From positions 1 through 47,554 of IMG/VR virus record IMGVR_UViG_3300049595_003185: a stretch of 47,554 nt of DNA; one strand, given 5' to 3'. Source of the DNA: a virus. The notes beneath the pieces are model-generated. The model was given only the letters and a program-made list of their open reading frames with translations, did not search any database and had not been told where the DNA came from. The position numbers were made by a program, and so were the translations under genes. Shown piece after piece: positions 1 to 47,554 of the stretch. Every line of letters starts with the position of its first letter. The first letter of the stretch is position 1.

Positions 1-28
1 AGCGTAGATGACATCACCTAGATCCCCG

Positions 29-220
29 CTATGGAAGTAATTCATCATCCGGCTCAGTGGCCGTGTTTTCCTGCTCGTCTTGGTTGAAGTAGCCGTCCTC
101 ACGGGAAAGCACCTCCGTCACCGCGTCGATCGCCTGAAGCCAATCAACAGCCGTCAACGAAATCATCCGCAGCGGCGGTGCGCCTTTGCGTAATTCCTCG
201 ACTGTGACCCGATACGACAT
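29..220 (-). CDS. Hypothetical protein, 63 aa
   Basis: Small acidic protein whose function I do not recognise. The N-terminal half reads as a short beta-strand/helix unit (start MSYRVTVEEL), and the last 25 residues are rich in D, E and Q and probably disordered. It is the last gene visible in the leftward late group that begins with the terminase. The methyltransferase stop codon lies 27 nt upstream, embedded in a TAACCTCGCG sequence of the kind seen at many junctions here. There is no clear Shine-Dalgarno site. Start is the ATG at 220. Confidence 0.6.
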   Translation of the reverse strand: MSYRVTVEELRKGAPPLRMISLTAVDWLQAIDAVTEVLSREDGYFNQDEQENTATEPDDELLP

Positions 221-247
221 GATGCGCTTAATATACTACACGCGAGG

Positions 248-754
248 TTATGATTCTTTTCCCAAGACAATGCCCCACGAGTAGTCATCGAAGTCGGCCT
301 CGGTCCACACTTCGTCGCGGATGTTGCCGGCCTTGAGCACTCTCTTTTTGAAAGTCTTGAGTGAGTAGTCGGCCTCTTTGTGCGCCTCGTTGATTGGTTG
401 ACCCGTGGCCGCGCAATGGGCCAAGAACCGTTGCTGGTCGGGGGCCAGAATGAGGAGACGACCGCCCGGCTTGAGCACGCGAAGCCACTCTTTGACCACT
501 GCGACTTGCTCATTGTAGGTGAAGTCCTCGATCAGGTGCGAGGCGTAGACCCAGTCGAGGGTGTTATTCTTGAAAGGCAGACTCCGGGCGTCACCGCCTA
601 GATGCTGTGGTGCCGACCCGACCGAGGTGTAAGGCTGCGGCATGTCAAAGCAGATGGCATGGGGGACAAGCGGGTCGCCGCCGTAACCGAGGTCGATGCC
701 GTAGCCTTGGGTATGTGGCAAAAACCAGTGTCGATATTTTTCGGTCTCACTCAT
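248..754 (-). CDS. Class I SAM-dependent methyltransferase
   Basis: A 168-aa protein with a Rossmann-type methyltransferase fold. GIDLGYGGDPLVPHAICFDM matches SAM-binding motif I with a following acidic strand end. GDARSLPFKNNTLDWVYASH is the motif II/III region of Methyltransf_11-type enzymes, and WLRVLKPGGRLLILAPD is the usual post-III strand. An upstream in-frame ATG exists at 787, but I chose the ATG at 754 because it overlaps the stop of the preceding gene (ATGA). No target-recognition domain is visible, so the substrate could be DNA, a small molecule or protein. It sits among late genes. Confidence 0.75.
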   Translation of the reverse strand: MSETEKYRHWFLPHTQGYGIDLGYGGDPLVPHAICFDMPQPYTSVGSAPQHLGGDARSLPFKNNTLDWVYASHLIEDFTYNEQVAVVKEWLRVLKPGGRLLILAPDQQRFLAHCAATGQPINEAHKEADYSLKTFKKRVLKAGNIRDEVWTEADFDDYSWGIVLGKES

Positions 755-972
755 TCTACCCAACCCTCCGGTATCTCCACATCCCATCCGCGCCCCTCCA
801 TCGGGTTGCCGTAGATACGAATGTCGGGCGAGAAGTAGTGCTTGGGTTCTCCGCCGTTGAGCCGGACGATCCAGACCGAGTTTGTCGCCAGCCCATAATC
901 CATAAACAGGATTGCTTCACCTTCGCCATGAGGCGTGTGGACCAGGAGCGGGGTGCGCCATTCATGGATCAT
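751..972 (-). CDS. Hypothetical protein, 73 aa
   Basis: Not recognised. Predicted mostly beta: alternating hydrophobic segments (AILFMDYG, SVWIVRLNGG) and a C-terminal run ending DVEIPEGWVE suggest a small beta-barrel or sandwich. The stop overlaps the methyltransferase start (ATGA), and the start is one base from the end of the upstream gene. It is therefore part of a tightly packed leftward operon and probably translationally coupled. Confidence 0.6.
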   Translation of the reverse strand: MIHEWRTPLLVHTPHGEGEAILFMDYGLATNSVWIVRLNGGEPKHYFSPDIRIYGNPMEGRGWDVEIPEGWVE

Positions 973-973
973 A

Positions 974-1222
974 CTAATCCCAATACCTCTGACTTCCGGT
1001 CAGCTTCCCGCCCATCATGCGTTCGAGCACAGCCTCGGCATCCCACGCATAGACCCCACCCGCGTAGCATGTCTGCACGCCGAAGAGATCGCTGAACCTC
1101 TCACGGTCCAATCCTGCCCCGTTGATCGCTTCATCCAACTCGGTCCACGGAACATGGTCCATTGGTTCACGCTTCACGTTGCAGCCGATCTGGGTCAGGC
1201 GCGGGTATTCGGTGCTCACCAT
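974..1222 (-). CDS. Hypothetical protein, 82 aa
   Basis: Not recognised. A mixed alpha/beta protein containing PWTELDEAINGAGLDRERFS, a likely helix-turn-helix-like helical stretch, and a C-terminal helix (DAEAVLERMMGGKL). It overlaps the 3' end of the preceding gene by 7 nt, consistent with the compact packing of this leftward operon. Two cysteines (NV-context C14 and QTCYAGG) do not form a metal-binding pattern. Confidence 0.55.
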   Translation of the reverse strand: MVSTEYPRLTQIGCNVKREPMDHVPWTELDEAINGAGLDRERFSDLFGVQTCYAGGVYAWDAEAVLERMMGGKLTGSQRYWD

Positions 1223-1482
1223 AAATCCTTACAGGCCCAATATCCCGCGGTGGATTTGTCCTTCTTGGCCGCGCAGTTGTGGCGGCTGCGGAAGTTGGCG
1301 CGGCGCTTCGGGTTCTTGTGCTTGGTGAAGTCCGACATCGAGGAGTCCCCGAAGTGGACGACCTTCGCTGTTCCAGCCTTCTTGCCCGGCACGAAGACTG
1401 ACTTCTTCTTCGCGGCCGGTGTGATCCCCGCCATCTTGCGGGGCTTATACAGCGTGACCTTCTTGCCTTTGTAGGTAGCCAT
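1216..1482 (-). CDS. Small basic phage protein with RxRHxC...YWxCKxxW signature
   Basis: An 88-aa strongly basic protein. The C-terminal half, RRANFRSRHNC then a Lys-rich stretch and YWACKDLW, matches a small conserved protein I know from many phages (a KSFRARHNC...ARYWSCKxW-type signature), usually near head genes. The function of that family is not known to me. Two cysteines and a histidine in the motif could bind a metal. The Shine-Dalgarno sequence GGAGG lies inside the 3' end of the upstream 45-aa gene, 5 nt before this ATG, so the two are probably co-translated. Confidence 0.7.
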   Translation of the reverse strand: MATYKGKKVTLYKPRKMAGITPAAKKKSVFVPGKKAGTAKVVHFGDSSMSDFTKHKNPKRRANFRSRHNCAAKKDKSTAGYWACKDLW

Positions 1483-1484
1483 GA

Positions 1485-1622
1485 TTACCTCCGCTTCTTC
1501 GCTGAGAATCCCCCGCGCTTATTCTTCATCTTCGCGTAGGTCTTGGGCTCGATGGTGGACTTGGACTTCGGACGGGACGTGCCCGCCTTCCGACGTTTGT
1601 TGATGTTTTCGTATAGGCTCAT
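1485..1622 (-). CDS. Small basic phage protein, 45 aa
   Basis: A very short, Lys/Arg-rich protein beginning MSLYENINKRRKAG and ending RGGFSAKKRR. It resembles the tiny 'xLYxNIxxKRKR' proteins found between head genes of many tailed phages; their role is unknown to me. The start ATG overlaps the stop of the membrane-protein gene (ATGA at 1619-1622). The stop lies 2 nt before the next gene, and its last codons supply that gene's ribosome-binding site. The overlaps at both ends make it convincing despite its length. Confidence 0.7.
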   Translation of the reverse strand: MSLYENINKRRKAGTSRPKSKSTIEPKTYAKMKNKRGGFSAKKRR

Positions 1623-1723
1623 AAAATTCCGAGCCAGTAGCTCGTCATCAGGAGCACCGCGAAGAACGCGACCAGCAAAGCCAGCGCATACTCCTCGGGT
1701 CCGATTGGATCTGGCTCCATCAT
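1619..1723 (-). CDS. Single-span small membrane protein, 34 aa
   Basis: Starts with two ATG codons (1723 and 1720). The N-terminus is acidic (MMEPDPIGPEEY), followed by a hydrophobic helix of about 20 residues from residue 13 (ALALLVAFFAVLLMTSYWLG). The stop TGA overlaps the next start. On the minus strand the leader reads ATAACCGCACAACCTATG, so it has the AACCTATG start context seen before several other genes here and no Shine-Dalgarno site. It follows the terminase by 26 nt. It could be a lysis or virion accessory protein; nothing decides. Confidence 0.6.
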   Translation of the reverse strand: MMEPDPIGPEEYALALLVAFFAVLLMTSYWLGIL

Positions 1724-1749
1724 AGGTTGTGCGGTTATGATCCCATGTC

Positions 1750-3528
1750 CTAAAAACGTGTCAACTGGCTGGCGGTCCGGCGCGGTGCGAATTTTCCATT
1801 GGTCATTGTCTCTTTCCAGCGTGTCGAACCCCCGCGTCGGGAGCTGCCTTCCTGGAGTGGCCGTAAACCGAACCTCTCCCGTATAACGTCGAGGAGGACG
1901 AATGCGGCGTCAGCGATGTCTGGTGATCGGCCGGTGCGGGCCTTCATATCCGCCTTCGGCTCTACTATCACCTTCATCGAACCCGACTTTCGCGTGTCGT
2001 AGTTCCGGCTGGTCATTTCCCGCGCCAAGTCGGGTCCGACCCCCCGAAGCTGGCCGTTCTGAAGAAACTCCTTGGCCGAGAACCACAGTTCGGTCACCCG
2101 ATTGACATACTTGTCCTCGCACTTAGTCGGGTCGTAAGTCGAAAGCGATCGGCTCGAGGGAGCGCCACCGAAATGGACACGCAGAAACTCGTTCGATCCG
2201 CAGACCGTGGCGAGCGCGTCACAGAAGGGAACTCCTCCGCCGGTTACATCGACGCCGACATTCCGCCACGGGACGCCAGCGTCTTTGATAATGGTGAGGA
2301 TTTGTTTAGCGATCTGGAAAGTGCGGGGTTCGGGGTTAGATGCCTCGTCTTCAAGGTAATGGAACGTGTCGAACGATACCTGATCGGCTCCATCTTTGTT
2401 CTGGCCATAGGAGCCCAGATAGAGGACACATCGGTCTCCGCCGCTCACAAAGGAAGGGTCGATTCCAGCCACCCGCTCGACTCGGCCCTTCCAAACGGGC
2501 TTTTGATCGGCTTGGAACCGGATGATCTCGGCCTCGCTGTAGATGGCTTTGCTGACCGCCTGCGGCGGCCAAAAACCCCGGTAGTCGCGCCAGAACAGCG
2601 GCGAATCTTCGCCTAGTCGTGTGCGCGCCTCATCAATCTTTTCCCACTTTTGGATCGGCCAGCGGTTCTGAGATTCTAGATAGTTCGGGTTTTTTAATGC
2701 GTCGAAGTGCAAACACACCCCGCCGAGCTTGGTCTCCCACTGATCCATGTTGACGTTGATCGAACCCCATCCGTCTTTCGGCTCAACAAATTTCCCAAAG
2801 GGATCGTAATACGACACCGGATTAGCCGCCGCGCACACGTGCAGCACGGGGTTGTTGGCCATGTTGGAAAGCGCCGTGTCGATCAGCGCATGACTGAGTT
2901 CGGACAGCTCGTCGGCGGCTAGATAAACACGAGCGGCTTTCATGCCTCGCATTTTGCCAGTGACTTCGTTGGATTTTCGGGCCTCGGCCGGAATGAGGTA
3001 TATGCCGGCCTGCTCTAGGCGCTGGCCTTCTTTCATCACGTAGATGGCAGGAGTCGGAGTGTCGGTCAACTTGGCGGGCGCCACGTCCTTAATGGCGGGC
3101 CAATACCGCTGCACGGCGCCCCAGACCCGTTTTTTGGCATCGCGGATCGAGGTCGAAGTCAGCAACCCGAGCGTATGGAAAGGGGCCGCCAGCCAGTTCA
3201 GCAAAACCCAGACGGCCATAAAGTCCGACTTGCCGCTGCTCCCGCAGCCTGCGAAACCGACATAGCGGTGGTTACAGCAGGCATGGAGCATGTCGTCAGC
3301 CCAGGGGTGCCAAACGAAGTTCTCGGTCTTTTTATTCCAAAAGAATCTGGCCGCACGTTTGAAGTGTTCCTCGCGGCCCAAGCTCTCCGGCGAAAACCGG
3401 CCTTCGCGATACATGAACAGCTCAACGGCCCATTCGGTAAACTCCTGTGGGAAGACGTAGCCGTATCGCTGGATGGATCCGGCAGGAATCGTCGAGGCGT
3501 CGTTAATGAGACATGGTCGAAATAGCAT
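1750..3528 (-). CDS. terL: Large terminase subunit (DNA-packaging ATPase/nuclease)
   Basis: A 592-aa protein of normal terminase length. It packages DNA into the capsid and cuts the concatemer. The N-terminal ATPase has a Walker A variant GCGSSGKS at residues 94-101 and a Walker B strand ending in AADE (about 203-207). The C-terminal RNase H-like nuclease shows its expected acidic residues in GIDPSF (D357), VGVDVTGGG (D427) and SPDIADAA (D537/D540). It is the first gene of the left minus-strand group and is transcribed away from the integrase. No small terminase or portal is adjacent: the next genes are short, so head genes presumably lie past the window edge. Confidence 0.93.
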   Translation of the reverse strand: MLFRPCLINDASTIPAGSIQRYGYVFPQEFTEWAVELFMYREGRFSPESLGREEHFKRAARFFWNKKTENFVWHPWADDMLHACCNHRYVGFAGCGSSGKSDFMAVWVLLNWLAAPFHTLGLLTSTSIRDAKKRVWGAVQRYWPAIKDVAPAKLTDTPTPAIYVMKEGQRLEQAGIYLIPAEARKSNEVTGKMRGMKAARVYLAADELSELSHALIDTALSNMANNPVLHVCAAANPVSYYDPFGKFVEPKDGWGSINVNMDQWETKLGGVCLHFDALKNPNYLESQNRWPIQKWEKIDEARTRLGEDSPLFWRDYRGFWPPQAVSKAIYSEAEIIRFQADQKPVWKGRVERVAGIDPSFVSGGDRCVLYLGSYGQNKDGADQVSFDTFHYLEDEASNPEPRTFQIAKQILTIIKDAGVPWRNVGVDVTGGGVPFCDALATVCGSNEFLRVHFGGAPSSRSLSTYDPTKCEDKYVNRVTELWFSAKEFLQNGQLRGVGPDLAREMTSRNYDTRKSGSMKVIVEPKADMKARTGRSPDIADAAFVLLDVIRERFGLRPLQEGSSRRGGSTRWKETMTNGKFAPRRTASQLTRF

Positions 3529-3632
3529 AAGTCAAAATGTGCCAAAACTAGTCACCAACCTCCGGCACACGGAAATTTGATAATGGTGCAAAGTTCTGAT
3601 GTTGTTGGTGTTTGTGGCACTAAGAAAACGAC

Positions 3633-3656
3633 TTCGAATCCCGTGCGCGCTGCCCA
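3633..3656. other. Putative attP core (3' end of a tRNA gene)
   Basis: TTCGAATCCCGTGCGCGCTG followed by CCCA reads as the T-loop, 3' T-stem strand, 3' acceptor strand and near-CCA end of a bacterial tRNA. The matching 5' T-stem strand (would be ACGGG) is not present: the bases before it are ACGAC. It is thus not a tRNA gene but the fragment a phage carries to recombine into a host tRNA and restore it. It lies about 150 bp before the integrase gene, the usual place for attP. The exact crossover cannot be fixed without the host sequence. Confidence 0.65.
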
Positions 3657-3677
3657 ATTTTCAAATTTGTAAATTGG
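3654..3677. repeat. Near-perfect 24-bp palindrome beside the att core
   Basis: CCAATTT and AAATTGG form 7-bp arms around TCAAATTTGT, itself nearly self-complementary. It directly adjoins the attP-like core and lies upstream of the integrase promoter. It could be a recombinase or excisionase arm site or an operator for one of the nearby DNA-binding proteins. Confidence 0.4.
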
Positions 3678-3694
3678 CTTGTTTACTCTGTTAT

Positions 3695-3723
3695 TTGAAA
3701 AGTTACGTGACATTTGGTATTAT
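3695..3723 (+). promoter_or_regulatory. Sigma70-type promoter for integrase
   Basis: TTGAAA (5 of 6 matches to TTGACA), a 17-nt spacer, and TATTAT (5 of 6 matches to TATAAT). Transcription would start near 3730, giving a leader of only a few tens of bases before the integrase start. This is the best consensus promoter I found in the window. Confidence 0.6.
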
Positions 3724-3738
3724 TTTTTAGGCGAGGTT

Positions 3739-3783
3739 ATGACTAATTTTGAACGAATTGGCACACACTTACGTCAAATATAG
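3739..3783 (+). CDS. Possible 14-aa leader peptide before integrase
   Basis: ATG at 3739 begins MTNFERIGTHLRQI and stops with TAG at 3781-3783, one base before the ATG at 3785 that I use for the integrase. It would begin about 9 nt after the predicted transcription start. This arrangement could couple integrase translation to the leader. Alternatively the integrase starts at an in-frame TTG at 3749 and this reading is incidental. Confidence 0.25.
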   Translation: MTNFERIGTHLRQI

Positions 3784-3784
3784 C

Positions 3785-5068
3785 ATGACGAAATCCACCC
3801 TTATTGAGACCGCGCCGGGGCGCCACGAACTGCACTTGAACGGCTCCAAAGTGAGCATCCGCGAGACGCGAAACAACAGCTACAAGTTCTTTCGACTGAA
3901 TTGGCGCGTGGGGCGGCGCGGCTTCCGTCGTGCGTTCTCCAGCGCCGACAAAGCCATCGCAGAAGCCGAGCGCATCGTTCGCGACCTGGCCCGTGCGGAG
4001 GGGGAAAAAACCACTGTCCGCAGTGAAGACATCGTCTACTACCGCGAGTGTGCTCGTAAGCTCGGGTCGGTTCCGCTCCACACTGCGGTCGAATTCTATC
4101 TCAAATTTCATCGCATCGGGGCGCCGCGCAAAACCCTCGCCGAAATCGCCGACGAGTTTCTCGAAGCGGCCAAGGCAAGAAGCGTATCAAGGAGATACAG
4201 GGAAAGCATCACGTCCGCGAACAACCTATGGAAGAAATGGGCGGGCGCAATGAGTTTGCCTGAAATCACGACCGGATTCATTGAACGCAAGTTCTCCGAT
4301 AGCGAGTTCACCCCGACCTACAAAAAGAATCTTTTGCGGGCATTCCGCGCTCTGGAACTCCACGCCGTCCGCATGAAATACGTCGGCCGTGAATACGAAA
4401 GCGTGGCCGAGACCATCAAGCTGCCCTCGACCAAGCACAGCACCCCCGCCGTGTTCACACCGGAGGAATTGATGCGGCTTTTCATCGTAGCCCAACCTCA
4501 CCAGATTGCCTACGTGGCGACGATGGCTTTTGCGGGGGCGCGGCGCGCAGAGTTTGAGCGCATGACGCCGGAGCATTTTTCAGTCGAAGAAAACGTAGCC
4601 GCGATCAACGCGGAGATCGCCAAAAAAGGATCGCGCCGCGTCCTTGAGCTACCGAGCAACCTCAAAGAATGGCTGGCCGTGGCCAAGCTCCCCGCAAGTG
4701 GGAGCCGCCCGAGCAGGAAAAGCATCGCCGCCATTTCCTACAAGGACCGGCTCAAGGATGTCGGCTTGGTTTGGAAACAGAACGTCCTGCGCCATTCATT
4801 TTGTTCTTACCACCTCGCGCTCCACCGGAACGCGGCCTTGACTTCGGAGCTGGCGGGAAACTCCCCGCAGATGCTCCGTGAGCATTACAAGTCCTTGGTC
4901 ACCCCGGCGGCGGCAAGAGCGTGGTTTGAAATAACCCCACAAAAGGTGTTTGACTTCGCCACCGCACATTCGCTAGAAAGGTTGTTATCGTGGACGCTCG
5001 AACGCCAAAACGAGAAGGAGAGTGAATTTTCAGAAAACCCAACAGAAAAGAAAAACCAAAATGCCTAA
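3785..5068 (+). CDS. int: Tyrosine site-specific integrase
   Basis: A 427-aa phage integrase that should recombine attP with a host tRNA gene. An N-terminal arm/core-binding region covers about residues 1-200. In the catalytic domain I see the first Arg in AGARRAEFE (R253), box II as NVLRHSF (N333, R336, where HxLR is usual), GNS in place of GHS, and the nucleophile in LREHYKSLV (Y368). Asn at both His positions is, as I recall, common in recombinases of Verrucomicrobiota. A TTG at 3749 would add 12 residues. The 3' end overlaps the next gene by 8 nt. Confidence 0.9.
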   Translation: MTKSTLIETAPGRHELHLNGSKVSIRETRNNSYKFFRLNWRVGRRGFRRAFSSADKAIAEAERIVRDLARAEGEKTTVRSEDIVYYRECARKLGSVPLHTAVEFYLKFHRIGAPRKTLAEIADEFLEAAKARSVSRRYRESITSANNLWKKWAGAMSLPEITTGFIERKFSDSEFTPTYKKNLLRAFRALELHAVRMKYVGREYESVAETIKLPSTKHSTPAVFTPEELMRLFIVAQPHQIAYVATMAFAGARRAEFERMTPEHFSVEENVAAINAEIAKKGSRRVLELPSNLKEWLAVAKLPASGSRPSRKSIAAISYKDRLKDVGLVWKQNVLRHSFCSYHLALHRNAALTSELAGNSPQMLREHYKSLVTPAAARAWFEITPQKVFDFATAHSLERLLSWTLERQNEKESEFSENPTEKKNQNA

Positions 5069-5351
5069 TCAACTAAAAGCAGGAACCAGACGGCTCTCGT
5101 ATATCGAAGACCGGATCAACGCCAAAGCACTCGATGTTTTAGCTGCGGCACAATCAACCAACGTCTCGGCTTTAATCCGCCAAGCGACGGAAAAGTTCCT
5201 CCGCGACGTGGACAAAGACGGATCTGTCCGCAAAATCGCCAGCCAAATAGCAAGCCAACTGCCAGACGACGCTGAAGAGCGCGCCACAGCCAACCTCGAT
5301 CCCGACACGCTCGAGGCGCTGACGGCAGTGATGAAGAAAATCCGCAAATAA
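5061..5351 (+). CDS. Ribbon-helix-helix-like DNA-binding protein
   Basis: A 96-aa protein. Residues 8-50 (RRLSYIEDRINAKALDVLA then STNVSALIRQATEKFL) fit an Arc/MetJ-type strand-helix-helix: a short basic strand, a helix, a turn with N-V-S, and a second helix. The C-terminal half is acidic and ends with a helix. The ATG at 5061 overlaps the integrase stop, so it is co-translated and probably regulates integration or early transcription. An in-frame upstream ATG at 5022 lies in the integrase and is less likely. Confidence 0.6.
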   Translation: MPNQLKAGTRRLSYIEDRINAKALDVLAAAQSTNVSALIRQATEKFLRDVDKDGSVRKIASQIASQLPDDAEERATANLDPDTLEALTAVMKKIRK

Positions 5352-5403
5352 TCTCACACGCCAGCCCCACCACCAAACCCGTAACGTAAATCACATAATA
5401 ACC

Positions 5404-5619
5404 ATGCACATTACGATCAATGAACAACTGACCCTCAAACTCCAAAAACTCGCGAATGAAGTCAACCTTCCGGCTGAACGTCTCGGGCAACTGTTTGTCG
5501 AAGATATGATTAACAGCTACCTTTTCACCCATGACGGAACCAGCGCCTTGCGAGACAACATCACTGACGAAAAAACTGCGGGGGCTTCGCAACCCGAAGC
5601 TCATCCGCAGCTTTGCTAG
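5404..5619 (+). CDS. Ribbon-helix-helix-like protein, possibly frameshifted
   Basis: A 71-aa reading frame. The first 40 residues (ITINEQLTLKLQKLANEVNL then a second helix LGQLFVEDMINSYL) look like a ribbon-helix-helix unit. The ATG directly follows CATAATAACC. After DEK at 5573 the frame loses its character, while the +1 frame continues with sensible sequence; the switch lies at an A6 run (5570-5575). The true product may join this N-terminus to the next frame. Confidence 0.5.
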   Translation: MHITINEQLTLKLQKLANEVNLPAERLGQLFVEDMINSYLFTHDGTSALRDNITDEKTAGASQPEAHPQLC

Positions 5620-5725
5620 TAGCCCTGAGCTGGAGAAATCGCTGGTCGAGACGGCTGCCAAAACCGGCCTCTCGATCAGCGAGATCATCCGCAACGCACT
5701 GACCAAAACATTGATCGAAGGATAA
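5531..5725 (+). CDS. Ribbon-helix-helix-like protein (+1 frame)
   Basis: A 64-aa frame overlapping the previous one by 89 nt. SPELEKSLVETAAKTGLSIS then EIIRNALTKTLI (residues 31-62) is a good helix-turn-helix half of a ribbon-helix-helix domain. The ATG at 5531 has no ribosome-binding site, and its first 20 residues look arbitrary. Either it is an independent small repressor or it is the C-terminal part of a 106-aa protein made by skipping one base at the A6 run. It precedes the excisionase-like gene by 16 nt with an AATAACCTC leader. Confidence 0.5.
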   Translation: MTEPAPCETTSLTKKLRGLRNPKLIRSFASSPELEKSLVETAAKTGLSISEIIRNALTKTLIEG

Positions 5726-5741
5726 TAACCTCGTCACCTTT

Positions 5742-6029
5742 ATGACCATGACCATCGAATGCGCGTCGTTCAAAGCGACGCCAGTCGGGGAAGGCCGTGT
5801 CCGGCTGGACATTGAAAACCCCGTGCAACAGCGCAAGTCCGTTTACGGATCATCCGAAGCCGTCGCCCGATTGAGCGAAATCTTCGGCAAACCACTCCAC
5901 CGCAACTCGCTGGCCTACTGGCGCAAGCAAGGGCTTCCCTGCACGCGCATTGGAGACCGCAAACTGATGTATAGCGAAGACGACCTCGTCCGTTGGGCGC
6001 AAGGCCGGATCACTTCCGCCGTCCCGTGA
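5742..6029 (+). CDS. Excisionase-like winged helix protein (MerR/AlpA type)
   Basis: A 95-aa protein. Residues 42-90 match the HTH_17/excisionase pattern: ARLSEIFGKPLHRNSLAYWR is a helix-turn-helix with a conserved YW, followed by GLPCTRIGDRKLMYSEDDLV, the two-strand wing ending in an xDLxRW helix. Such proteins bend DNA at att sites or regulate integrase genes. Its position just after integrase and the small repressors fits excisionase. The start is ATG 5742 or ATG 5748. Its stop overlaps the next gene's GTG start. Confidence 0.65.
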   Translation: MTMTIECASFKATPVGEGRVRLDIENPVQQRKSVYGSSEAVARLSEIFGKPLHRNSLAYWRKQGLPCTRIGDRKLMYSEDDLVRWAQGRITSAVP

Positions 6030-6454
6030 ATTCACGACAGAAAGGCAAACGGGTCGAGCGCCTTTGGCGGGACCAACTCCGCGAGGCAGGGTTCCTCAAG
6101 TCGTTTCGCGGGCAGCAGTATTGCGGCGCGGCCGGTAATGCCGATGTCGTTTGTCCCGAATTGCCGTGGGCGCATTTTGAGGTCAAAGGCGTTCAGAACT
6201 TGAACGTGCTCAATGCGATGAAGCAGGCGATCACCGATAGCGGCACTAAGACGCCGGTCGTCGCGCACAAGAAAAACGGCGAGCCGTGGTTGGTCACGAT
6301 GCTCGCCGCTGATTGGCTGGAACTCGTAAAGGAGTCCGACCGCGTGGTTAGCGAATGTCTAGGAGATCGCCAAGCAGACTCTCCGACGACGAGCGACGGC
6401 GCTCCGACATGCGACGAGACATGCGCTCCAGCTTCATGTCATCCGATTCCGTGA
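6026..6454 (+). CDS. PD-(D/E)XK nuclease, Holliday-junction-resolvase-like
   Basis: A 142-aa protein starting at GTG 6026, which overlaps the preceding stop (GTGA). NSRQKGKRVERLWRDQLREA is the N-terminal helix with the conserved Glu, GAAGNADVVCP supplies the catalytic Asp, and WAHFEVKGV supplies ExK. This arrangement is seen in phage proteins related to archaeal Hjc/VRR-type resolvases. It probably cuts branched or replicating phage DNA. The last 36 residues look irregular and lie opposite the 3' part of a convergent minus-strand gene, so the C-terminus may be non-essential. Confidence 0.7.
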   Translation: MNSRQKGKRVERLWRDQLREAGFLKSFRGQQYCGAAGNADVVCPELPWAHFEVKGVQNLNVLNAMKQAITDSGTKTPVVAHKKNGEPWLVTMLAADWLELVKESDRVVSECLGDRQADSPTTSDGAPTCDETCAPASCHPIP

Positions 6455-6590
6455 CATACAAGACATTGCCCTGCCTCTGGACCCAGACGATTTGGTTATC
6501 CCCGCTCGGGTCGACGATGTAGGAAACGTCTCCGGCCCATGCGCTTCCGGCTAACAAACTTGCTACAACTACTGCGTTAATAATTTTCAT
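6348..6590 (-). CDS. Small secreted protein with Sec signal peptide (moron candidate)
   Basis: An 80-aa protein encoded against the surrounding early genes. MKIINAVVVASLLAGSAWAG is a textbook signal peptide with cleavage expected after AWA (residue 19). The mature part is about 60 residues, with a beta-like segment (QIVWVQRQGNVLYVTES) and a basic/Ser-rich tail. Its start has the CAACCTATG context. The 3' 107 nt overlap the nuclease gene. An isolated exported gene on the opposite strand is typical of a lysogenic-conversion gene. No enzyme motif is visible. Confidence 0.6.
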   Translation of the reverse strand: MKIINAVVVASLLAGSAWAGDVSYIVDPSGDNQIVWVQRQGNVLYVTESDDMKLERMSRRMSERRRSSSESLLGDLLDIR

Positions 6591-6608
6591 AGGTTGAGTT
6601 TGACATAG

Positions 6609-9008
6609 ATGACAACTAAAGCGTTCAAACTATTCCCCTACCAAGAAGACGCCGTGGCGCGGCATATCAAGATCCTCGACTCTGTTGGGGCCAGCCTCGA
6701 CGGGACCGGCTGCGGCGGCGGAAAAACAATCATTGCGAGTGCGGTTGCGGCACGGTTTGCCATACCGACGTGTGTTATAGCGCCGAAGTCAGTGCTGGTG
6801 AAGTGGGAGAGCACCCTAGCCGCGTTCGGCGTCGTTCCACTCTTCGTCCTGAACCCAGAAAAGTTACGGAACGGGAACACGCCCTGGCTCAAAAAGATCC
6901 CGAACGGGGGTAAAAAGGTAAAGTTTGAGTGGAATATACCCGAGCGGTGTCTTTTGATTTTCGACGAAGTTCACATGTTCGGCGCACACAGCTCCCAGAA
7001 CGGGAAGCTGCTCGAGACTGCGGCCGGCCATTACACCCTGATGCTCTCGGCGACCGCCGCCGAGAACCCGCTGCGAATGAAGGCGATCGGGGTCAACCTC
7101 CGGCTTTTCACGCCGAGCTACTACTGGAAGTGGGTCAGGGACATGGGTGCCGAGAAATCGCGGTGGGGCGGCTTGGAATGGGATCCCTACACGAACAAGG
7201 ACAAGATGGACCGGCTGCACCATTCGCTATTCGTGAATCGCGGATATCGCGTGTCCGAGGAGACCCTGCGGGAACAGTTGCCGGAATTGATGACCTCGGA
7301 CGAGCCGCTTTGGCTGTCGCCTGCCGATCGTGCCACCATCAAAGAACTCTATGACGAAATGTCCGATCCAGACGATCCAGGGGCCGTCAAAAACCTCCGC
7401 CAACGTCAAGTGGTCGAAGCAGTCAAAGTCCCCTACCTCGTCGAGAAAGCCAAAGAGCTGGTCGAGGCGGGAGGTTCAGTCGTCCTTTTCCTCAACTTCC
7501 ATGAATCCATCGACAAGGCAAGAATCCATTTTGACGATAACTGCGTCCTCGACGGACGCGTCCCTCAAACCCAAAGAAAAAAGACCCAAGACTCCTTTCA
7601 AAAGAACGACCTCCGAGTCGTCATCGTCCAGATCGCGGCCGGCGGCCAAAGCATCGACCTACACGACCTTGACGGACGTTTCCCACGTATTGCGCTTATA
7701 TGTCCCCAGTTCTCGGGGACTGTCGAGGAGCAGGCTGTTGGACGAATCTGTCGGGTGGGTGCAAAGTCTCGGGCGCTTGCAATCCGTCTTTACGCAGGAG
7801 GAACAGTCGAGCAAGCGGCGCTGAAGTTGACCGCGCAAAAACGCCAGAATGTAGAAATTCTCAACCGAGGCAAAAATAATTTGAACGAACCCGAAACAAC
7901 CGAAGTCACACCATCTATGCCCGCAGTCATAACCTCACAACCCGCCCACAGCGAGCACTCTCCCTCCTCCCTCAAACTCAAAGCAATATGTCCAGGATTC
8001 CGCAACGACCAGACGAGAGACAAGAGCGCGGCCGACAGGGGAACTCTCGGGCATCTGGCCGTGGAGAAGGAAAACCTAGACGTTATACCGCCGGAGGATA
8101 CGCGGCTCCGCGACGCAGCCGCTATGTGCTTGAAATATCTGGCACACCTCCGCGGCCAAACCAAGGACGCGAAGGAGATTCGCGAGAGACGTTACAAGAT
8201 GCTCGATCAGTTCGGACACATCGACCATCTGATCCTGCACGGAAACAAGTGCGAGCTGGTCGACTACAAGTTTGCCTTCAGTGCCTACGAAGCGGATTCA
8301 CCGCAATTTTGGGCCTACTCCGTGGGTGTTTGGGATGCCCATCCCGAGACGGAAATCGTCACCGCCCACGTCGTCCTTCCATTTCAAGGGGCTATTGATG
8401 TCGAGTCGTGGTCGCGGTCATCCGACTACGAGCGGCTCTCGGCGCAAACCGCCGCGATCATCGAAGCGGCTCGACGCAATAACCCCGAGACTTATCAGAC
8501 CGGCTCCCACTGCGCGTGGTGCGGCCAACGGGCCGTCTGCCCGAAGCTGAACAACCTCGCGCTCGCCGTGGCGAGCCAATACAAACCCGAGGAGCTGACC
8601 TTGCCGGACAAATACGATCCGGCCCTGATCGACGATCCGCTCGTCATGGCAACGGCCAAGCGACTTGGCCCGATCCTCAAATCGTGGGCCGAGAAAGTCG
8701 ACCAACGCGCCTTGGAAATGCGGCTGCACGAAGGGATCGAAATCCCCGGCTTCGAGCTGGCCGAGCGGTCGGCCCCTTTCAAAATCGTCGACGCGCAGGC
8801 TGCGTGGGACGTGGTCAAAGACACAATCACACCGGAAGCCTTCGCAGCCTGCGCCGACGTGTCGATAGGCGACTTGGAGAAAGCGGTGGCGAGAACGGCC
8901 AAACGCGGGACGATGAAGTCGGCCAAGGAAGAACTGCGCTGCGCCTTACTTGACGCCAACGCCGCCAAATCGGAGGGCCGCATCCACTTTCTACGAAAAA
9001 CAATTTAG
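6609..9008 (+). CDS. SF2 helicase fused to a PD-(D/E)XK nuclease
   Basis: A 799-aa DNA-processing enzyme. The helicase half has Walker A GCGGGKT (residues 34-40), DEVH (119-122), SAT (147-149), and a second RecA-like domain ending in QAVGRICRVG near 376, as in SNF2-like helicases. After a linker of about residues 425-470 comes a nuclease: HIDHLI (about 537) and ELVDYKF (about 553) give D...DxK, followed by CAWCGQRAVC (about 635-644), the cysteine cluster of phage DUF2800-type nucleases. It resembles separate phage helicase and RecB-like exonuclease genes joined into one. It starts the main replication block. Confidence 0.85.
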   Translation: MTTKAFKLFPYQEDAVARHIKILDSVGASLDGTGCGGGKTIIASAVAARFAIPTCVIAPKSVLVKWESTLAAFGVVPLFVLNPEKLRNGNTPWLKKIPNGGKKVKFEWNIPERCLLIFDEVHMFGAHSSQNGKLLETAAGHYTLMLSATAAENPLRMKAIGVNLRLFTPSYYWKWVRDMGAEKSRWGGLEWDPYTNKDKMDRLHHSLFVNRGYRVSEETLREQLPELMTSDEPLWLSPADRATIKELYDEMSDPDDPGAVKNLRQRQVVEAVKVPYLVEKAKELVEAGGSVVLFLNFHESIDKARIHFDDNCVLDGRVPQTQRKKTQDSFQKNDLRVVIVQIAAGGQSIDLHDLDGRFPRIALICPQFSGTVEEQAVGRICRVGAKSRALAIRLYAGGTVEQAALKLTAQKRQNVEILNRGKNNLNEPETTEVTPSMPAVITSQPAHSEHSPSSLKLKAICPGFRNDQTRDKSAADRGTLGHLAVEKENLDVIPPEDTRLRDAAAMCLKYLAHLRGQTKDAKEIRERRYKMLDQFGHIDHLILHGNKCELVDYKFAFSAYEADSPQFWAYSVGVWDAHPETEIVTAHVVLPFQGAIDVESWSRSSDYERLSAQTAAIIEAARRNNPETYQTGSHCAWCGQRAVCPKLNNLALAVASQYKPEELTLPDKYDPALIDDPLVMATAKRLGPILKSWAEKVDQRALEMRLHEGIEIPGFELAERSAPFKIVDAQAAWDVVKDTITPEAFAACADVSIGDLEKAVARTAKRGTMKSAKEELRCALLDANAAKSEGRIHFLRKTI

Positions 9009-9042
9009 CGGAGGTGAATAACCTCACCACCGCGAAACCGCA

Positions 9043-9059
9043 GGCAGACGGCATCTGCC
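9043..9059 (+). promoter_or_regulatory. Leader hairpin GGCAGA-CGGCA-TCTGCC
   Basis: A 6-bp stem, 23 nt before the ATG at 9083. Its CAGA...TCTG core and distance to the start resemble the six AGTCAGA/TCTGACT palindromes at 19-25 kb. It lies after an AATAACCTCACCACC stretch. It argues that 9014-9082 is leader rather than coding sequence. Confidence 0.4.
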
Positions 9060-9082
9060 CAACAAAATCAGAAACAAACAAC

Positions 9083-9850
9083 ATGAGCAAAATCAGCTTC
9101 GAGGATCTCGAAAAGCAACCGGCTGCCACAGAGGAAAAAACCCTCGTGACCGCCGAATCCAAACAACTCGCGACCGCCGTGCCGGTGGGTAATCCGGCCA
9201 ACGGCTTGATCGGCGAGTGGACCGCCCAAGACACGCGCCTCCCGCGCCTCAACTTGGTCAACAAGTCGGGTGAACTAGCCAATACGTTCATCCCTGGCAC
9301 CTACGTCATCAACAAGGAGCACCAGATCAACGGCTTGGCCGAAGGCTCCCGCGAAAAGAGCGCACCACTCAACGTGATCGTCGCTTCAATGGCCAAGCAA
9401 TACCAAGAGAACATTCCGTTTGAAGAACGCGACGCGAAGCCCGCGCAGGTCTTCAACAGCTCGTCCGAAGTGTTCGCCTCCGGCGGTCGCATCGACAGGG
9501 CGCAGAAAGAAGGCTGCTTCTCCGAGATCGCGCACATCGAGCTGTTCATCGAGCAGCCTGAGACGCTCGACGAGGACGCGGCGGCGTTGTTCTACAACAC
9601 GCTCGGCGGAAAGAAATTCGCCCGTGTCATCTGGACAGTTTCGGGAACGGCGTTCGGCGCCGTCGCTGTGACTGTGGCCTCGGCCCTGCGCGGTCATCTC
9701 TCGCAGACGGGTATCGTCGGCGGATGGTGGCATCTGTCTTCCAACCTCATCAAGGGGCAGAAGAACAGTTGGTGGCAACCGGCAATCCGCACCAACGGAC
9801 TGACCGAAACCAAACTCCGCGAAGAAGTCGAAGCGGTTCTTTTCAAATAA
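9083..9850 (+). CDS. Phage replication/recombination protein, unknown (255 aa)
   Basis: Not identified with certainty. The body reads as a beta-rich globular domain: RLPRLNLVNKSGELANTFIP, GTYVINKEHQ, APLNVIVASMAKQYQENIPF, ARVIWTVSG, then a helix and GGWWHLSSNLIKGQKNSWWQ. The N-terminal 45 residues are Thr/Glu-rich. Abundant aromatics and its place between helicase-nuclease and DNA polymerase make a single-stranded-DNA-binding or annealing role possible, but that is inference. A GTG at 9014 would add 23 poorly structured residues; I prefer ATG 9083 because the earlier bases fold into a leader hairpin. Confidence 0.55.
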   Translation: MSKISFEDLEKQPAATEEKTLVTAESKQLATAVPVGNPANGLIGEWTAQDTRLPRLNLVNKSGELANTFIPGTYVINKEHQINGLAEGSREKSAPLNVIVASMAKQYQENIPFEERDAKPAQVFNSSSEVFASGGRIDRAQKEGCFSEIAHIELFIEQPETLDEDAAALFYNTLGGKKFARVIWTVSGTAFGAVAVTVASALRGHLSQTGIVGGWWHLSSNLIKGQKNSWWQPAIRTNGLTETKLREEVEAVLFK

Positions 9851-9856
9851 CAACCT

Positions 9857-9955
9857 TTGGCAGGATCAGGGATTGCGGCGGCGGTTAAGGTTTTATCCTC
9901 TGGTTATTTCTAGTCCCCTGTTCCCGTAACCGCATAAAAGCGGGAACCCTGCCAA
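9857..9955 (+). ncRNA. Pseudoknot-like structured leader RNA (candidate)
   Basis: TTGGCAGG (9857-9864) pairs with CCTGCCAA (9948-9955). Inside, CAGGG (9867-9871) can pair with CCCTG (9916-9920), and GTTCCCG (9920-9926) with CGGGAAC (9941-9947). The loop of that last hairpin holds TAACCGC (9927-9933), the exact complement of GCGGTTA (9881-9887), so a pseudoknot is possible. A terminator-like hairpin follows directly. This is the architecture of a riboswitch aptamer plus expression platform. I do not recognise a known class. Confidence 0.45.
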
Positions 9956-9963
9956 TCAACTCA

Positions 9964-10023
9964 GCTTCCGGTCGGAGGAAAACAGCATTGGGGGCATGGG
10001 CCTCCGGCCGGAAGCCACTTTTC
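9964..10023 (+). terminator. Attenuator-like hairpin before the DUF1599-type gene
   Basis: GCTTCCGGTCGGAGG (9964-9978) and CCTCCGGCCGGAAGC (10001-10015) form a 15-bp stem with one G-U pair and a 22-nt loop, followed by CACTTTTC. It ends just before the ATG at 10025. The only SD-like bases (GGAAG, 10010-10014) are within the 3' arm. The hairpin could thus end transcription or hide the ribosome site. Confidence 0.5.
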
Positions 10024-10024
10024 T

Positions 10025-10420
10025 ATGGGAGCAATGAAACAACACATTCTTGAACAACAAGACCGCGACGAGCGTGTCGAACGCCTGAAGGAACTCAACA
10101 ACATGGAGTCCGACCAGGAATGGATCGACACCCTCGCCGACATCATCGGGATCGAGACCGATCTCGGCAGGAAATCATTCCACGCGCTGTGCGAAGCAGC
10201 CATCCTTCTGGACTCAAAAAACCGCGACTACGGTCCGGGAAACATTTCGGCTTTTGGTGAGCGCGGTGTGGTCGTGCGACTAAACGACAAGGTCGAAAGG
10301 CTGAAGACACTGGTCTGGAACGGAAAGAGTCCAGAACACGAGAAAGTCGCGGACACTTGGATCGACATCGCCAACTACGGAATTATCGGCCTGCTCTGCC
10401 ACAAAGGCGTGTGGAAATGA
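10025..10420 (+). CDS. DUF1599-like protein (nucleotide-modification-associated domain)
   Basis: A 131-aa protein. The C-terminal half, with LLDSKNRDYGPGNISAFGE, RLNDKVERLKTLVWNG and KVADTWIDIANYGIIGLL, matches the DUF1599/Nmad1 pattern: a K-x-x-DY segment, then R-x-x-DK-xxR and D...DxANY. As I recall, this helical family occurs with phage DNA base modification and resembles dUTPase/MazG-like all-alpha folds. Whether it hydrolyses a nucleotide here is unknown. It has an elaborate structured leader. Its stop overlaps the next start (ATGA). A second ATG at 10034 is possible. Confidence 0.7.
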   Translation: MGAMKQHILEQQDRDERVERLKELNNMESDQEWIDTLADIIGIETDLGRKSFHALCEAAILLDSKNRDYGPGNISAFGERGVVVRLNDKVERLKTLVWNGKSPEHEKVADTWIDIANYGIIGLLCHKGVWK

Positions 10421-10611
10421 CCGCACGTCGAGTCTGTTCCGCGATGGCTATGGCCGTCACCGCAGCCGTGGTTGTCGGGTTTGGCTCCGCATATCTAGAG
10501 GTTCATAAGCGCCACCAGATGTCGGAAGAACTCGCGCAATGGCAACTCGAAGAGTGGAAAGAAAACCTGCTCACCGAGCGCCAACGCGAACTTATCGGAG
10601 GGAGCAAATGA
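10417..10611 (+). CDS. Membrane-anchored coiled-coil protein, 64 aa
   Basis: An N-terminal hydrophobic segment (SAMAMAVTAAVVVGFGSAYL, residues 8-27) with positive charges before it suggests an inner-membrane signal anchor. It is followed by a charged amphipathic helix of about 35 residues (residues 28-60). This layout is that of an i-spanin, but the length is short and no partner lipoprotein follows. The start overlaps the previous stop, and its own stop overlaps the 29-aa gene start. Confidence 0.6.
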   Translation: MTARRVCSAMAMAVTAAVVVGFGSAYLEVHKRHQMSEELAQWQLEEWKENLLTERQRELIGGSK

Positions 10612-10697
10612 TCCCGATCGTCGGACTGTTCGTTTCTTGGGTCGGTCTATTCGGATTCGGAGCATGGCTCGCCGCCAAAGGAGGAGATGCTAAATGA
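10608..10697 (+). CDS. Tiny membrane protein, 29 aa
   Basis: MIPIVGLFVSWVGLFGFGAW then a short basic tail: one hydrophobic helix. Both ends overlap neighbouring genes by ATGA, and GGAGG in its 3' end serves the next gene. That placement supports real translation although it is only 29 codons. Confidence 0.55.
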   Translation: MIPIVGLFVSWVGLFGFGAWLAAKGGDAK

Positions 10698-10966
10698 GAA
10701 CTTACACTGTCGTCATCGACGAAGACGTTCCTCTAGCAGACAAGAAACCAGGCGAACAGTCGCGGTATCAACATCCGCTGTCCTACCTACTGGGTAATCT
10801 GAACGTCGGCGACTCGTTCATCTATCCGGCCTCGACCTGTGAAGGGTTCAATGGGCTGCGATCCATTGCATCAAGCACCGGCCGTCGCGGCGGTAAGAAG
10901 TTCGCGACCCGACTCGTCACTGACGGAGAAGGCGTCGATCGCCTTCGTTTCTGGAGGACGGCATGA
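10694..10966 (+). CDS. Conserved-type small phage protein, 90 aa
   Basis: Not assigned. The central part (GNLNVGDSFIYPAS...GLRSIASSTGRRGGKKFATR) resembles a small phage protein pattern in which a V/E-VGDSF strand is followed by a helix, a basic GKKF turn and a final strand with Arg-Trp. That layout suggests a nucleic-acid-binding fold. A good ribosome-binding site (AAAGGAGGA) lies 8-9 nt before the ATG, and the stop overlaps the next gene. Confidence 0.6.
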   Translation: MRTYTVVIDEDVPLADKKPGEQSRYQHPLSYLLGNLNVGDSFIYPASTCEGFNGLRSIASSTGRRGGKKFATRLVTDGEGVDRLRFWRTA

Positions 10967-11076
10967 GCGCCGGTTGGTTTCTCATCGGTCTCGCCGTCGG
11001 CATTGTGCTCGGCGGACTCGCAACCTACGGAGCCATCTTCGCGTGGGCGGTCCGCAACGGAGAACGCGAGGGATGA
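10963..11076 (+). CDS. Small membrane protein, 37 aa
   Basis: MSAGWFLIGLAVGIVLGGLA followed by TYGAIFAWAV and a charged tail: one long hydrophobic helix with GxxxG-like spacing that could support oligomerisation. It starts at an ATGA overlap and ends 3 nt before the next ATG. It is the third membrane microprotein in 0.7 kb. Confidence 0.55.
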   Translation: MSAGWFLIGLAVGIVLGGLATYGAIFAWAVRNGEREG

Positions 11077-11079
11077 GTT

Positions 11080-11334
11080 ATGCCACACGTTCTGGACAAT
11101 CTCGCTTTACTCAAGGGGTGTATGCGGAAGCGTCCGTTCGAGTCAAAGGAAGCAGCCGAGTCGTTGAATCCAGAGGACTTCCGCGTCTATCTCTGTCCCT
11201 TTTGCAACAAGTGGCATCGGTCGTCCAAGCCGCACCTCAAACAAAAACTCATCGCGAGGAAAAAACGCGACAAGCAATACCGCAAGGCGAAGGCGCTAAA
11301 GCGCAAAGAGTTCTTCAAGCAGTATGACCCCTGA
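11080..11334 (+). CDS. Basic protein with CPFCNKWH zinc-finger-like motif
   Basis: An 84-aa protein. RVYLCPFCNKWHRSSK (about residues 39-54) is a beta-hairpin with CxxC plus a nearby His, like a truncated zinc ribbon. The C-terminus is a very basic helix (KKRDKQYRKAKALKRKEFFK). It probably binds nucleic acid. The protein at 26662 has the same layout with CPHCDGAHLT, so the phage has two of this type. The reading frame starting at ATG 11073 is a shadow. Confidence 0.6.
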   Translation: MPHVLDNLALLKGCMRKRPFESKEAAESLNPEDFRVYLCPFCNKWHRSSKPHLKQKLIARKKRDKQYRKAKALKRKEFFKQYDP

Positions 11335-11515
11335 CGTTACCATAGGTCGCATCAACTTCGGGCCGCGTGATTCATTCACGACGCTCGGGCAGGTGGTCGA
11401 GAAACTTGCAGCCCAAGAGGAATTGATCGACGGCCTGCTTCTTCTCGTCAGCGATCTGAAGACCGAAAACGCGTGGCTGCGGTCGCACCTTCCAGAACAA
11501 CTTCACGAACTCTGA
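11324..11515 (+). CDS. Hypothetical protein, 63 aa
   Basis: Not recognised. The second half is a predicted amphipathic helix with leucine spacing (LGQVVEKLAAQEELIDGLLL then VSDLKTENAWLRSHL), suggesting a short coiled coil. It overlaps the upstream gene by 11 nt and ends 2 nt before the DNA polymerase start, so it could be a co-translated polymerase accessory protein. Confidence 0.5.
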   Translation: MTPDVTIGRINFGPRDSFTTLGQVVEKLAAQEELIDGLLLLVSDLKTENAWLRSHLPEQLHEL

Positions 11516-11517
11516 TC

Positions 11518-13329
11518 ATGGCTGTCGCGATCGACTTTGAATCCTACTACGACAACGAAACGAGCGTGACCACGCTCGGGGCTTACAACTACGCCCGCGC
11601 CACGGACATCTACATGGTCGCTATGTATTCGGACGCCGGTTGGCAGTATGTCGGGCCACCGGCCGGTGCGCCGTGGGATGCTTGCGCCGGTCAAGAATGG
11701 CTCATGCACAACGCTGCGTTCGACCTGACGCTTTACCAAGCGTTGGTCGAGGAGGGGAAAGTCAAACGAGTCGAGCCGAAGGCGGTCTACGACACTGCGG
11801 ACATGGCGGCCTACCTCGGATACCCGCGCTCGCTCAAGGAAGCCGCTTTCTATCTGGCCCACCTCGAGCTGAAGAAGTCCACCCGCGACAACATGAAAGG
11901 CCGGCATTACACCGTGCCTCCTGGAACGGACTTTCTCGCGCTACCCAAACGCAAGCGGATGGACAACGATTTCAAGATGGAGATCGCCCGTTACGCGCTT
12001 CTGGATGCCAAAGCCACGCTGCAAATCTGGAAGATCCACGGACACAAGTGGCCGGAACATGAACGCCTGATCTCCAAGAAAACCCGCGAGATGACCATGC
12101 GCGGTGTCCCTTTAGATGTGGAAGCGACCAAAAGGGCGACGGTAATCCTCGAAGAAGAAGCGGAACGCGCTGCCAAGCTCATCCCCTGGGCGGGAGACTC
12201 GGACATCGCGCTCCTCTCGCTCCAAGCGATCAGGGATCAATGCACCAAGGAAGGCATTCGTGCGCCCTCCACCTTCGCCGAGAAAACGACCGAAGGAGCC
12301 GAGTGGGAAGCGGAATTTGCCGACCAGTATCCGTGGGTTCGTGCCGTGCGGGACTACCGCAAAAGCAATAAGCACCTCAAGACAGTCCGCGCCATGCTCG
12401 CGAGGAAAAAGCCCGCCTCGGTCTGGATGCCATACGACATGAAATACTTCGGGGCCGTGACCGGACGCGACAGCGGCTCGGGCGGATGGAACGCGCAGAA
12501 TCTCCCCAAAGGCCAAGTGGCCGGTGTGGACATCCGCAACCTGATCAAAGCCCCCGAAGGCTACACGCTCCTGATCTGCGACCTCTCCCAGATCGAAGCG
12601 CGGTGCATCTGCTATCTGGCCCGTGATTGGAAAAGCCTTGAGCTGATGAAAGGCTCCGACGTTTACGAAGCGCACGCCCGAGCAACGATGGGCTACACCG
12701 ACCCGCGTCCACTCAAGGACGTGGACAAGAAAATGCGCCAGCTCGCCAAGGCCCGCGTCTTGGGCTTGGGCTACGGCTGCGGGGCGGAGAAGTTCCGCTA
12801 CGTGGCCAAGATCATGGCCGGACTCGACATATCTTCGCAGGAAGCGCAAGAAATCGTGCAGTCCTACCGCCAGTCAAACGTCGCCGTCACCCGCCTGTGG
12901 CGGACTCTTGACCGGACGATGCGGAACTCCATCGACAGTAAGGAGCAGAATTTCACAGTCACCCTCCCCTCGGGCCGCGAGTTGGTCTACCGCAACGTGA
13001 CCTGCTCGGGCGAAGGCCGTGGTGACTACCAGTGCAAAATCCCGCGCAACGGAATCATGGCCACGACCAAGCTGTATGGCGGTCTGCTGGCAGAAAATAT
13101 CACCCAGGCGTTGGCGAGGGATGTTTTCATGGATCGCTACCTCGCGCTGGAAGCCGCTCGCTTCCAAGTGCTGATGCGCGTCCACGACGAAGTTGTCATA
13201 CTCGTCGAAGAAAGATTGAGCGAAACCGCCAAGACCGAGGTCGAACGTATCATGGTCACGCCGCCGGAATGGTGTCCGGCGCTGCCCCTCGGTGCGGAAG
13301 TCGTGACCTCAAAAATATATCTGAAGTAA
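11518..13329 (+). CDS. Family A DNA polymerase with 3'-5' exonuclease
   Basis: A 603-aa replicative phage polymerase. Exonuclease motif I is AIDFESYY (D6, E8), and later exo aspartates lie in YDTADMA and YALLDAKA. In the polymerase domain the TGR region is present (FGAVTGRDSG), motif A is CDLSQIEAR (D355), motif B is RQLAKARVLGLGYGCG and motif C is RVHDEVV (H556-D557-E558). All catalytic residues are intact. The ATG at 11518 is chosen over an in-frame upstream ATG because the exonuclease motif begins at residue 5 and the previous gene ends at 11515. Confidence 0.93.
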   Translation: MAVAIDFESYYDNETSVTTLGAYNYARATDIYMVAMYSDAGWQYVGPPAGAPWDACAGQEWLMHNAAFDLTLYQALVEEGKVKRVEPKAVYDTADMAAYLGYPRSLKEAAFYLAHLELKKSTRDNMKGRHYTVPPGTDFLALPKRKRMDNDFKMEIARYALLDAKATLQIWKIHGHKWPEHERLISKKTREMTMRGVPLDVEATKRATVILEEEAERAAKLIPWAGDSDIALLSLQAIRDQCTKEGIRAPSTFAEKTTEGAEWEAEFADQYPWVRAVRDYRKSNKHLKTVRAMLARKKPASVWMPYDMKYFGAVTGRDSGSGGWNAQNLPKGQVAGVDIRNLIKAPEGYTLLICDLSQIEARCICYLARDWKSLELMKGSDVYEAHARATMGYTDPRPLKDVDKKMRQLAKARVLGLGYGCGAEKFRYVAKIMAGLDISSQEAQEIVQSYRQSNVAVTRLWRTLDRTMRNSIDSKEQNFTVTLPSGRELVYRNVTCSGEGRGDYQCKIPRNGIMATTKLYGGLLAENITQALARDVFMDRYLALEAARFQVLMRVHDEVVILVEERLSETAKTEVERIMVTPPEWCPALPLGAEVVTSKIYLK

Positions 13330-13335
13330 TAACCC

Positions 13336-13545
13336 ATGCTGCCCCACAACCTTATCCGTAACTTTGAGCGTATCAGCGATTGGCGCACACCCGACCGCTA
13401 TCAGGAAGAGAACGACGGCTACGTCACCATCGAGCGCGACCCGCTCCACCGCAAACACGAGGCGTTCTGCTGGAAGGCGGACATGACCCACGAACACCTC
13501 CTTACGATGTGGATGGGCGGACATTGGTTTGTCCGTAAAGCATAA
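13336..13545 (+). CDS. Hypothetical protein, 69 aa
   Basis: Not recognised. A charged protein rich in His, Trp and Arg (RISDWRTPDRY, HRKHEAFCWKAD, MWMGGHWFVRKA). It begins 6 nt after the polymerase stop with TAATAACCC before the ATG, and its stop codon is part of the next CATAACCTCACCACC junction. It could be a small DNA-binding accessory. Confidence 0.5.
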   Translation: MLPHNLIRNFERISDWRTPDRYQEENDGYVTIERDPLHRKHEAFCWKADMTHEHLLTMWMGGHWFVRKA

Positions 13546-13558
13546 CCTCACCACCTCG

Positions 13559-15076
13559 ATGAAATACCTTTCCGTCTGTTCCGGCATCGAAGCGGCCTCG
13601 GTCGCGTGGGAGCCGCTCGGCTGGCAACCAGCCGCGTTCTCCGAAATCGAACCCTTTCCTTCGGCGGTGCTCGCCCACCACTGGCCGTCGGTTCCCAACA
13701 TGGGCGACATGACTAAATATGAAGAATGGAAACTTGATCCAATCGGAATTCTGGTCGGCGGAACGCCATGCCAGTCCTTCTCCGTCGCCGGCCTCCGCAA
13801 AGGTCTCAAAGACTCGCGGGGAGGACTCATGCTTACCTATCTGGAAATCGCTCAACATTTTCGGCCTCGATGGATTGTCTGGGAAAACGTCCCCGGCGTC
13901 CTCAGTTCAAACGGAGGACGGGACTTTGGTTCCTTCCTCGGGGCGTTGGGCGACTTGGGGTATGGGTGGGCTTATCGCGTGCTCGATGCTCAGTGGGTCA
14001 GAACACAACGGCATCCCCGTGCCGTCGCGCAACGCAGGCGACGTGTGTTCGTTGTCGGATGTCTTGGAGACCCGATCCGTGCCGCCAAGGTTCTATTTGA
14101 GTCCGAAAGCGTGTGCCGGGATTATAAGGCGGGCGGCAAAAAGAAACAAAGTCCTGCCGGAGCATCTTCGCCGCGCTCTGGAAGCGGGATCCAAGTCGCC
14201 GGAGCCCTCGACACCCAATGCGGTGGCGGCAAGCTGACCCACCAATCTCTGGCCAACGGCCACGTCGTCGGCGCTCTCTCGGCGGAAGACGGCGAGCAGG
14301 GGCTCACCACAGTCCAAGCAGCCAAGTCGGGGATGCTGATCGCCACGGGCGACGGGCAGACTGCCGATCCGCTCACGGCGCACGAAGCCAATACTTACAC
14401 GCACGAAGGCTCCACGTTCCGGCTGCGGAATTGCGTGGCGCTACAAGACACCACGACGCGGGAGAAAGGCCAGAACGGCAAGGGCTGGAGCGACGATGGC
14501 TCAAGCTACACGCTGGACGCCGCCGCGACTCAGGGAGTTGCAACCATCGCGCCTCCCCTCACCCGCAATCCCTACGGCGACCACGAGTCCCGCGAAGGCG
14601 TCCTCGTTCCGGCCCGCATGGCGGCGTTCGGCGAATACGTGGAAGACGAGACCGCATCGACCATGAAGGCCCGTGACTTCCGCGACGCGACGGACTTGGT
14701 TGCCCACTCGCTGAGAGGCGAAGGGTTCGACGCAAGCGAAGACGGCACAGGACGCGGGACGCCGATTGCCGTCGACACCTACAACCAGACAGTCAGCGAT
14801 ACCTCGCAAGCCATTTCATCGGCGGCGAGCGACATCAACCACACCGGCGGGGTGATCGTGCCGCACGCCGTCCGCCGCCTCACCCCCACGGAGTGTGAAA
14901 GGCTTCAAGGCTTTAATGACGGACACACCCTCATCCCTTGGAAGGGTAAACCCGCCGACCAATGCCCTGACGGGCCACGCTACAAAGCCCTCGGTAACTC
15001 GATGGCCGTGAACTGTATGGAATGGATCGGCCAACGCATCGCTTTCTACGAACATCATAACCTAACAACCCCATGA
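13559..15076 (+). CDS. DNA (cytosine-5) methyltransferase
   Basis: A 505-aa enzyme that methylates C5 of cytosine in DNA. Motif I is SVCSGIEAAS, motif IV GGTPCQSFSVAG (nucleophile C71), motif VI ENVPGV, motif VIII QRRRRVFVVG, motif IX RRLTPTECERLQGF and motif X YKALGNSMAVN. Between VIII and IX is an unusually long Gly/Ser/Thr/Asp-rich target-recognition region of about 250 residues, as in several phage Dcm proteins. No cognate restriction nuclease is nearby, so it probably protects phage DNA. The start follows CATAACCTCACCACCTCG, and the stop overlaps the primase start. Confidence 0.92.
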   Translation: MKYLSVCSGIEAASVAWEPLGWQPAAFSEIEPFPSAVLAHHWPSVPNMGDMTKYEEWKLDPIGILVGGTPCQSFSVAGLRKGLKDSRGGLMLTYLEIAQHFRPRWIVWENVPGVLSSNGGRDFGSFLGALGDLGYGWAYRVLDAQWVRTQRHPRAVAQRRRRVFVVGCLGDPIRAAKVLFESESVCRDYKAGGKKKQSPAGASSPRSGSGIQVAGALDTQCGGGKLTHQSLANGHVVGALSAEDGEQGLTTVQAAKSGMLIATGDGQTADPLTAHEANTYTHEGSTFRLRNCVALQDTTTREKGQNGKGWSDDGSSYTLDAAATQGVATIAPPLTRNPYGDHESREGVLVPARMAAFGEYVEDETASTMKARDFRDATDLVAHSLRGEGFDASEDGTGRGTPIAVDTYNQTVSDTSQAISSAASDINHTGGVIVPHAVRRLTPTECERLQGFNDGHTLIPWKGKPADQCPDGPRYKALGNSMAVNCMEWIGQRIAFYEHHNLTTP

Positions 15077-17472
15077 ATCTTGACCATGCCCCCGAAGACT
15101 TCGGCTTGGACCGCTGTCCAACCGCCGGAGAAGGATGCCACGGCTGGATGTATAAAGCCGCCCACCGGCTTGTCGCCGCCGGATTTGACGACAACGAGAT
15201 CGAGGAATGGATCGACGCTTGGCTCGGCCGACCCGCCCAACCCCGCGAGATCGCCAACACCCTTTCCAAGGTCCGCGCCGAAGTCGAAGGCAAGATCCCG
15301 CCGCGCAAGACAGTCGGAGCCAAACGCCCGAAGGACGAAGCCGCGATAGCCAAGCTGCTCGAGGCCGGTCCGACCTCGGTCGAGGAGTTCATGGCAACCA
15401 GTCCGGTTGATGTGAGTGAAGTGGGCGCCAGCACAGTCCTGCGCGCACTATTCGGATGCCCCGACAGCAGCAACCAAGCAAAGACCATCCTCTTCACCGA
15501 CATGCTCTCCCAAGGGCAGCTCGTCTGGTCGCCCAAGACGGACGACGAGGATGTGGTGCGCCTAGGCCGCACGAATACCGAGGGCGCATGGTTTCTCCTC
15601 AACCCGGTGACCGGCGACTGGACTCCCCGCGACGAGGCCAAACCGACCCGCCGCTCGGAGTCGAGCCTCACCGCTTACCGACACGTCCTGATCGAAGCCG
15701 ACAACATGCCACTGGAAGAGTGGCTTACTATCTTGCGTGGAGTAACATTACCGATCGTGTCTGTAACCCTGTCTGGAAATGCCTCGGCCCATGCCATTGT
15801 CAGGGTGGACGCAGCCGATCGTGACGAATGGCTCGCCGCGGCCAAACAAATTGCCGACGTGGTCGTTCCGCTCGGAGCCGATCCGAACGCCATCACTGCC
15901 GTCCGGCTCACGCGCCTTCCAGGGGTGACGCGAAAAGACAACGGAAAAAGCCAATCGCTGATCTACTTCAATCCGAATGCCGAAAAATTGGCCGTTAATA
16001 GCCCAACCCCGTCGAAATCCACGGAATCGGAAGGAGGGGGTCAAATTGCCGCCCCCCTTGCCGAGGACAGCACAAACGATGCTTTAGCCGCCGGAAACGG
16101 GGATAGCGCCTCACCAGAGATGTCCAAACCGCCCACCAATGCGAATAAAGGCGGACGCTTTGAAGACATTTACTACGACGGTAAGGCGTTCTTCATGCGC
16201 TCGGCCGAGGGAATCTGGTGCTACGAAATGACCTCCGTGCTGACCAGCACGCTGAAGACCCGCGGATGCTCGGATCGCGTCCCGAAAGGCGGAACCTGCT
16301 CACAGCTCGACACCGCCAAAGAGGAACTGCGCCGCAAGCGAAGGGTTCACGGCGCCGGACCGAGGCTCTACAGCCAGAGCGAGGTCTGGTTTGAGGGCGG
16401 CAAGAAATACCTCAACACCGCCACAGTGAAGGTGACACCGGCCGCGCCGGAGGCCGGAGCCTGGGGCGAACACTTCCCGCGCTACGCCAGCGTCCTCGAC
16501 AACGTCTTCACCCTGCCGGACTACAAGGACACCTTCCTTGCGTGGGCCAAACGATTCTACGAGTCGGCCGAGGCCGGTGATCTCAAGCTCGGCCAAGCAC
16601 TCATCATGTGCGGCCCCGTGCACTGCTTCAAAACCTTCCTGATCGAGAAGCTCCTCGCTCCGGCGATGGGCGGCTATGCCGACCTCTCTTCGATCGTCTC
16701 GGGCGAGGGCAACGGGTTCAACTCGGAGCTGTTCCACTCTCCCCTCGCCGTGATCGACGACTCCAAAGCCGCCGAGAGCGAGGCCCAACTCAACCGCTAC
16801 GCCAGCGCGGTCAAGAAGCTCGCCGCCCACGGACGCCACAAATACCACGAGAAGTTCGTCACGCCGATCCTCGTGGAATGGAAAGGCCGTGTGGTCATCG
16901 CCGCCAACGACGACGTGGTCTCGATCAAAGCCGTCCCCACCCTGGACGTATCCAACGAGGACAAGCTCATCGTCTTGGCCATGCAGTCTTGGGAAGACCA
17001 GCCCGGCCCCGAGTATTTCGCCAACGTGGAAAAAGACGAGCTGCCGCACCTTCTGGCTTGGCTCAAGGCTTGGACGATCCCCTTCCGCCTCACCGACCCG
17101 ACTAGCCGCTACGGCATCCGCAGCATCATCGCCACGGAGATCCGCGCCAAGATCGAAGCCTCTGGCGCCAAAGCCGAGCTGCGCGACACCCTGAACGCTT
17201 GGTGGCGGCGCAAGCCCGACGAGGAACGCAAGGTGGCGTGGGAAGGCACGACCGTCGATCTGCATCAATCGTTCCACACCATCTTCGACAACACGTCGCT
17301 GACCAACCAGTGGCCGGTGCGGATTCTAGGAAGGCGGCTTGGGGACTTGGCCACGACTCCCGACTCGGGCGTCTCGGTAGTCTCCAAACGCTACGGCAAG
17401 GATAAGGTGACTTTGTGGCGGATCGAACCGCCGGCAGTCGAGACACCGGACGAAGACCAAGATCCGTTCTGA
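15073..17472 (+). CDS. Primase-helicase (AEP-like primase + SF3-type ATPase)
   Basis: A 799-aa replication initiator. The N-terminal part has an archaeo-eukaryotic-primase-like arrangement: VLIEADNMPLEEW (about 204) and SGNASAHAIVRVDA (about 234-248, with the S-x-H type motif). The C-terminal ATPase has a degenerate Walker A, GPVHCFKT (514-521), in which F replaces the last Gly, a Walker B ending AVIDDSKAA, and a sensor-like RVVIAANDD. A Gly/Ser linker near 310-350 separates them. It lies directly upstream of the putative origin. The start is ATGA-coupled to the methyltransferase. Confidence 0.85.
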   Translation: MNLDHAPEDFGLDRCPTAGEGCHGWMYKAAHRLVAAGFDDNEIEEWIDAWLGRPAQPREIANTLSKVRAEVEGKIPPRKTVGAKRPKDEAAIAKLLEAGPTSVEEFMATSPVDVSEVGASTVLRALFGCPDSSNQAKTILFTDMLSQGQLVWSPKTDDEDVVRLGRTNTEGAWFLLNPVTGDWTPRDEAKPTRRSESSLTAYRHVLIEADNMPLEEWLTILRGVTLPIVSVTLSGNASAHAIVRVDAADRDEWLAAAKQIADVVVPLGADPNAITAVRLTRLPGVTRKDNGKSQSLIYFNPNAEKLAVNSPTPSKSTESEGGGQIAAPLAEDSTNDALAAGNGDSASPEMSKPPTNANKGGRFEDIYYDGKAFFMRSAEGIWCYEMTSVLTSTLKTRGCSDRVPKGGTCSQLDTAKEELRRKRRVHGAGPRLYSQSEVWFEGGKKYLNTATVKVTPAAPEAGAWGEHFPRYASVLDNVFTLPDYKDTFLAWAKRFYESAEAGDLKLGQALIMCGPVHCFKTFLIEKLLAPAMGGYADLSSIVSGEGNGFNSELFHSPLAVIDDSKAAESEAQLNRYASAVKKLAAHGRHKYHEKFVTPILVEWKGRVVIAANDDVVSIKAVPTLDVSNEDKLIVLAMQSWEDQPGPEYFANVEKDELPHLLAWLKAWTIPFRLTDPTSRYGIRSIIATEIRAKIEASGAKAELRDTLNAWWRRKPDEERKVAWEGTTVDLHQSFHTIFDNTSLTNQWPVRILGRRLGDLATTPDSGVSVVSKRYGKDKVTLWRIEPPAVETPDEDQDPF

Positions 17473-17482
17473 GCGCATAAAT

Positions 17483-17499
17483 AGCGTAGAAATTACGCT
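17483..17499 (+). terminator. Short hairpin after primase gene
   Basis: AGCGTA-GAAAT-TACGCT, a 6-bp stem 10 nt after the primase stop. There is no T-run after it, so termination would need another factor. A second hairpin GCCGT-GAA-ACGGC lies at 17559-17571. Confidence 0.3.
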
Positions 17500-17640
17500 G
17501 TAGGTGAAGTGTGGCTTGAACTATTGTGCGTTTTCTAGTCGCCCAGATCGAAGCTGTTGCCGTGAAACGGCTGCGCCGGGGCTCTGAAGCGTGAAGCATG
17601 AGGCGTGATCCGCCCGCCTTTATCGAGAGTCGGGTATCTA

Positions 17641-17932
17641 TTACAGGGTTGACTTTCTGTTCCCCCAGCCTAAAAAGTCATGTTCCCCCATGTTAAGTCG
17701 TTGTCGTCGAGTGGTTTAAGCCCATCTGGGGGAAAAGGGGGGTTGGTTTGGGGGAGGCGCGTGGGAAAACGGGGTGCTGGCGACACCCCCTTATATAATA
17801 TATTTTTGAAAGAGAAAAAGGGTAAGGGTGTTCCCCTTTCCCCCAGACAGGACTTAACTCGTTGATTTTCAGACACTAAAGGTCTGGGGGAAAACCAGGG
17901 GGAACACTGGGGGAACAAAGTCAACCCTGTAA
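17641..17932. other. Putative replication origin: iterons, inverted repeats, AT-rich core
   Basis: A 292-bp non-coding block bounded by inverted repeats: TTACAGGGTTGACTTT...TGTTCCCCCAG (17641-17668) and CTGGGGGAAC...AAAGTCAACCCTGTAA (17907-17932), identical except for a 2-nt indel. Inside are eight CTGGGGGAA-like iterons in both orientations (17660, 17683, 17726, 17748, 17838, 17884, 17896, 17907). There is also a perfect 12-bp inverted pair TTTCCCCCAGAC/GTCTGGGGGAAA (17837-17848, 17882-17893), a GTTAAGTC/GACTTAAC pair (17692, 17851), and an AT-only run TTATATAATATATTTTT at 17791. It adjoins the primase-helicase gene. The remaining parts of 17473-18059 hold only small hairpins. Confidence 0.6.
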
Positions 17933-17991
17933 CGCGATCTCAGATGTGGCTATTTTAGACCCTTTGTGACACTTCGCTCTCGGCTTCACTG

Positions 17992-18041
17992 GTTACGCAA
18001 ACGTAACTGGCTTCCCGCGCCGGCCTCGCTTTAGTTAAAGC
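17992..18041 (+). promoter_or_regulatory. Two hairpins in the leader of the 45-aa gene
   Basis: GTTACG-CAAA-CGTAAC (17992-18007) and GCTTT-AGTT-AAAGC (18028-18041), the latter flanked by CCGGC/CCGG bases that could extend it. They end 4-5 nt before a full consensus ribosome-binding site. They may shape translation of the downstream microprotein. Confidence 0.35.
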
Positions 18042-18059
18042 CGGAATGGAGGTGATCTT

Positions 18060-18197
18060 ATGTATCGAACAACCGAACTCGGTTTGGCCTACGGGCCTTA
18101 TGGCGGCGTCGGCTACTTCGAGCGGCGTGAACGGAAGGCTGTCGTGACTGCTTTCCGCTGGCGTCGTTTGCTGAAGTATCTCGCTTCCCTACTGTAG
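18060..18197 (+). CDS. Microprotein, 45 aa, with full-consensus Shine-Dalgarno
   Basis: ATG at 18060 is preceded by GGAGGTGATCTT, the longest anti-SD match in the window. The product starts MYRTTELGLAYGPYGGVGYF, then a basic stretch (ERRERKAVV) and a hydrophobic/basic C-terminal helix (RWRRLLKYLASLL). It could be a peptide that contacts membranes or nucleic acid. It overlaps the convergent gene at 18189 by 9 nt. Few other genes here have a strong SD, which suggests high expression or a different origin. Confidence 0.6.
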   Translation: MYRTTELGLAYGPYGGVGYFERRERKAVVTAFRWRRLLKYLASLL

Positions 18198-18407
18198 TCG
18201 CAGCTCGCGCTCGTCGAGAATCTCGGCTAGGCGGTCCCTGACCCGTTCAAAGGTCCGGTATTCCTCGGCCGAGTTGTCGGCGTGCTTGATCTGGTTCCGG
18301 AGGTAGTCGAAGAGATCGCTAATCACCCACTTCCAATCGGCGCCTTTCAGCGCGTCCTGATGCTCCTGGGAGTCTTCGGGAATGGTGAACTCGAGGATGG
18401 CTTTCAT
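18189..18407 (-). CDS. Conserved-type small phage protein, 72 aa (minus strand)
   Basis: MKAILEFTIPEDSQEHQDAL then DLFDYLRNQIKHADNSAEEY and a charged C-terminal helix. This short strand plus two helices matches a phage small-protein pattern ('MKAILEFxLPED...YLR...') that I have seen but whose function I do not know. It is one of only two minus-strand genes inside the early half. Its promoter must lie in 18408-18500, where TATATTAACC is the best -10-like sequence. It may be expressed separately, for example in lysogeny. Confidence 0.6.
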   Translation of the reverse strand: MKAILEFTIPEDSQEHQDALKGADWKWVISDLFDYLRNQIKHADNSAEEYRTFERVRDRLAEILDERELRLQ

Positions 18408-18524
18408 TTTATTATTTACGCGGTTAATATAGCACGAACAGCTTAGACTTTATGCCGTTCATGTGCTGCACGAGTTAATAACCGGAAAAGCTGCAAAAAA
18501 TTGACAGCCCATCAATATGATAGT

Positions 18525-18636
18525 CCTATGCGGCGCGGCGGGTCTACAGAGGGACGGTGGTGGGTTGGGTGGTGGGTCTACAGATATGAAAGCCGCGCCC
18601 TTTACTCTATCAACATGAGTATTTGTGCCGCATAGG
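18525..18636 (+). ncRNA. Candidate three-way-junction RNA
   Basis: P1: CCTATGC (18525-18531) with GCATAGG (18630-18636). P2: GGCGCGGC (18532-18539) with GCCGCGCC (18592-18599). P3: TACTC (18603-18607) with GAGTA (18617-18621). P1 can alternatively extend to 10 bp using GGC/GCC, competing with P2, so a switch is possible. The P2 loop contains a direct repeat GGGTCTACAGA (18540, 18574) around a G/T-rich stretch. TTGACA (18501) lies upstream with a weak -10 (TCCTAT) at 17 nt. No coding frame fits this segment. Confidence 0.45.
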
Positions 18637-18960
18637 TGCATGAGGCGTGAACCATGAATCTTGGCTCATGTCTCTGATCCACAGCAACTTACGCCAATTC
18701 CTCAAAAACTGAGGCTAACAGAGTAGGATCGAAAAGACCCGCTGCCTTAAATATATGTCGGCCTCATTCGGCCTGCCCTTTCTCCATCGGTTTGCTCGCT
18801 TGGCTGCTTGGATTCGGCAAAGCGGACAAGCAGTAGGGCATAACCTCTGTGGTGATTAACAGAGTAATTCGGGGGGATCCCTCCCTTTGTTTATGGAGAC
18901 GGCGACATGAGTCGCTCCGATCCGAAACAAACACCCTATGACACGAAGGGATGAAGTCGT
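18637..18960. other. Non-coding stretch with small hairpins
   Basis: No convincing gene. The 34-codon frame from ATG 18755 has no ribosome site. Visible structure: CCTCA-AAAAC-TGAGG near 18700, CTCTGT-GGTGATTA-ACAGAG (18845-18864) directly after CATAACC, and GCGAC-ATGA-GTCGC (18902-18915) within a GGAG/CTCC frame. The last two resemble the first hairpins of the repeated leader modules further right, so this may be a divergent fifth module preceding palindrome copy 1. Confidence 0.35.
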
Positions 18961-18977
18961 AGTCAGATTGTCTGACT
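18961..18977 (+). repeat. Palindrome copy 1: AGTCAGA-TTG-TCTGACT
   Basis: A 7-bp perfect stem with a 3-nt loop, ending 27 nt before the start at 19005. It is the first of six copies on the plus strand. It differs from copies 2-4 only in the loop. Confidence 0.7.
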
Positions 18978-19004
18978 GCTGCTTGTCGTGTCTTTAGAAA
19001 ACGT

Positions 19005-19424
19005 ATGGACAAAAACCAAAGCAACAAACAACGCGCAGCCTTGGCCGCGCTCGTGCAATCCGTTCGCGCTGGCCACAAGGCCGCCGAGAACGTGGCGAAG
19101 TTCGGCAAGGCGGCAATCGCCGCTGGCGTGACACGCGATCAATTCGTCGCGGCGTTGCAGAAGATGTGGGGCATGAGCAAGCACCGCGTCGGCAGCAAAA
19201 ACTACCGCGCCATCGTTTCCCGCGTCAGCTATTGGACGCTGCAAGCGGGATACGACAAGCGCCGCAAAGACGACAAGGCTCCGGCCAAACCCGTCTCCGT
19301 TCCTCGCGGCGCCGTCGAGGCCGTGTTGGAAATGCTCGTCAACAACTTCAACGTGGACGAGGACGCGGTCGCTGCCGTTGTCCGTGCCATCGCGGCCAAG
19401 GCGAATGGCTTCGTCGTTGAATAG
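19005..19424 (+). CDS. Hypothetical helical protein, 139 aa
   Basis: Not recognised. All-helical and basic: an N-terminal helix rich in Ala/Lys (QRAALAALVQSVRAGHKAAE), a second (VTRDQFVAALQKMWGMSKHR), a Lys/Pro-rich linker near residue 95, and a C-terminal helix pair (VEAVLEMLVNNFNVDEDAVA). The middle could bind DNA. It is the first gene of the accessory series preceded by palindromes; its TAG stop overlaps the first base of the next palindrome's flank. Confidence 0.6.
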   Translation: MDKNQSNKQRAALAALVQSVRAGHKAAENVAKFGKAAIAAGVTRDQFVAALQKMWGMSKHRVGSKNYRAIVSRVSYWTLQAGYDKRRKDDKAPAKPVSVPRGAVEAVLEMLVNNFNVDEDAVAAVVRAIAAKANGFVVE

Positions 19425-19439
19425 TCAGACGATCTGACT
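19423..19439 (+). repeat. Palindrome copy 2: AGTCAGACGATCTGACT
   Basis: A perfect 7-bp stem with CGA loop. It begins within the TAG stop of the 139-aa gene and ends 14 nt before the next ATG (19454). Here the palindrome stands alone, without the two preceding hairpins. Confidence 0.7.
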
Positions 19440-19453
19440 AACTGCACAACACC

Positions 19454-19645
19454 ATGAAAGTGGAACAAACGACAACGAAACCGAAACGCCGCAAGCGTTT
19501 CCACGAGAACACGTCCGAGAGTTACGATCTCGGATTCCAACCCGTCGCCAAAGAGGACATGGACGCCCGTTCACGTTACCTCGCGGCGAACAACCGACAC
19601 TTCGGGGCGAACATTGGGTTTGCCCTCGAGCGTGTCTCCAAGTAA
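19454..19645 (+). CDS. Hypothetical basic protein, 63 aa
   Basis: Not recognised. The N-terminus is Lys/Arg/Thr-rich (TTTKPKRRKRFHENTSES) and likely disordered; the C-terminal half is helical (DMDARSRYLAANNRHFGANI). The start has the CAACACCATG context. The stop is part of TAATAACCGCATCACC. Confidence 0.5.
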   Translation: MKVEQTTTKPKRRKRFHENTSESYDLGFQPVAKEDMDARSRYLAANNRHFGANIGFALERVSK

Positions 19646-19686
19646 TAACCGCATCACCATGAACCATGAAGCATGAAGCACGCAGC

Positions 19687-19839
19687 ATGTTCCTTGACGC
19701 GGAGCCTTCCGACGAAGTTGCGGAGGCCCCAGAGTGGCGGCCCGGCCAGACAACGCCGCCTGAACCCGACGAAAGCGGACAATCGTTCGGTTGCTACCAT
19801 CCTGCACGGGATGAACGCGGAGGTTGCTATGCGGAATAG
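19687..19839 (+). CDS. Small acidic protein, 50 aa (tentative)
   Basis: Starts MFLDAEPSDEVAEAPEWRPG and ends with two Cys in a Gly/Arg-rich tail. It is acidic and Pro-rich. I prefer it over a longer frame from ATG 19673, whose first 45 residues are Arg/Ser/Pro-rich like a shadow. It contains the GGAGG used by the next gene and overlaps it by 11 nt. Just upstream (19658-19686) is a run of CATGAA/GCATGAAGC repeats similar to ones at 17584 and 18637. Confidence 0.4.
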   Translation: MFLDAEPSDEVAEAPEWRPGQTTPPEPDESGQSFGCYHPARDERGGCYAE

Positions 19840-19918
19840 CCAGCTCAAGACCGAGTGTCTCGAGAAGCTGGTCCTTCTCGCCCTGCTCCTCGTGTGGCTC
19901 ATCTTTGCCTTGATGTAA
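19829..19918 (+). CDS. Single-span membrane microprotein, 29 aa
   Basis: MRNSQLKTECLEKLVLLALL followed by LVWLIFALM: a charged N-terminus and one hydrophobic helix that runs to the last residue. GGAGG lies 5 nt before the ATG, which sets this start over the in-frame ATG at 19811. The stop belongs to a TAATAACC junction. Confidence 0.55.
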   Translation: MRNSQLKTECLEKLVLLALLLVWLIFALM

Positions 19919-19928
19919 TAACCACGCA

Positions 19929-20014
19929 GGAGATTACCCGCTCCCTTCTTTGCGGGAGGGAGCGGCCATCTCATGCGCGGCGAGTGCCGTGAATGGGAGT
20001 CAGACGATCTGACT
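19929..20014 (+). promoter_or_regulatory. Three-hairpin leader module A with palindrome copy 3
   Basis: Hairpin 1: outer GAGAT (19930-19934)/ATCTC (19968-19972) around CCGCTCCCT (19938-19946)/AGGGAGCGG (19957-19965). Hairpin 2: GCGGC-GAGT-GCCGT (19977-19990). Hairpin 3: AGTCAGA-CGA-TCTGACT (19998-20014), followed by AAATCAAACGACTA. The order and spacing match modules B-D, though the stem sequences of hairpins 1 and 2 differ. Confidence 0.6.
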
Positions 20015-20032
20015 AAATCAAACGACTAGATA

Positions 20033-20057
20033 CCGCCCTTGCCTAGTGCGAGGGCGG
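20033..20057 (+). promoter_or_regulatory. Extra hairpin in leader of the 86-aa gene
   Basis: CCGCCCT (20033-20039) and AGGGCGG (20051-20057) form a 7-bp GC-rich stem with an 11-nt loop. It explains the longer distance (88 nt) from palindrome copy 3 to the start at 20103. There is no T-run after it. Confidence 0.4.
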
Positions 20058-20102
20058 AACGGGAGGCAATAACGCCAACCCATAACAAAACAATAAAACA
20101 CC

Positions 20103-20363
20103 ATGAAAACAGAAAATCAATTCAGGACAAAATCGGGCTGGCTGACGCCTTATGCGTTGGTCTGCGGTTATCAGGAAAAGCACGAATCAGGAGCGGTTGA
20201 GACTTCTTTGTGGCAAGAATGTCCCGCCGTCCGAGGCTATCATGTTCGGCAACATGATTTTAATGGAGGCGGGCGGATTTTTTGGGAAGTTTTCGACAAC
20301 TTGCCAAAGGCCCGCCGCTTTTATTCCCAAGCTTGCAAGAAAGCAGAGAAGAGCAACAACTAA
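20103..20363 (+). CDS. Hypothetical protein, 86 aa, lower GC
   Basis: Not recognised. A globular-looking alpha/beta protein with aromatic residues and a C-terminal basic helix (GRIFWEVFDNLPKARRFYSQ). It contains WxxxYxLVCGY and two Cys. The codons use A/T at the third position far more than the neighbours (ACA, AAA, GAA, CAT, TTT common), which suggests a recent arrival. The start context is AAACACCATG. Confidence 0.55.
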   Translation: MKTENQFRTKSGWLTPYALVCGYQEKHESGAVETSLWQECPAVRGYHVRQHDFNGGGRIFWEVFDNLPKARRFYSQACKKAEKSNN

Positions 20364-20397
20364 TAAGAAAAGAGGGCAACCCGCTAGGATCACCCAA

Positions 20398-20425
20398 CCG
20401 CAATTTGCGGGAAGTTGTTCGCAAC
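20398..20425 (+). promoter_or_regulatory. Two leader hairpins, one with a TTCG tetraloop
   Basis: CCGCA-ATT-TGCGG (20398-20410) and GTTG-TTCG-CAAC (20414-20425) lie in the 98-nt gap before the ATG at 20462. The UUCG loop is a stabilising tetraloop in RNA. They may protect or regulate the downstream frame. Confidence 0.4.
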
Positions 20426-20461
20426 AGTAATCATTCTAACTCAAAAATCAACACAAAAAAA

Positions 20462-20791
20462 ATGACAACCTATACCATCACGATAGATTCCAAGGGCTGA
20501 GTTTCCATTGGCGCAAGGCCAACGCCGTTCACCAATGGTTCGTCGATAACGTGCAGGGCGGCGAGGACAACTGCTCCCGCTTCTATCGACGAACCGCTCG
20601 ACGGGTGCAGCAGCGAACGTCCGTGGGTCAAGGTCACTCGTGGCATGGACGCCACGGGATTCTACGAGGGCGAGATCGACAACGATCTCGTGGTCATCGA
20701 CGGCCTGAAGTTCCAAGGCCGCACCATGAAGCTCGGTGCGCGGGTCAAGTTCAAGCCCAAGCACGTGTTGGATCGCTACGTCTGGGACTAG
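20462..20791 (+). pseudogene. Frame-disrupted phage protein gene
   Basis: The frame opens MTTYTITIDSKG and stops at TGA 20498. The neighbouring frame continues LSFHWRKANAVHQWFVDNVQ then GGEDNC, a pattern I recognise from a common small phage protein (WRKANxxHxWFVDNVQxGxDxC). The frame then returns to the first one: SIDEPLDGCSSERPWVKVTR, MDATGFYEGEIDNDLVVIDG, LKFQGRTMKLGARVKFKPKH, ending at TAG 20791. An extra C after GGGC at 20497 would join parts one and two; a second shift lies near 20575-20590. It could be decay, recoding or sequence error. Alternatively the last part is a separate 48-aa protein from ATG 20645. Confidence 0.55.
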
Positions 20792-20872
20792 CGAGACACA
20801 CCACTCCCTGCCCCCACAGGGAGTGTCAGTCTCGCAGCCTCATGGCTGTCGGGAATTGTCAGACGATCTGAC
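20791..20872 (+). promoter_or_regulatory. Three-hairpin leader module B with palindrome copy 4
   Basis: Hairpin 1: outer GCGAGAC (20791-20797)/GTCTCGC (20829-20835), inner ACTCCCTG (20803-20810)/CAGGGAGT (20817-20824), loop CCCCCA. Hairpin 2: CAGCC-TCAT-GGCTG (20835-20848). Hairpin 3: GTCAGA-CGA-TCTGAC (20858-20872), followed by TAAATCAAACAACTAA. The module starts at the last base of the preceding TAG stop and ends 33 nt before the start at 20906. Confidence 0.65.
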
Positions 20873-20905
20873 TAAATCAAACAACTAACATGGAGAAAAC
20901 TAACC

Positions 20906-21520
20906 ATGCCCATAGCAAAACCCAACCTCGATGGCATCGGCGTCAAGCCGAAGGCCAGCACCAAGAAGAACTACCCCGAGCTGCCCAGCACTCCCGAGAC
21001 GGAGTCGCTGGTCGCCGACTACATCAACCTCGTCGCCGAGCTTGACGCCCTTGAGGGTGACATGAAGCTCAAGCGTTCGACGTTGGTCGAGCAAGCGCGG
21101 TCGTTCTTCTTCCCGCACTACCACGGCAAGACGGATGTCGAGTCGTCGGTCGAAGCCAAGTCCGCCACGGGCGAGTCGCTGCTCGTCACGTTCTCGTCCC
21201 GCTACAAAGCGGTGCCGGACGAGTCCCTGATCACCGACATCGTCGGCCCCGACCTGACCGAGCGGTTCTTCCAGAGCCGCTACGAGATCAAGATCGACGG
21301 CGACAAGATCCCCGTGGGCAAGGCCGACGAGCTGCTCGGCAAGATGGTCGAGCTGTTCCAGAGCTACAGCGCAGCCGATGCGCTCTCCCAAAAGTCGGTC
21401 ATCTGCCCGACGCCGGAGTTCCATACGGCACGGCACACGGCGTTGAGTGTTGAGCAGAACCTCGCCATCGACAACGCCTGCCCCATCGTGGTGTCGGTCA
21501 AGACGAAGGGCCGCAAGTAA
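20906..21520 (+). CDS. Hypothetical protein, 204 aa
   Basis: Not recognised. The N-terminal 30 residues are Lys/Pro-rich. A helical hairpin follows (residues about 31-65, ESLVADYINLVAELDALEGD then MKLKRSTLVEQARSFFF). The rest is alpha/beta: SLLVTFSSRYKAV, a strand, then DIVGPDLTERFFQSRYEIKI and ADELLGKMVELFQSYSAADA. Two Cys only. No catalytic motif is visible. It sits under palindrome module B and heads a run with the 70-aa gene, ligase and 165-aa gene, so a role in DNA metabolism is possible. Confidence 0.6.
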   Translation: MPIAKPNLDGIGVKPKASTKKNYPELPSTPETESLVADYINLVAELDALEGDMKLKRSTLVEQARSFFFPHYHGKTDVESSVEAKSATGESLLVTFSSRYKAVPDESLITDIVGPDLTERFFQSRYEIKIDGDKIPVGKADELLGKMVELFQSYSAADALSQKSVICPTPEFHTARHTALSVEQNLAIDNACPIVVSVKTKGRK

Positions 21521-21732
21521 TGGTATTAGGCCCGAACGATCCTCGAGCAATACGAGGGCTTCGCGCTCCCATTCCGGCTATCGCAAAGAAACTTGCGGCA
21601 GTTGTAGATGAATGGGGGCCGGAGTGCGACGACTACGAACCTCAATGCCCATGCTGTGTAGCGTGGAGCATCTATTGGGCGACCAACCGCTGCCCTTCGG
21701 CAGAGGAAGTCGCGTCCGCAATCATCCCATGA
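21520..21732 (+). CDS. Hypothetical Cys-containing protein, 70 aa
   Basis: Starts at ATG 21520, which overlaps the previous TAA by one base; the stop overlaps the ligase start (ATGA). PECDDYEPQCPCCVAWSIYW carries four cysteines (C-x6-CxCC) near the middle, which could bind a metal. The ends are helical. The tight coupling to the ligase gene suggests co-expression. Confidence 0.55.
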   Translation: MVLGPNDPRAIRGLRAPIPAIAKKLAAVVDEWGPECDDYEPQCPCCVAWSIYWATNRCPSAEEVASAIIP

Positions 21733-22355
21733 ACCCGCCAACCTATCCGGCCCGCCCGATGAACGGCGGGTCGCTGGAGAAAGCGCGTCAGAAAATCAAT
21801 CCTGATGCGTGGGTCTACGAACCGAAGATCAACGGCTGGCGCGTGCTGATCGACGTGAGGAACAAGCTCATGTGGTCACGCTACAACCAGCCGTCCTCGG
21901 TCGAGCATAAGTATGCGTCCGTCCTCGACAGACTCGCTGACGCGCTTCGCGGCGCGTTCTGCGACAAGCCGGTGTGGCTCGACGGCGAGATCCTCGGGCA
22001 GCGCGCCTCCTGCGTGGGGCGCGGTTCGCTCGTCGTGTTCGACGCGATCATACCGCACGCGGCGTTTAGCCCGTGGATTGAACAGCGTCGTTGGCTCGAC
22101 GTGGTCATGTCCGACGTGAGCGAAGACTGGGACATCAATGCCCTGCCCAAGCAGGACACGATCTACCGACTGCCTCATGTCGGTGACGCGGTCGCCGAGG
22201 GTTTCTACGAGAGACTCAAGGCGGCCAACGCACGGCTCGGAGTCGAGCTGTATGAAGGTGTCGTCGCCAAGCGCGCCGACAAAGCATACCCGATCCAACT
22301 CCGTTCTCCCGCACAGGAGACGACCGATTGGATCAAGCATCGTTGGAAATACTAG
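21729..22355 (+). CDS. ATP-dependent DNA ligase-like nucleotidyltransferase
   Basis: A 208-aa minimal ligase core. Motif I is EPKINGWR (K33 would be adenylylated; Asn replaces the usual Asp of KxDG). Motif III is WLDGEILG, motif IIIa GSLVVFDAI, motif IV YEGVVAKR, and motif V lies in TDWIKHRW. No OB-fold follows, so it ends right after motif V and is at the short end for phage ligases. It should seal nicks in phage DNA. The start is ATGA-coupled. Confidence 0.8.
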   Translation: MNPPTYPARPMNGGSLEKARQKINPDAWVYEPKINGWRVLIDVRNKLMWSRYNQPSSVEHKYASVLDRLADALRGAFCDKPVWLDGEILGQRASCVGRGSLVVFDAIIPHAAFSPWIEQRRWLDVVMSDVSEDWDINALPKQDTIYRLPHVGDAVAEGFYERLKAANARLGVELYEGVVAKRADKAYPIQLRSPAQETTDWIKHRWKY

Positions 22356-22368
22356 AAAGGAGTGAAGC

Positions 22369-22866
22369 ATGAAGATGTCCATTGAAGCAGCGATGGAGAT
22401 ATGGAAAGCCGGCGGCGGCGTTGCCGCCGTCGAGTGGCAGGAGAAGGCCGGATGGAAGCGCGGTTGCCCCGTGTATCGCCGCCGTGCCACGCCTGTCTAC
22501 TGCTTGGAATACGAACGTCGGGATCTTGAACGTCTCGCCGACGACGAGACTCGTTCCGGAGCGGATCGTTATTGGTCAATGATCTTGGCCAATGTGACGC
22601 ACCGCTACCCCAAGGTTCGCAAGATCATCGCCGTCGTTGACGCAGCCAGCCTGCGTTCCTCGTGCGAGGACGCCAAGATCCCCGTGCCACAACGCAATGT
22701 TGATGGTTCGTGGAACTTGGGTGGCGTAGCCGCCTCGGCCGCTGTATGGGCCGAGAGCGCACGCAAGTTCACCGAAGCATTCGGCCCGAGGCATGAAGCC
22801 GAACCACGCTACGTGTGGCAGGAGCTTGCCAAAAGGCTTGCCTCTGTCGCTGTGCCTCTATCATAA
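22369..22866 (+). CDS. Hypothetical protein, 165 aa
   Basis: Not recognised. Mixed alpha/beta, with many Trp and Arg; the C-terminal half is helical (ASAAVWAESARKFTEAFGPR, YVWQELAKRLASVAV). It contains a CLEYERRDLERLADDETRSG stretch and a VRKIIAVVDAASL strand. It has a clear ribosome-binding site (AAAGGAG, 7-8 nt before the ATG) and follows the ligase by 13 nt, so it is probably the last gene of that transcription unit. Confidence 0.55.
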   Translation: MKMSIEAAMEIWKAGGGVAAVEWQEKAGWKRGCPVYRRRATPVYCLEYERRDLERLADDETRSGADRYWSMILANVTHRYPKVRKIIAVVDAASLRSSCEDAKIPVPQRNVDGSWNLGGVAASAAVWAESARKFTEAFGPRHEAEPRYVWQELAKRLASVAVPLS

Positions 22867-22879
22867 CCTACCAAGTTAT

Positions 22880-22957
22880 GAGACCCGCGCCCCCTGCCCC
22901 CACGGGGGGCGTCAGTCTCGCAACTGAAGTTGCCGAGATTAGTCAGGCCATCTGACT
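22880..22957 (+). promoter_or_regulatory. Three-hairpin leader module C with palindrome copy 5
   Basis: Hairpin 1: outer GAGAC (22880-22884)/GTCTC (22915-22919), inner GCCCCCTG (22889-22896)/CGGGGGGC (22903-22910) with the same CCCCCA loop as module B. Hairpin 2: GCAAC-TGAA-GTTGC (22920-22933). Hairpin 3: AGTCAGG-CCA-TCTGACT (22941-22957), closing with a G-U pair, then AATAACCTC. Compared with module B, positions in the inner stem change on both sides (A-T to G-C, T-A to C-G), keeping the pairing. Confidence 0.65.
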
Positions 22958-22996
22958 AATAACCTCAACACCCACTAGAAAGAAAACCAAAAACCT

Positions 22997-24712
22997 ATGC
23001 CCATTAAATACTACACGTCGCATCTGAAGACCGTGGTGGACGACCATCACATCGACTATCGGACACGCGGACGTTTGCCCGAGACCTACGACGTGACGTG
23101 GGTCGACAAGCGGCACCCCTGCAAGACGGGTTGCTGGAAGTTCAACCACGCCACGGGTCGCCACGAGATCCGCTTGTCGGTCGTGGCTTACCCCACGATC
23201 GCCAAAGGCGGACCGGCCGAAGGCAAGCGCATTGCGGTTCCCGACTTGTATCGCAATGTCTACGAGCATGAGGCAGCTCATTCGCTCTACACGGACAAAG
23301 ACCTCATCGGTCTCGGCAAGGAGTTGGCCTCACGGAAGATTCCGTGGCGGCTGATGAACTTGTTTGAGGACTGCCGCATCGAGCGTCTGTGGATACGGAA
23401 CGAACGCAGCTTCAAGCAGTTCGGCTGGAAGCGTTGGGAGCCGCATGGCGATCCCGACAAGACAAGTGCGACAGGTTTGCTGTTTGCCTTGAAGAACGAG
23501 GGCGTCACGCCGGGCGGTCGTTTGCCCACGGCTGTCGTCCGTCACTTCAGCAAGCACAAGAACCTGCGCTCAGTCGTCCGCTACTTCAGCGACATCCTCC
23601 GTGCGCCGGACACCAAGAGCCTGATTCCCATTCTGGAACGCTGGCTCAAGGAGTTCCCTGCCACGGGCGACGACACGATGGAGGGCGAAGGCGGCGACGG
23701 CACCGGCGATTTGGGAGAGGCCATCGGCGAGGCAAGCGGCGGCACCAAGCCGTCCGATGTCAAAGCCAAGGATCCCAAGGGGAACGGCGCTGCGCGTGAC
23801 AAAGCCGAATCGTCATCATCCGGCGAGGACGGCGATGGCGGCAAGCCAAGTGAAGAAAGCACCCGCGCCAAGAGTTGCGAGACACCCTCGCATGGCTCCG
23901 GCGCGGTTGGCGGCAAGGCGTCGGCGGTCATCCCGACTTCGGACGACGAGACGCGTTACGCGTTGATGCTTTCCCGCATGTTGGCATCGGCCTTCCGCAA
24001 GAAAGGCGCCACGGCCAAGGGGCCGACCTCGGTCGCTTCTCGCAAGCTCAACATGCGCGGCATCATCCGCCGCGATTGGCTGCGTCCGTTCATCGGCAAG
24101 GTGTTCGGCAACACGAGCAAGCCGCATATCCCGCTCGTCATCGACTGCTCCGGCAGCATGGCGGCCCTCACGTTTGTCGATCGCGAATGCAAAGTCAGCA
24201 AGCGCACCGACGATTGCGCCCGCATCCTCGTGCGTGCGTTCAACGAGCTAACACGGCGCGGCCTCATCACCTGCACTGTCTATTGCACGGCGCAAGGTGG
24301 CTGCCATGCACGCGCTGTCTTGCCCGTGCGTGAGGCGGACATCACCGGACGCGGCAGCAAGATACGCATCGAAGCCTTCAGCGGCAACGAGGGTATCGGC
24401 AAGACGCTGCGACCGATGACCACGGATGCTTTGTATAACTACGAGCATCCCAAAACGACAGGCTCGTTCTTCAACGAGATCGTCGCCAACTCGAAAGTCG
24501 CCATCGTCTACACCGACGGCCAGATCACCGACGCTCCCGTCAATCGTGTCCCGTTGCACGCACGCGGTCTCTATACCGTGGGCGTTTACGCGGGCGTTCA
24601 CGACTTCACCGAGGAGCTTCGCAAACACTTCGACTATGCGGTCAGCCGCAACTCGTTGTGGTCGGTCGCCGATGCGCTTGTCCGCACGATGCAGACCATC
24701 CCGACCAAGTAA
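22997..24712 (+). CDS. Metallopeptidase-like vWA protein (CobT-like partner of AAA+)
   Basis: A 571-aa protein. The N-terminal domain has YEHEAAHSLYTD, an HExxH zinc motif (H91-E92...H95). Residues about 220-330 are a low-complexity Gly/Asp/Ser/Lys linker. The C-terminal vWA domain has a MIDAS motif DCSGS (D383, S385, S387) and a later IVYTDGQITD. This layout, with the AAA+ gene next, resembles the cobaltochelatase CobT/CobS and MoxR-vWA pairs, in which the vWA protein is the substrate adaptor of the ATPase. No cobalamin genes are here, so a protein-remodelling or protease role is more likely. Confidence 0.75.
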   Translation: MPIKYYTSHLKTVVDDHHIDYRTRGRLPETYDVTWVDKRHPCKTGCWKFNHATGRHEIRLSVVAYPTIAKGGPAEGKRIAVPDLYRNVYEHEAAHSLYTDKDLIGLGKELASRKIPWRLMNLFEDCRIERLWIRNERSFKQFGWKRWEPHGDPDKTSATGLLFALKNEGVTPGGRLPTAVVRHFSKHKNLRSVVRYFSDILRAPDTKSLIPILERWLKEFPATGDDTMEGEGGDGTGDLGEAIGEASGGTKPSDVKAKDPKGNGAARDKAESSSSGEDGDGGKPSEESTRAKSCETPSHGSGAVGGKASAVIPTSDDETRYALMLSRMLASAFRKKGATAKGPTSVASRKLNMRGIIRRDWLRPFIGKVFGNTSKPHIPLVIDCSGSMAALTFVDRECKVSKRTDDCARILVRAFNELTRRGLITCTVYCTAQGGCHARAVLPVREADITGRGSKIRIEAFSGNEGIGKTLRPMTTDALYNYEHPKTTGSFFNEIVANSKVAIVYTDGQITDAPVNRVPLHARGLYTVGVYAGVHDFTEELRKHFDYAVSRNSLWSVADALVRTMQTIPTK

Positions 24713-24720
24713 CTCCGCTC

Positions 24721-24807
24721 GGGAGACACAGCGCCCCTTCCAATTCCGGAGGGGGCGCACGTCTCCCCGCAACCCATGTTGCGGAGGAGTTTGTCAGACA
24801 GTCTGAC
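24721..24807 (+). promoter_or_regulatory. Three-hairpin leader module D with palindrome copy 6
   Basis: Hairpin 1: outer GGGAGAC (24721-24727)/GTCTCCC (24761-24767), inner GCGCCCC (24731-24737)/GGGGCGC (24752-24758). Hairpin 2: CCGCAAC-CCAT-GTTGCGG (24767-24784). Hairpin 3: GTCAGA-CAG-TCTGAC (24793-24807), then TAAACAAAACGATAG. The palindrome ends 39 nt before the start at 24847, as in module C. Confidence 0.65.
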
Positions 24808-24846
24808 TAAACAAAACGATAGAAACTACAGAAAGAAACAAAACCT

Positions 24847-26181
24847 ATGGGTAAATACACAAACGAACAAATCAACGGCATGTCTTATGGCGTAGCCAAA
24901 GCCGCTGTCCGTGAGGAATACGGCAAAGACGGAGCCAAGGGCTGGTGGGTCTCGGAGGCAACGACGGATCTGCTCAAGTCCCTGCTCAAAGGCGAGGTCA
25001 CTCCCGCCGATGCGATGGCCAAAGTCGTGGCGGCCAAGGCTGCCAAGGCCGGACTGCCCACGGGCGGCGGGGGCATCGACCCCACGGCGCTCAAGCCGAT
25101 CGAGGACAAGCTCAACGACTTGGCGGCCAAGCAAGTTGTGCTCGACGCCGAGACCAAGAAGCTGATCGGCGACCTCGACAGCGAGACGCGCAAGATGCTC
25201 GGCGAAACCAACGACACGTTCGTCAAGTTGCAGGACGAGATCAAAGCGGCGCTCGCGGCTGGCCCGAAAGCGGCGGCGGCCATCGCCCCGCTCCTCGGCG
25301 TGGCTACCACGTCGTCGTCTGATCCCGTGCTGGCTGTGCTGGAGCGTTACTGCGCTCCAGGTCGCGCCGTCAAGCCCGTCATCGTTCGCGGTGAGCCGGG
25401 CAGCGGCAAGACCTACGGCGCACGCTTGCACGGCCAGACTGCAGGGTTCGATCGCTACATCGAGTTCGGCATCCACGAGCAGACTGAGGCCAGCGAGTTC
25501 CTCGGCAACTTGTCGCCCGATCCGGCCATCGGCTGGATGGACGGCCCGTTGACCGAAGCGTTCCGCGCAGCAGCCAGCGGCTTGACCGTGTTGCTCTGCC
25601 TCGACGAGTATTACCGCTCAATGGGCGGCGCACGCACGCCGTTGCTCACGGCGACCTCTCCCGCCCGCTTGCCGAGCGGTGAGAAGGTCTACCGCCTCCG
25701 CACCGGCCGCGCCATCCTCGACCCTGCCACGGGGGCTTACGTCTCCGAGGTCATCGAGGCGCCTGTCTGCAACCTCGCCATCGTCGCCACGACCAACGTC
25801 GGCGCGCAGTTCAACGTCGATCTCGGCTGCCCCGCCGAGCGCGAACGCTTCAAAGCCGTTCACGTGGACGTTGACGAGGCCAAGCTCCGCTCGGTCTGCG
25901 CTGCCGTCGCATCGGCCAAGGGCTTCAGCCCCGCCGTGGTGGAACGCATCATCGCGTTCTACCGCCAATGCAAGATCCTCAAGCAGGACGGATTCGTCGA
26001 GCATTGCCCGTCGACCCGACTCCTGTCCGAGGCCATCGAGTTCGCCGACAGCGAGACGAACATCAAGTCGTCGATCCGCGACATCGGCATCGACATCTGG
26101 GCGGGCCTGACCATCGAAGGCAAGCCCGAGACCGAGCAGATCAAGCGCATCGACGCGGCTCTCAACAAGGCGTTCGCATAA
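24847..26181 (+). CDS. AAA+ ATPase, MoxR/CobS-like
   Basis: A 444-aa protein. Residues 1-165 are an N-terminal region with a helical, coiled-coil-like part (LKPIEDKLNDLAAKQVVLDA to about 140). The AAA+ core has Walker A GEPGSGKT (182-189), Walker B LLCLDE (249-254), and a sensor-like strand LAIVATTNVG followed by an Arg-finger-type ERERFK. This is the MoxR/CobS class, which works with a vWA partner, here the gene directly upstream. It probably forms a hexamer that remodels a phage or host protein complex. Confidence 0.8.
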   Translation: MGKYTNEQINGMSYGVAKAAVREEYGKDGAKGWWVSEATTDLLKSLLKGEVTPADAMAKVVAAKAAKAGLPTGGGGIDPTALKPIEDKLNDLAAKQVVLDAETKKLIGDLDSETRKMLGETNDTFVKLQDEIKAALAAGPKAAAAIAPLLGVATTSSSDPVLAVLERYCAPGRAVKPVIVRGEPGSGKTYGARLHGQTAGFDRYIEFGIHEQTEASEFLGNLSPDPAIGWMDGPLTEAFRAAASGLTVLLCLDEYYRSMGGARTPLLTATSPARLPSGEKVYRLRTGRAILDPATGAYVSEVIEAPVCNLAIVATTNVGAQFNVDLGCPAERERFKAVHVDVDEAKLRSVCAAVASAKGFSPAVVERIIAFYRQCKILKQDGFVEHCPSTRLLSEAIEFADSETNIKSSIRDIGIDIWAGLTIEGKPETEQIKRIDAALNKAFA

Positions 26182-26199
26182 CCTGATCACCTTGCAACC

Positions 26200-26227
26200 G
26201 CCCCTCTCCCAGAAACGGGAGGGGGGC
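26200..26227 (+). terminator. GC-rich hairpin after the AAA+ gene
   Basis: CCCCTCTCCC (26201-26210) pairs with GGGAGGGGGG (26217-26226) with one G-U, extended by G26200-C26227. The loop is AGAAAC. It is followed by ATTTCATC, not a strong T-run. It may be a weak terminator closing the AAA+/vWA unit or a module hairpin without its palindrome. Confidence 0.45.
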
Positions 26228-26260
26228 ATTTCATCAACCAAGAAAGGAAACAAAACCATG

Positions 26261-26488
26261 TTAGAAATCATCACCCGTCCGCTCCTCACCGGAGATACCG
26301 AACTCGACTACGCCGACATCCCCACGCCGGAACACGTCGAGGCCGAAGTCCAACGCATCGAATACGAGCGCAACTCGTGGGCCCGCAAACGCTATTCGGC
26401 GTTCGCCAACTACGACGTTGACGCACTCACCTTCGACGAGCCGGGCTTCATTGTCCCAGACCATGAACCCGTGGAGGAGTTTCTATGA
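26261..26488 (+). CDS. Hypothetical acidic protein, 75 aa
   Basis: Not recognised. A beta-like N-terminus (LEIITRPLLTGDTELDYADI) is followed by a charged helix (VEAEVQRIEYERNSWARKRY) and an acidic C-terminus. The start at ATG 26261 has AGAAAGGAAACAAAACC before it (AAAGGA about 10 nt upstream); an in-frame earlier start would run through the hairpin. The stop overlaps the next gene (ATGA). Confidence 0.55.
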   Translation, partial: LEIITRPLLTGDTELDYADIPTPEHVEAEVQRIEYERNSWARKRYSAFANYDVDALTFDEPGFIVPDHEPVEEFL

Positions 26489-26655
26489 AAACTGATTCAC
26501 ACATCCTCGAAGCGGCGGCGCACTTCAACGCGCACCACGATTACAGCATCGACGCGATCCTGACCTTCGTGTCCGTGGCCTTGCACCACGCGCACCAAGT
26601 CCAACTCGCTCGCGTCAAAGCACAAGACCCGCAACTAGAACTACCTATCGAGTAA
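26485..26655 (+). CDS. Hypothetical His-rich helical protein, 56 aa
   Basis: MKTDSHILEAAAHFNAHHDY, then SIDAILTFVSVALHHAHQVQ and a polar tail. It is helical with seven His residues, several in HH pairs, so metal binding is conceivable. The ATGA overlap with the preceding gene and the 6-nt gap to the next start support it. Confidence 0.55.
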   Translation: MKTDSHILEAAAHFNAHHDYSIDAILTFVSVALHHAHQVQLARVKAQDPQLELPIE

Positions 26656-26661
26656 AACATT

Positions 26662-26982
26662 ATGAGCATCATGGACATCATGGAAGACATCAAACACAAC
26701 GTCGATGCGGCGTTTGCCACACGGCAGATCGCACGTGTCGTCACGGCATACGAGCTATCGCACGATGCATACAAACAGCCGAGCTTCGAGCGCGGCTGCC
26801 AGGGCAAAGCCAACCTTGGCCGCAACTTCGTGCGCCAAGCCAACCGCATCGCTCGCAAGCGCAGCAAACGCTACGGCGTCTATCGTTGCCCGCATTGCGA
26901 CGGCGCTCACCTAACAACCAAGTTGGATCGGCAGGATCAATACGCTCCGCTGCTCCACGTAACCAAGGAGGTAAATAAATGA
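26662..26982 (+). CDS. Basic protein with CPHCDGAHLT zinc-finger-like motif
   Basis: A 106-aa protein. A helical N-terminus (residues 1-35) is followed by a basic stretch (RQANRIARKRSKRYGVY) and RCPHCDGAHLTTK, a CxxC-x3-H motif in a beta-hairpin. This mirrors the 84-aa protein at 11080 (VYLCPFCNKWH). These may be paralogues or share a common phage fold that binds nucleic acid. The stop overlaps the next ATG, and AAGGAGG in its 3' end is the next gene's ribosome site. Confidence 0.6.
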   Translation: MSIMDIMEDIKHNVDAAFATRQIARVVTAYELSHDAYKQPSFERGCQGKANLGRNFVRQANRIARKRSKRYGVYRCPHCDGAHLTTKLDRQDQYAPLLHVTKEVNK

Positions 26983-27230
26983 GTAACTACGAAACACTCA
27001 AAGAAGTAATCGGAAGGTATCACGATGACGCGCAAAAAAAGCTCATCGACAACAACAACGAGATCGAAATCTTGCGAAAGAAATTGGCTGACCGCCACAA
27101 CAGATACCAAGTTGACCCCAACGAAATGTTGGCTGCGGCAGACGAACGCTACAAGTTGGAGATCCGCGCCGAGTATTATCGCGGCATCGCTGACTTCTCG
27201 CGTGATCTGATTCGGAGGTTCAGCGTATGA
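26979..27230 (+). CDS. Coiled-coil protein, 83 aa
   Basis: Almost entirely helical and charged: YETLKEVIGRYHDDAQKKLI then DNNNEIEILRKKLADRHNRY with heptad-like spacing, and a second helix (MLAAADERYKLEIRAEYYRG). No known motif. It has a strong Shine-Dalgarno (AAGGAGG), with the start ATGA-coupled to the zinc-finger-like gene. The stop overlaps the next start. Confidence 0.55.
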   Translation: MSNYETLKEVIGRYHDDAQKKLIDNNNEIEILRKKLADRHNRYQVDPNEMLAAADERYKLEIRAEYYRGIADFSRDLIRRFSV

Positions 27231-27391
27231 TCTCATTTCAACAACAAGGCGATTTACAATGGCTCCAGATCGGGCGCGGAAAGCCTCGCCTTGAGCTATA
27301 TCTCCGTGGCTGGCATTGGGCGTGGCGCGACTACGGCAATGTCCTCACAATCGCTATTCCCGGCCTCGTTCTTCGCTGGCTGCGGTATTAA
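27227..27391 (+). CDS. Hypothetical protein, 54 aa
   Basis: MISFQQQGDLQWLQIGRGKP, then RLELYLRGWHWAWRDYGNVL and a hydrophobic C-terminus (TIAIPGLVLRWLRY). It is Trp-rich with alternating polar and hydrophobic residues. It reads as a small beta-sheet protein with a possible membrane-contacting end. It starts at an ATGA overlap. Confidence 0.5.
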   Translation: MISFQQQGDLQWLQIGRGKPRLELYLRGWHWAWRDYGNVLTIAIPGLVLRWLRY

Positions 27392-27442
27392 TTGAACGCG
27401 TAATAACCTAACTTAGTCTTAACCTTAATGGAGAAACCAACT

Positions 27443-27742
27443 ATGAAACATCGAGATCTCACCACTCCCCTGCTCGATCCCGAGGTGTATATCCACCTCG
27501 CCCGAGTCCTCAACGTGCAACCCAAACCCAAAGGCCCGAGCCTCTGGCACCGGCTGGCGAAGTTCGCCGCTCAATTCAAGGGCAAAGGATCCAGCGGCGG
27601 CGCCCTCTGGCTGGCTCTGTTCCTTGTAGCATGTAGCCCGAGGCCCGAGCCGAGAGCCATTGACCATGCAAGTTTGGTCTGGGTGCAACCGAAGCAGAAC
27701 GATAAACCCAAAGCCGGAACCCTTCCGCGCTTTGAATTCTAG
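27443..27742 (+). CDS. Membrane protein with internal lipobox-like LVAC
   Basis: A 99-aa protein (an upstream in-frame ATG at 27428 would add 5 residues). After a basic cytosolic-like part comes a hydrophobic stretch GGALWLALFLVACSPRPEPR at about residues 52-71, ending in L-V-A-C-S, a lipobox pattern. A lipoprotein signal 50 residues from the N-terminus is unusual. Either it is an anchored protein processed there, or translation begins internally. The polar C-terminus would be outside the membrane, as in an outer-membrane spanin. Confidence 0.5.
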   Translation: MKHRDLTTPLLDPEVYIHLARVLNVQPKPKGPSLWHRLAKFAAQFKGKGSSGGALWLALFLVACSPRPEPRAIDHASLVWVQPKQNDKPKAGTLPRFEF

Positions 27743-27758
27743 AAAGGAAAACCAACCT

Positions 27759-28007
27759 ATGTTTGCAACCGAGAAAACGCTCAAGGACGCCCCTATCAAA
27801 CTCAAGGGCATCCGCGTCAAACATTCCTGCGGCTTCGTCAACAAGGCGGCCTGCAAGAAATTCATCATGGGCTACGCCAAGGAGTCCCGTCACCATACGT
27901 TTAGTCGTTTAGATCCAGCTATTTACGACGAACTTAACGGCGTCCTCCGCAAGCACATGCGGTCGATCGTGGTCCGCAACCCTAGTTTTGGAAAGACCAT
28001 CCGATAA
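27759..28007 (+). CDS. Small basic protein, 82 aa
   Basis: Resembles a small phage protein type with a KEFxxxYA...RxHxFxRxxxxxY pattern: FIMGYAKESRHHTFSRLDPA then YDELNGVLRKHMRSIVVRNP and a final KT. The charge and helices suggest DNA binding or a histone-like role, but this is inferred. Two Cys occur in the N-terminal part. AAAGGA precedes the CAACCTATG start; an in-frame ATG at 27660 lies inside the previous gene. Confidence 0.55.
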   Translation: MFATEKTLKDAPIKLKGIRVKHSCGFVNKAACKKFIMGYAKESRHHTFSRLDPAIYDELNGVLRKHMRSIVVRNPSFGKTIR

Positions 28008-28045
28008 GGGACTTGCGCGTAGTAATAACCTCGCTACCTTGCCGA

Positions 28046-28339
28046 ATGCCTAAACGGAGGGGACGTGCAAAGCGCGTGCAGATCGACGGACATCGCTGGA
28101 CGATACGCCTTCAGCGTCCCCCCGAGAAGGGGCCGTATGACGGCCTCTGCGTCAAGGACGACCGGACTATCTACCTTCATCCTGATGCCGTGAAAAGTCG
28201 GGGTATCGAATTGGTATGCCACGAGCTGATCCACGCCCGTCTCTTCGATATCGACGAGGAGGCAGTCGAGGAAATCGGCCGCCTCTGCGGGGAAGTCTGC
28301 GCTTGGGTGGCCAAACACAACGACGGAGTCATTATATGA
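28046..28339 (+). CDS. Small HExxH metallopeptidase-like protein
   Basis: A 97-aa protein. A basic N-terminus (MPKRRGRAKRV), two strands, then DDRTIYLHPDA and a helix LVCHELIHARLFDIDEEAVE with the zinc motif H-E-L-I-H at about residues 61-65 and a following acidic helix. The layout matches minimal SprT/ImmA-like gluzincins. It could cleave a repressor or host protein. The start ATG 28046 follows TAATAACCTCGCTACCTTGCCGA. The stop overlaps the next gene. Confidence 0.65.
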   Translation: MPKRRGRAKRVQIDGHRWTIRLQRPPEKGPYDGLCVKDDRTIYLHPDAVKSRGIELVCHELIHARLFDIDEEAVEEIGRLCGEVCAWVAKHNDGVII

Positions 28340-28614
28340 ACAAGGAACAATTATGGAGTTTTCTCATCCAGCACAATCCAAGGCTGGTGGAAGACCCACA
28401 CTTCACTGCGGACAGCATCCGCCGCTTTTTTGAGATCGTGTGGAACGCGGCTTACCACGCGGCTTCCCGAGATTGGAATAACCGCGAGCGGGAAATATCC
28501 GGCGCCGACGAAGAGGAACAGGAGTTCCTCGAGATGATGGGGGTGCTGGCCGGCATGGCGGAAGAAATCAAAAAGAAAATCTCCGATGATCAGAAAAAAA
28601 AGAACAAGGAATAA
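28336..28614 (+). CDS. Hypothetical helical protein, 92 aa
   Basis: Not assigned. It begins MNKEQLWSFLIQHNPRLVED, then PHFTADSIRRFFEIVWNAAY, and ends in a long acidic and then Lys-rich helix (EEEQEFLEMMGVLAGMAEEI, KKKISDDQKKKNKE). Small phage proteins of this style often sit beside packaging genes. ATGA-coupled to the metallopeptidase gene. Confidence 0.55.
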   Translation: MNKEQLWSFLIQHNPRLVEDPHFTADSIRRFFEIVWNAAYHAASRDWNNREREISGADEEEQEFLEMMGVLAGMAEEIKKKISDDQKKKNKE

Positions 28615-28624
28615 CGATCCAGCC

Positions 28625-28828
28625 ATGAGCGATGGGGCGACAGCCCACCGCAAGTGGTTCATCGAAATCTACGGGCAGATTTGCAACCACTATGACCAGC
28701 ACCGTCTGGTTCTGGAAGCCCTTGACGGGGGCAACGTAGAACGCGCTGCGGAGCTGATCGAAACCCTCGTCGAGGAATACGAGGACGATGTCCGCAAGCT
28801 CACTGCGAACAGGATCCTTCCAGTTTGA
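28625..28828 (+). CDS. Hypothetical helical protein, 67 aa
   Basis: MSDGATAHRKWFIEIYGQIC then NHYDQHRLVLEALDGGNVER and a helix AAELIETLVEEYEDDVRKLT. A small all-alpha protein, acidic at the end. The stop overlaps the start of the next gene (TGATG). No known motif. Confidence 0.55.
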   Translation: MSDGATAHRKWFIEIYGQICNHYDQHRLVLEALDGGNVERAAELIETLVEEYEDDVRKLTANRILPV

Positions 28829-29337
28829 TGCACCGAGTCGAAGCAGATTGGTCGGCCATCCGGCTCGGTTACCTTGCGGGCAATACGTTTCGCGAGCTGG
28901 CCGAGACTTATCAGGTCAAAGAACCGACGATCAGGAGTCGGGCTTCTCGGGAGAAATGGCATCTCCCGCCCAAGCGTGTCTTGGCGAAGCCGGACGATTC
29001 CACCTTGGCGTTGCAACGCGCCCACGAACTCTGGCAACAGCGCAAAGAGCGGGTAAAAGAATCCGAATTCGTCATCTCTGACCGGATGCTACGCCACGCT
29101 GAGACGATGTCTGAAGACGCGCTCATCAATAAAGCCGACAAGATCAAGATCGCCGTGGATATCGGCCGTCGTTCGGTCGGCCTCGATACCGAGGAGAAGA
29201 AAGAGAACGCGGTGAATATCGCCATTCTGGGAGAGGTCGATGCCCGCTCCCTGGCCGCCATGTCCTACGATACTATCACCATTACGCCGGAACCGACGGC
29301 GCCGCCGGAGTCCGTTGCGTCTGGGGGCGAGACATGA
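28828..29337 (+). CDS. Helix-turn-helix protein, possible small terminase subunit
   Basis: A 169-aa protein. The N-terminal 45 residues form a helix-turn-helix (DWSAIRLGYLAGNTFRELAE, TYQVKEPTIRSRASREKW), common at the start of phage small terminases and gpNu1-type DNA-recognition proteins. A long helical middle (residues about 60-130) could oligomerise; the Pro/Thr-rich end is probably a terminase-contact tail. The large terminase is not adjacent (3528, other strand), so the call is tentative; it could instead be a transcription regulator. Confidence 0.5.
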   Translation: MHRVEADWSAIRLGYLAGNTFRELAETYQVKEPTIRSRASREKWHLPPKRVLAKPDDSTLALQRAHELWQQRKERVKESEFVISDRMLRHAETMSEDALINKADKIKIAVDIGRRSVGLDTEEKKENAVNIAILGEVDARSLAAMSYDTITITPEPTAPPESVASGGET

Positions 29338-29489
29338 CCTTCTGGCCGCTCGTCATCACCACGATTTGCTACGTCGTCACCGCGATCGGTTTCTGGCGAG
29401 ACGGCAACGTCGGTCTCGCTTTTGCTTTTTTCGGCTACTCGCTGGCTAATCTGGGATTCCTCCACATCTGCGTATTTGGCCAGCCCTGA
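29334..29489 (+). CDS. Two-span small membrane protein, 51 aa
   Basis: MTFWPLVITTICYVVTAIGF, a short charged turn (WRDGNV), then GLAFAFFGYSLANLGFLHIC. Two hydrophobic helices joined by a polar loop. This resembles a short conserved phage membrane protein type often found near packaging genes. Holin function is possible but no endolysin is seen nearby. Start ATGA-coupled to the HTH gene. Confidence 0.55.
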   Translation: MTFWPLVITTICYVVTAIGFWRDGNVGLAFAFFGYSLANLGFLHICVFGQP

Positions 29490-29493
29490 AATT

Positions 29494-29802
29494 ATGGATA
29501 CACCTGAACCAACACCTGAAATCGAAGCACCCATGCACAGCCACGCCCTGAAGGCGGTGGCCAACTATCTGGGATCCAAGGCCGACGTGACCGAAAAGAT
29601 CGGGCTGTCGGAGGGAGACGCGCTACTTGAGCAACTTTTCTTCCAGCAAACGCTTCTTCTTAACGCGGTCAATTCCTCGGTGACCCTTTCCAACCAAGTC
29701 AATCGCGCGCTCCAGCGGGAGGTCGCGAAGATGCGGGGGGAAGAGCTTCCGGAGGAACCCGCGGAGGAATCCAAGATAATTATTCCAGATCGCTTCCATT
29801 GA
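29494..29802 (+). CDS. Hypothetical protein, 102 aa
   Basis: An acidic/Pro-rich N-terminus (MDTPEPTPEIEAPMHSH), then helices with polar/hydrophobic heptads: LKAVANYLGSKADVTEKIGL, DALLEQLFFQQTLLLNAVNS, SVTLSNQVNRALQREVAKMR. The tail is acidic. It is the last plus-strand gene; its final 23 nt overlap the end of the convergent cysteine-rich gene, so no terminator separates the two halves. Start ATG 29494 lies 4 nt after the membrane-protein stop. Confidence 0.55.
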   Translation: MDTPEPTPEIEAPMHSHALKAVANYLGSKADVTEKIGLSEGDALLEQLFFQQTLLLNAVNSSVTLSNQVNRALQREVAKMRGEELPEEPAEESKIIIPDRFH

Positions 29803-30373
29803 GCCAGCACCACGAGGGGAACTTGTAACCCTTGCTTACATCTTGGGCCACGTCTTGTGGCAGCCAGATCTTGGCTTTGAGCGAGCAGCCGCACACGCCG
29901 CACTGATTGAGGCGTGAGTCATGGGCCGTGGTGCGCGCACCGATCAGCTTGAAGAGCCAATCGGCTAACCCCTTACACCGCCAGCATCCGGAGACGGAAG
30001 TGTTCAGCGGGCAGGCGGCGCAGGTTTTTGCCCGGGCTTCGGCTGTTTCCTGGTCCGCCAGGCCCCGGCTTCCCAGAGCGTTGACCGCCGCCTGAATGAA
30101 ACGCTTCACGTCGTCCATCGTGAAGTGGGTCTTGAGGGCGTAGTCCCCGTCGAGGACGTGCGTGCAGTTGTCGCTGCCCGCCGGAAGTTGGGCGCAGACG
30201 AAATCCTCGATTTCGGATCTGGGGTCACCGACAGGGAGGCCGTTGGCCTTGCGGTGTTCGGTCACCTTTTGAACGACAACGCGCAGGGTCGAGGCGGAGA
30301 ATTCAAAGCCGGTCTCCGGCTGGATGTAGCGCCATCCGCCGGGCGGCATCACGCTCGGGTCTTTGACTATCAT
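29780..30373 (-). CDS. Cysteine-rich putative zinc-binding protein
   Basis: A 197-aa protein. The C-terminal half carries CAACPLNTSVSGCWRCKG and later NQCGVCGCSLKAKIWLP, a paired C-x2-C arrangement of about eight Cys typical of two zinc knuckles. More Cys occur in EDFVCAQL and PSWCWLNG. The N-terminus starts MIVKDPSVMPPGGWRYIQPE, a pattern I associate with small phage proteins of unknown role. It is the last gene of the right-hand leftward block, in strong contrast to the cysteine-free proteins before it. The start overlaps the giant gene's stop (ATGA). Confidence 0.65.
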   Translation of the reverse strand: MIVKDPSVMPPGGWRYIQPETGFEFSASTLRVVVQKVTEHRKANGLPVGDPRSEIEDFVCAQLPAGSDNCTHVLDGDYALKTHFTMDDVKRFIQAAVNALGSRGLADQETAEARAKTCAACPLNTSVSGCWRCKGLADWLFKLIGARTTAHDSRLNQCGVCGCSLKAKIWLPQDVAQDVSKGYKFPSWCWLNGSDLE

Positions 30374-33300
30374 ATCTGCTCGGCTTGCGCTTGGCGGATG
30401 GCCTCTTCCAGTTCGCGAAGCCGCTCGGGGCGCATGTCTTTGCGGGCTTCACCGCTCGGGTTGAACGGCTCGTAGATACCAGCTCTGGCTCGTTCAATGT
30501 CGTCGCGGGTCACGCCCATCGCCCGCAGGCGTTCGGTCGCCGCAGCATCGCTCAGTCCCAGACGGCGAATCGACTTGTAGACTTCGCGGAATCCGCGAGC
30601 CAGGCGGAGGTGGGCGATGTTCGCCCGCGTCCAGGCGTCGGTCACGTCCCCCGGATTGACTTCGCCGGAGTTCAGGGCCACGCGGTTGAAGAGCGCGGTG
30701 GCGTCGCGTTTGTTCCGGTTGAATTCCGACGCCTTAAATCCAAGGCTCTGGACGAGGTCGATCTGGTTGACGCGCTGCCCCGCCACCAAGGCCGACATCT
30801 CTTGGACTGGATCATACGAGCGACCGCTCTCGGTCACCGTGCCGGTGGCGCCCATGCCGATCCGATACACGCTGCGGGCCGTTCCAGGGACGAAGGCGTT
30901 GCCGACGTGGCGGCCGACCGCTTCGATGATGTTGTCGGTGGTGTCCTGCGGATTGTAGATCCGGCGGCCCGTGGCGTCGATGTTGCGGGCCACGTCCATG
31001 ACTGCTCCGGCAAAGAGCTGCTCGCTCATAAACGGATCGAGCAACTCGCGGCCGACGGAGACGGCGCCCTTGACGATGGCTTCCTGCGGGTCTTCGGCCC
31101 CGCTGATGGCGCGGAAGAAGGCTTTGACCGGCTTCTTGAAATACTCGTGCGGGTCGAGGAACGACACATCGACGAAGCTGATCTTGTTTCCGTTGCGTCC
31201 CAGAATAAGGAGCTGGTTGTTCTTCTGCCAATCGGGCAGGAACTTGCGGAGATCTTCCTCGTCTTCGGCGGAGAACCCGAACAAAGACATGAGCGTGCTG
31301 CCGACGATGGCTGGGGCCAGCATGGCGATCGACATACCGGCCACGCGGCGCATAGCCAGCTTGGTCAACTCGGCGTTTCCAGTGCGCCGCCCTTCTGTCC
31401 ACTCCTCGTGGGCCAGCCGGCCGGTGTTGATCAGCGTGCGGACGACCTCGGTGGTGAAGGTGATGAATGGGGCGATGACCAAACCGGGGCCGCGCTTGAG
31501 ATCCTGAACCCACTTGGGAGCTTGTGAATAAGTCCAGTAGATGTCCCTTGAGATCTTGGCCGCCTTGTCCTTGAGTGCGTCATCTGACATCTTCGGATAG
31601 ATCTTTCGGTAGTTGTCGATCTCGGCGAAGTAAACCATGCCGCGGAAAATGTTATCGCTCATGGTGTAGAGACCTTGGGCGAAGTCCCAGGTCCGTTTTA
31701 CCGGCTGGCGCACGAAGGCGTCGTATCTCTTTTCCCATTCGGTATCGGCCTGTTTGGCCGCCGAACCGAGTTTCGCGTAGCTGTCGACCAGATCATTGAT
31801 CATGTTGACCGAGACGGATTCGCCGAACACGCCGCGTTTGATCGCGTCTTCGATCTCCTCCCGCAGCTTGGTGCGGCCCTTGGCGTCATCGGGATAGCGA
31901 TTGCTGAAATCAACCCACGCCAGCTTGTGCGCTTTCTTGATCGGACCTGTGCCTCCGAAAATGTTTCCGGTCGAAATGTATTTGAGCCAGCCAGATTGGT
32001 AGTTGCGGCTCTGGCCCTGCGCCGAGGCGACGGTGGCCATCGCCATCGTGAACCCTGTGGCTTTGCCCATCAAATTAAGCGCAGCGGGAAGCTGCTGATC
32101 GACCAGCGGGAACATCTCATAGAGTCCGGCGACGACTTCCGGCATCCCGTAGACGCCGTCCATCGGGGCCAGCTTCTCGTTGCCCTGCGCCGCGATCTTG
32201 ACGAATCCGGGAGGGATGTCGTCTTCGGGCAGGCTGTTCTGGTATTCCCGTGCATCGTCGAAATTGTCCGAGCGGAAGAGCTCCTCGCCGTTCTTGGTCA
32301 CGACATACTCGTCGCCGAACTGCGTGATCTTCGGTGCCTCGTAGAACCACCCCTCGGACAGCCCGAGTGTCTTCAGGTCGTTGAGGAAGATCTGGTTGTG
32401 GATCAGGCTCGAGACTTTCAGGACAGTCTTGCCGTAGCTGGTTTCAGGGTCGTCATAGACTCCCAGAAGCGCCTGGATTTCCGGCTCGATGTTGCCGCGC
32501 CGCTTGAGAATGCCCAAGTCTTTCTGCCCCATAATCCGCCCAGAGAGAATCTTCTTGGCCACCGGCTTGGCGTCGGCCAGCAAGCGGCTGATCTCAGCTT
32601 CTACCTGTGCCGCAGCGACGCTGGAATTAGCCATGCGCCGGGCTTCTTCGCGGGAAAGGACGCGCCCTTTCTCGGCCTCGTCGTCGCGCATCGCCTCGGC
32701 CTTGTCATTGACCAAACGCTGTCGGACGACGCGCCGGGCGTTGGCCATCACTTCGGGCATCTTGCGGACTTTCTCCTCCCATTCCGGATCGGTGAAGGCG
32801 CGGTAAACGCGGGTCAGATACATGCCGAGATTGGCATCGATCTCGAGGACGAGATCGTCGGTCAACAGACCTACTTTTTTGAGTGCAGCCGACAGCGACG
32901 CAATATGGTCGCTCATCTGGACGACTACCGAGCGCATCTCCTTGGGCAATGAAGCGCGGGCCGCATTCTGTTTCTCGCGGAAAGCCTCCTTGTTTTCACG
33001 GCGGTAGCGGTCTTCTAGAACTGAAGCGGCTTCGGGGTCGGTCAGCCGGACGACGCGGACGTTTTCCCGCTGTTCCGGAGTGAGCGGATTTTCGAGGCTG
33101 CCGATCGCCGTGGTGATGACCTGCGGCTTGATCTGGAGTCCGTTGCGTGCGGCCTGTCGCATGAGCCCGCGCAGGTCGCGCAGGAGCTTGGTCGCCCGGC
33201 TGGCCTCGGCTTCCATCGCTCCGCGCTTCTGTTGGTCGAGGTCGGTGATGCGGCGATCCGAGGTCGGAGCCACGGCGGAGATGAGCTTGGGCAAAACGAA

Positions 33301-36300
33301 GGTTCCGCCGGTCGGCGTCTCGACCACTTGGTCTCTAAAGATCCGCGTCAGCGTGCCTCCCAGACTCAATTTGGCCGTGGGATCCGGCTCTTCGAGATAA
33401 TCGGTGTCGTCATCGACGGGTAGCACGACTCCAAAATCTGGCCGCTGATCCGGCGGGATGTCGGACTCTGGGTCGGGGACTCCAGAGGGCGTGCTGAATT
33501 GTTGGGCGTTCCATCGCTTGGCTCCCGTGGGTCGGTCCATGCGAAGGCCGCGAGCGAGGAAGTTCTCTTTGTTGCCTGTCTTCCAGTTTTTCCAGACAGT
33601 CGTGTTGTCTTTGGCCACCTGCGCCTCGCGCACCCACTTCGGCCCGTCACCGGTTTGGATTTGCCGCCACGGCCCCCAATTCAAACTGTCCACCGCCGCG
33701 TTGAAGTCGGCCTCGATTTCGGCGTCGGTCGGCTTCGGCTCCTCTTTCTTGGCCTTCGGAGGTTTTGGTTCGGCCTTTGGCTTCGGCGTGAGGCCAAAAC
33801 GCTGGGCGGTTGCCGCACCCTTTTGGTCGTCGACTTTGGTCTGCGCCTTGGCCTGTTCGCGTTCGGCTTTTTTCTGATCTCGTTCCCGCTGTTTCGCGGC
33901 GGCCTTCTCGGCGTCGGCGATGGCGGCATCGGATTTCTTGCGGTCTTCTAGTTCGGCGCGGAGCTGGGCCGCCGCCTCGGTGTTTCCCCTCGCCTCGTTC
34001 TGGGCGATGAGCTCTTCGTATTCGGCGGCTGTGAAGAGGAAGTCGCGACGCGGTTGTTTGCGGCGCACGCCCTGAATCTGCACCGCACGCAGAGCCGCTC
34101 CCAGTTCCGCTCGACGGGCGTCCGAAGCCTGGCGCTCTGCACTCGGAGTGCCGAAGACAGGTTCATTTGGGTCGGGCAACTGAGCGATCAGGCCGGAAAT
34201 CTCGCGTTCGACGTTCTGACTTGTGGCTAACGCGGCCTGCTCTTCGGCGTTCGGGCTGGTCAACTGCGTCAGTCCGAGCTGCCGTGCGGCGTTGGCGCGG
34301 GTGACATAATACAGAGTCACGGGATCCACGTCGGGCAGCTCGACGTTGTTCTGGCGGGCGGCATTGAAGGCGGCCACGAATTCCTGCTCGGTGACGGCCA
34401 GCGCCATGCGGGCCAGCGCATCGTCGCGGTTTACTTGCTGCTCTTCCGCCTGCTCGTCAGTTAATTCAGGCTGTTCTTCGTTTGCTGTCGTCCGTTGGCC
34501 GGTTGTTCCCGTTCCGGTTGTTCCGGTCGGGGTCTCCACTTTGGTCTCGGTCGTGGTAGCTGGAGCTGGAGCTGGAGCTGGAGTTGGTGTTCTCGACAAA
34601 TCCGGCAAGTTGGCTCTGGGAGCGCGGGTCGGCGTGCGGCCACGAGCTAGTTCGGCTTCTCGGGCGGCCCCTTTCTTGGCGGCCTCGGCACGCAGGGTAG
34701 AGAACTCTTGGGCTAGTGCGTTGCGGTCGGCGGAGGTTCCGGCCAAGTTGCGGGCCTCGAGCTGATCTCGGATGAAACGCTCCTGCAAGAGAGCGGCGTC
34801 CAGCTCGTCCACCAAAGCGTTCTTGATGATCTGCGGCGCGGTGAACTTTGAGGTCGGCCCGCTGAAGCCCACATTGTATTCCTTGTCGGGGTTACCGAGG
34901 CTCGCGTAAGTGAGCATGTAAGAGTCGGTGAAAGCGCGGGCCAGCGGCGAGTCGGGCGCCATCTTCACTCCAGCCTCCAGCTCTGCCACCGAATTCCAAA
35001 GATCGCGCAACGCTCCAGTGAACTGCGCCTGTGTCCCGTCGCCCTTGGCAAATCCCAGATCGGCGAGCAGCTTGAAGACCGCCGGATTGCCCGTGGCCTC
35101 GATGATGAACTCCTGCAAATTGGTCAGCGCACGAAGCGTCTGGTTGGCCTCTTGTCCGGAAATCTCCACGAGCTGGGCGTTGACCGCGTCGAATTCCCCG
35201 GCGATCCCCCGCTCCTTGGCTGCGGCCGTGACGGCGGCCCGGCGCATATTCTCCAGCCGCTCAAGGGCGGCGGTTTCGACGGGATTCAGGTTGATCTCCC
35301 CGTCGAGCTTGGCTCCTAGAACCACGTGTTCGTATTCGTGGATGAGCGTCGCCACCGAGCCGCCGGGCCGGTCATGGACGGCATTCAGGTTCAGATAGAT
35401 GGAAAACGCCCCCTCGCTGCCGATGTTCACGGCGCGTCCGCCCCACGGGACGACGTTGGACATTGCGATGTCTTGACGCACCGCTTCATAGATTTTCTCT
35501 TGTATCTCCAGCGCATCGGCTTTGCGCGAAGGCACCGGCACTTCCTGCCGCTGGCCGCCGATCTTGAAGATAAAGACGGGCTTTTTGTCCTTGGCCCCGA
35601 CTTTGACCCGTTTCTCGATTTCTTTCTCGGTGATCGGACGATCTGTGTAATTGCGCCCAAACGCCGCGATCTGCGTGGCTACGTTGTCGTCCCAGTCCAC
35701 CCGTGAGTTGAGCCGCGTCAATTCCTTGGCCAGCAGCCGCAACTGCTCGGGCATTTTGGGATCGTTGGCCGCCGTCTCGAGGAACTTTGTCGTTCCGGCA
35801 AAGGCGCGGGCCTCGGCCAATGCTCCGATGTTCTTGCGGAGGTTGGCCACCCGCTCGCGGTTGAGCTGTTGCTGCCGCGCCTCGGCGGCCATGCCGGTCA
35901 GGAGTTCAAAGCCGTTCTGGGAGGAAAGCAGGTCAGCCATCGGCTGCGGCGTCTGGGCAATGACATTGCCGCCGGCCGCCAAAGTCGTCTCCGCACCTTT
36001 GGCTTCGGTCTGGATCGCGCTGTAGATCCGGCCGATTTCCTCGTCCGGCAGGGCGTTGAGATCTTTGTCAGTGAACGCCTCGACGTAGAACCGCTCGGCC
36101 TGCGGCGCTAGACGGCGGACTTCTCCGGCTGAAAGACGACGTTGAACGCGTGGTCCCGCAGTTGGGCCATCGGCTGGTCGCGGAACACTTCCGGATCGTT
36201 CTGCATCAGGCTGCCCAGCACTTGGTAATCCCCTTGGAGCATCGAATCCAAGTTGGCCCCCAAGCGATTCGCTAACGGCGTCTGCTCGGGGGAGTTCGCT

Positions 36301-39300
36301 ATCTCCATAGCTACTAGGGTCGAGGCCAGTCCCGCTGACAGGGCTAGGGGCGACAGCGAAGCGGAGCCGGTTGTCTCGGCGCGCTTGGCTACTGCCTCGG
36401 AGTCCTGGCGCGGTGCCTCGGTCGAGGACGCCTGCTTCTCGGGTTGGAGTGGTTCGGAGTTGGATTGTTTCGGTTTCATTGGTCGGTTCTTGTCTCGGGG
36501 GAAGATTGGGGATGTCGCGGAGGTAATCGAAATGTTTTTCCGCGATAGCTCGGTCGGCCTCGCTAACGTCGTCGAGTTCGTTGAGGTCGGCGAGAGCTTC
36601 TTCAAATTGTTTTAGTCTCGCGCCGGTTTCGTCGCCATACCAGATGCGGCGTTTCTCTTTGTTGTAAGCCAATCCGGAAACTTTGTAGACGATGGCCGCT
36701 TCTTCCGGCGGAATTTGATTTCGGAGATAATCGGCCGCTTCTCGCACGATGACCATGCGTGGCGTGGTCCCAGAGCCCGAGCCAGTGAGCTTGGAAGCCG
36801 GGTCGGTTTTCACTGCATCCATCTGCGCTTGGAGATCCTGCGCTTCGGCTTGCGTCATCTGTGTCGGCTCTCCTTCGCGGGAGCCAAATATGTCAGGGTT
36901 GGTTCCGTATTGCGTGGATTGATCGACGCGATTGGCGCGGGCGGTTTCAGCCCGTTTGCGGGCGGCGTCTACCGCTTGGGTCGCGACAGTAAGCGGATTG
37001 AATCCTCTAGTTCCAGGAGTGCCTGCGTAAAAGTCGCCCAGCACGGCGACCATGTTTTCAAACAACCGGGCTTCGCGTTCAGTTTTGTTCTTGTCACCTT
37101 TGCCGAGCTTTTCCTGCACCCGCTTTTTCGCAGCCGCAAGATCGCTCTTTTTGATCGCACCTGTAGCGCGGGCCGCTCTCGCTCTGGCTTTGCGGCCGGG
37201 CGCACCGGCAGTCAGCGATTCGGTTTTGCTTTCAACAATGGCATGAAGACGCGTCCACAATCCGCGCAGTTGCGTCGGATCTAGCTGCCCGCGCTTCCCG
37301 CTCTTGGTCGTCACATCGCGGGTCGGCTTGCGGCGATACTCGTCGATAAGCTCCAGTGCTGCTTCCGGATTAGCGTCAAAGACCGCCTGCACATCCTCGT
37401 CGGGCACCCCGAGTGAAGCGGCCTCGAGCCGTGCGGCCAAACGATCTTCGGACGGGCTACGGCGCGCTTGGCTGGCCAATCGTTCACGGACGACCGCACC
37501 AAGTTCGGAGACAAACGCTTTGGCCAACCGCGCTTGTTCGGCCGGGTCAATCTGGGAAGGTGCGCCGCCACGCTGACGACGAGCGTCGAGGACACGGAGG
37601 AAACTAGAGATGGCCGAGTTGTAAGCCAAGTTTTGCGCTGTCCCGAGAACCTGCTCGTATTCGGTTTCGCCAAGTGGCTGCGACAAACCGCGCTGCGCGG
37701 CCATCATTATACGGTCCCGATTGGCATAGAAATTCGCATCGGGAAACACGCTGGTCATCATCCCGATGACTTCTCCGATCAGCACGCGATCGGCTTCAGG
37801 GAGATTTTGCAGGGCTTCCTGCATCTCCTGTGTTCTTTGTGCCTCAAGGGTTTGTGCGTCCAACCGCTTCCGTTCGGACTGCACGCTGCGTTCGGGGTCT
37901 GTCTGGTAAATTTTGGCGAACGAACCGGGGCCGCGCAGCTCGGAGAACTGCGCCGGGTTGTAGGATTTCAAGCCACGTTGAAACTCAAGGCGCTCCTTGG
38001 CCAGCTTGGCTTCGAGCGGTTCGACGCGGCTCTCGAGCTGCCGGACTTTTTCCTGCGCTTTCTGCAATTCTTGAACCGGCTTTTCATCTATAACGAAGTT
38101 GGACAGAGCCTTCTCGCGGTCGGCCAACTGCTTCTTCAACTGGCGTCGTTCCCGCTGGGCGGCAGCTTTGCGGCTGGCCGCCTCTTGTTTTTCCTGCGCC
38201 GTGACGGCCTTCGCTTGTTCGGTAAGTTTGCGGATTTCGGCATTGCGACGGTTGCGGGCGTTCTTCGATTCGCGCAGCCGCCCCTCCAGCGCGGTGCGCT
38301 GGGTCATCAACTGTGAAAGATCGCCCGACATCCGCGAGCGGTAAGCGACCGAGTTGGTGTCCTTGAGCGAAGCGGTGCGTTTCTTGGCCAGCTCCTCGTC
38401 GGTTTCGCGGATCTGCTTACGCAAGCGCATGTCGCTGCGGGCAGATTTGTCGTTCTCGTCGTTGAGTTCTTTTTGCCGCGCCGTAATTGCCTCGGTCTGG
38501 GAAGCCGGAGCCGGAGCATCGGCCTTGACGAGCAGGCCGCGCAGCTCGTTGATTTCACTCTCGAGGGCTTGGCGCTCCTCGCGGCGGCCGGTCACTCGGT
38601 TGGCGCGTTGCTGGAGAAGGTTCAAGCCCGATCGTTCACCACGGATTGCAGTCCGCAACAAGCGGCGCTCGTTTTCTTGGCGAGCCATCAGCGTGCCTTC
38701 CGCTTCGCGTTCTTTTGTTTGCAACTCACGCTCTTTGTCGCGCTCCTGTGGAGTCATCGGCGACCCGCTGGCAACCGCTTCAAGATCGTTCGGGTCTTGA
38801 GCCAATCCACCACGCACCGGCTTTGATCCCTGGGTGAAAGTATACGGCGCCTGCTTTCCGTCCGTCCCGCGCCACACGAGGGAGACGACAGTCGGCACAG
38901 CCGAACCCGTCGGCTTGCCTGTTGGGTCGAGCGGGACGCGCATGTCGATGTTCACATCGGGGTCGGCCCGCAAAATATTGAGCAGCTCCTCGGAGCCGAC
39001 GCGGCCTTCCATTTCCTGCACAGTTTCCGGAGTGATCGTGACTACGTGGCCCGTGTCCATGCTGCGGAGCATGTCTTTCTTGAGTCGGGTCAGGCTGGTG
39101 TTGAAATTCGCTTGGTTGCCCGCGACTTCTTTTTGCGCCCGCTCTGTTGCCCGCTCCCGAGCCATTTCCATCTCTTTCTGGATCTGGCGCTGGGATTTCT
39201 GGACGGGAACTGCCTCGCCTTGCGGCCCGGTGTAGAAATCACCGGACAGCACTTTGGCCTGCTCTTCTTGAAAAGCGCGGCTGTAGGCTTCATCAAAGTC

Positions 39301-42129
39301 GGGTTTGGCCGGAGTCGGCTCGACGAGCAGCTCAAACTTGGCGAAGAGCGGGCGCTTCATTACGAGCTGGCCTTGCGCCCCGCGCCCCCAGATCTCGTTG
39401 AAGGTGTCAGTGTCTCCGCCGATGAACTGATATGGAATGCCGCCGACTTGGCCGCCACCGGACGCAGGGCCGCCGACAGTCAATCCTTCGGTTGCGGCTG
39501 CCCCCTCGGCCAATCCTCTCGTCAATTCACGCTGGACTGCTGCTTCTCCCTGCTCTCGTGTCGGACCACCTAACTCCGCAGGAGTTGCGAAATACCCCGG
39601 AACAGTTTCCGCTTCAGCCTCCGCCTCGCCGGTCAGACGCGGCTTGGCTTTCCGCGAAGTCTGAAACATGTAGCGGACGCGGTAGGTCAGATCACTATCA
39701 CCACCCGGCGTCTTGACTTTGACCTTGTGCGATCCACCAGCCGGTAGAAACCCGCCGGTCAAACGGGCCAGCTCTTCGGGCGTCTTGGCCTCGCGGAGCT
39801 GGCGATTGAAGTCGGCTTCGTCGCTCAGTTCGGCGGGATTCTCAATGCGGAACCCGACATTCTTGAATTGCGCCGGAGTAAGTTCGATGCGCGATCCGTC
39901 TTCCTCGAGCTTGAACCTCGCGTTGCCGTTGGCGTTGCGGGCAACAAACATGGCCGGAACCATCTCATCTCCCAGAAGAACAGAGACTTTGTCGCCGGTC
40001 CGCATACCGCTGACGGCGGTGCCATCGAGGGCGGTCTGCGCTTCTTGCTCGCGGCGGCGTTGCTCTTCGGACATCGCTTTGCGGCGAGTTTTGAACTCGG
40101 CGATTGGCTCTGTTGCCCCCACCGTGAAGCCCGCAGGCCCGTCCTGAAACGCGATCCCTGAAGCCGTCGGTGAGAGCAAACGTGCGCGCAGATTGGAAAT
40201 AATCTCCGCCCGATTGCGGCGGTCTTCTTCCGTGATACTTTCGTCATCGAGTTCGTTCTGGAGCCGTTCGATCTCGGCCTCGGTCTCGGCTTCCTTCGCG
40301 AGCTGCTGCTCGCTGATGACGCGGACATTTTGCACCTGACCGATCGGGATGTCGGCTGGCCCGTCCCCAAAGTCGGCCGTAAGGAAAATCGACCGGCCCG
40401 GCAGGGTAGAATCTTTACCCGGAAGATTCGTTCTAGAACTCGTGACGACCCCACGCCGCCCGTTGAACTCAATAGTTGCCCCCGGCCGCGCCGCTTCGGT
40501 GAGAACCGGCGTGCGAGCGCCGCCCACACCTTGACGCCCTGGAGGGCGGGCCATCATCGTCTCGACTGGCACCAACTCAGTGCCATCGTCTTCGGTCTCT
40601 TCGGCGGCCTGAGGCAAGTTTTGTTGTTCTGGTTCGGCTTCGCCGCGAAACGCGCTCAAGGCATCCTGCGCTCGGGCAGCCAGCGCAGCCCCTTTCCGGG
40701 TTCCGAGATTCACCAGCGCCACAGGGGCGTTGCTCAGTTCAGTCGCCACCGCTGGGCCGAGTCCTTCGACTTCGGGCGGGTTCAGCGCGGCCCAAATGTT
40801 CGCGTCGGGGTTATACCGCAGCTTGAGGCCGTCCACATCGACCTCGTCCAACCAGTTTCCGGCGATCGTCCGAGGCCCGCCGTCCGTAGTAGTAGCGGCA
40901 TCCGTTCCCTGCTCAAATCGGTCATCGGCTGGCGCCCCGACCTCGTCGAGCTTGGCCTTGGTCCGTGGAGCAAGAACCTCGAGCGTTCCGGCCCCGCCGC
41001 CGAGAAGACCGCCGACTGTCGCGCCGGCCGCCGCAGCAAGCTGGCGTTCGCGCTCCGCTCCAGGGGCGGCGAGTCGCTGCCCGACTGTCTGCTCTGGATC
41101 AGCCATGCCGACCGCTGCTTGCTCCAATCCGGTCTGGATGTATTCGGTCGGCCCTTCGATGGCCGCGCCGCCCGCCACACCTTTGGCCGCCCCGAATCCG
41201 GCACGGGCCGGAAGCGACATGCCGAGAGCTTTGCTTTCCACGCCACGGGCAAAGGGCCGCAACGATTGGATCGGCCTCGAGGCGATGAAGATTTCTGAAA
41301 GTGTATCAAGGGCCGCTCCGGGGACAGCCGTGCCTACGGCGGACAAGACAGCTCCCGTTCCCCCCTCGCCGGTCTCGTCGCGGATTTGCCCGTAGGTTCC
41401 GCCCGCAATCTGCCCGAAGTTGGCCAAGTAGGCTCCGGTGTAGGCGCCGGAACGGAAACCCTGCTCCAATCCTTCGCGAGCCGTCTGGCCCGCTACCGAC
41501 GCGCCTAGCCCCGTAGAAGCCGCTTCATCAGCCTTGGCCATTGCAGCCTTGCGGAGGATACTTTTGGTGGCCTCCTCGGCTATCTCGCGCTCTGCTGCTG
41601 TGGCCGTGGCTCCTGCTGCGACGCGCTTCAGCACCTCGTTGGCCACCATCTTCTTGGCCAGCGACTTGCCGACAAAACCTCCCACGCCACCGCCCGCGAT
41701 CGAGGTAATGAGCTGCGGGATCTGCTCACCGATCAACCCGACGGCATAGCGTCCGGCATCGGAGAAACTTCCGATTTCGGTAAAAGGATCGGTGACTGTG
41801 GCCTCTTTGGAAGCCGCTTCTTCCATCGCCTGCCGGTAGTTGTCGTAGCCCCAATCCGCTCCGGCCTCCACTCCCAGAGCATCGGCGGCCAGCCCCACCA
41901 GCCCGTAGCCCAAGCCCCGAAGCTGATCCTCGCCCCGGTCAAGACCGACCGAGAACTCTTCGCCCATTGTGCGCGGCGGGGCTGCGTTGATAAATTCCCC
42001 TACCGACCGAAGTTTGGTCAGGGGGACGGCTTCCTCGTCAGTAGAACGAGCGACTAGCCTGTTTAGCGGAATCGCTTTTTCAGTAGTCGTTGTCTCCGCC
42101 GTTTCCTCGTCAAGGTCGAACCAGGCCAT
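30370..42129 (-). CDS. Giant virion protein (3,919 aa): polyvalent, metallopeptidase and LPD38-like parts
   Basis: A quarter of the window. In order: residues about 110-400 are Gly/Ala-rich hydrophobic, membrane-active-looking segments; about 530-600 and 700-760 are small beta (SH3-like) units; about 1080-1440 are charged coiled coil; about 2264-2268 HEYEH in ATLIHEYEHVVLGA is an HExxH metallopeptidase; about 2500-2560 is a Pro/Thr linker; the last 570 residues resemble LPD38-type C-terminal regions of large polyvalent proteins, with GMYLTRVYRAFTDP before them. It is probably packaged and ejected with DNA. It has no cysteine. Between 36479 and 36108 another frame looks like the coding one. 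Confidence 0.75.
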   Translation of the reverse strand: MAWFDLDEETAETTTTEKAIPLNRLVARSTDEEAVPLTKLRSVGEFINAAPPRTMGEEFSVGLDRGEDQLRGLGYGLVGLAADALGVEAGADWGYDNYRQAMEEAASKEATVTDPFTEIGSFSDAGRYAVGLIGEQIPQLITSIAGGGVGGFVGKSLAKKMVANEVLKRVAAGATATAAEREIAEEATKSILRKAAMAKADEAASTGLGASVAGQTAREGLEQGFRSGAYTGAYLANFGQIAGGTYGQIRDETGEGGTGAVLSAVGTAVPGAALDTLSEIFIASRPIQSLRPFARGVESKALGMSLPARAGFGAAKGVAGGAAIEGPTEYIQTGLEQAAVGMADPEQTVGQRLAAPGAERERQLAAAAGATVGGLLGGGAGTLEVLAPRTKAKLDEVGAPADDRFEQGTDAATTTDGGPRTIAGNWLDEVDVDGLKLRYNPDANIWAALNPPEVEGLGPAVATELSNAPVALVNLGTRKGAALAARAQDALSAFRGEAEPEQQNLPQAAEETEDDGTELVPVETMMARPPGRQGVGGARTPVLTEAARPGATIEFNGRRGVVTSSRTNLPGKDSTLPGRSIFLTADFGDGPADIPIGQVQNVRVISEQQLAKEAETEAEIERLQNELDDESITEEDRRNRAEIISNLRARLLSPTASGIAFQDGPAGFTVGATEPIAEFKTRRKAMSEEQRRREQEAQTALDGTAVSGMRTGDKVSVLLGDEMVPAMFVARNANGNARFKLEEDGSRIELTPAQFKNVGFRIENPAELSDEADFNRQLREAKTPEELARLTGGFLPAGGSHKVKVKTPGGDSDLTYRVRYMFQTSRKAKPRLTGEAEAEAETVPGYFATPAELGGPTREQGEAAVQRELTRGLAEGAAATEGLTVGGPASGGGQVGGIPYQFIGGDTDTFNEIWGRGAQGQLVMKRPLFAKFELLVEPTPAKPDFDEAYSRAFQEEQAKVLSGDFYTGPQGEAVPVQKSQRQIQKEMEMARERATERAQKEVAGNQANFNTSLTRLKKDMLRSMDTGHVVTITPETVQEMEGRVGSEELLNILRADPDVNIDMRVPLDPTGKPTGSAVPTVVSLVWRGTDGKQAPYTFTQGSKPVRGGLAQDPNDLEAVASGSPMTPQERDKERELQTKEREAEGTLMARQENERRLLRTAIRGERSGLNLLQQRANRVTGRREERQALESEINELRGLLVKADAPAPASQTEAITARQKELNDENDKSARSDMRLRKQIRETDEELAKKRTASLKDTNSVAYRSRMSGDLSQLMTQRTALEGRLRESKNARNRRNAEIRKLTEQAKAVTAQEKQEAASRKAAAQRERRQLKKQLADREKALSNFVIDEKPVQELQKAQEKVRQLESRVEPLEAKLAKERLEFQRGLKSYNPAQFSELRGPGSFAKIYQTDPERSVQSERKRLDAQTLEAQRTQEMQEALQNLPEADRVLIGEVIGMMTSVFPDANFYANRDRIMMAAQRGLSQPLGETEYEQVLGTAQNLAYNSAISSFLRVLDARRQRGGAPSQIDPAEQARLAKAFVSELGAVVRERLASQARRSPSEDRLAARLEAASLGVPDEDVQAVFDANPEAALELIDEYRRKPTRDVTTKSGKRGQLDPTQLRGLWTRLHAIVESKTESLTAGAPGRKARARAARATGAIKKSDLAAAKKRVQEKLGKGDKNKTEREARLFENMVAVLGDFYAGTPGTRGFNPLTVATQAVDAARKRAETARANRVDQSTQYGTNPDIFGSREGEPTQMTQAEAQDLQAQMDAVKTDPASKLTGSGSGTTPRMVIVREAADYLRNQIPPEEAAIVYKVSGLAYNKEKRRIWYGDETGARLKQFEEALADLNELDDVSEADRAIAEKHFDYLRDIPNLPPRQEPTNETETIQLRTTPTREAGVLDRGTAPGLRGSSQARRDNRLRFAVAPSPVSGTGLDPSSYGDSELPRADAVSESLGGQLGFDAPRGLPSAGQPDAERSGSVPRPADGPTAGPRVQRRLSAGEVRRLAPQAERFYVEAFTDKDLNALPDEEIGRIYSAIQTEAKGAETTLAAGGNVIAQTPQPMADLLSSQNGFELLTGMAAEARQQQLNRERVANLRKNIGALAEARAFAGTTKFLETAANDPKMPEQLRLLAKELTRLNSRVDWDDNVATQIAAFGRNYTDRPITEKEIEKRVKVGAKDKKPVFIFKIGGQRQEVPVPSRKADALEIQEKIYEAVRQDIAMSNVVPWGGRAVNIGSEGAFSIYLNLNAVHDRPGGSVATLIHEYEHVVLGAKLDGEINLNPVETAALERLENMRRAAVTAAAKERGIAGEFDAVNAQLVEISGQEANQTLRALTNLQEFIIEATGNPAVFKLLADLGFAKGDGTQAQFTGALRDLWNSVAELEAGVKMAPDSPLARAFTDSYMLTYASLGNPDKEYNVGFSGPTSKFTAPQIIKNALVDELDAALLQERFIRDQLEARNLAGTSADRNALAQEFSTLRAEAAKKGAAREAELARGRTPTRAPRANLPDLSRTPTPAPAPAPATTTETKVETPTGTTGTGTTGQRTTANEEQPELTDEQAEEQQVNRDDALARMALAVTEQEFVAAFNAARQNNVELPDVDPVTLYYVTRANAARQLGLTQLTSPNAEEQAALATSQNVEREISGLIAQLPDPNEPVFGTPSAERQASDARRAELGAALRAVQIQGVRRKQPRRDFLFTAAEYEELIAQNEARGNTEAAAQLRAELEDRKKSDAAIADAEKAAAKQRERDQKKAEREQAKAQTKVDDQKGAATAQRFGLTPKPKAEPKPPKAKKEEPKPTDAEIEADFNAAVDSLNWGPWRQIQTGDGPKWVREAQVAKDNTTVWKNWKTGNKENFLARGLRMDRPTGAKRWNAQQFSTPSGVPDPESDIPPDQRPDFGVVLPVDDDTDYLEEPDPTAKLSLGGTLTRIFRDQVVETPTGGTFVLPKLISAVAPTSDRRITDLDQQKRGAMEAEASRATKLLRDLRGLMRQAARNGLQIKPQVITTAIGSLENPLTPEQRENVRVVRLTDPEAASVLEDRYRRENKEAFREKQNAARASLPKEMRSVVVQMSDHIASLSAALKKVGLLTDDLVLEIDANLGMYLTRVYRAFTDPEWEEKVRKMPEVMANARRVVRQRLVNDKAEAMRDDEAEKGRVLSREEARRMANSSVAAAQVEAEISRLLADAKPVAKKILSGRIMGQKDLGILKRRGNIEPEIQALLGVYDDPETSYGKTVLKVSSLIHNQIFLNDLKTLGLSEGWFYEAPKITQFGDEYVVTKNGEELFRSDNFDDAREYQNSLPEDDIPPGFVKIAAQGNEKLAPMDGVYGMPEVVAGLYEMFPLVDQQLPAALNLMGKATGFTMAMATVASAQGQSRNYQSGWLKYISTGNIFGGTGPIKKAHKLAWVDFSNRYPDDAKGRTKLREEIEDAIKRGVFGESVSVNMINDLVDSYAKLGSAAKQADTEWEKRYDAFVRQPVKRTWDFAQGLYTMSDNIFRGMVYFAEIDNYRKIYPKMSDDALKDKAAKISRDIYWTYSQAPKWVQDLKRGPGLVIAPFITFTTEVVRTLINTGRLAHEEWTEGRRTGNAELTKLAMRRVAGMSIAMLAPAIVGSTLMSLFGFSAEDEEDLRKFLPDWQKNNQLLILGRNGNKISFVDVSFLDPHEYFKKPVKAFFRAISGAEDPQEAIVKGAVSVGRELLDPFMSEQLFAGAVMDVARNIDATGRRIYNPQDTTDNIIEAVGRHVGNAFVPGTARSVYRIGMGATGTVTESGRSYDPVQEMSALVAGQRVNQIDLVQSLGFKASEFNRNKRDATALFNRVALNSGEVNPGDVTDAWTRANIAHLRLARGFREVYKSIRRLGLSDAAATERLRAMGVTRDDIERARAGIYEPFNPSGEARKDMRPERLRELEEAIRQAQAEQI
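34561..34584. repeat. Hexanucleotide repeat (TGGAGC)n in the giant gene
   Basis: Four tandem units (the last TGGAGT) that encode an alternating Pro-Ala linker on the minus strand, followed by a Thr-rich segment. Length changes here would keep the frame and vary linker length. Confidence 0.7.
36108..36479 (-). CDS. Nested +1 frame inside the giant gene, 123 aa
   Basis: ATG 36479 begins MKPKQSNSEPLQPEKQASST, goes through SLSPLALSAGLASTLVAMEI and ANRLGANLDSMLQGDYQVLG, and ends RDHAFNVVFQPEKSAV at TAG 36108. In the last 23 codons 21 have G/C in the third place, against 5 of 20 in the giant frame there, so this is the frame with coding character. It may be an overlapping gene. Or the giant gene is really two genes: one more C in the C5 run at 36497-36501 would end the upstream part at a TGA overlapping this ATG, and one more base before the TAG would join this frame to the downstream part. 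Confidence 0.55.
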   Translation of the reverse strand: MKPKQSNSEPLQPEKQASSTEAPRQDSEAVAKRAETTGSASLSPLALSAGLASTLVAMEIANSPEQTPLANRLGANLDSMLQGDYQVLGSLMQNDPEVFRDQPMAQLRDHAFNVVFQPEKSAV

Positions 42130-42165
42130 TGGTAAAGATATAGGTGGCGCGGTTATTACGCAACG

Positions 42166-43560
42166 CTACTCTCCTTTGAACCCGCGTTTGATTGCGGACA
42201 GCGCCCCGCGCAAGTAAGGAGCGGCGTTTTGCAACTGCTCTAGTTCTTTCTTGGCTCTCACGGGCGGCACTAGTTCTGCCGCTCGACGATAAGCGTCAAG
42301 GTAGGTTTGCGCGATCGGAGCCACGATCGGAGCGGCACGTTCCGCTCGGGTGCGGACCGCCCGCCCAATCCCCTCGGAAATATCGTCGATCTGTTCCGTG
42401 GTTTTTTCTTCAGGAGGCGCTTGCTCTTCGTCTGACACGATTTCGTATTTGAATTTGGACGCTGGAGAAATCATCCCGCTTGAGTCGATGACCATCAAAT
42501 TCGGATACTCTTTAGACATTGTGGCCAAGTCGTCGTTTATTTTGGCGACGCTCGAAGGCAGGATAGAGTTGTTCTTGATGTGCGGCGCGATGAACTCGTT
42601 GATGTTGACGACCTTTCCGGGTTGGGAAGGAGTCATCGCTAAAGCCGGTTGGAGACCGGCAAGTTTGTTCTGATTTTCTTCAAGCCTCTTACTGATTTCG
42701 TCTTCCTTCAACACTGTGCCGTCAGGCATCGTAAATCTTTTACTGCCTTGTTGTGCGGCTTGTAGGAGCTGGTTATCGGTGGCGATTTCCATCGCGTCGT
42801 CGAAAGTGTTTCGTGGTTTTACTGCCCCGTGTTTTTCTAGATATGCGCGCCCTGCGCCAGGAGTTATTTTTTCGGCTGCCTCGGCAGCTTGGGTCACTTT
42901 AAGAAACTCGTCCGGCGAAAGTTCTTGTGCGGCAGCCGTTCCTTTCCAATCACTCATTTGGATCGGTCTTCTTTCGTCGCGTGCCCGCTCAACCAAAGAC
43001 TCTGCTTCGGTGCGTGTGACGCCTAGAACGGGAGCATAGTTCTGGGCAAATCCCTGTGTGAAGTCGGTGATCAGCGCGTTCTTCAGATCCGATTTGATCG
43101 GCCCGTCGAGTCGGGCTTTGTGTTCGGTGTATTCATCGGCGAACATCCGCCACGTTTGTTGAACTAGATCATCCGGCAACGCCTTAGGTTGCTGGACATC
43201 GGTTGCCCCGGAATTACGGCGCTGGGCGATTTCCATCTCGGTAAGCTGAGACTGTCGATTAGGCTCGGTGTCGGGCAGGTCGTCGAAGACTGTCTGGTTA
43301 CCCGCTAAATCAAACATCCCCGCATAGCTCTGCGCCGGAGGAGGCGCGGACATCGCCTGGCTCATCTGTGTAGAAGGTGCCGGAACTGGCGGATTATCCG
43401 GCAAAGAATCAAAAACCCCCTGCGCCGCACGGGCGTTGGTATCTATCGGCATTGTCCGCGTCTGTTTCCAACGGGCCTTGGCCTCGTCATAAATGTCGTC
43501 GATCGGATCGCCTTGTTTGCGTCCGTATTCCCGAGCTACGAATTGTTCAAACGGCGTCAT
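42166..43560 (-). CDS. Putative internal virion protein, 464 aa
   Basis: Not matched to a named family. It begins MTPFEQFVAREYGRKQGDPI, an FExFVxxEYG opening I have seen in phage virion proteins beside giant proteins. A Pro/Ser-rich linker covers residues 50-110, then helices and a folded part with SKRFTMPDGTVLKEDEISKR. The C-terminus is helical and basic. It has no cysteine. It sits directly before the giant gene in transcription order, with a 36-nt gap carrying TAATAACCGCGCCACC. A role as an ejected or core protein is inferred from the neighbours. Confidence 0.6.
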   Translation of the reverse strand: MTPFEQFVAREYGRKQGDPIDDIYDEAKARWKQTRTMPIDTNARAAQGVFDSLPDNPPVPAPSTQMSQAMSAPPPAQSYAGMFDLAGNQTVFDDLPDTEPNRQSQLTEMEIAQRRNSGATDVQQPKALPDDLVQQTWRMFADEYTEHKARLDGPIKSDLKNALITDFTQGFAQNYAPVLGVTRTEAESLVERARDERRPIQMSDWKGTAAAQELSPDEFLKVTQAAEAAEKITPGAGRAYLEKHGAVKPRNTFDDAMEIATDNQLLQAAQQGSKRFTMPDGTVLKEDEISKRLEENQNKLAGLQPALAMTPSQPGKVVNINEFIAPHIKNNSILPSSVAKINDDLATMSKEYPNLMVIDSSGMISPASKFKYEIVSDEEQAPPEEKTTEQIDDISEGIGRAVRTRAERAAPIVAPIAQTYLDAYRRAAELVPPVRAKKELEQLQNAAPYLRGALSAIKRGFKGE

Positions 43561-44024
43561 TAGTAATCGTCTCCGGTATGGCCTTGGCCGAGTATCTTCC
43601 CGCCGCCGCCACCTCCGGCAGGCGTCGCGCTGCCGCCTCCCCAGTTTTGAATCAACGTAGCCACATTACTCCCAGTCCGAGGCGTCGAACCACCACTGTT
43701 CCCCGCAACATTGCTGCTGGCACCGGAGCCGCCAGTTCTGATGATGCGTCGGCGCTCGTTGACCATTTCGTTTTGCAGACGATAGGAGTTCGCCATGTTC
43801 TCCGTCTCGTAGGCGAGTTGATTGAGGGTGAACTCGGCTTGAGCCGCTTTGGCTGGAAGAAGAATTCTTTCCAACTGCATGGCCATGTTAAACTTTTCCT
43901 GTTCGCGGCGCGCTTGTGCTTGCGTGTTATACGCAGTCAGAAACGTCGCCGCAGGGTTCCAGCCCCAAGGGGGCGCGGTGTCCGGAGTGGTGATACTAAT
44001 GGGAGATAGGACTGATGTAAGCAT
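43560..44024 (-). CDS. Putative internal virion protein, 154 aa
   Basis: N-terminal part PPWGWNPAATFLTAYNTQAQ, then a long amphipathic helix (about residues 35-95) rich in Gln, Glu and Arg, then a Gly/Ser-rich tail ending GQGHTGDDY. There is no cysteine. T7-like internal protein B (gp14) is about this size and has an Ala/Gln-rich helix, so it may be an analogue, but sequence similarity is not evident to me. Its TAA overlaps the next ATG by one base; the start follows TATAACC. Confidence 0.55.
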   Translation of the reverse strand: MLTSVLSPISITTPDTAPPWGWNPAATFLTAYNTQAQARREQEKFNMAMQLERILLPAKAAQAEFTLNQLAYETENMANSYRLQNEMVNERRRIIRTGGSGASSNVAGNSGGSTPRTGSNVATLIQNWGGGSATPAGGGGGGKILGQGHTGDDY

Positions 44025-44026
44025 GG

Positions 44027-46381
44027 TTATACGTTCCCGTAGTCGTCGAAGTTACCAAATCCTTTTGTGCTGCGACCATACATCCCCCACTGATTGTCGA
44101 AGCCACTCTTGCCCATTCCCGCCAACGCGCTGGTAAACATCCCCATCGTGCTGAACGGATTGCCACCACCACTGGATCCACTGCCTCCGCCCGATCCAGA
44201 GCCTCCGCTAATCCCACTGCTGGCGATACCACCAAGAGTGCTGCCGATTTGCAAACCAGCCATAGTGTTGCCGCCAGCCGCCGTCCCGATGACTCCCCCG
44301 GCAATCGTGGCTCCCATGTTCACAAGGCTCCCCCACATCGCGTTGTCGCTATTTTTCCCCGATGCCCAGTTGGCTTGATCGACTTCCCAACCCTTTTGTG
44401 CCGCATTTATCTTGGTGCCCATCGCCGATCCGCGGACTTGCGCCATTGTATTGAAAGCGTTCTCCCGCGCACGGGTGTCACCTTGGTAGACGTTACCGGC
44501 CGTATTGATCTGGTTGCCGGTCATGTTTTGGATAAACCCGGCGTTAGCGTTGTAAATATTCCCAGCCGCTTGGACATTCGTGCCGTAAAGCGACCGCCCA
44601 GTTCCGACATTGGTATTGTAAACGCCAAGTCGCGCTTGGAAGTCGCGGTCCCAGATGTTCGTCAGGTTGTCGGCTTGTCGGCGGGTGCGCTGGGCCAAGT
44701 TGTCTTGACCGGCGGCAAAGCCCAATCGGTTGATATCACTCTCACCCGCAAAAACATCGCGGGCGATGCCGAGATTCTGCGTTGTCCGCGTGTTGACGTT
44801 GGCGAGATTCCCTGCCAGCGCGGTGTTGAGAGTATTGTCGGTGCGCTCTGCACCATAGCGAATCGCGGCCAAGTTGGATCCAAGCATCAGATCTTGGGAG
44901 CGGCCCAGATAATCAAAGACCCCGCGTGCGTCCTGCCGTCCTTGTAAGAATGCGGCCTGTCGCGTGTCGCCAACTTTGTTGAGTTGATCGAGTTCAGCCC
45001 TTTGCCGCTCGGTCAAAGACATCCGGCTTTGGTCGGCATAGTTTAACGCAGCGCGATTTCTTTCCGCCAATTCATTGGCCAGCCCACGGTCGCCAACATC
45101 AAAGAAAGTCCGATTCCGATCGGTCTCCGCACTGAGAAGATCGGCAGCTTGGTTGCGCCGAAGCGTCTGGTCGTTGGCGAGAAATTGACCCGCATTGGCC
45201 CCCGCGTCTCTAGCTACTCCTTCAACTCTTGTCGCGTAGTTCAATCGACGCTGCGCGTCGTTTAGCTCCGAGCCTTGCTTCATCAGGTCCAAGGAGGTCA
45301 GTCCCAGGTCGCGTGCCGACAAGCCACGACCCATTTCACTGCCCGCGCCAAACCCGCCCTGCAAAGCACGCATCGCAGACGAACGAGCGAGATTTGCCTG
45401 CACATCGGCCGAGATCCGGCCACTCATCAACGCCGCAGCATTTTCGTCGGCAATGGCTGAAAGTTCCAAGGCGCGGGGATCTGCCGTGGCCAGCATATCC
45501 ATCCGGGTCTGGAGGGCGGCTTTGGAGATGAAGTCGGCCGCTTGGGTAAACTCCGCTAGGCGTTCCGGTGAAAGACTGAGGGCTTCCTCCAAGCGGCGAT
45601 TGTAGTCGGAAGTAGAAGTCCCCGACATCGACAGGAAAGTATCCGCTAGTGATTTCCGTTCGGTGGTATTGCGCTCGATGTTGCTGAGTGAGTCTTTACG
45701 AAGCTCGTCGGTCAGCGCCTTTGTCTCAGAGTCGAAGCGACCCGTGATGTCTTTACTGTCTTTCGCTCTTTGGTCGGCCTCATCTAAAGAGCTTTTTAGG
45801 AACCCATCAGCACTCCTTTGAAATTCGTCAGCTAGTGATTTTGAGTCAGTCCCATATTTGGTAATCGTCGAAAGCTCTTCACCTTTTGTCTTGGCGATGT
45901 CGGCTTTGCGTTCCTCCTCGTATTTATCAAGAACGCTCTGACTGTCAGTGAAGCCGCGTTCAGATTCCGCGGTCGCCCGTGCGTCGTAGGTTTTGACAAG
46001 CTCGGCTCCACGTTCTTCAAAGTTTTTCAGCGCCGTCGAGAATTCCTTGCGGTCGGTCTCATCCAAGAGGGACATCGCCGAGCGGAAGTCTCCGGTGATA
46101 TCCCCGAGATCTTTGAGGAGTTCCGTGTTCTCGGTCGCTTGGAACTCGACAAGTCGTCGGTTGAAGTCATCGAGGCGGCCGAGTAAGGCCGTCTCTTCAG
46201 CATCGAGTTTGGTCGCACCTTTCTCGACAAGATCGTCGACTTTTTTGGTGAGCCGATCGCCGAAGTCCGAGATGGCTTTGAGGTATGGGCCTACGTCGGC
46301 TTGCTGGTCGCGGACGTATTGATCCGCCAGACGGTTGATTTCGTCTTTAGGATATGCCGGTGCGCTGTTTTTACTACCCAT
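44027..46381 (-). CDS. Coiled-coil internal virion/ejection-like protein, 784 aa
   Basis: Residues about 1-330 are almost continuous charged helix (DEINRLADQYVRDQQADVGP, FGDRLTKKVDDLVEKGATKL), fitting a long coiled coil. The middle has repeated Asn/Ala/Gly units such as SLYGTNVQAAGNIYNANAG and INTAGNVYQGDTRARENAFN. The C-terminus is a hydrophobic Gly-rich segment (VNMGATIAGGVIGTAAGGNT) and a Gly/Ser spacer. No cysteine. The composition is that of proteins ejected through a short tail to form a channel. Start overlaps the previous TAA by one base (TAATG). Confidence 0.6.
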   Translation of the reverse strand: MGSKNSAPAYPKDEINRLADQYVRDQQADVGPYLKAISDFGDRLTKKVDDLVEKGATKLDAEETALLGRLDDFNRRLVEFQATENTELLKDLGDITGDFRSAMSLLDETDRKEFSTALKNFEERGAELVKTYDARATAESERGFTDSQSVLDKYEEERKADIAKTKGEELSTITKYGTDSKSLADEFQRSADGFLKSSLDEADQRAKDSKDITGRFDSETKALTDELRKDSLSNIERNTTERKSLADTFLSMSGTSTSDYNRRLEEALSLSPERLAEFTQAADFISKAALQTRMDMLATADPRALELSAIADENAAALMSGRISADVQANLARSSAMRALQGGFGAGSEMGRGLSARDLGLTSLDLMKQGSELNDAQRRLNYATRVEGVARDAGANAGQFLANDQTLRRNQAADLLSAETDRNRTFFDVGDRGLANELAERNRAALNYADQSRMSLTERQRAELDQLNKVGDTRQAAFLQGRQDARGVFDYLGRSQDLMLGSNLAAIRYGAERTDNTLNTALAGNLANVNTRTTQNLGIARDVFAGESDINRLGFAAGQDNLAQRTRRQADNLTNIWDRDFQARLGVYNTNVGTGRSLYGTNVQAAGNIYNANAGFIQNMTGNQINTAGNVYQGDTRARENAFNTMAQVRGSAMGTKINAAQKGWEVDQANWASGKNSDNAMWGSLVNMGATIAGGVIGTAAGGNTMAGLQIGSTLGGIASSGISGGSGSGGGSGSSGGGNPFSTMGMFTSALAGMGKSGFDNQWGMYGRSTKGFGNFDDYGNV

Positions 46382-46728
46382 TAGAGACCCACCTTCCTAG
46401 CTAGAGTTTCCCACTTAAAAACACGGAGACGGTCTTCGTTGCGACGGTGCCACAACACCCAGCGACGGGGTTTGGTCGCGGCCTGCATGAAGGCTTTGAC
46501 CGGATTGGTATGACCGCTCGAAGCGGCCATGTGGACAAACCATGCGTTTGGGTGATTACTCATGTAGACCGTCTCCCCGTCCCAAAGCACTTCCCGTCCG
46601 CACACAAAAATCTCCGGAGAAGAGTAGAGAACCCCCTCTTTCAGACAGTTCACGACAGCTTCCGAAAACGGCTGCTCTGGAATGTATTTCTCGTGCCATT
46701 GTTTTGCGATTTGCCATGCGGGTTGCAC
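46381..46728 (-). CDS. Hypothetical phage protein, 115 aa
   Basis: Starts at GTG 46728 after ATAATAACT. SNHPNAWFVHMAASSGHTNP then VKAFMQAATKPRRWVLWHRR gives a strand, helix, strand layout; the final RVFKWETLARKVG is helical. Similar short proteins lie between connector and internal protein genes in short-tailed phages (T7 gp13-like position), and the fold could be acetyltransferase-like, but key residues are not visible. Two Cys. Confidence 0.5.
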   Translation of the reverse strand: MQPAWQIAKQWHEKYIPEQPFSEAVVNCLKEGVLYSSPEIFVCGREVLWDGETVYMSNHPNAWFVHMAASSGHTNPVKAFMQAATKPRRWVLWHRRNEDRLRVFKWETLARKVGL

Positions 46729-46738
46729 AGTTATTATA

Positions 46739-47554
46739 TCACCGAAACATGAGAACGCGACGGGTGTGGGCGGCTCCGCGGTTCCCTGTGAAGTTCTGTT
46801 GGGCGATCTGGCCGGAAAGCATCTCCTTGGCCTTGTCGATATGCGGGGTGATTTGCTCGCCCCCGAGGAGGATCCCCTTGGTCGCCTCGTAGACCGCTTG
46901 GTAGTTGCGGAGATACATTCTCTCCGAGTTGCTGGTATGCGGCACGAAGCGGCGTTTGGCTAGGATACGGACCGTCGGGACGACCGTCGGCAGTGTAATC
47001 CAGTATTTGCGCTTGAGGACGTTGTCGGCCGGATCAATCGACTCACCGCGATCGACCGCCCCTTCCCGCCACTTGTCATCCGTCTCCCGGTAACCCGTTC
47101 CGCCTTTAATCCACTCGTTGAGTCGATCGTGGACCGGCTTGGGATCTCCGTCGAAAGACATGAAAAGAATCGTCTCCACTTCGGCTGGTAGGAAGAACTC
47201 ACCCGTGGCGTTTACCGAAAGCGTGTATTCCGCCACCGTCCCGACCCACTTACCGGCCAGCATCAACTGCTCCTCGGCCGCGTTGACCATGCGTTTGACC
47301 GCCGAGTCCGAGAGCTTGTAAGCCTCCGGAAGTTCCAGACCGATTCGGCCCCAATGGTAGCCGAAGGTGTCGTTGGCCGAAGCGAGCAATGCCTCACGAG
47401 TTGCCCGGCGCGTGCCTTCGATCTCAGTCATCACATCACGCTCGACCAAGGCGACCGCTTGCTGCTTCAAGGCTGCGGCCACGTCCGACTGCCCCTTCGA
47501 AGTGGCGAGGTATGCCTCGACGAGTAATTTCTTCTGCTCGTAAGTCGGCGCGGG
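46739..47554 (-). CDS. Connector/tail-tubular-like virion protein, 5' end outside the window
   Basis: The frame is open to the right edge (271 codons visible), so the true start is outside; GTG 47482 is an internal possibility. AEYTLSVNATGEFFLPAEVE then TILFMSFDGDPKPVHDRLNE and YWITLPTVVPTVRILAKRRF resemble the mixed beta body of head-tail connector or tail tubular (T7 gp11-like) proteins, in which a structural strand is followed by LPxxVExI and a later YRLP-like strand. The helical N-terminus (KKLLVEAYLATSKGQSDVAA) fits too. No cysteine. It is the most upstream visible gene of the late operon. Confidence 0.5.
   Translation of the reverse strand, partial: PAPTYEQKKLLVEAYLATSKGQSDVAAALKQQAVALVERDVMTEIEGTRRATREALLASANDTFGYHWGRIGLELPEAYKLSDSAVKRMVNAAEEQLMLAGKWVGTVAEYTLSVNATGEFFLPAEVETILFMSFDGDPKPVHDRLNEWIKGGTGYRETDDKWREGAVDRGESIDPADNVLKRKYWITLPTVVPTVRILAKRRFVPHTSNSERMYLRNYQAVYEATKGILLGGEQITPHIDKAKEMLSGQIAQQNFTGNRGAAHTRRVLMFR

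Follow-up and report, generated by a model that had tools for sequence, protein, structure and literature searches.

The window analysed here, that is, the whole 47,554-nucleotide stretch of DNA, is a 47.6-kb IMG/VR virus record (IMGVR_UViG_3300049595_003185) of a tailed phage, with genes for terminase, family-A DNA polymerase, helicase and primase. On its plus strand, positions 6609-9008 encode a single 799-aa protein that joins an SF2 helicase (phrog_62, PF00271) to a C-terminal domain of DUF2800/exonuclease-like type (phrog_69). A C5-cytosine DNA methyltransferase ORF of 515 aa (PF00145) lies at 13529-15076, also on the plus strand; its residues 18-312 match phrog_864 too, which is labelled 'DNA primase'.

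The following features were delineated on the minus strand:

30370..42129, minus strand: giant gene, a continuous long ORF of about 11.8 kb encoding 3919 aa
36108..36479, minus strand: very probable nested overlapping gene in the +1 frame, 123 aa, ATG at 36479-36477 and TAG at 36110-36108, marked by its presence in 19/19 relatives, conservation, synonymous constraint and codon usage
36108..36479, minus strand: linker of the giant protein in frame 0, residues ~1884-2007, basic and Gly/Pro/Ser-rich, kept open and conserved beyond chance
36450..36509, minus strand: putative internal translation-initiation region, A-rich and almost unstructured, with a weak Shine-Dalgarno sequence

The C-terminal part of the giant protein matched phrog_22602, 'virion structural protein', and a distant homologue, gp123 of Cellulophaga phage phi18:3, is annotated as virion-detected by MS/MS. 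Both gp123 (Pachyviridae) and Pseudoalteromonas phage vB_Pun_Y3 showed homology to the C-terminal ~800 aa at 23-25%; unlike the phage group of the window, these two phages had neither the nested gene nor a detectable N-terminal half. The nested gene was likewise absent from distant phages sharing only the C-terminal part of the giant protein. In vB_Pun_Y3 (L021), the homologue of the giant C-terminus has a gene of its own (1,027 aa, annotated as ADP-ribosyltransferase), and the gene before it (3,421 aa) is annotated as DdrB-like, which indicates that giant virion genes are divided differently among distant relatives.

Codon usage of the nested frame

The nested ORF is complete, with its own start and stop codons, and lies wholly within the giant gene in a different frame, the same arrangement being observed in 20/20 genomes. 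An earlier note on this DNA had reported a switch of the coding frame inside the giant gene, with the nested ATG exactly at the switch and the TAG exactly at the return. Both coordinates were confirmed, and the switch between 36479 and 36108 proved to be real, as the shift in coding signal spanned all 123 codons of the nested ORF and a homologous +1 ORF occurred at this position in 19/19 relatives. Over the last 23 nested codons, G/C-ending codons numbered 21/23, as previously counted, against 7/23 for the giant codons there; for the last 20 giant codons the count was 6/20, correcting the earlier 5/20.

GC contents at codon positions 1, 2 and 3 were.65,.45 and.77, respectively, in the nested frame, and.66,.46 and.72 in the giant gene elsewhere, while GC3 of the giant frame in the overlap reached only.45. 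In 9/10 genomes, codon usage was typical in the nested frame and as poor as in random +1 frames for the giant frame in the overlap, L006 being ambiguous. Synonymous usage of the giant frame was normal up- and downstream; it fell over the stretch from some 20 codons ahead of the nested start to the nested stop and recovered immediately past it. Because long alternative frames open by chance are common in the GC-rich giant gene, openness of a frame alone was not taken as evidence; it is the shift in codon usage together with conservation that constitutes the evidence for the nested gene.

Relatives and selection on both frames

With the C-terminus of the giant protein, 19 related IMG/VR loci representing about 10 distinct lineages were retrieved. 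Among single-sequence queries, only this conserved part revealed relatives; neither the nested protein nor the middle of the giant protein gave a match in IMG/VR or phage records. A profile of the nested protein built from five seed sequences matched every other relative exactly in the +1 open frame within the giant ORF, with E-values from 5e-21 to 1.5e-13 for non-seed, non-duplicate sequences, a next best E-value of 1.2, and one convincing match per genome. Identity to the nested protein of the window was about 30-34% for most relatives and 16% for L006. A scan with the nested relatives yielded no loci beyond those already found, two exact-DNA scans found no second copy of the window junctions, and no prophage relatives were found in 84,980 genomes. 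A profile made from the first 400 aa of the giant protein recovered the known relatives and L034 (IMGVR_UViG_3300034101_005102), which encodes these residues with 100% identity to the window protein; this contig ends before the nested gene and so cannot serve to check the frame junctions.

The earlier note had proposed, as one of three readings, that the 3,919-aa ORF may conceal two proteins of about 1,880 and 2,035 aa. Two compensating indel errors would then have merged neighbouring genes, and the nested ORF would be either a third gene or the beginning of the second. The codon bias, which changes frame at 36479 and reverts at 36108, agrees with such a pair of errors. However, the giant frame was unbroken to the limit of each of the 19 loci (2,884-3,898 codons; two loci end short at the 3' side), all of them from other metagenome assemblies, and the order 0/+1/0 was constant in 19/19. 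Moreover, giant-frame residues aligned across the overlap, with 49% over 89 aa to L002. The proposal of two proteins was thus refuted for the gene as it now stands, and paired errors can be regarded as extremely improbable. The homologues conserved the giant frame, contrary to the two-protein proposal, and they conserved the nested frame as well, in favour of the overlapping gene that had been offered beside it.

Within the giant gene, the C-terminal third was near-identical between L009 and L010 (>90% even in alternative frames), whereas strong divergence was observed around the nested gene, the nested proteins being 49-52% identical. This contrast suggests recombination within the giant gene.

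Alternative-frame ORFs elsewhere in the giant gene were also similar between genomes where the giant frame is well conserved. Since conservation of the main frame yields such similarity too, raw alternative-frame similarity was dropped as stand-alone evidence, and a paired test was used instead, in which the nested-frame and giant-frame scores were compared on the same DNA for each genome pair. The nested score exceeded the giant score in 41/42 pairs, with a median ratio of 1.56. In the background of 645 other alternative-frame pairs, the median ratio was 0.58, and 13 values were above 1.

Giant-frame pS was markedly reduced in the overlap. Values for the overlap and the rest of the gene were.055 and.608 for L010/L007,.064 and.616 for L007/L019,.009 and.113 for L003/L004, 0 and.324 for L012/L014, and.27 and.70 for L008/L009; in these five pairs, pS in the overlap was below that of every other segment of the gene. 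Altogether, the overlap was the lowest segment in 6/12 pairs, each drop being about 2.6-fold or more relative to the rest of the gene, and other segments were as low or lower in L010/L009, L012/L013, L010/L011, L015/L018 and L002/L003. The pair L007/L020 is identical around the nested site and hence uninformative for pS. In the nested frame, pN was lower than pS among close pairs.

These results bear on the reading that the nested ORF is untranslated and that its +1 similarity arises as a by-product, either of a conserved giant protein or of an RNA element. Such a reading draws on the similarity of alternative frames elsewhere, but the ranking of the two frames is reversed here, pN is below pS in the +1 frame, +1 codon usage is typical, and start and stop are preserved. 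An RNA element, for its part, would not maintain an amino-acid profile in a single frame. A by-product of either kind is therefore very improbable.

The giant frame was open across the overlap in 20/20 genomes. When the nested amino acids were fixed and codons were drawn by phage codon usage, the simulated probability of an open giant frame was 0-0.0105 for every one of the 10 representative genomes. A more stringent control, in which only the existing codons were shuffled, gave P values of.0025-.36, which are higher because the nested codons present already avoid stops. In 40/45 pairs, giant-frame similarity was above the level that the nested protein dictates; this control presumes saturated synonymous sites, so that closer pairs overstate the excess. 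In the overlap, giant-frame pN of close pairs was about equal to or above pS, indicating weak protein constraint on the giant frame there. As judged from these sequence comparisons, both frames are coding and both are selected, the nested one more strongly. The overlapping gene allowed for in the earlier note was strongly supported by the profile matches, the paired conservation, the drop in pS, the openness test and the excess giant-frame similarity.

Start site, expression and products

The 60 nt around the nested ATG of the window had a minimum free energy of -0.3 kcal/mol, and only 0.3% of segments of the gene were equally unstructured. In 10/10 representative genomes, the start-site region fell in the least structured 0-5% of segments, and an ATG was present at the corresponding place in 20/20 genomes. 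The L010 group carries a strong Shine-Dalgarno sequence, AGGAG, about 9 nt upstream of this ATG. That of the window genome is weak; several ordinary genes, the giant gene included, are also without a strong one. L006, L007, L010, L011, L019 and L020 each carry an in-frame stop one codon ahead of the nested ATG.

Recoding, which the earlier note had also considered, would take the form of a programmed +1 frameshift from the giant into the nested frame, producing the N-terminal half with an alternative C-terminus. The shared strand, the +1 relation and the position of one ORF within a larger one are compatible with it. However, an own ATG is conserved at the nested start in every genome, the stop one codon upstream leaves no window for a shift in the six genomes named above, and the start site resembles an initiation region. 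A frameshift is thus unlikely in the extreme, and expression of the nested ORF through internal initiation is what we infer.

Taken together, the stretch 36479..36108 on the minus strand is very likely a genuine +1 nested gene within one continuous giant virion-protein gene, presumably internally initiated and with both frames under selection. On the late mRNA, some ribosomes would initiate internally at the nested ATG within the unstructured patch, and nested translation would end at its own TAG. Other ribosomes would read through in the giant frame, yielding an uninterrupted protein of about 3,900 aa in which residues ~1884-2007 would form a linker.

The nested proteins comprise 91-137 aa, with pI values of 4.1-5.0, a soluble acidic profile and no transmembrane stretch; the maximal 19-residue Kyte-Doolittle value was 1.48 for the window protein and as low as -0.01 in others. 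A conserved helical core, G-D-x-x-x-W/L-x-D/E-L-x-x-x-x-P-E-x-F and E-D-L-A-x-x-x-L, is accompanied by variable Pro/Ser-rich tails, and the AlphaFold model displayed six helices (pLDDT 75). Profile and fold searches of the family against Pfam, PHROGs, PDB and BFVD returned only chance-level matches. A nested spanin (Rz1-like) was considered and rejected, given the acidic soluble profile and the lack of both a transmembrane segment and a lipoprotein signal at the N-terminus.

For the linker, pI values of 9.9-12.0 and G/P/S fractions of.22-.35 were obtained in 10 genomes. The pairing of an acidic with a basic product is partly dictated by the code: where the nested codon is GAx (Asp/Glu), its GA occupies the second and third positions of the giant codon, which then reads Arg or Gly. 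Since the nested gene shares its strand with the late structural cluster around it, its product might be a small soluble late protein that partners the giant virion protein in assembly, helping it to fold, be packaged or be ejected, a role we put forward tentatively.

Age of the frames and comparison with known systems

Codon usage is used as a criterion for the ancestral frame in overlaps, viral +1 internal overlaps have most often arisen de novo, and old de novo genes can gain normal codon usage (PMC8227390). By the codon-usage criterion, the data suggest an ancestral nested frame in 9/10 genomes, L006 again being ambiguous. On the same criterion alone, the linker could have been overprinted on an older small gene, fusing N-terminal and C-terminal modules, although we consider this doubtful. 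Two points keep the probability of this history low: old de novo genes may have normal usage, and no phage with separate N- and C-modules was found among relatives and distant phages. No stand-alone version of the small gene was found when phi18:3, Pun_Y3 and 023Pt_psg01 were searched for one.

The nested gene may instead be real and translated, having arisen de novo inside an older giant linker and matured since; this competes with the ancestry part only, and it too is no better than a tentative possibility. The orphan status of the nested family speaks for such an origin, as do the prevalence of de novo origin among viral +1 internal overlaps and the normal codon usage that aged de novo genes may show (PMC8227390). 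Against it, giant-frame usage is abnormal in the overlap and normal outside, and nested-frame usage is normal, the nested frame appearing ancestral in 9/10 genomes. The notion of two proteins may in this respect retain a meaning as history, with the giant frame extended across an older small gene. It is conceivable, if doubtful, that a small ancestral gene between two virion genes was captured when the gene upstream read through it in a different frame, that the two virion genes were thereby fused into one giant gene, with the second reading of the small gene becoming a structural linker, and that its acidic product still partners the basic linker or the giant protein.

The nested gene was kept in every member found of this group of uncultured phages, even at ~30% identity of the nested protein. 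A giant single-chain virion protein can thus carry a separate gene within its linker, and gene callers that forbid full nesting overlook such genes.

Fully nested +1 overlapping genes are known in phages from E in D of phiX174 and Rz1 in Rz of lambda. The gene described here resembles them in being small and complete, with a start and a stop of its own, in its +1 frame, and in the selection on both frames; it therefore belongs to a known class of mechanism, and the protein family is new. In contrast to the tiny ssDNA genome of phiX174 and the lysis cassette of lambda, the host gene here is a virion gene of about 11.8 kb in a tailed dsDNA phage, and the nested product, having no transmembrane stretch, does not resemble a lysis protein.

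A further likeness concerns the hepatitis B virus polymerase, whose spacer lies over PreS/S and for which modular overprinting has been proposed (PMC8227390). On this model, both cases would have a small gene with the older codon usage, crossed in another frame by a linker that joins two modules into a single larger polypeptide. The virus and proteins are unrelated, and here the split precursor genes were not found, the fusion being read from codon usage alone. With that difference, the locus would offer a parallel in tailed phages to the hepatitis B idea, namely that two proteins may become fused through a linker overprinted on an older gene.
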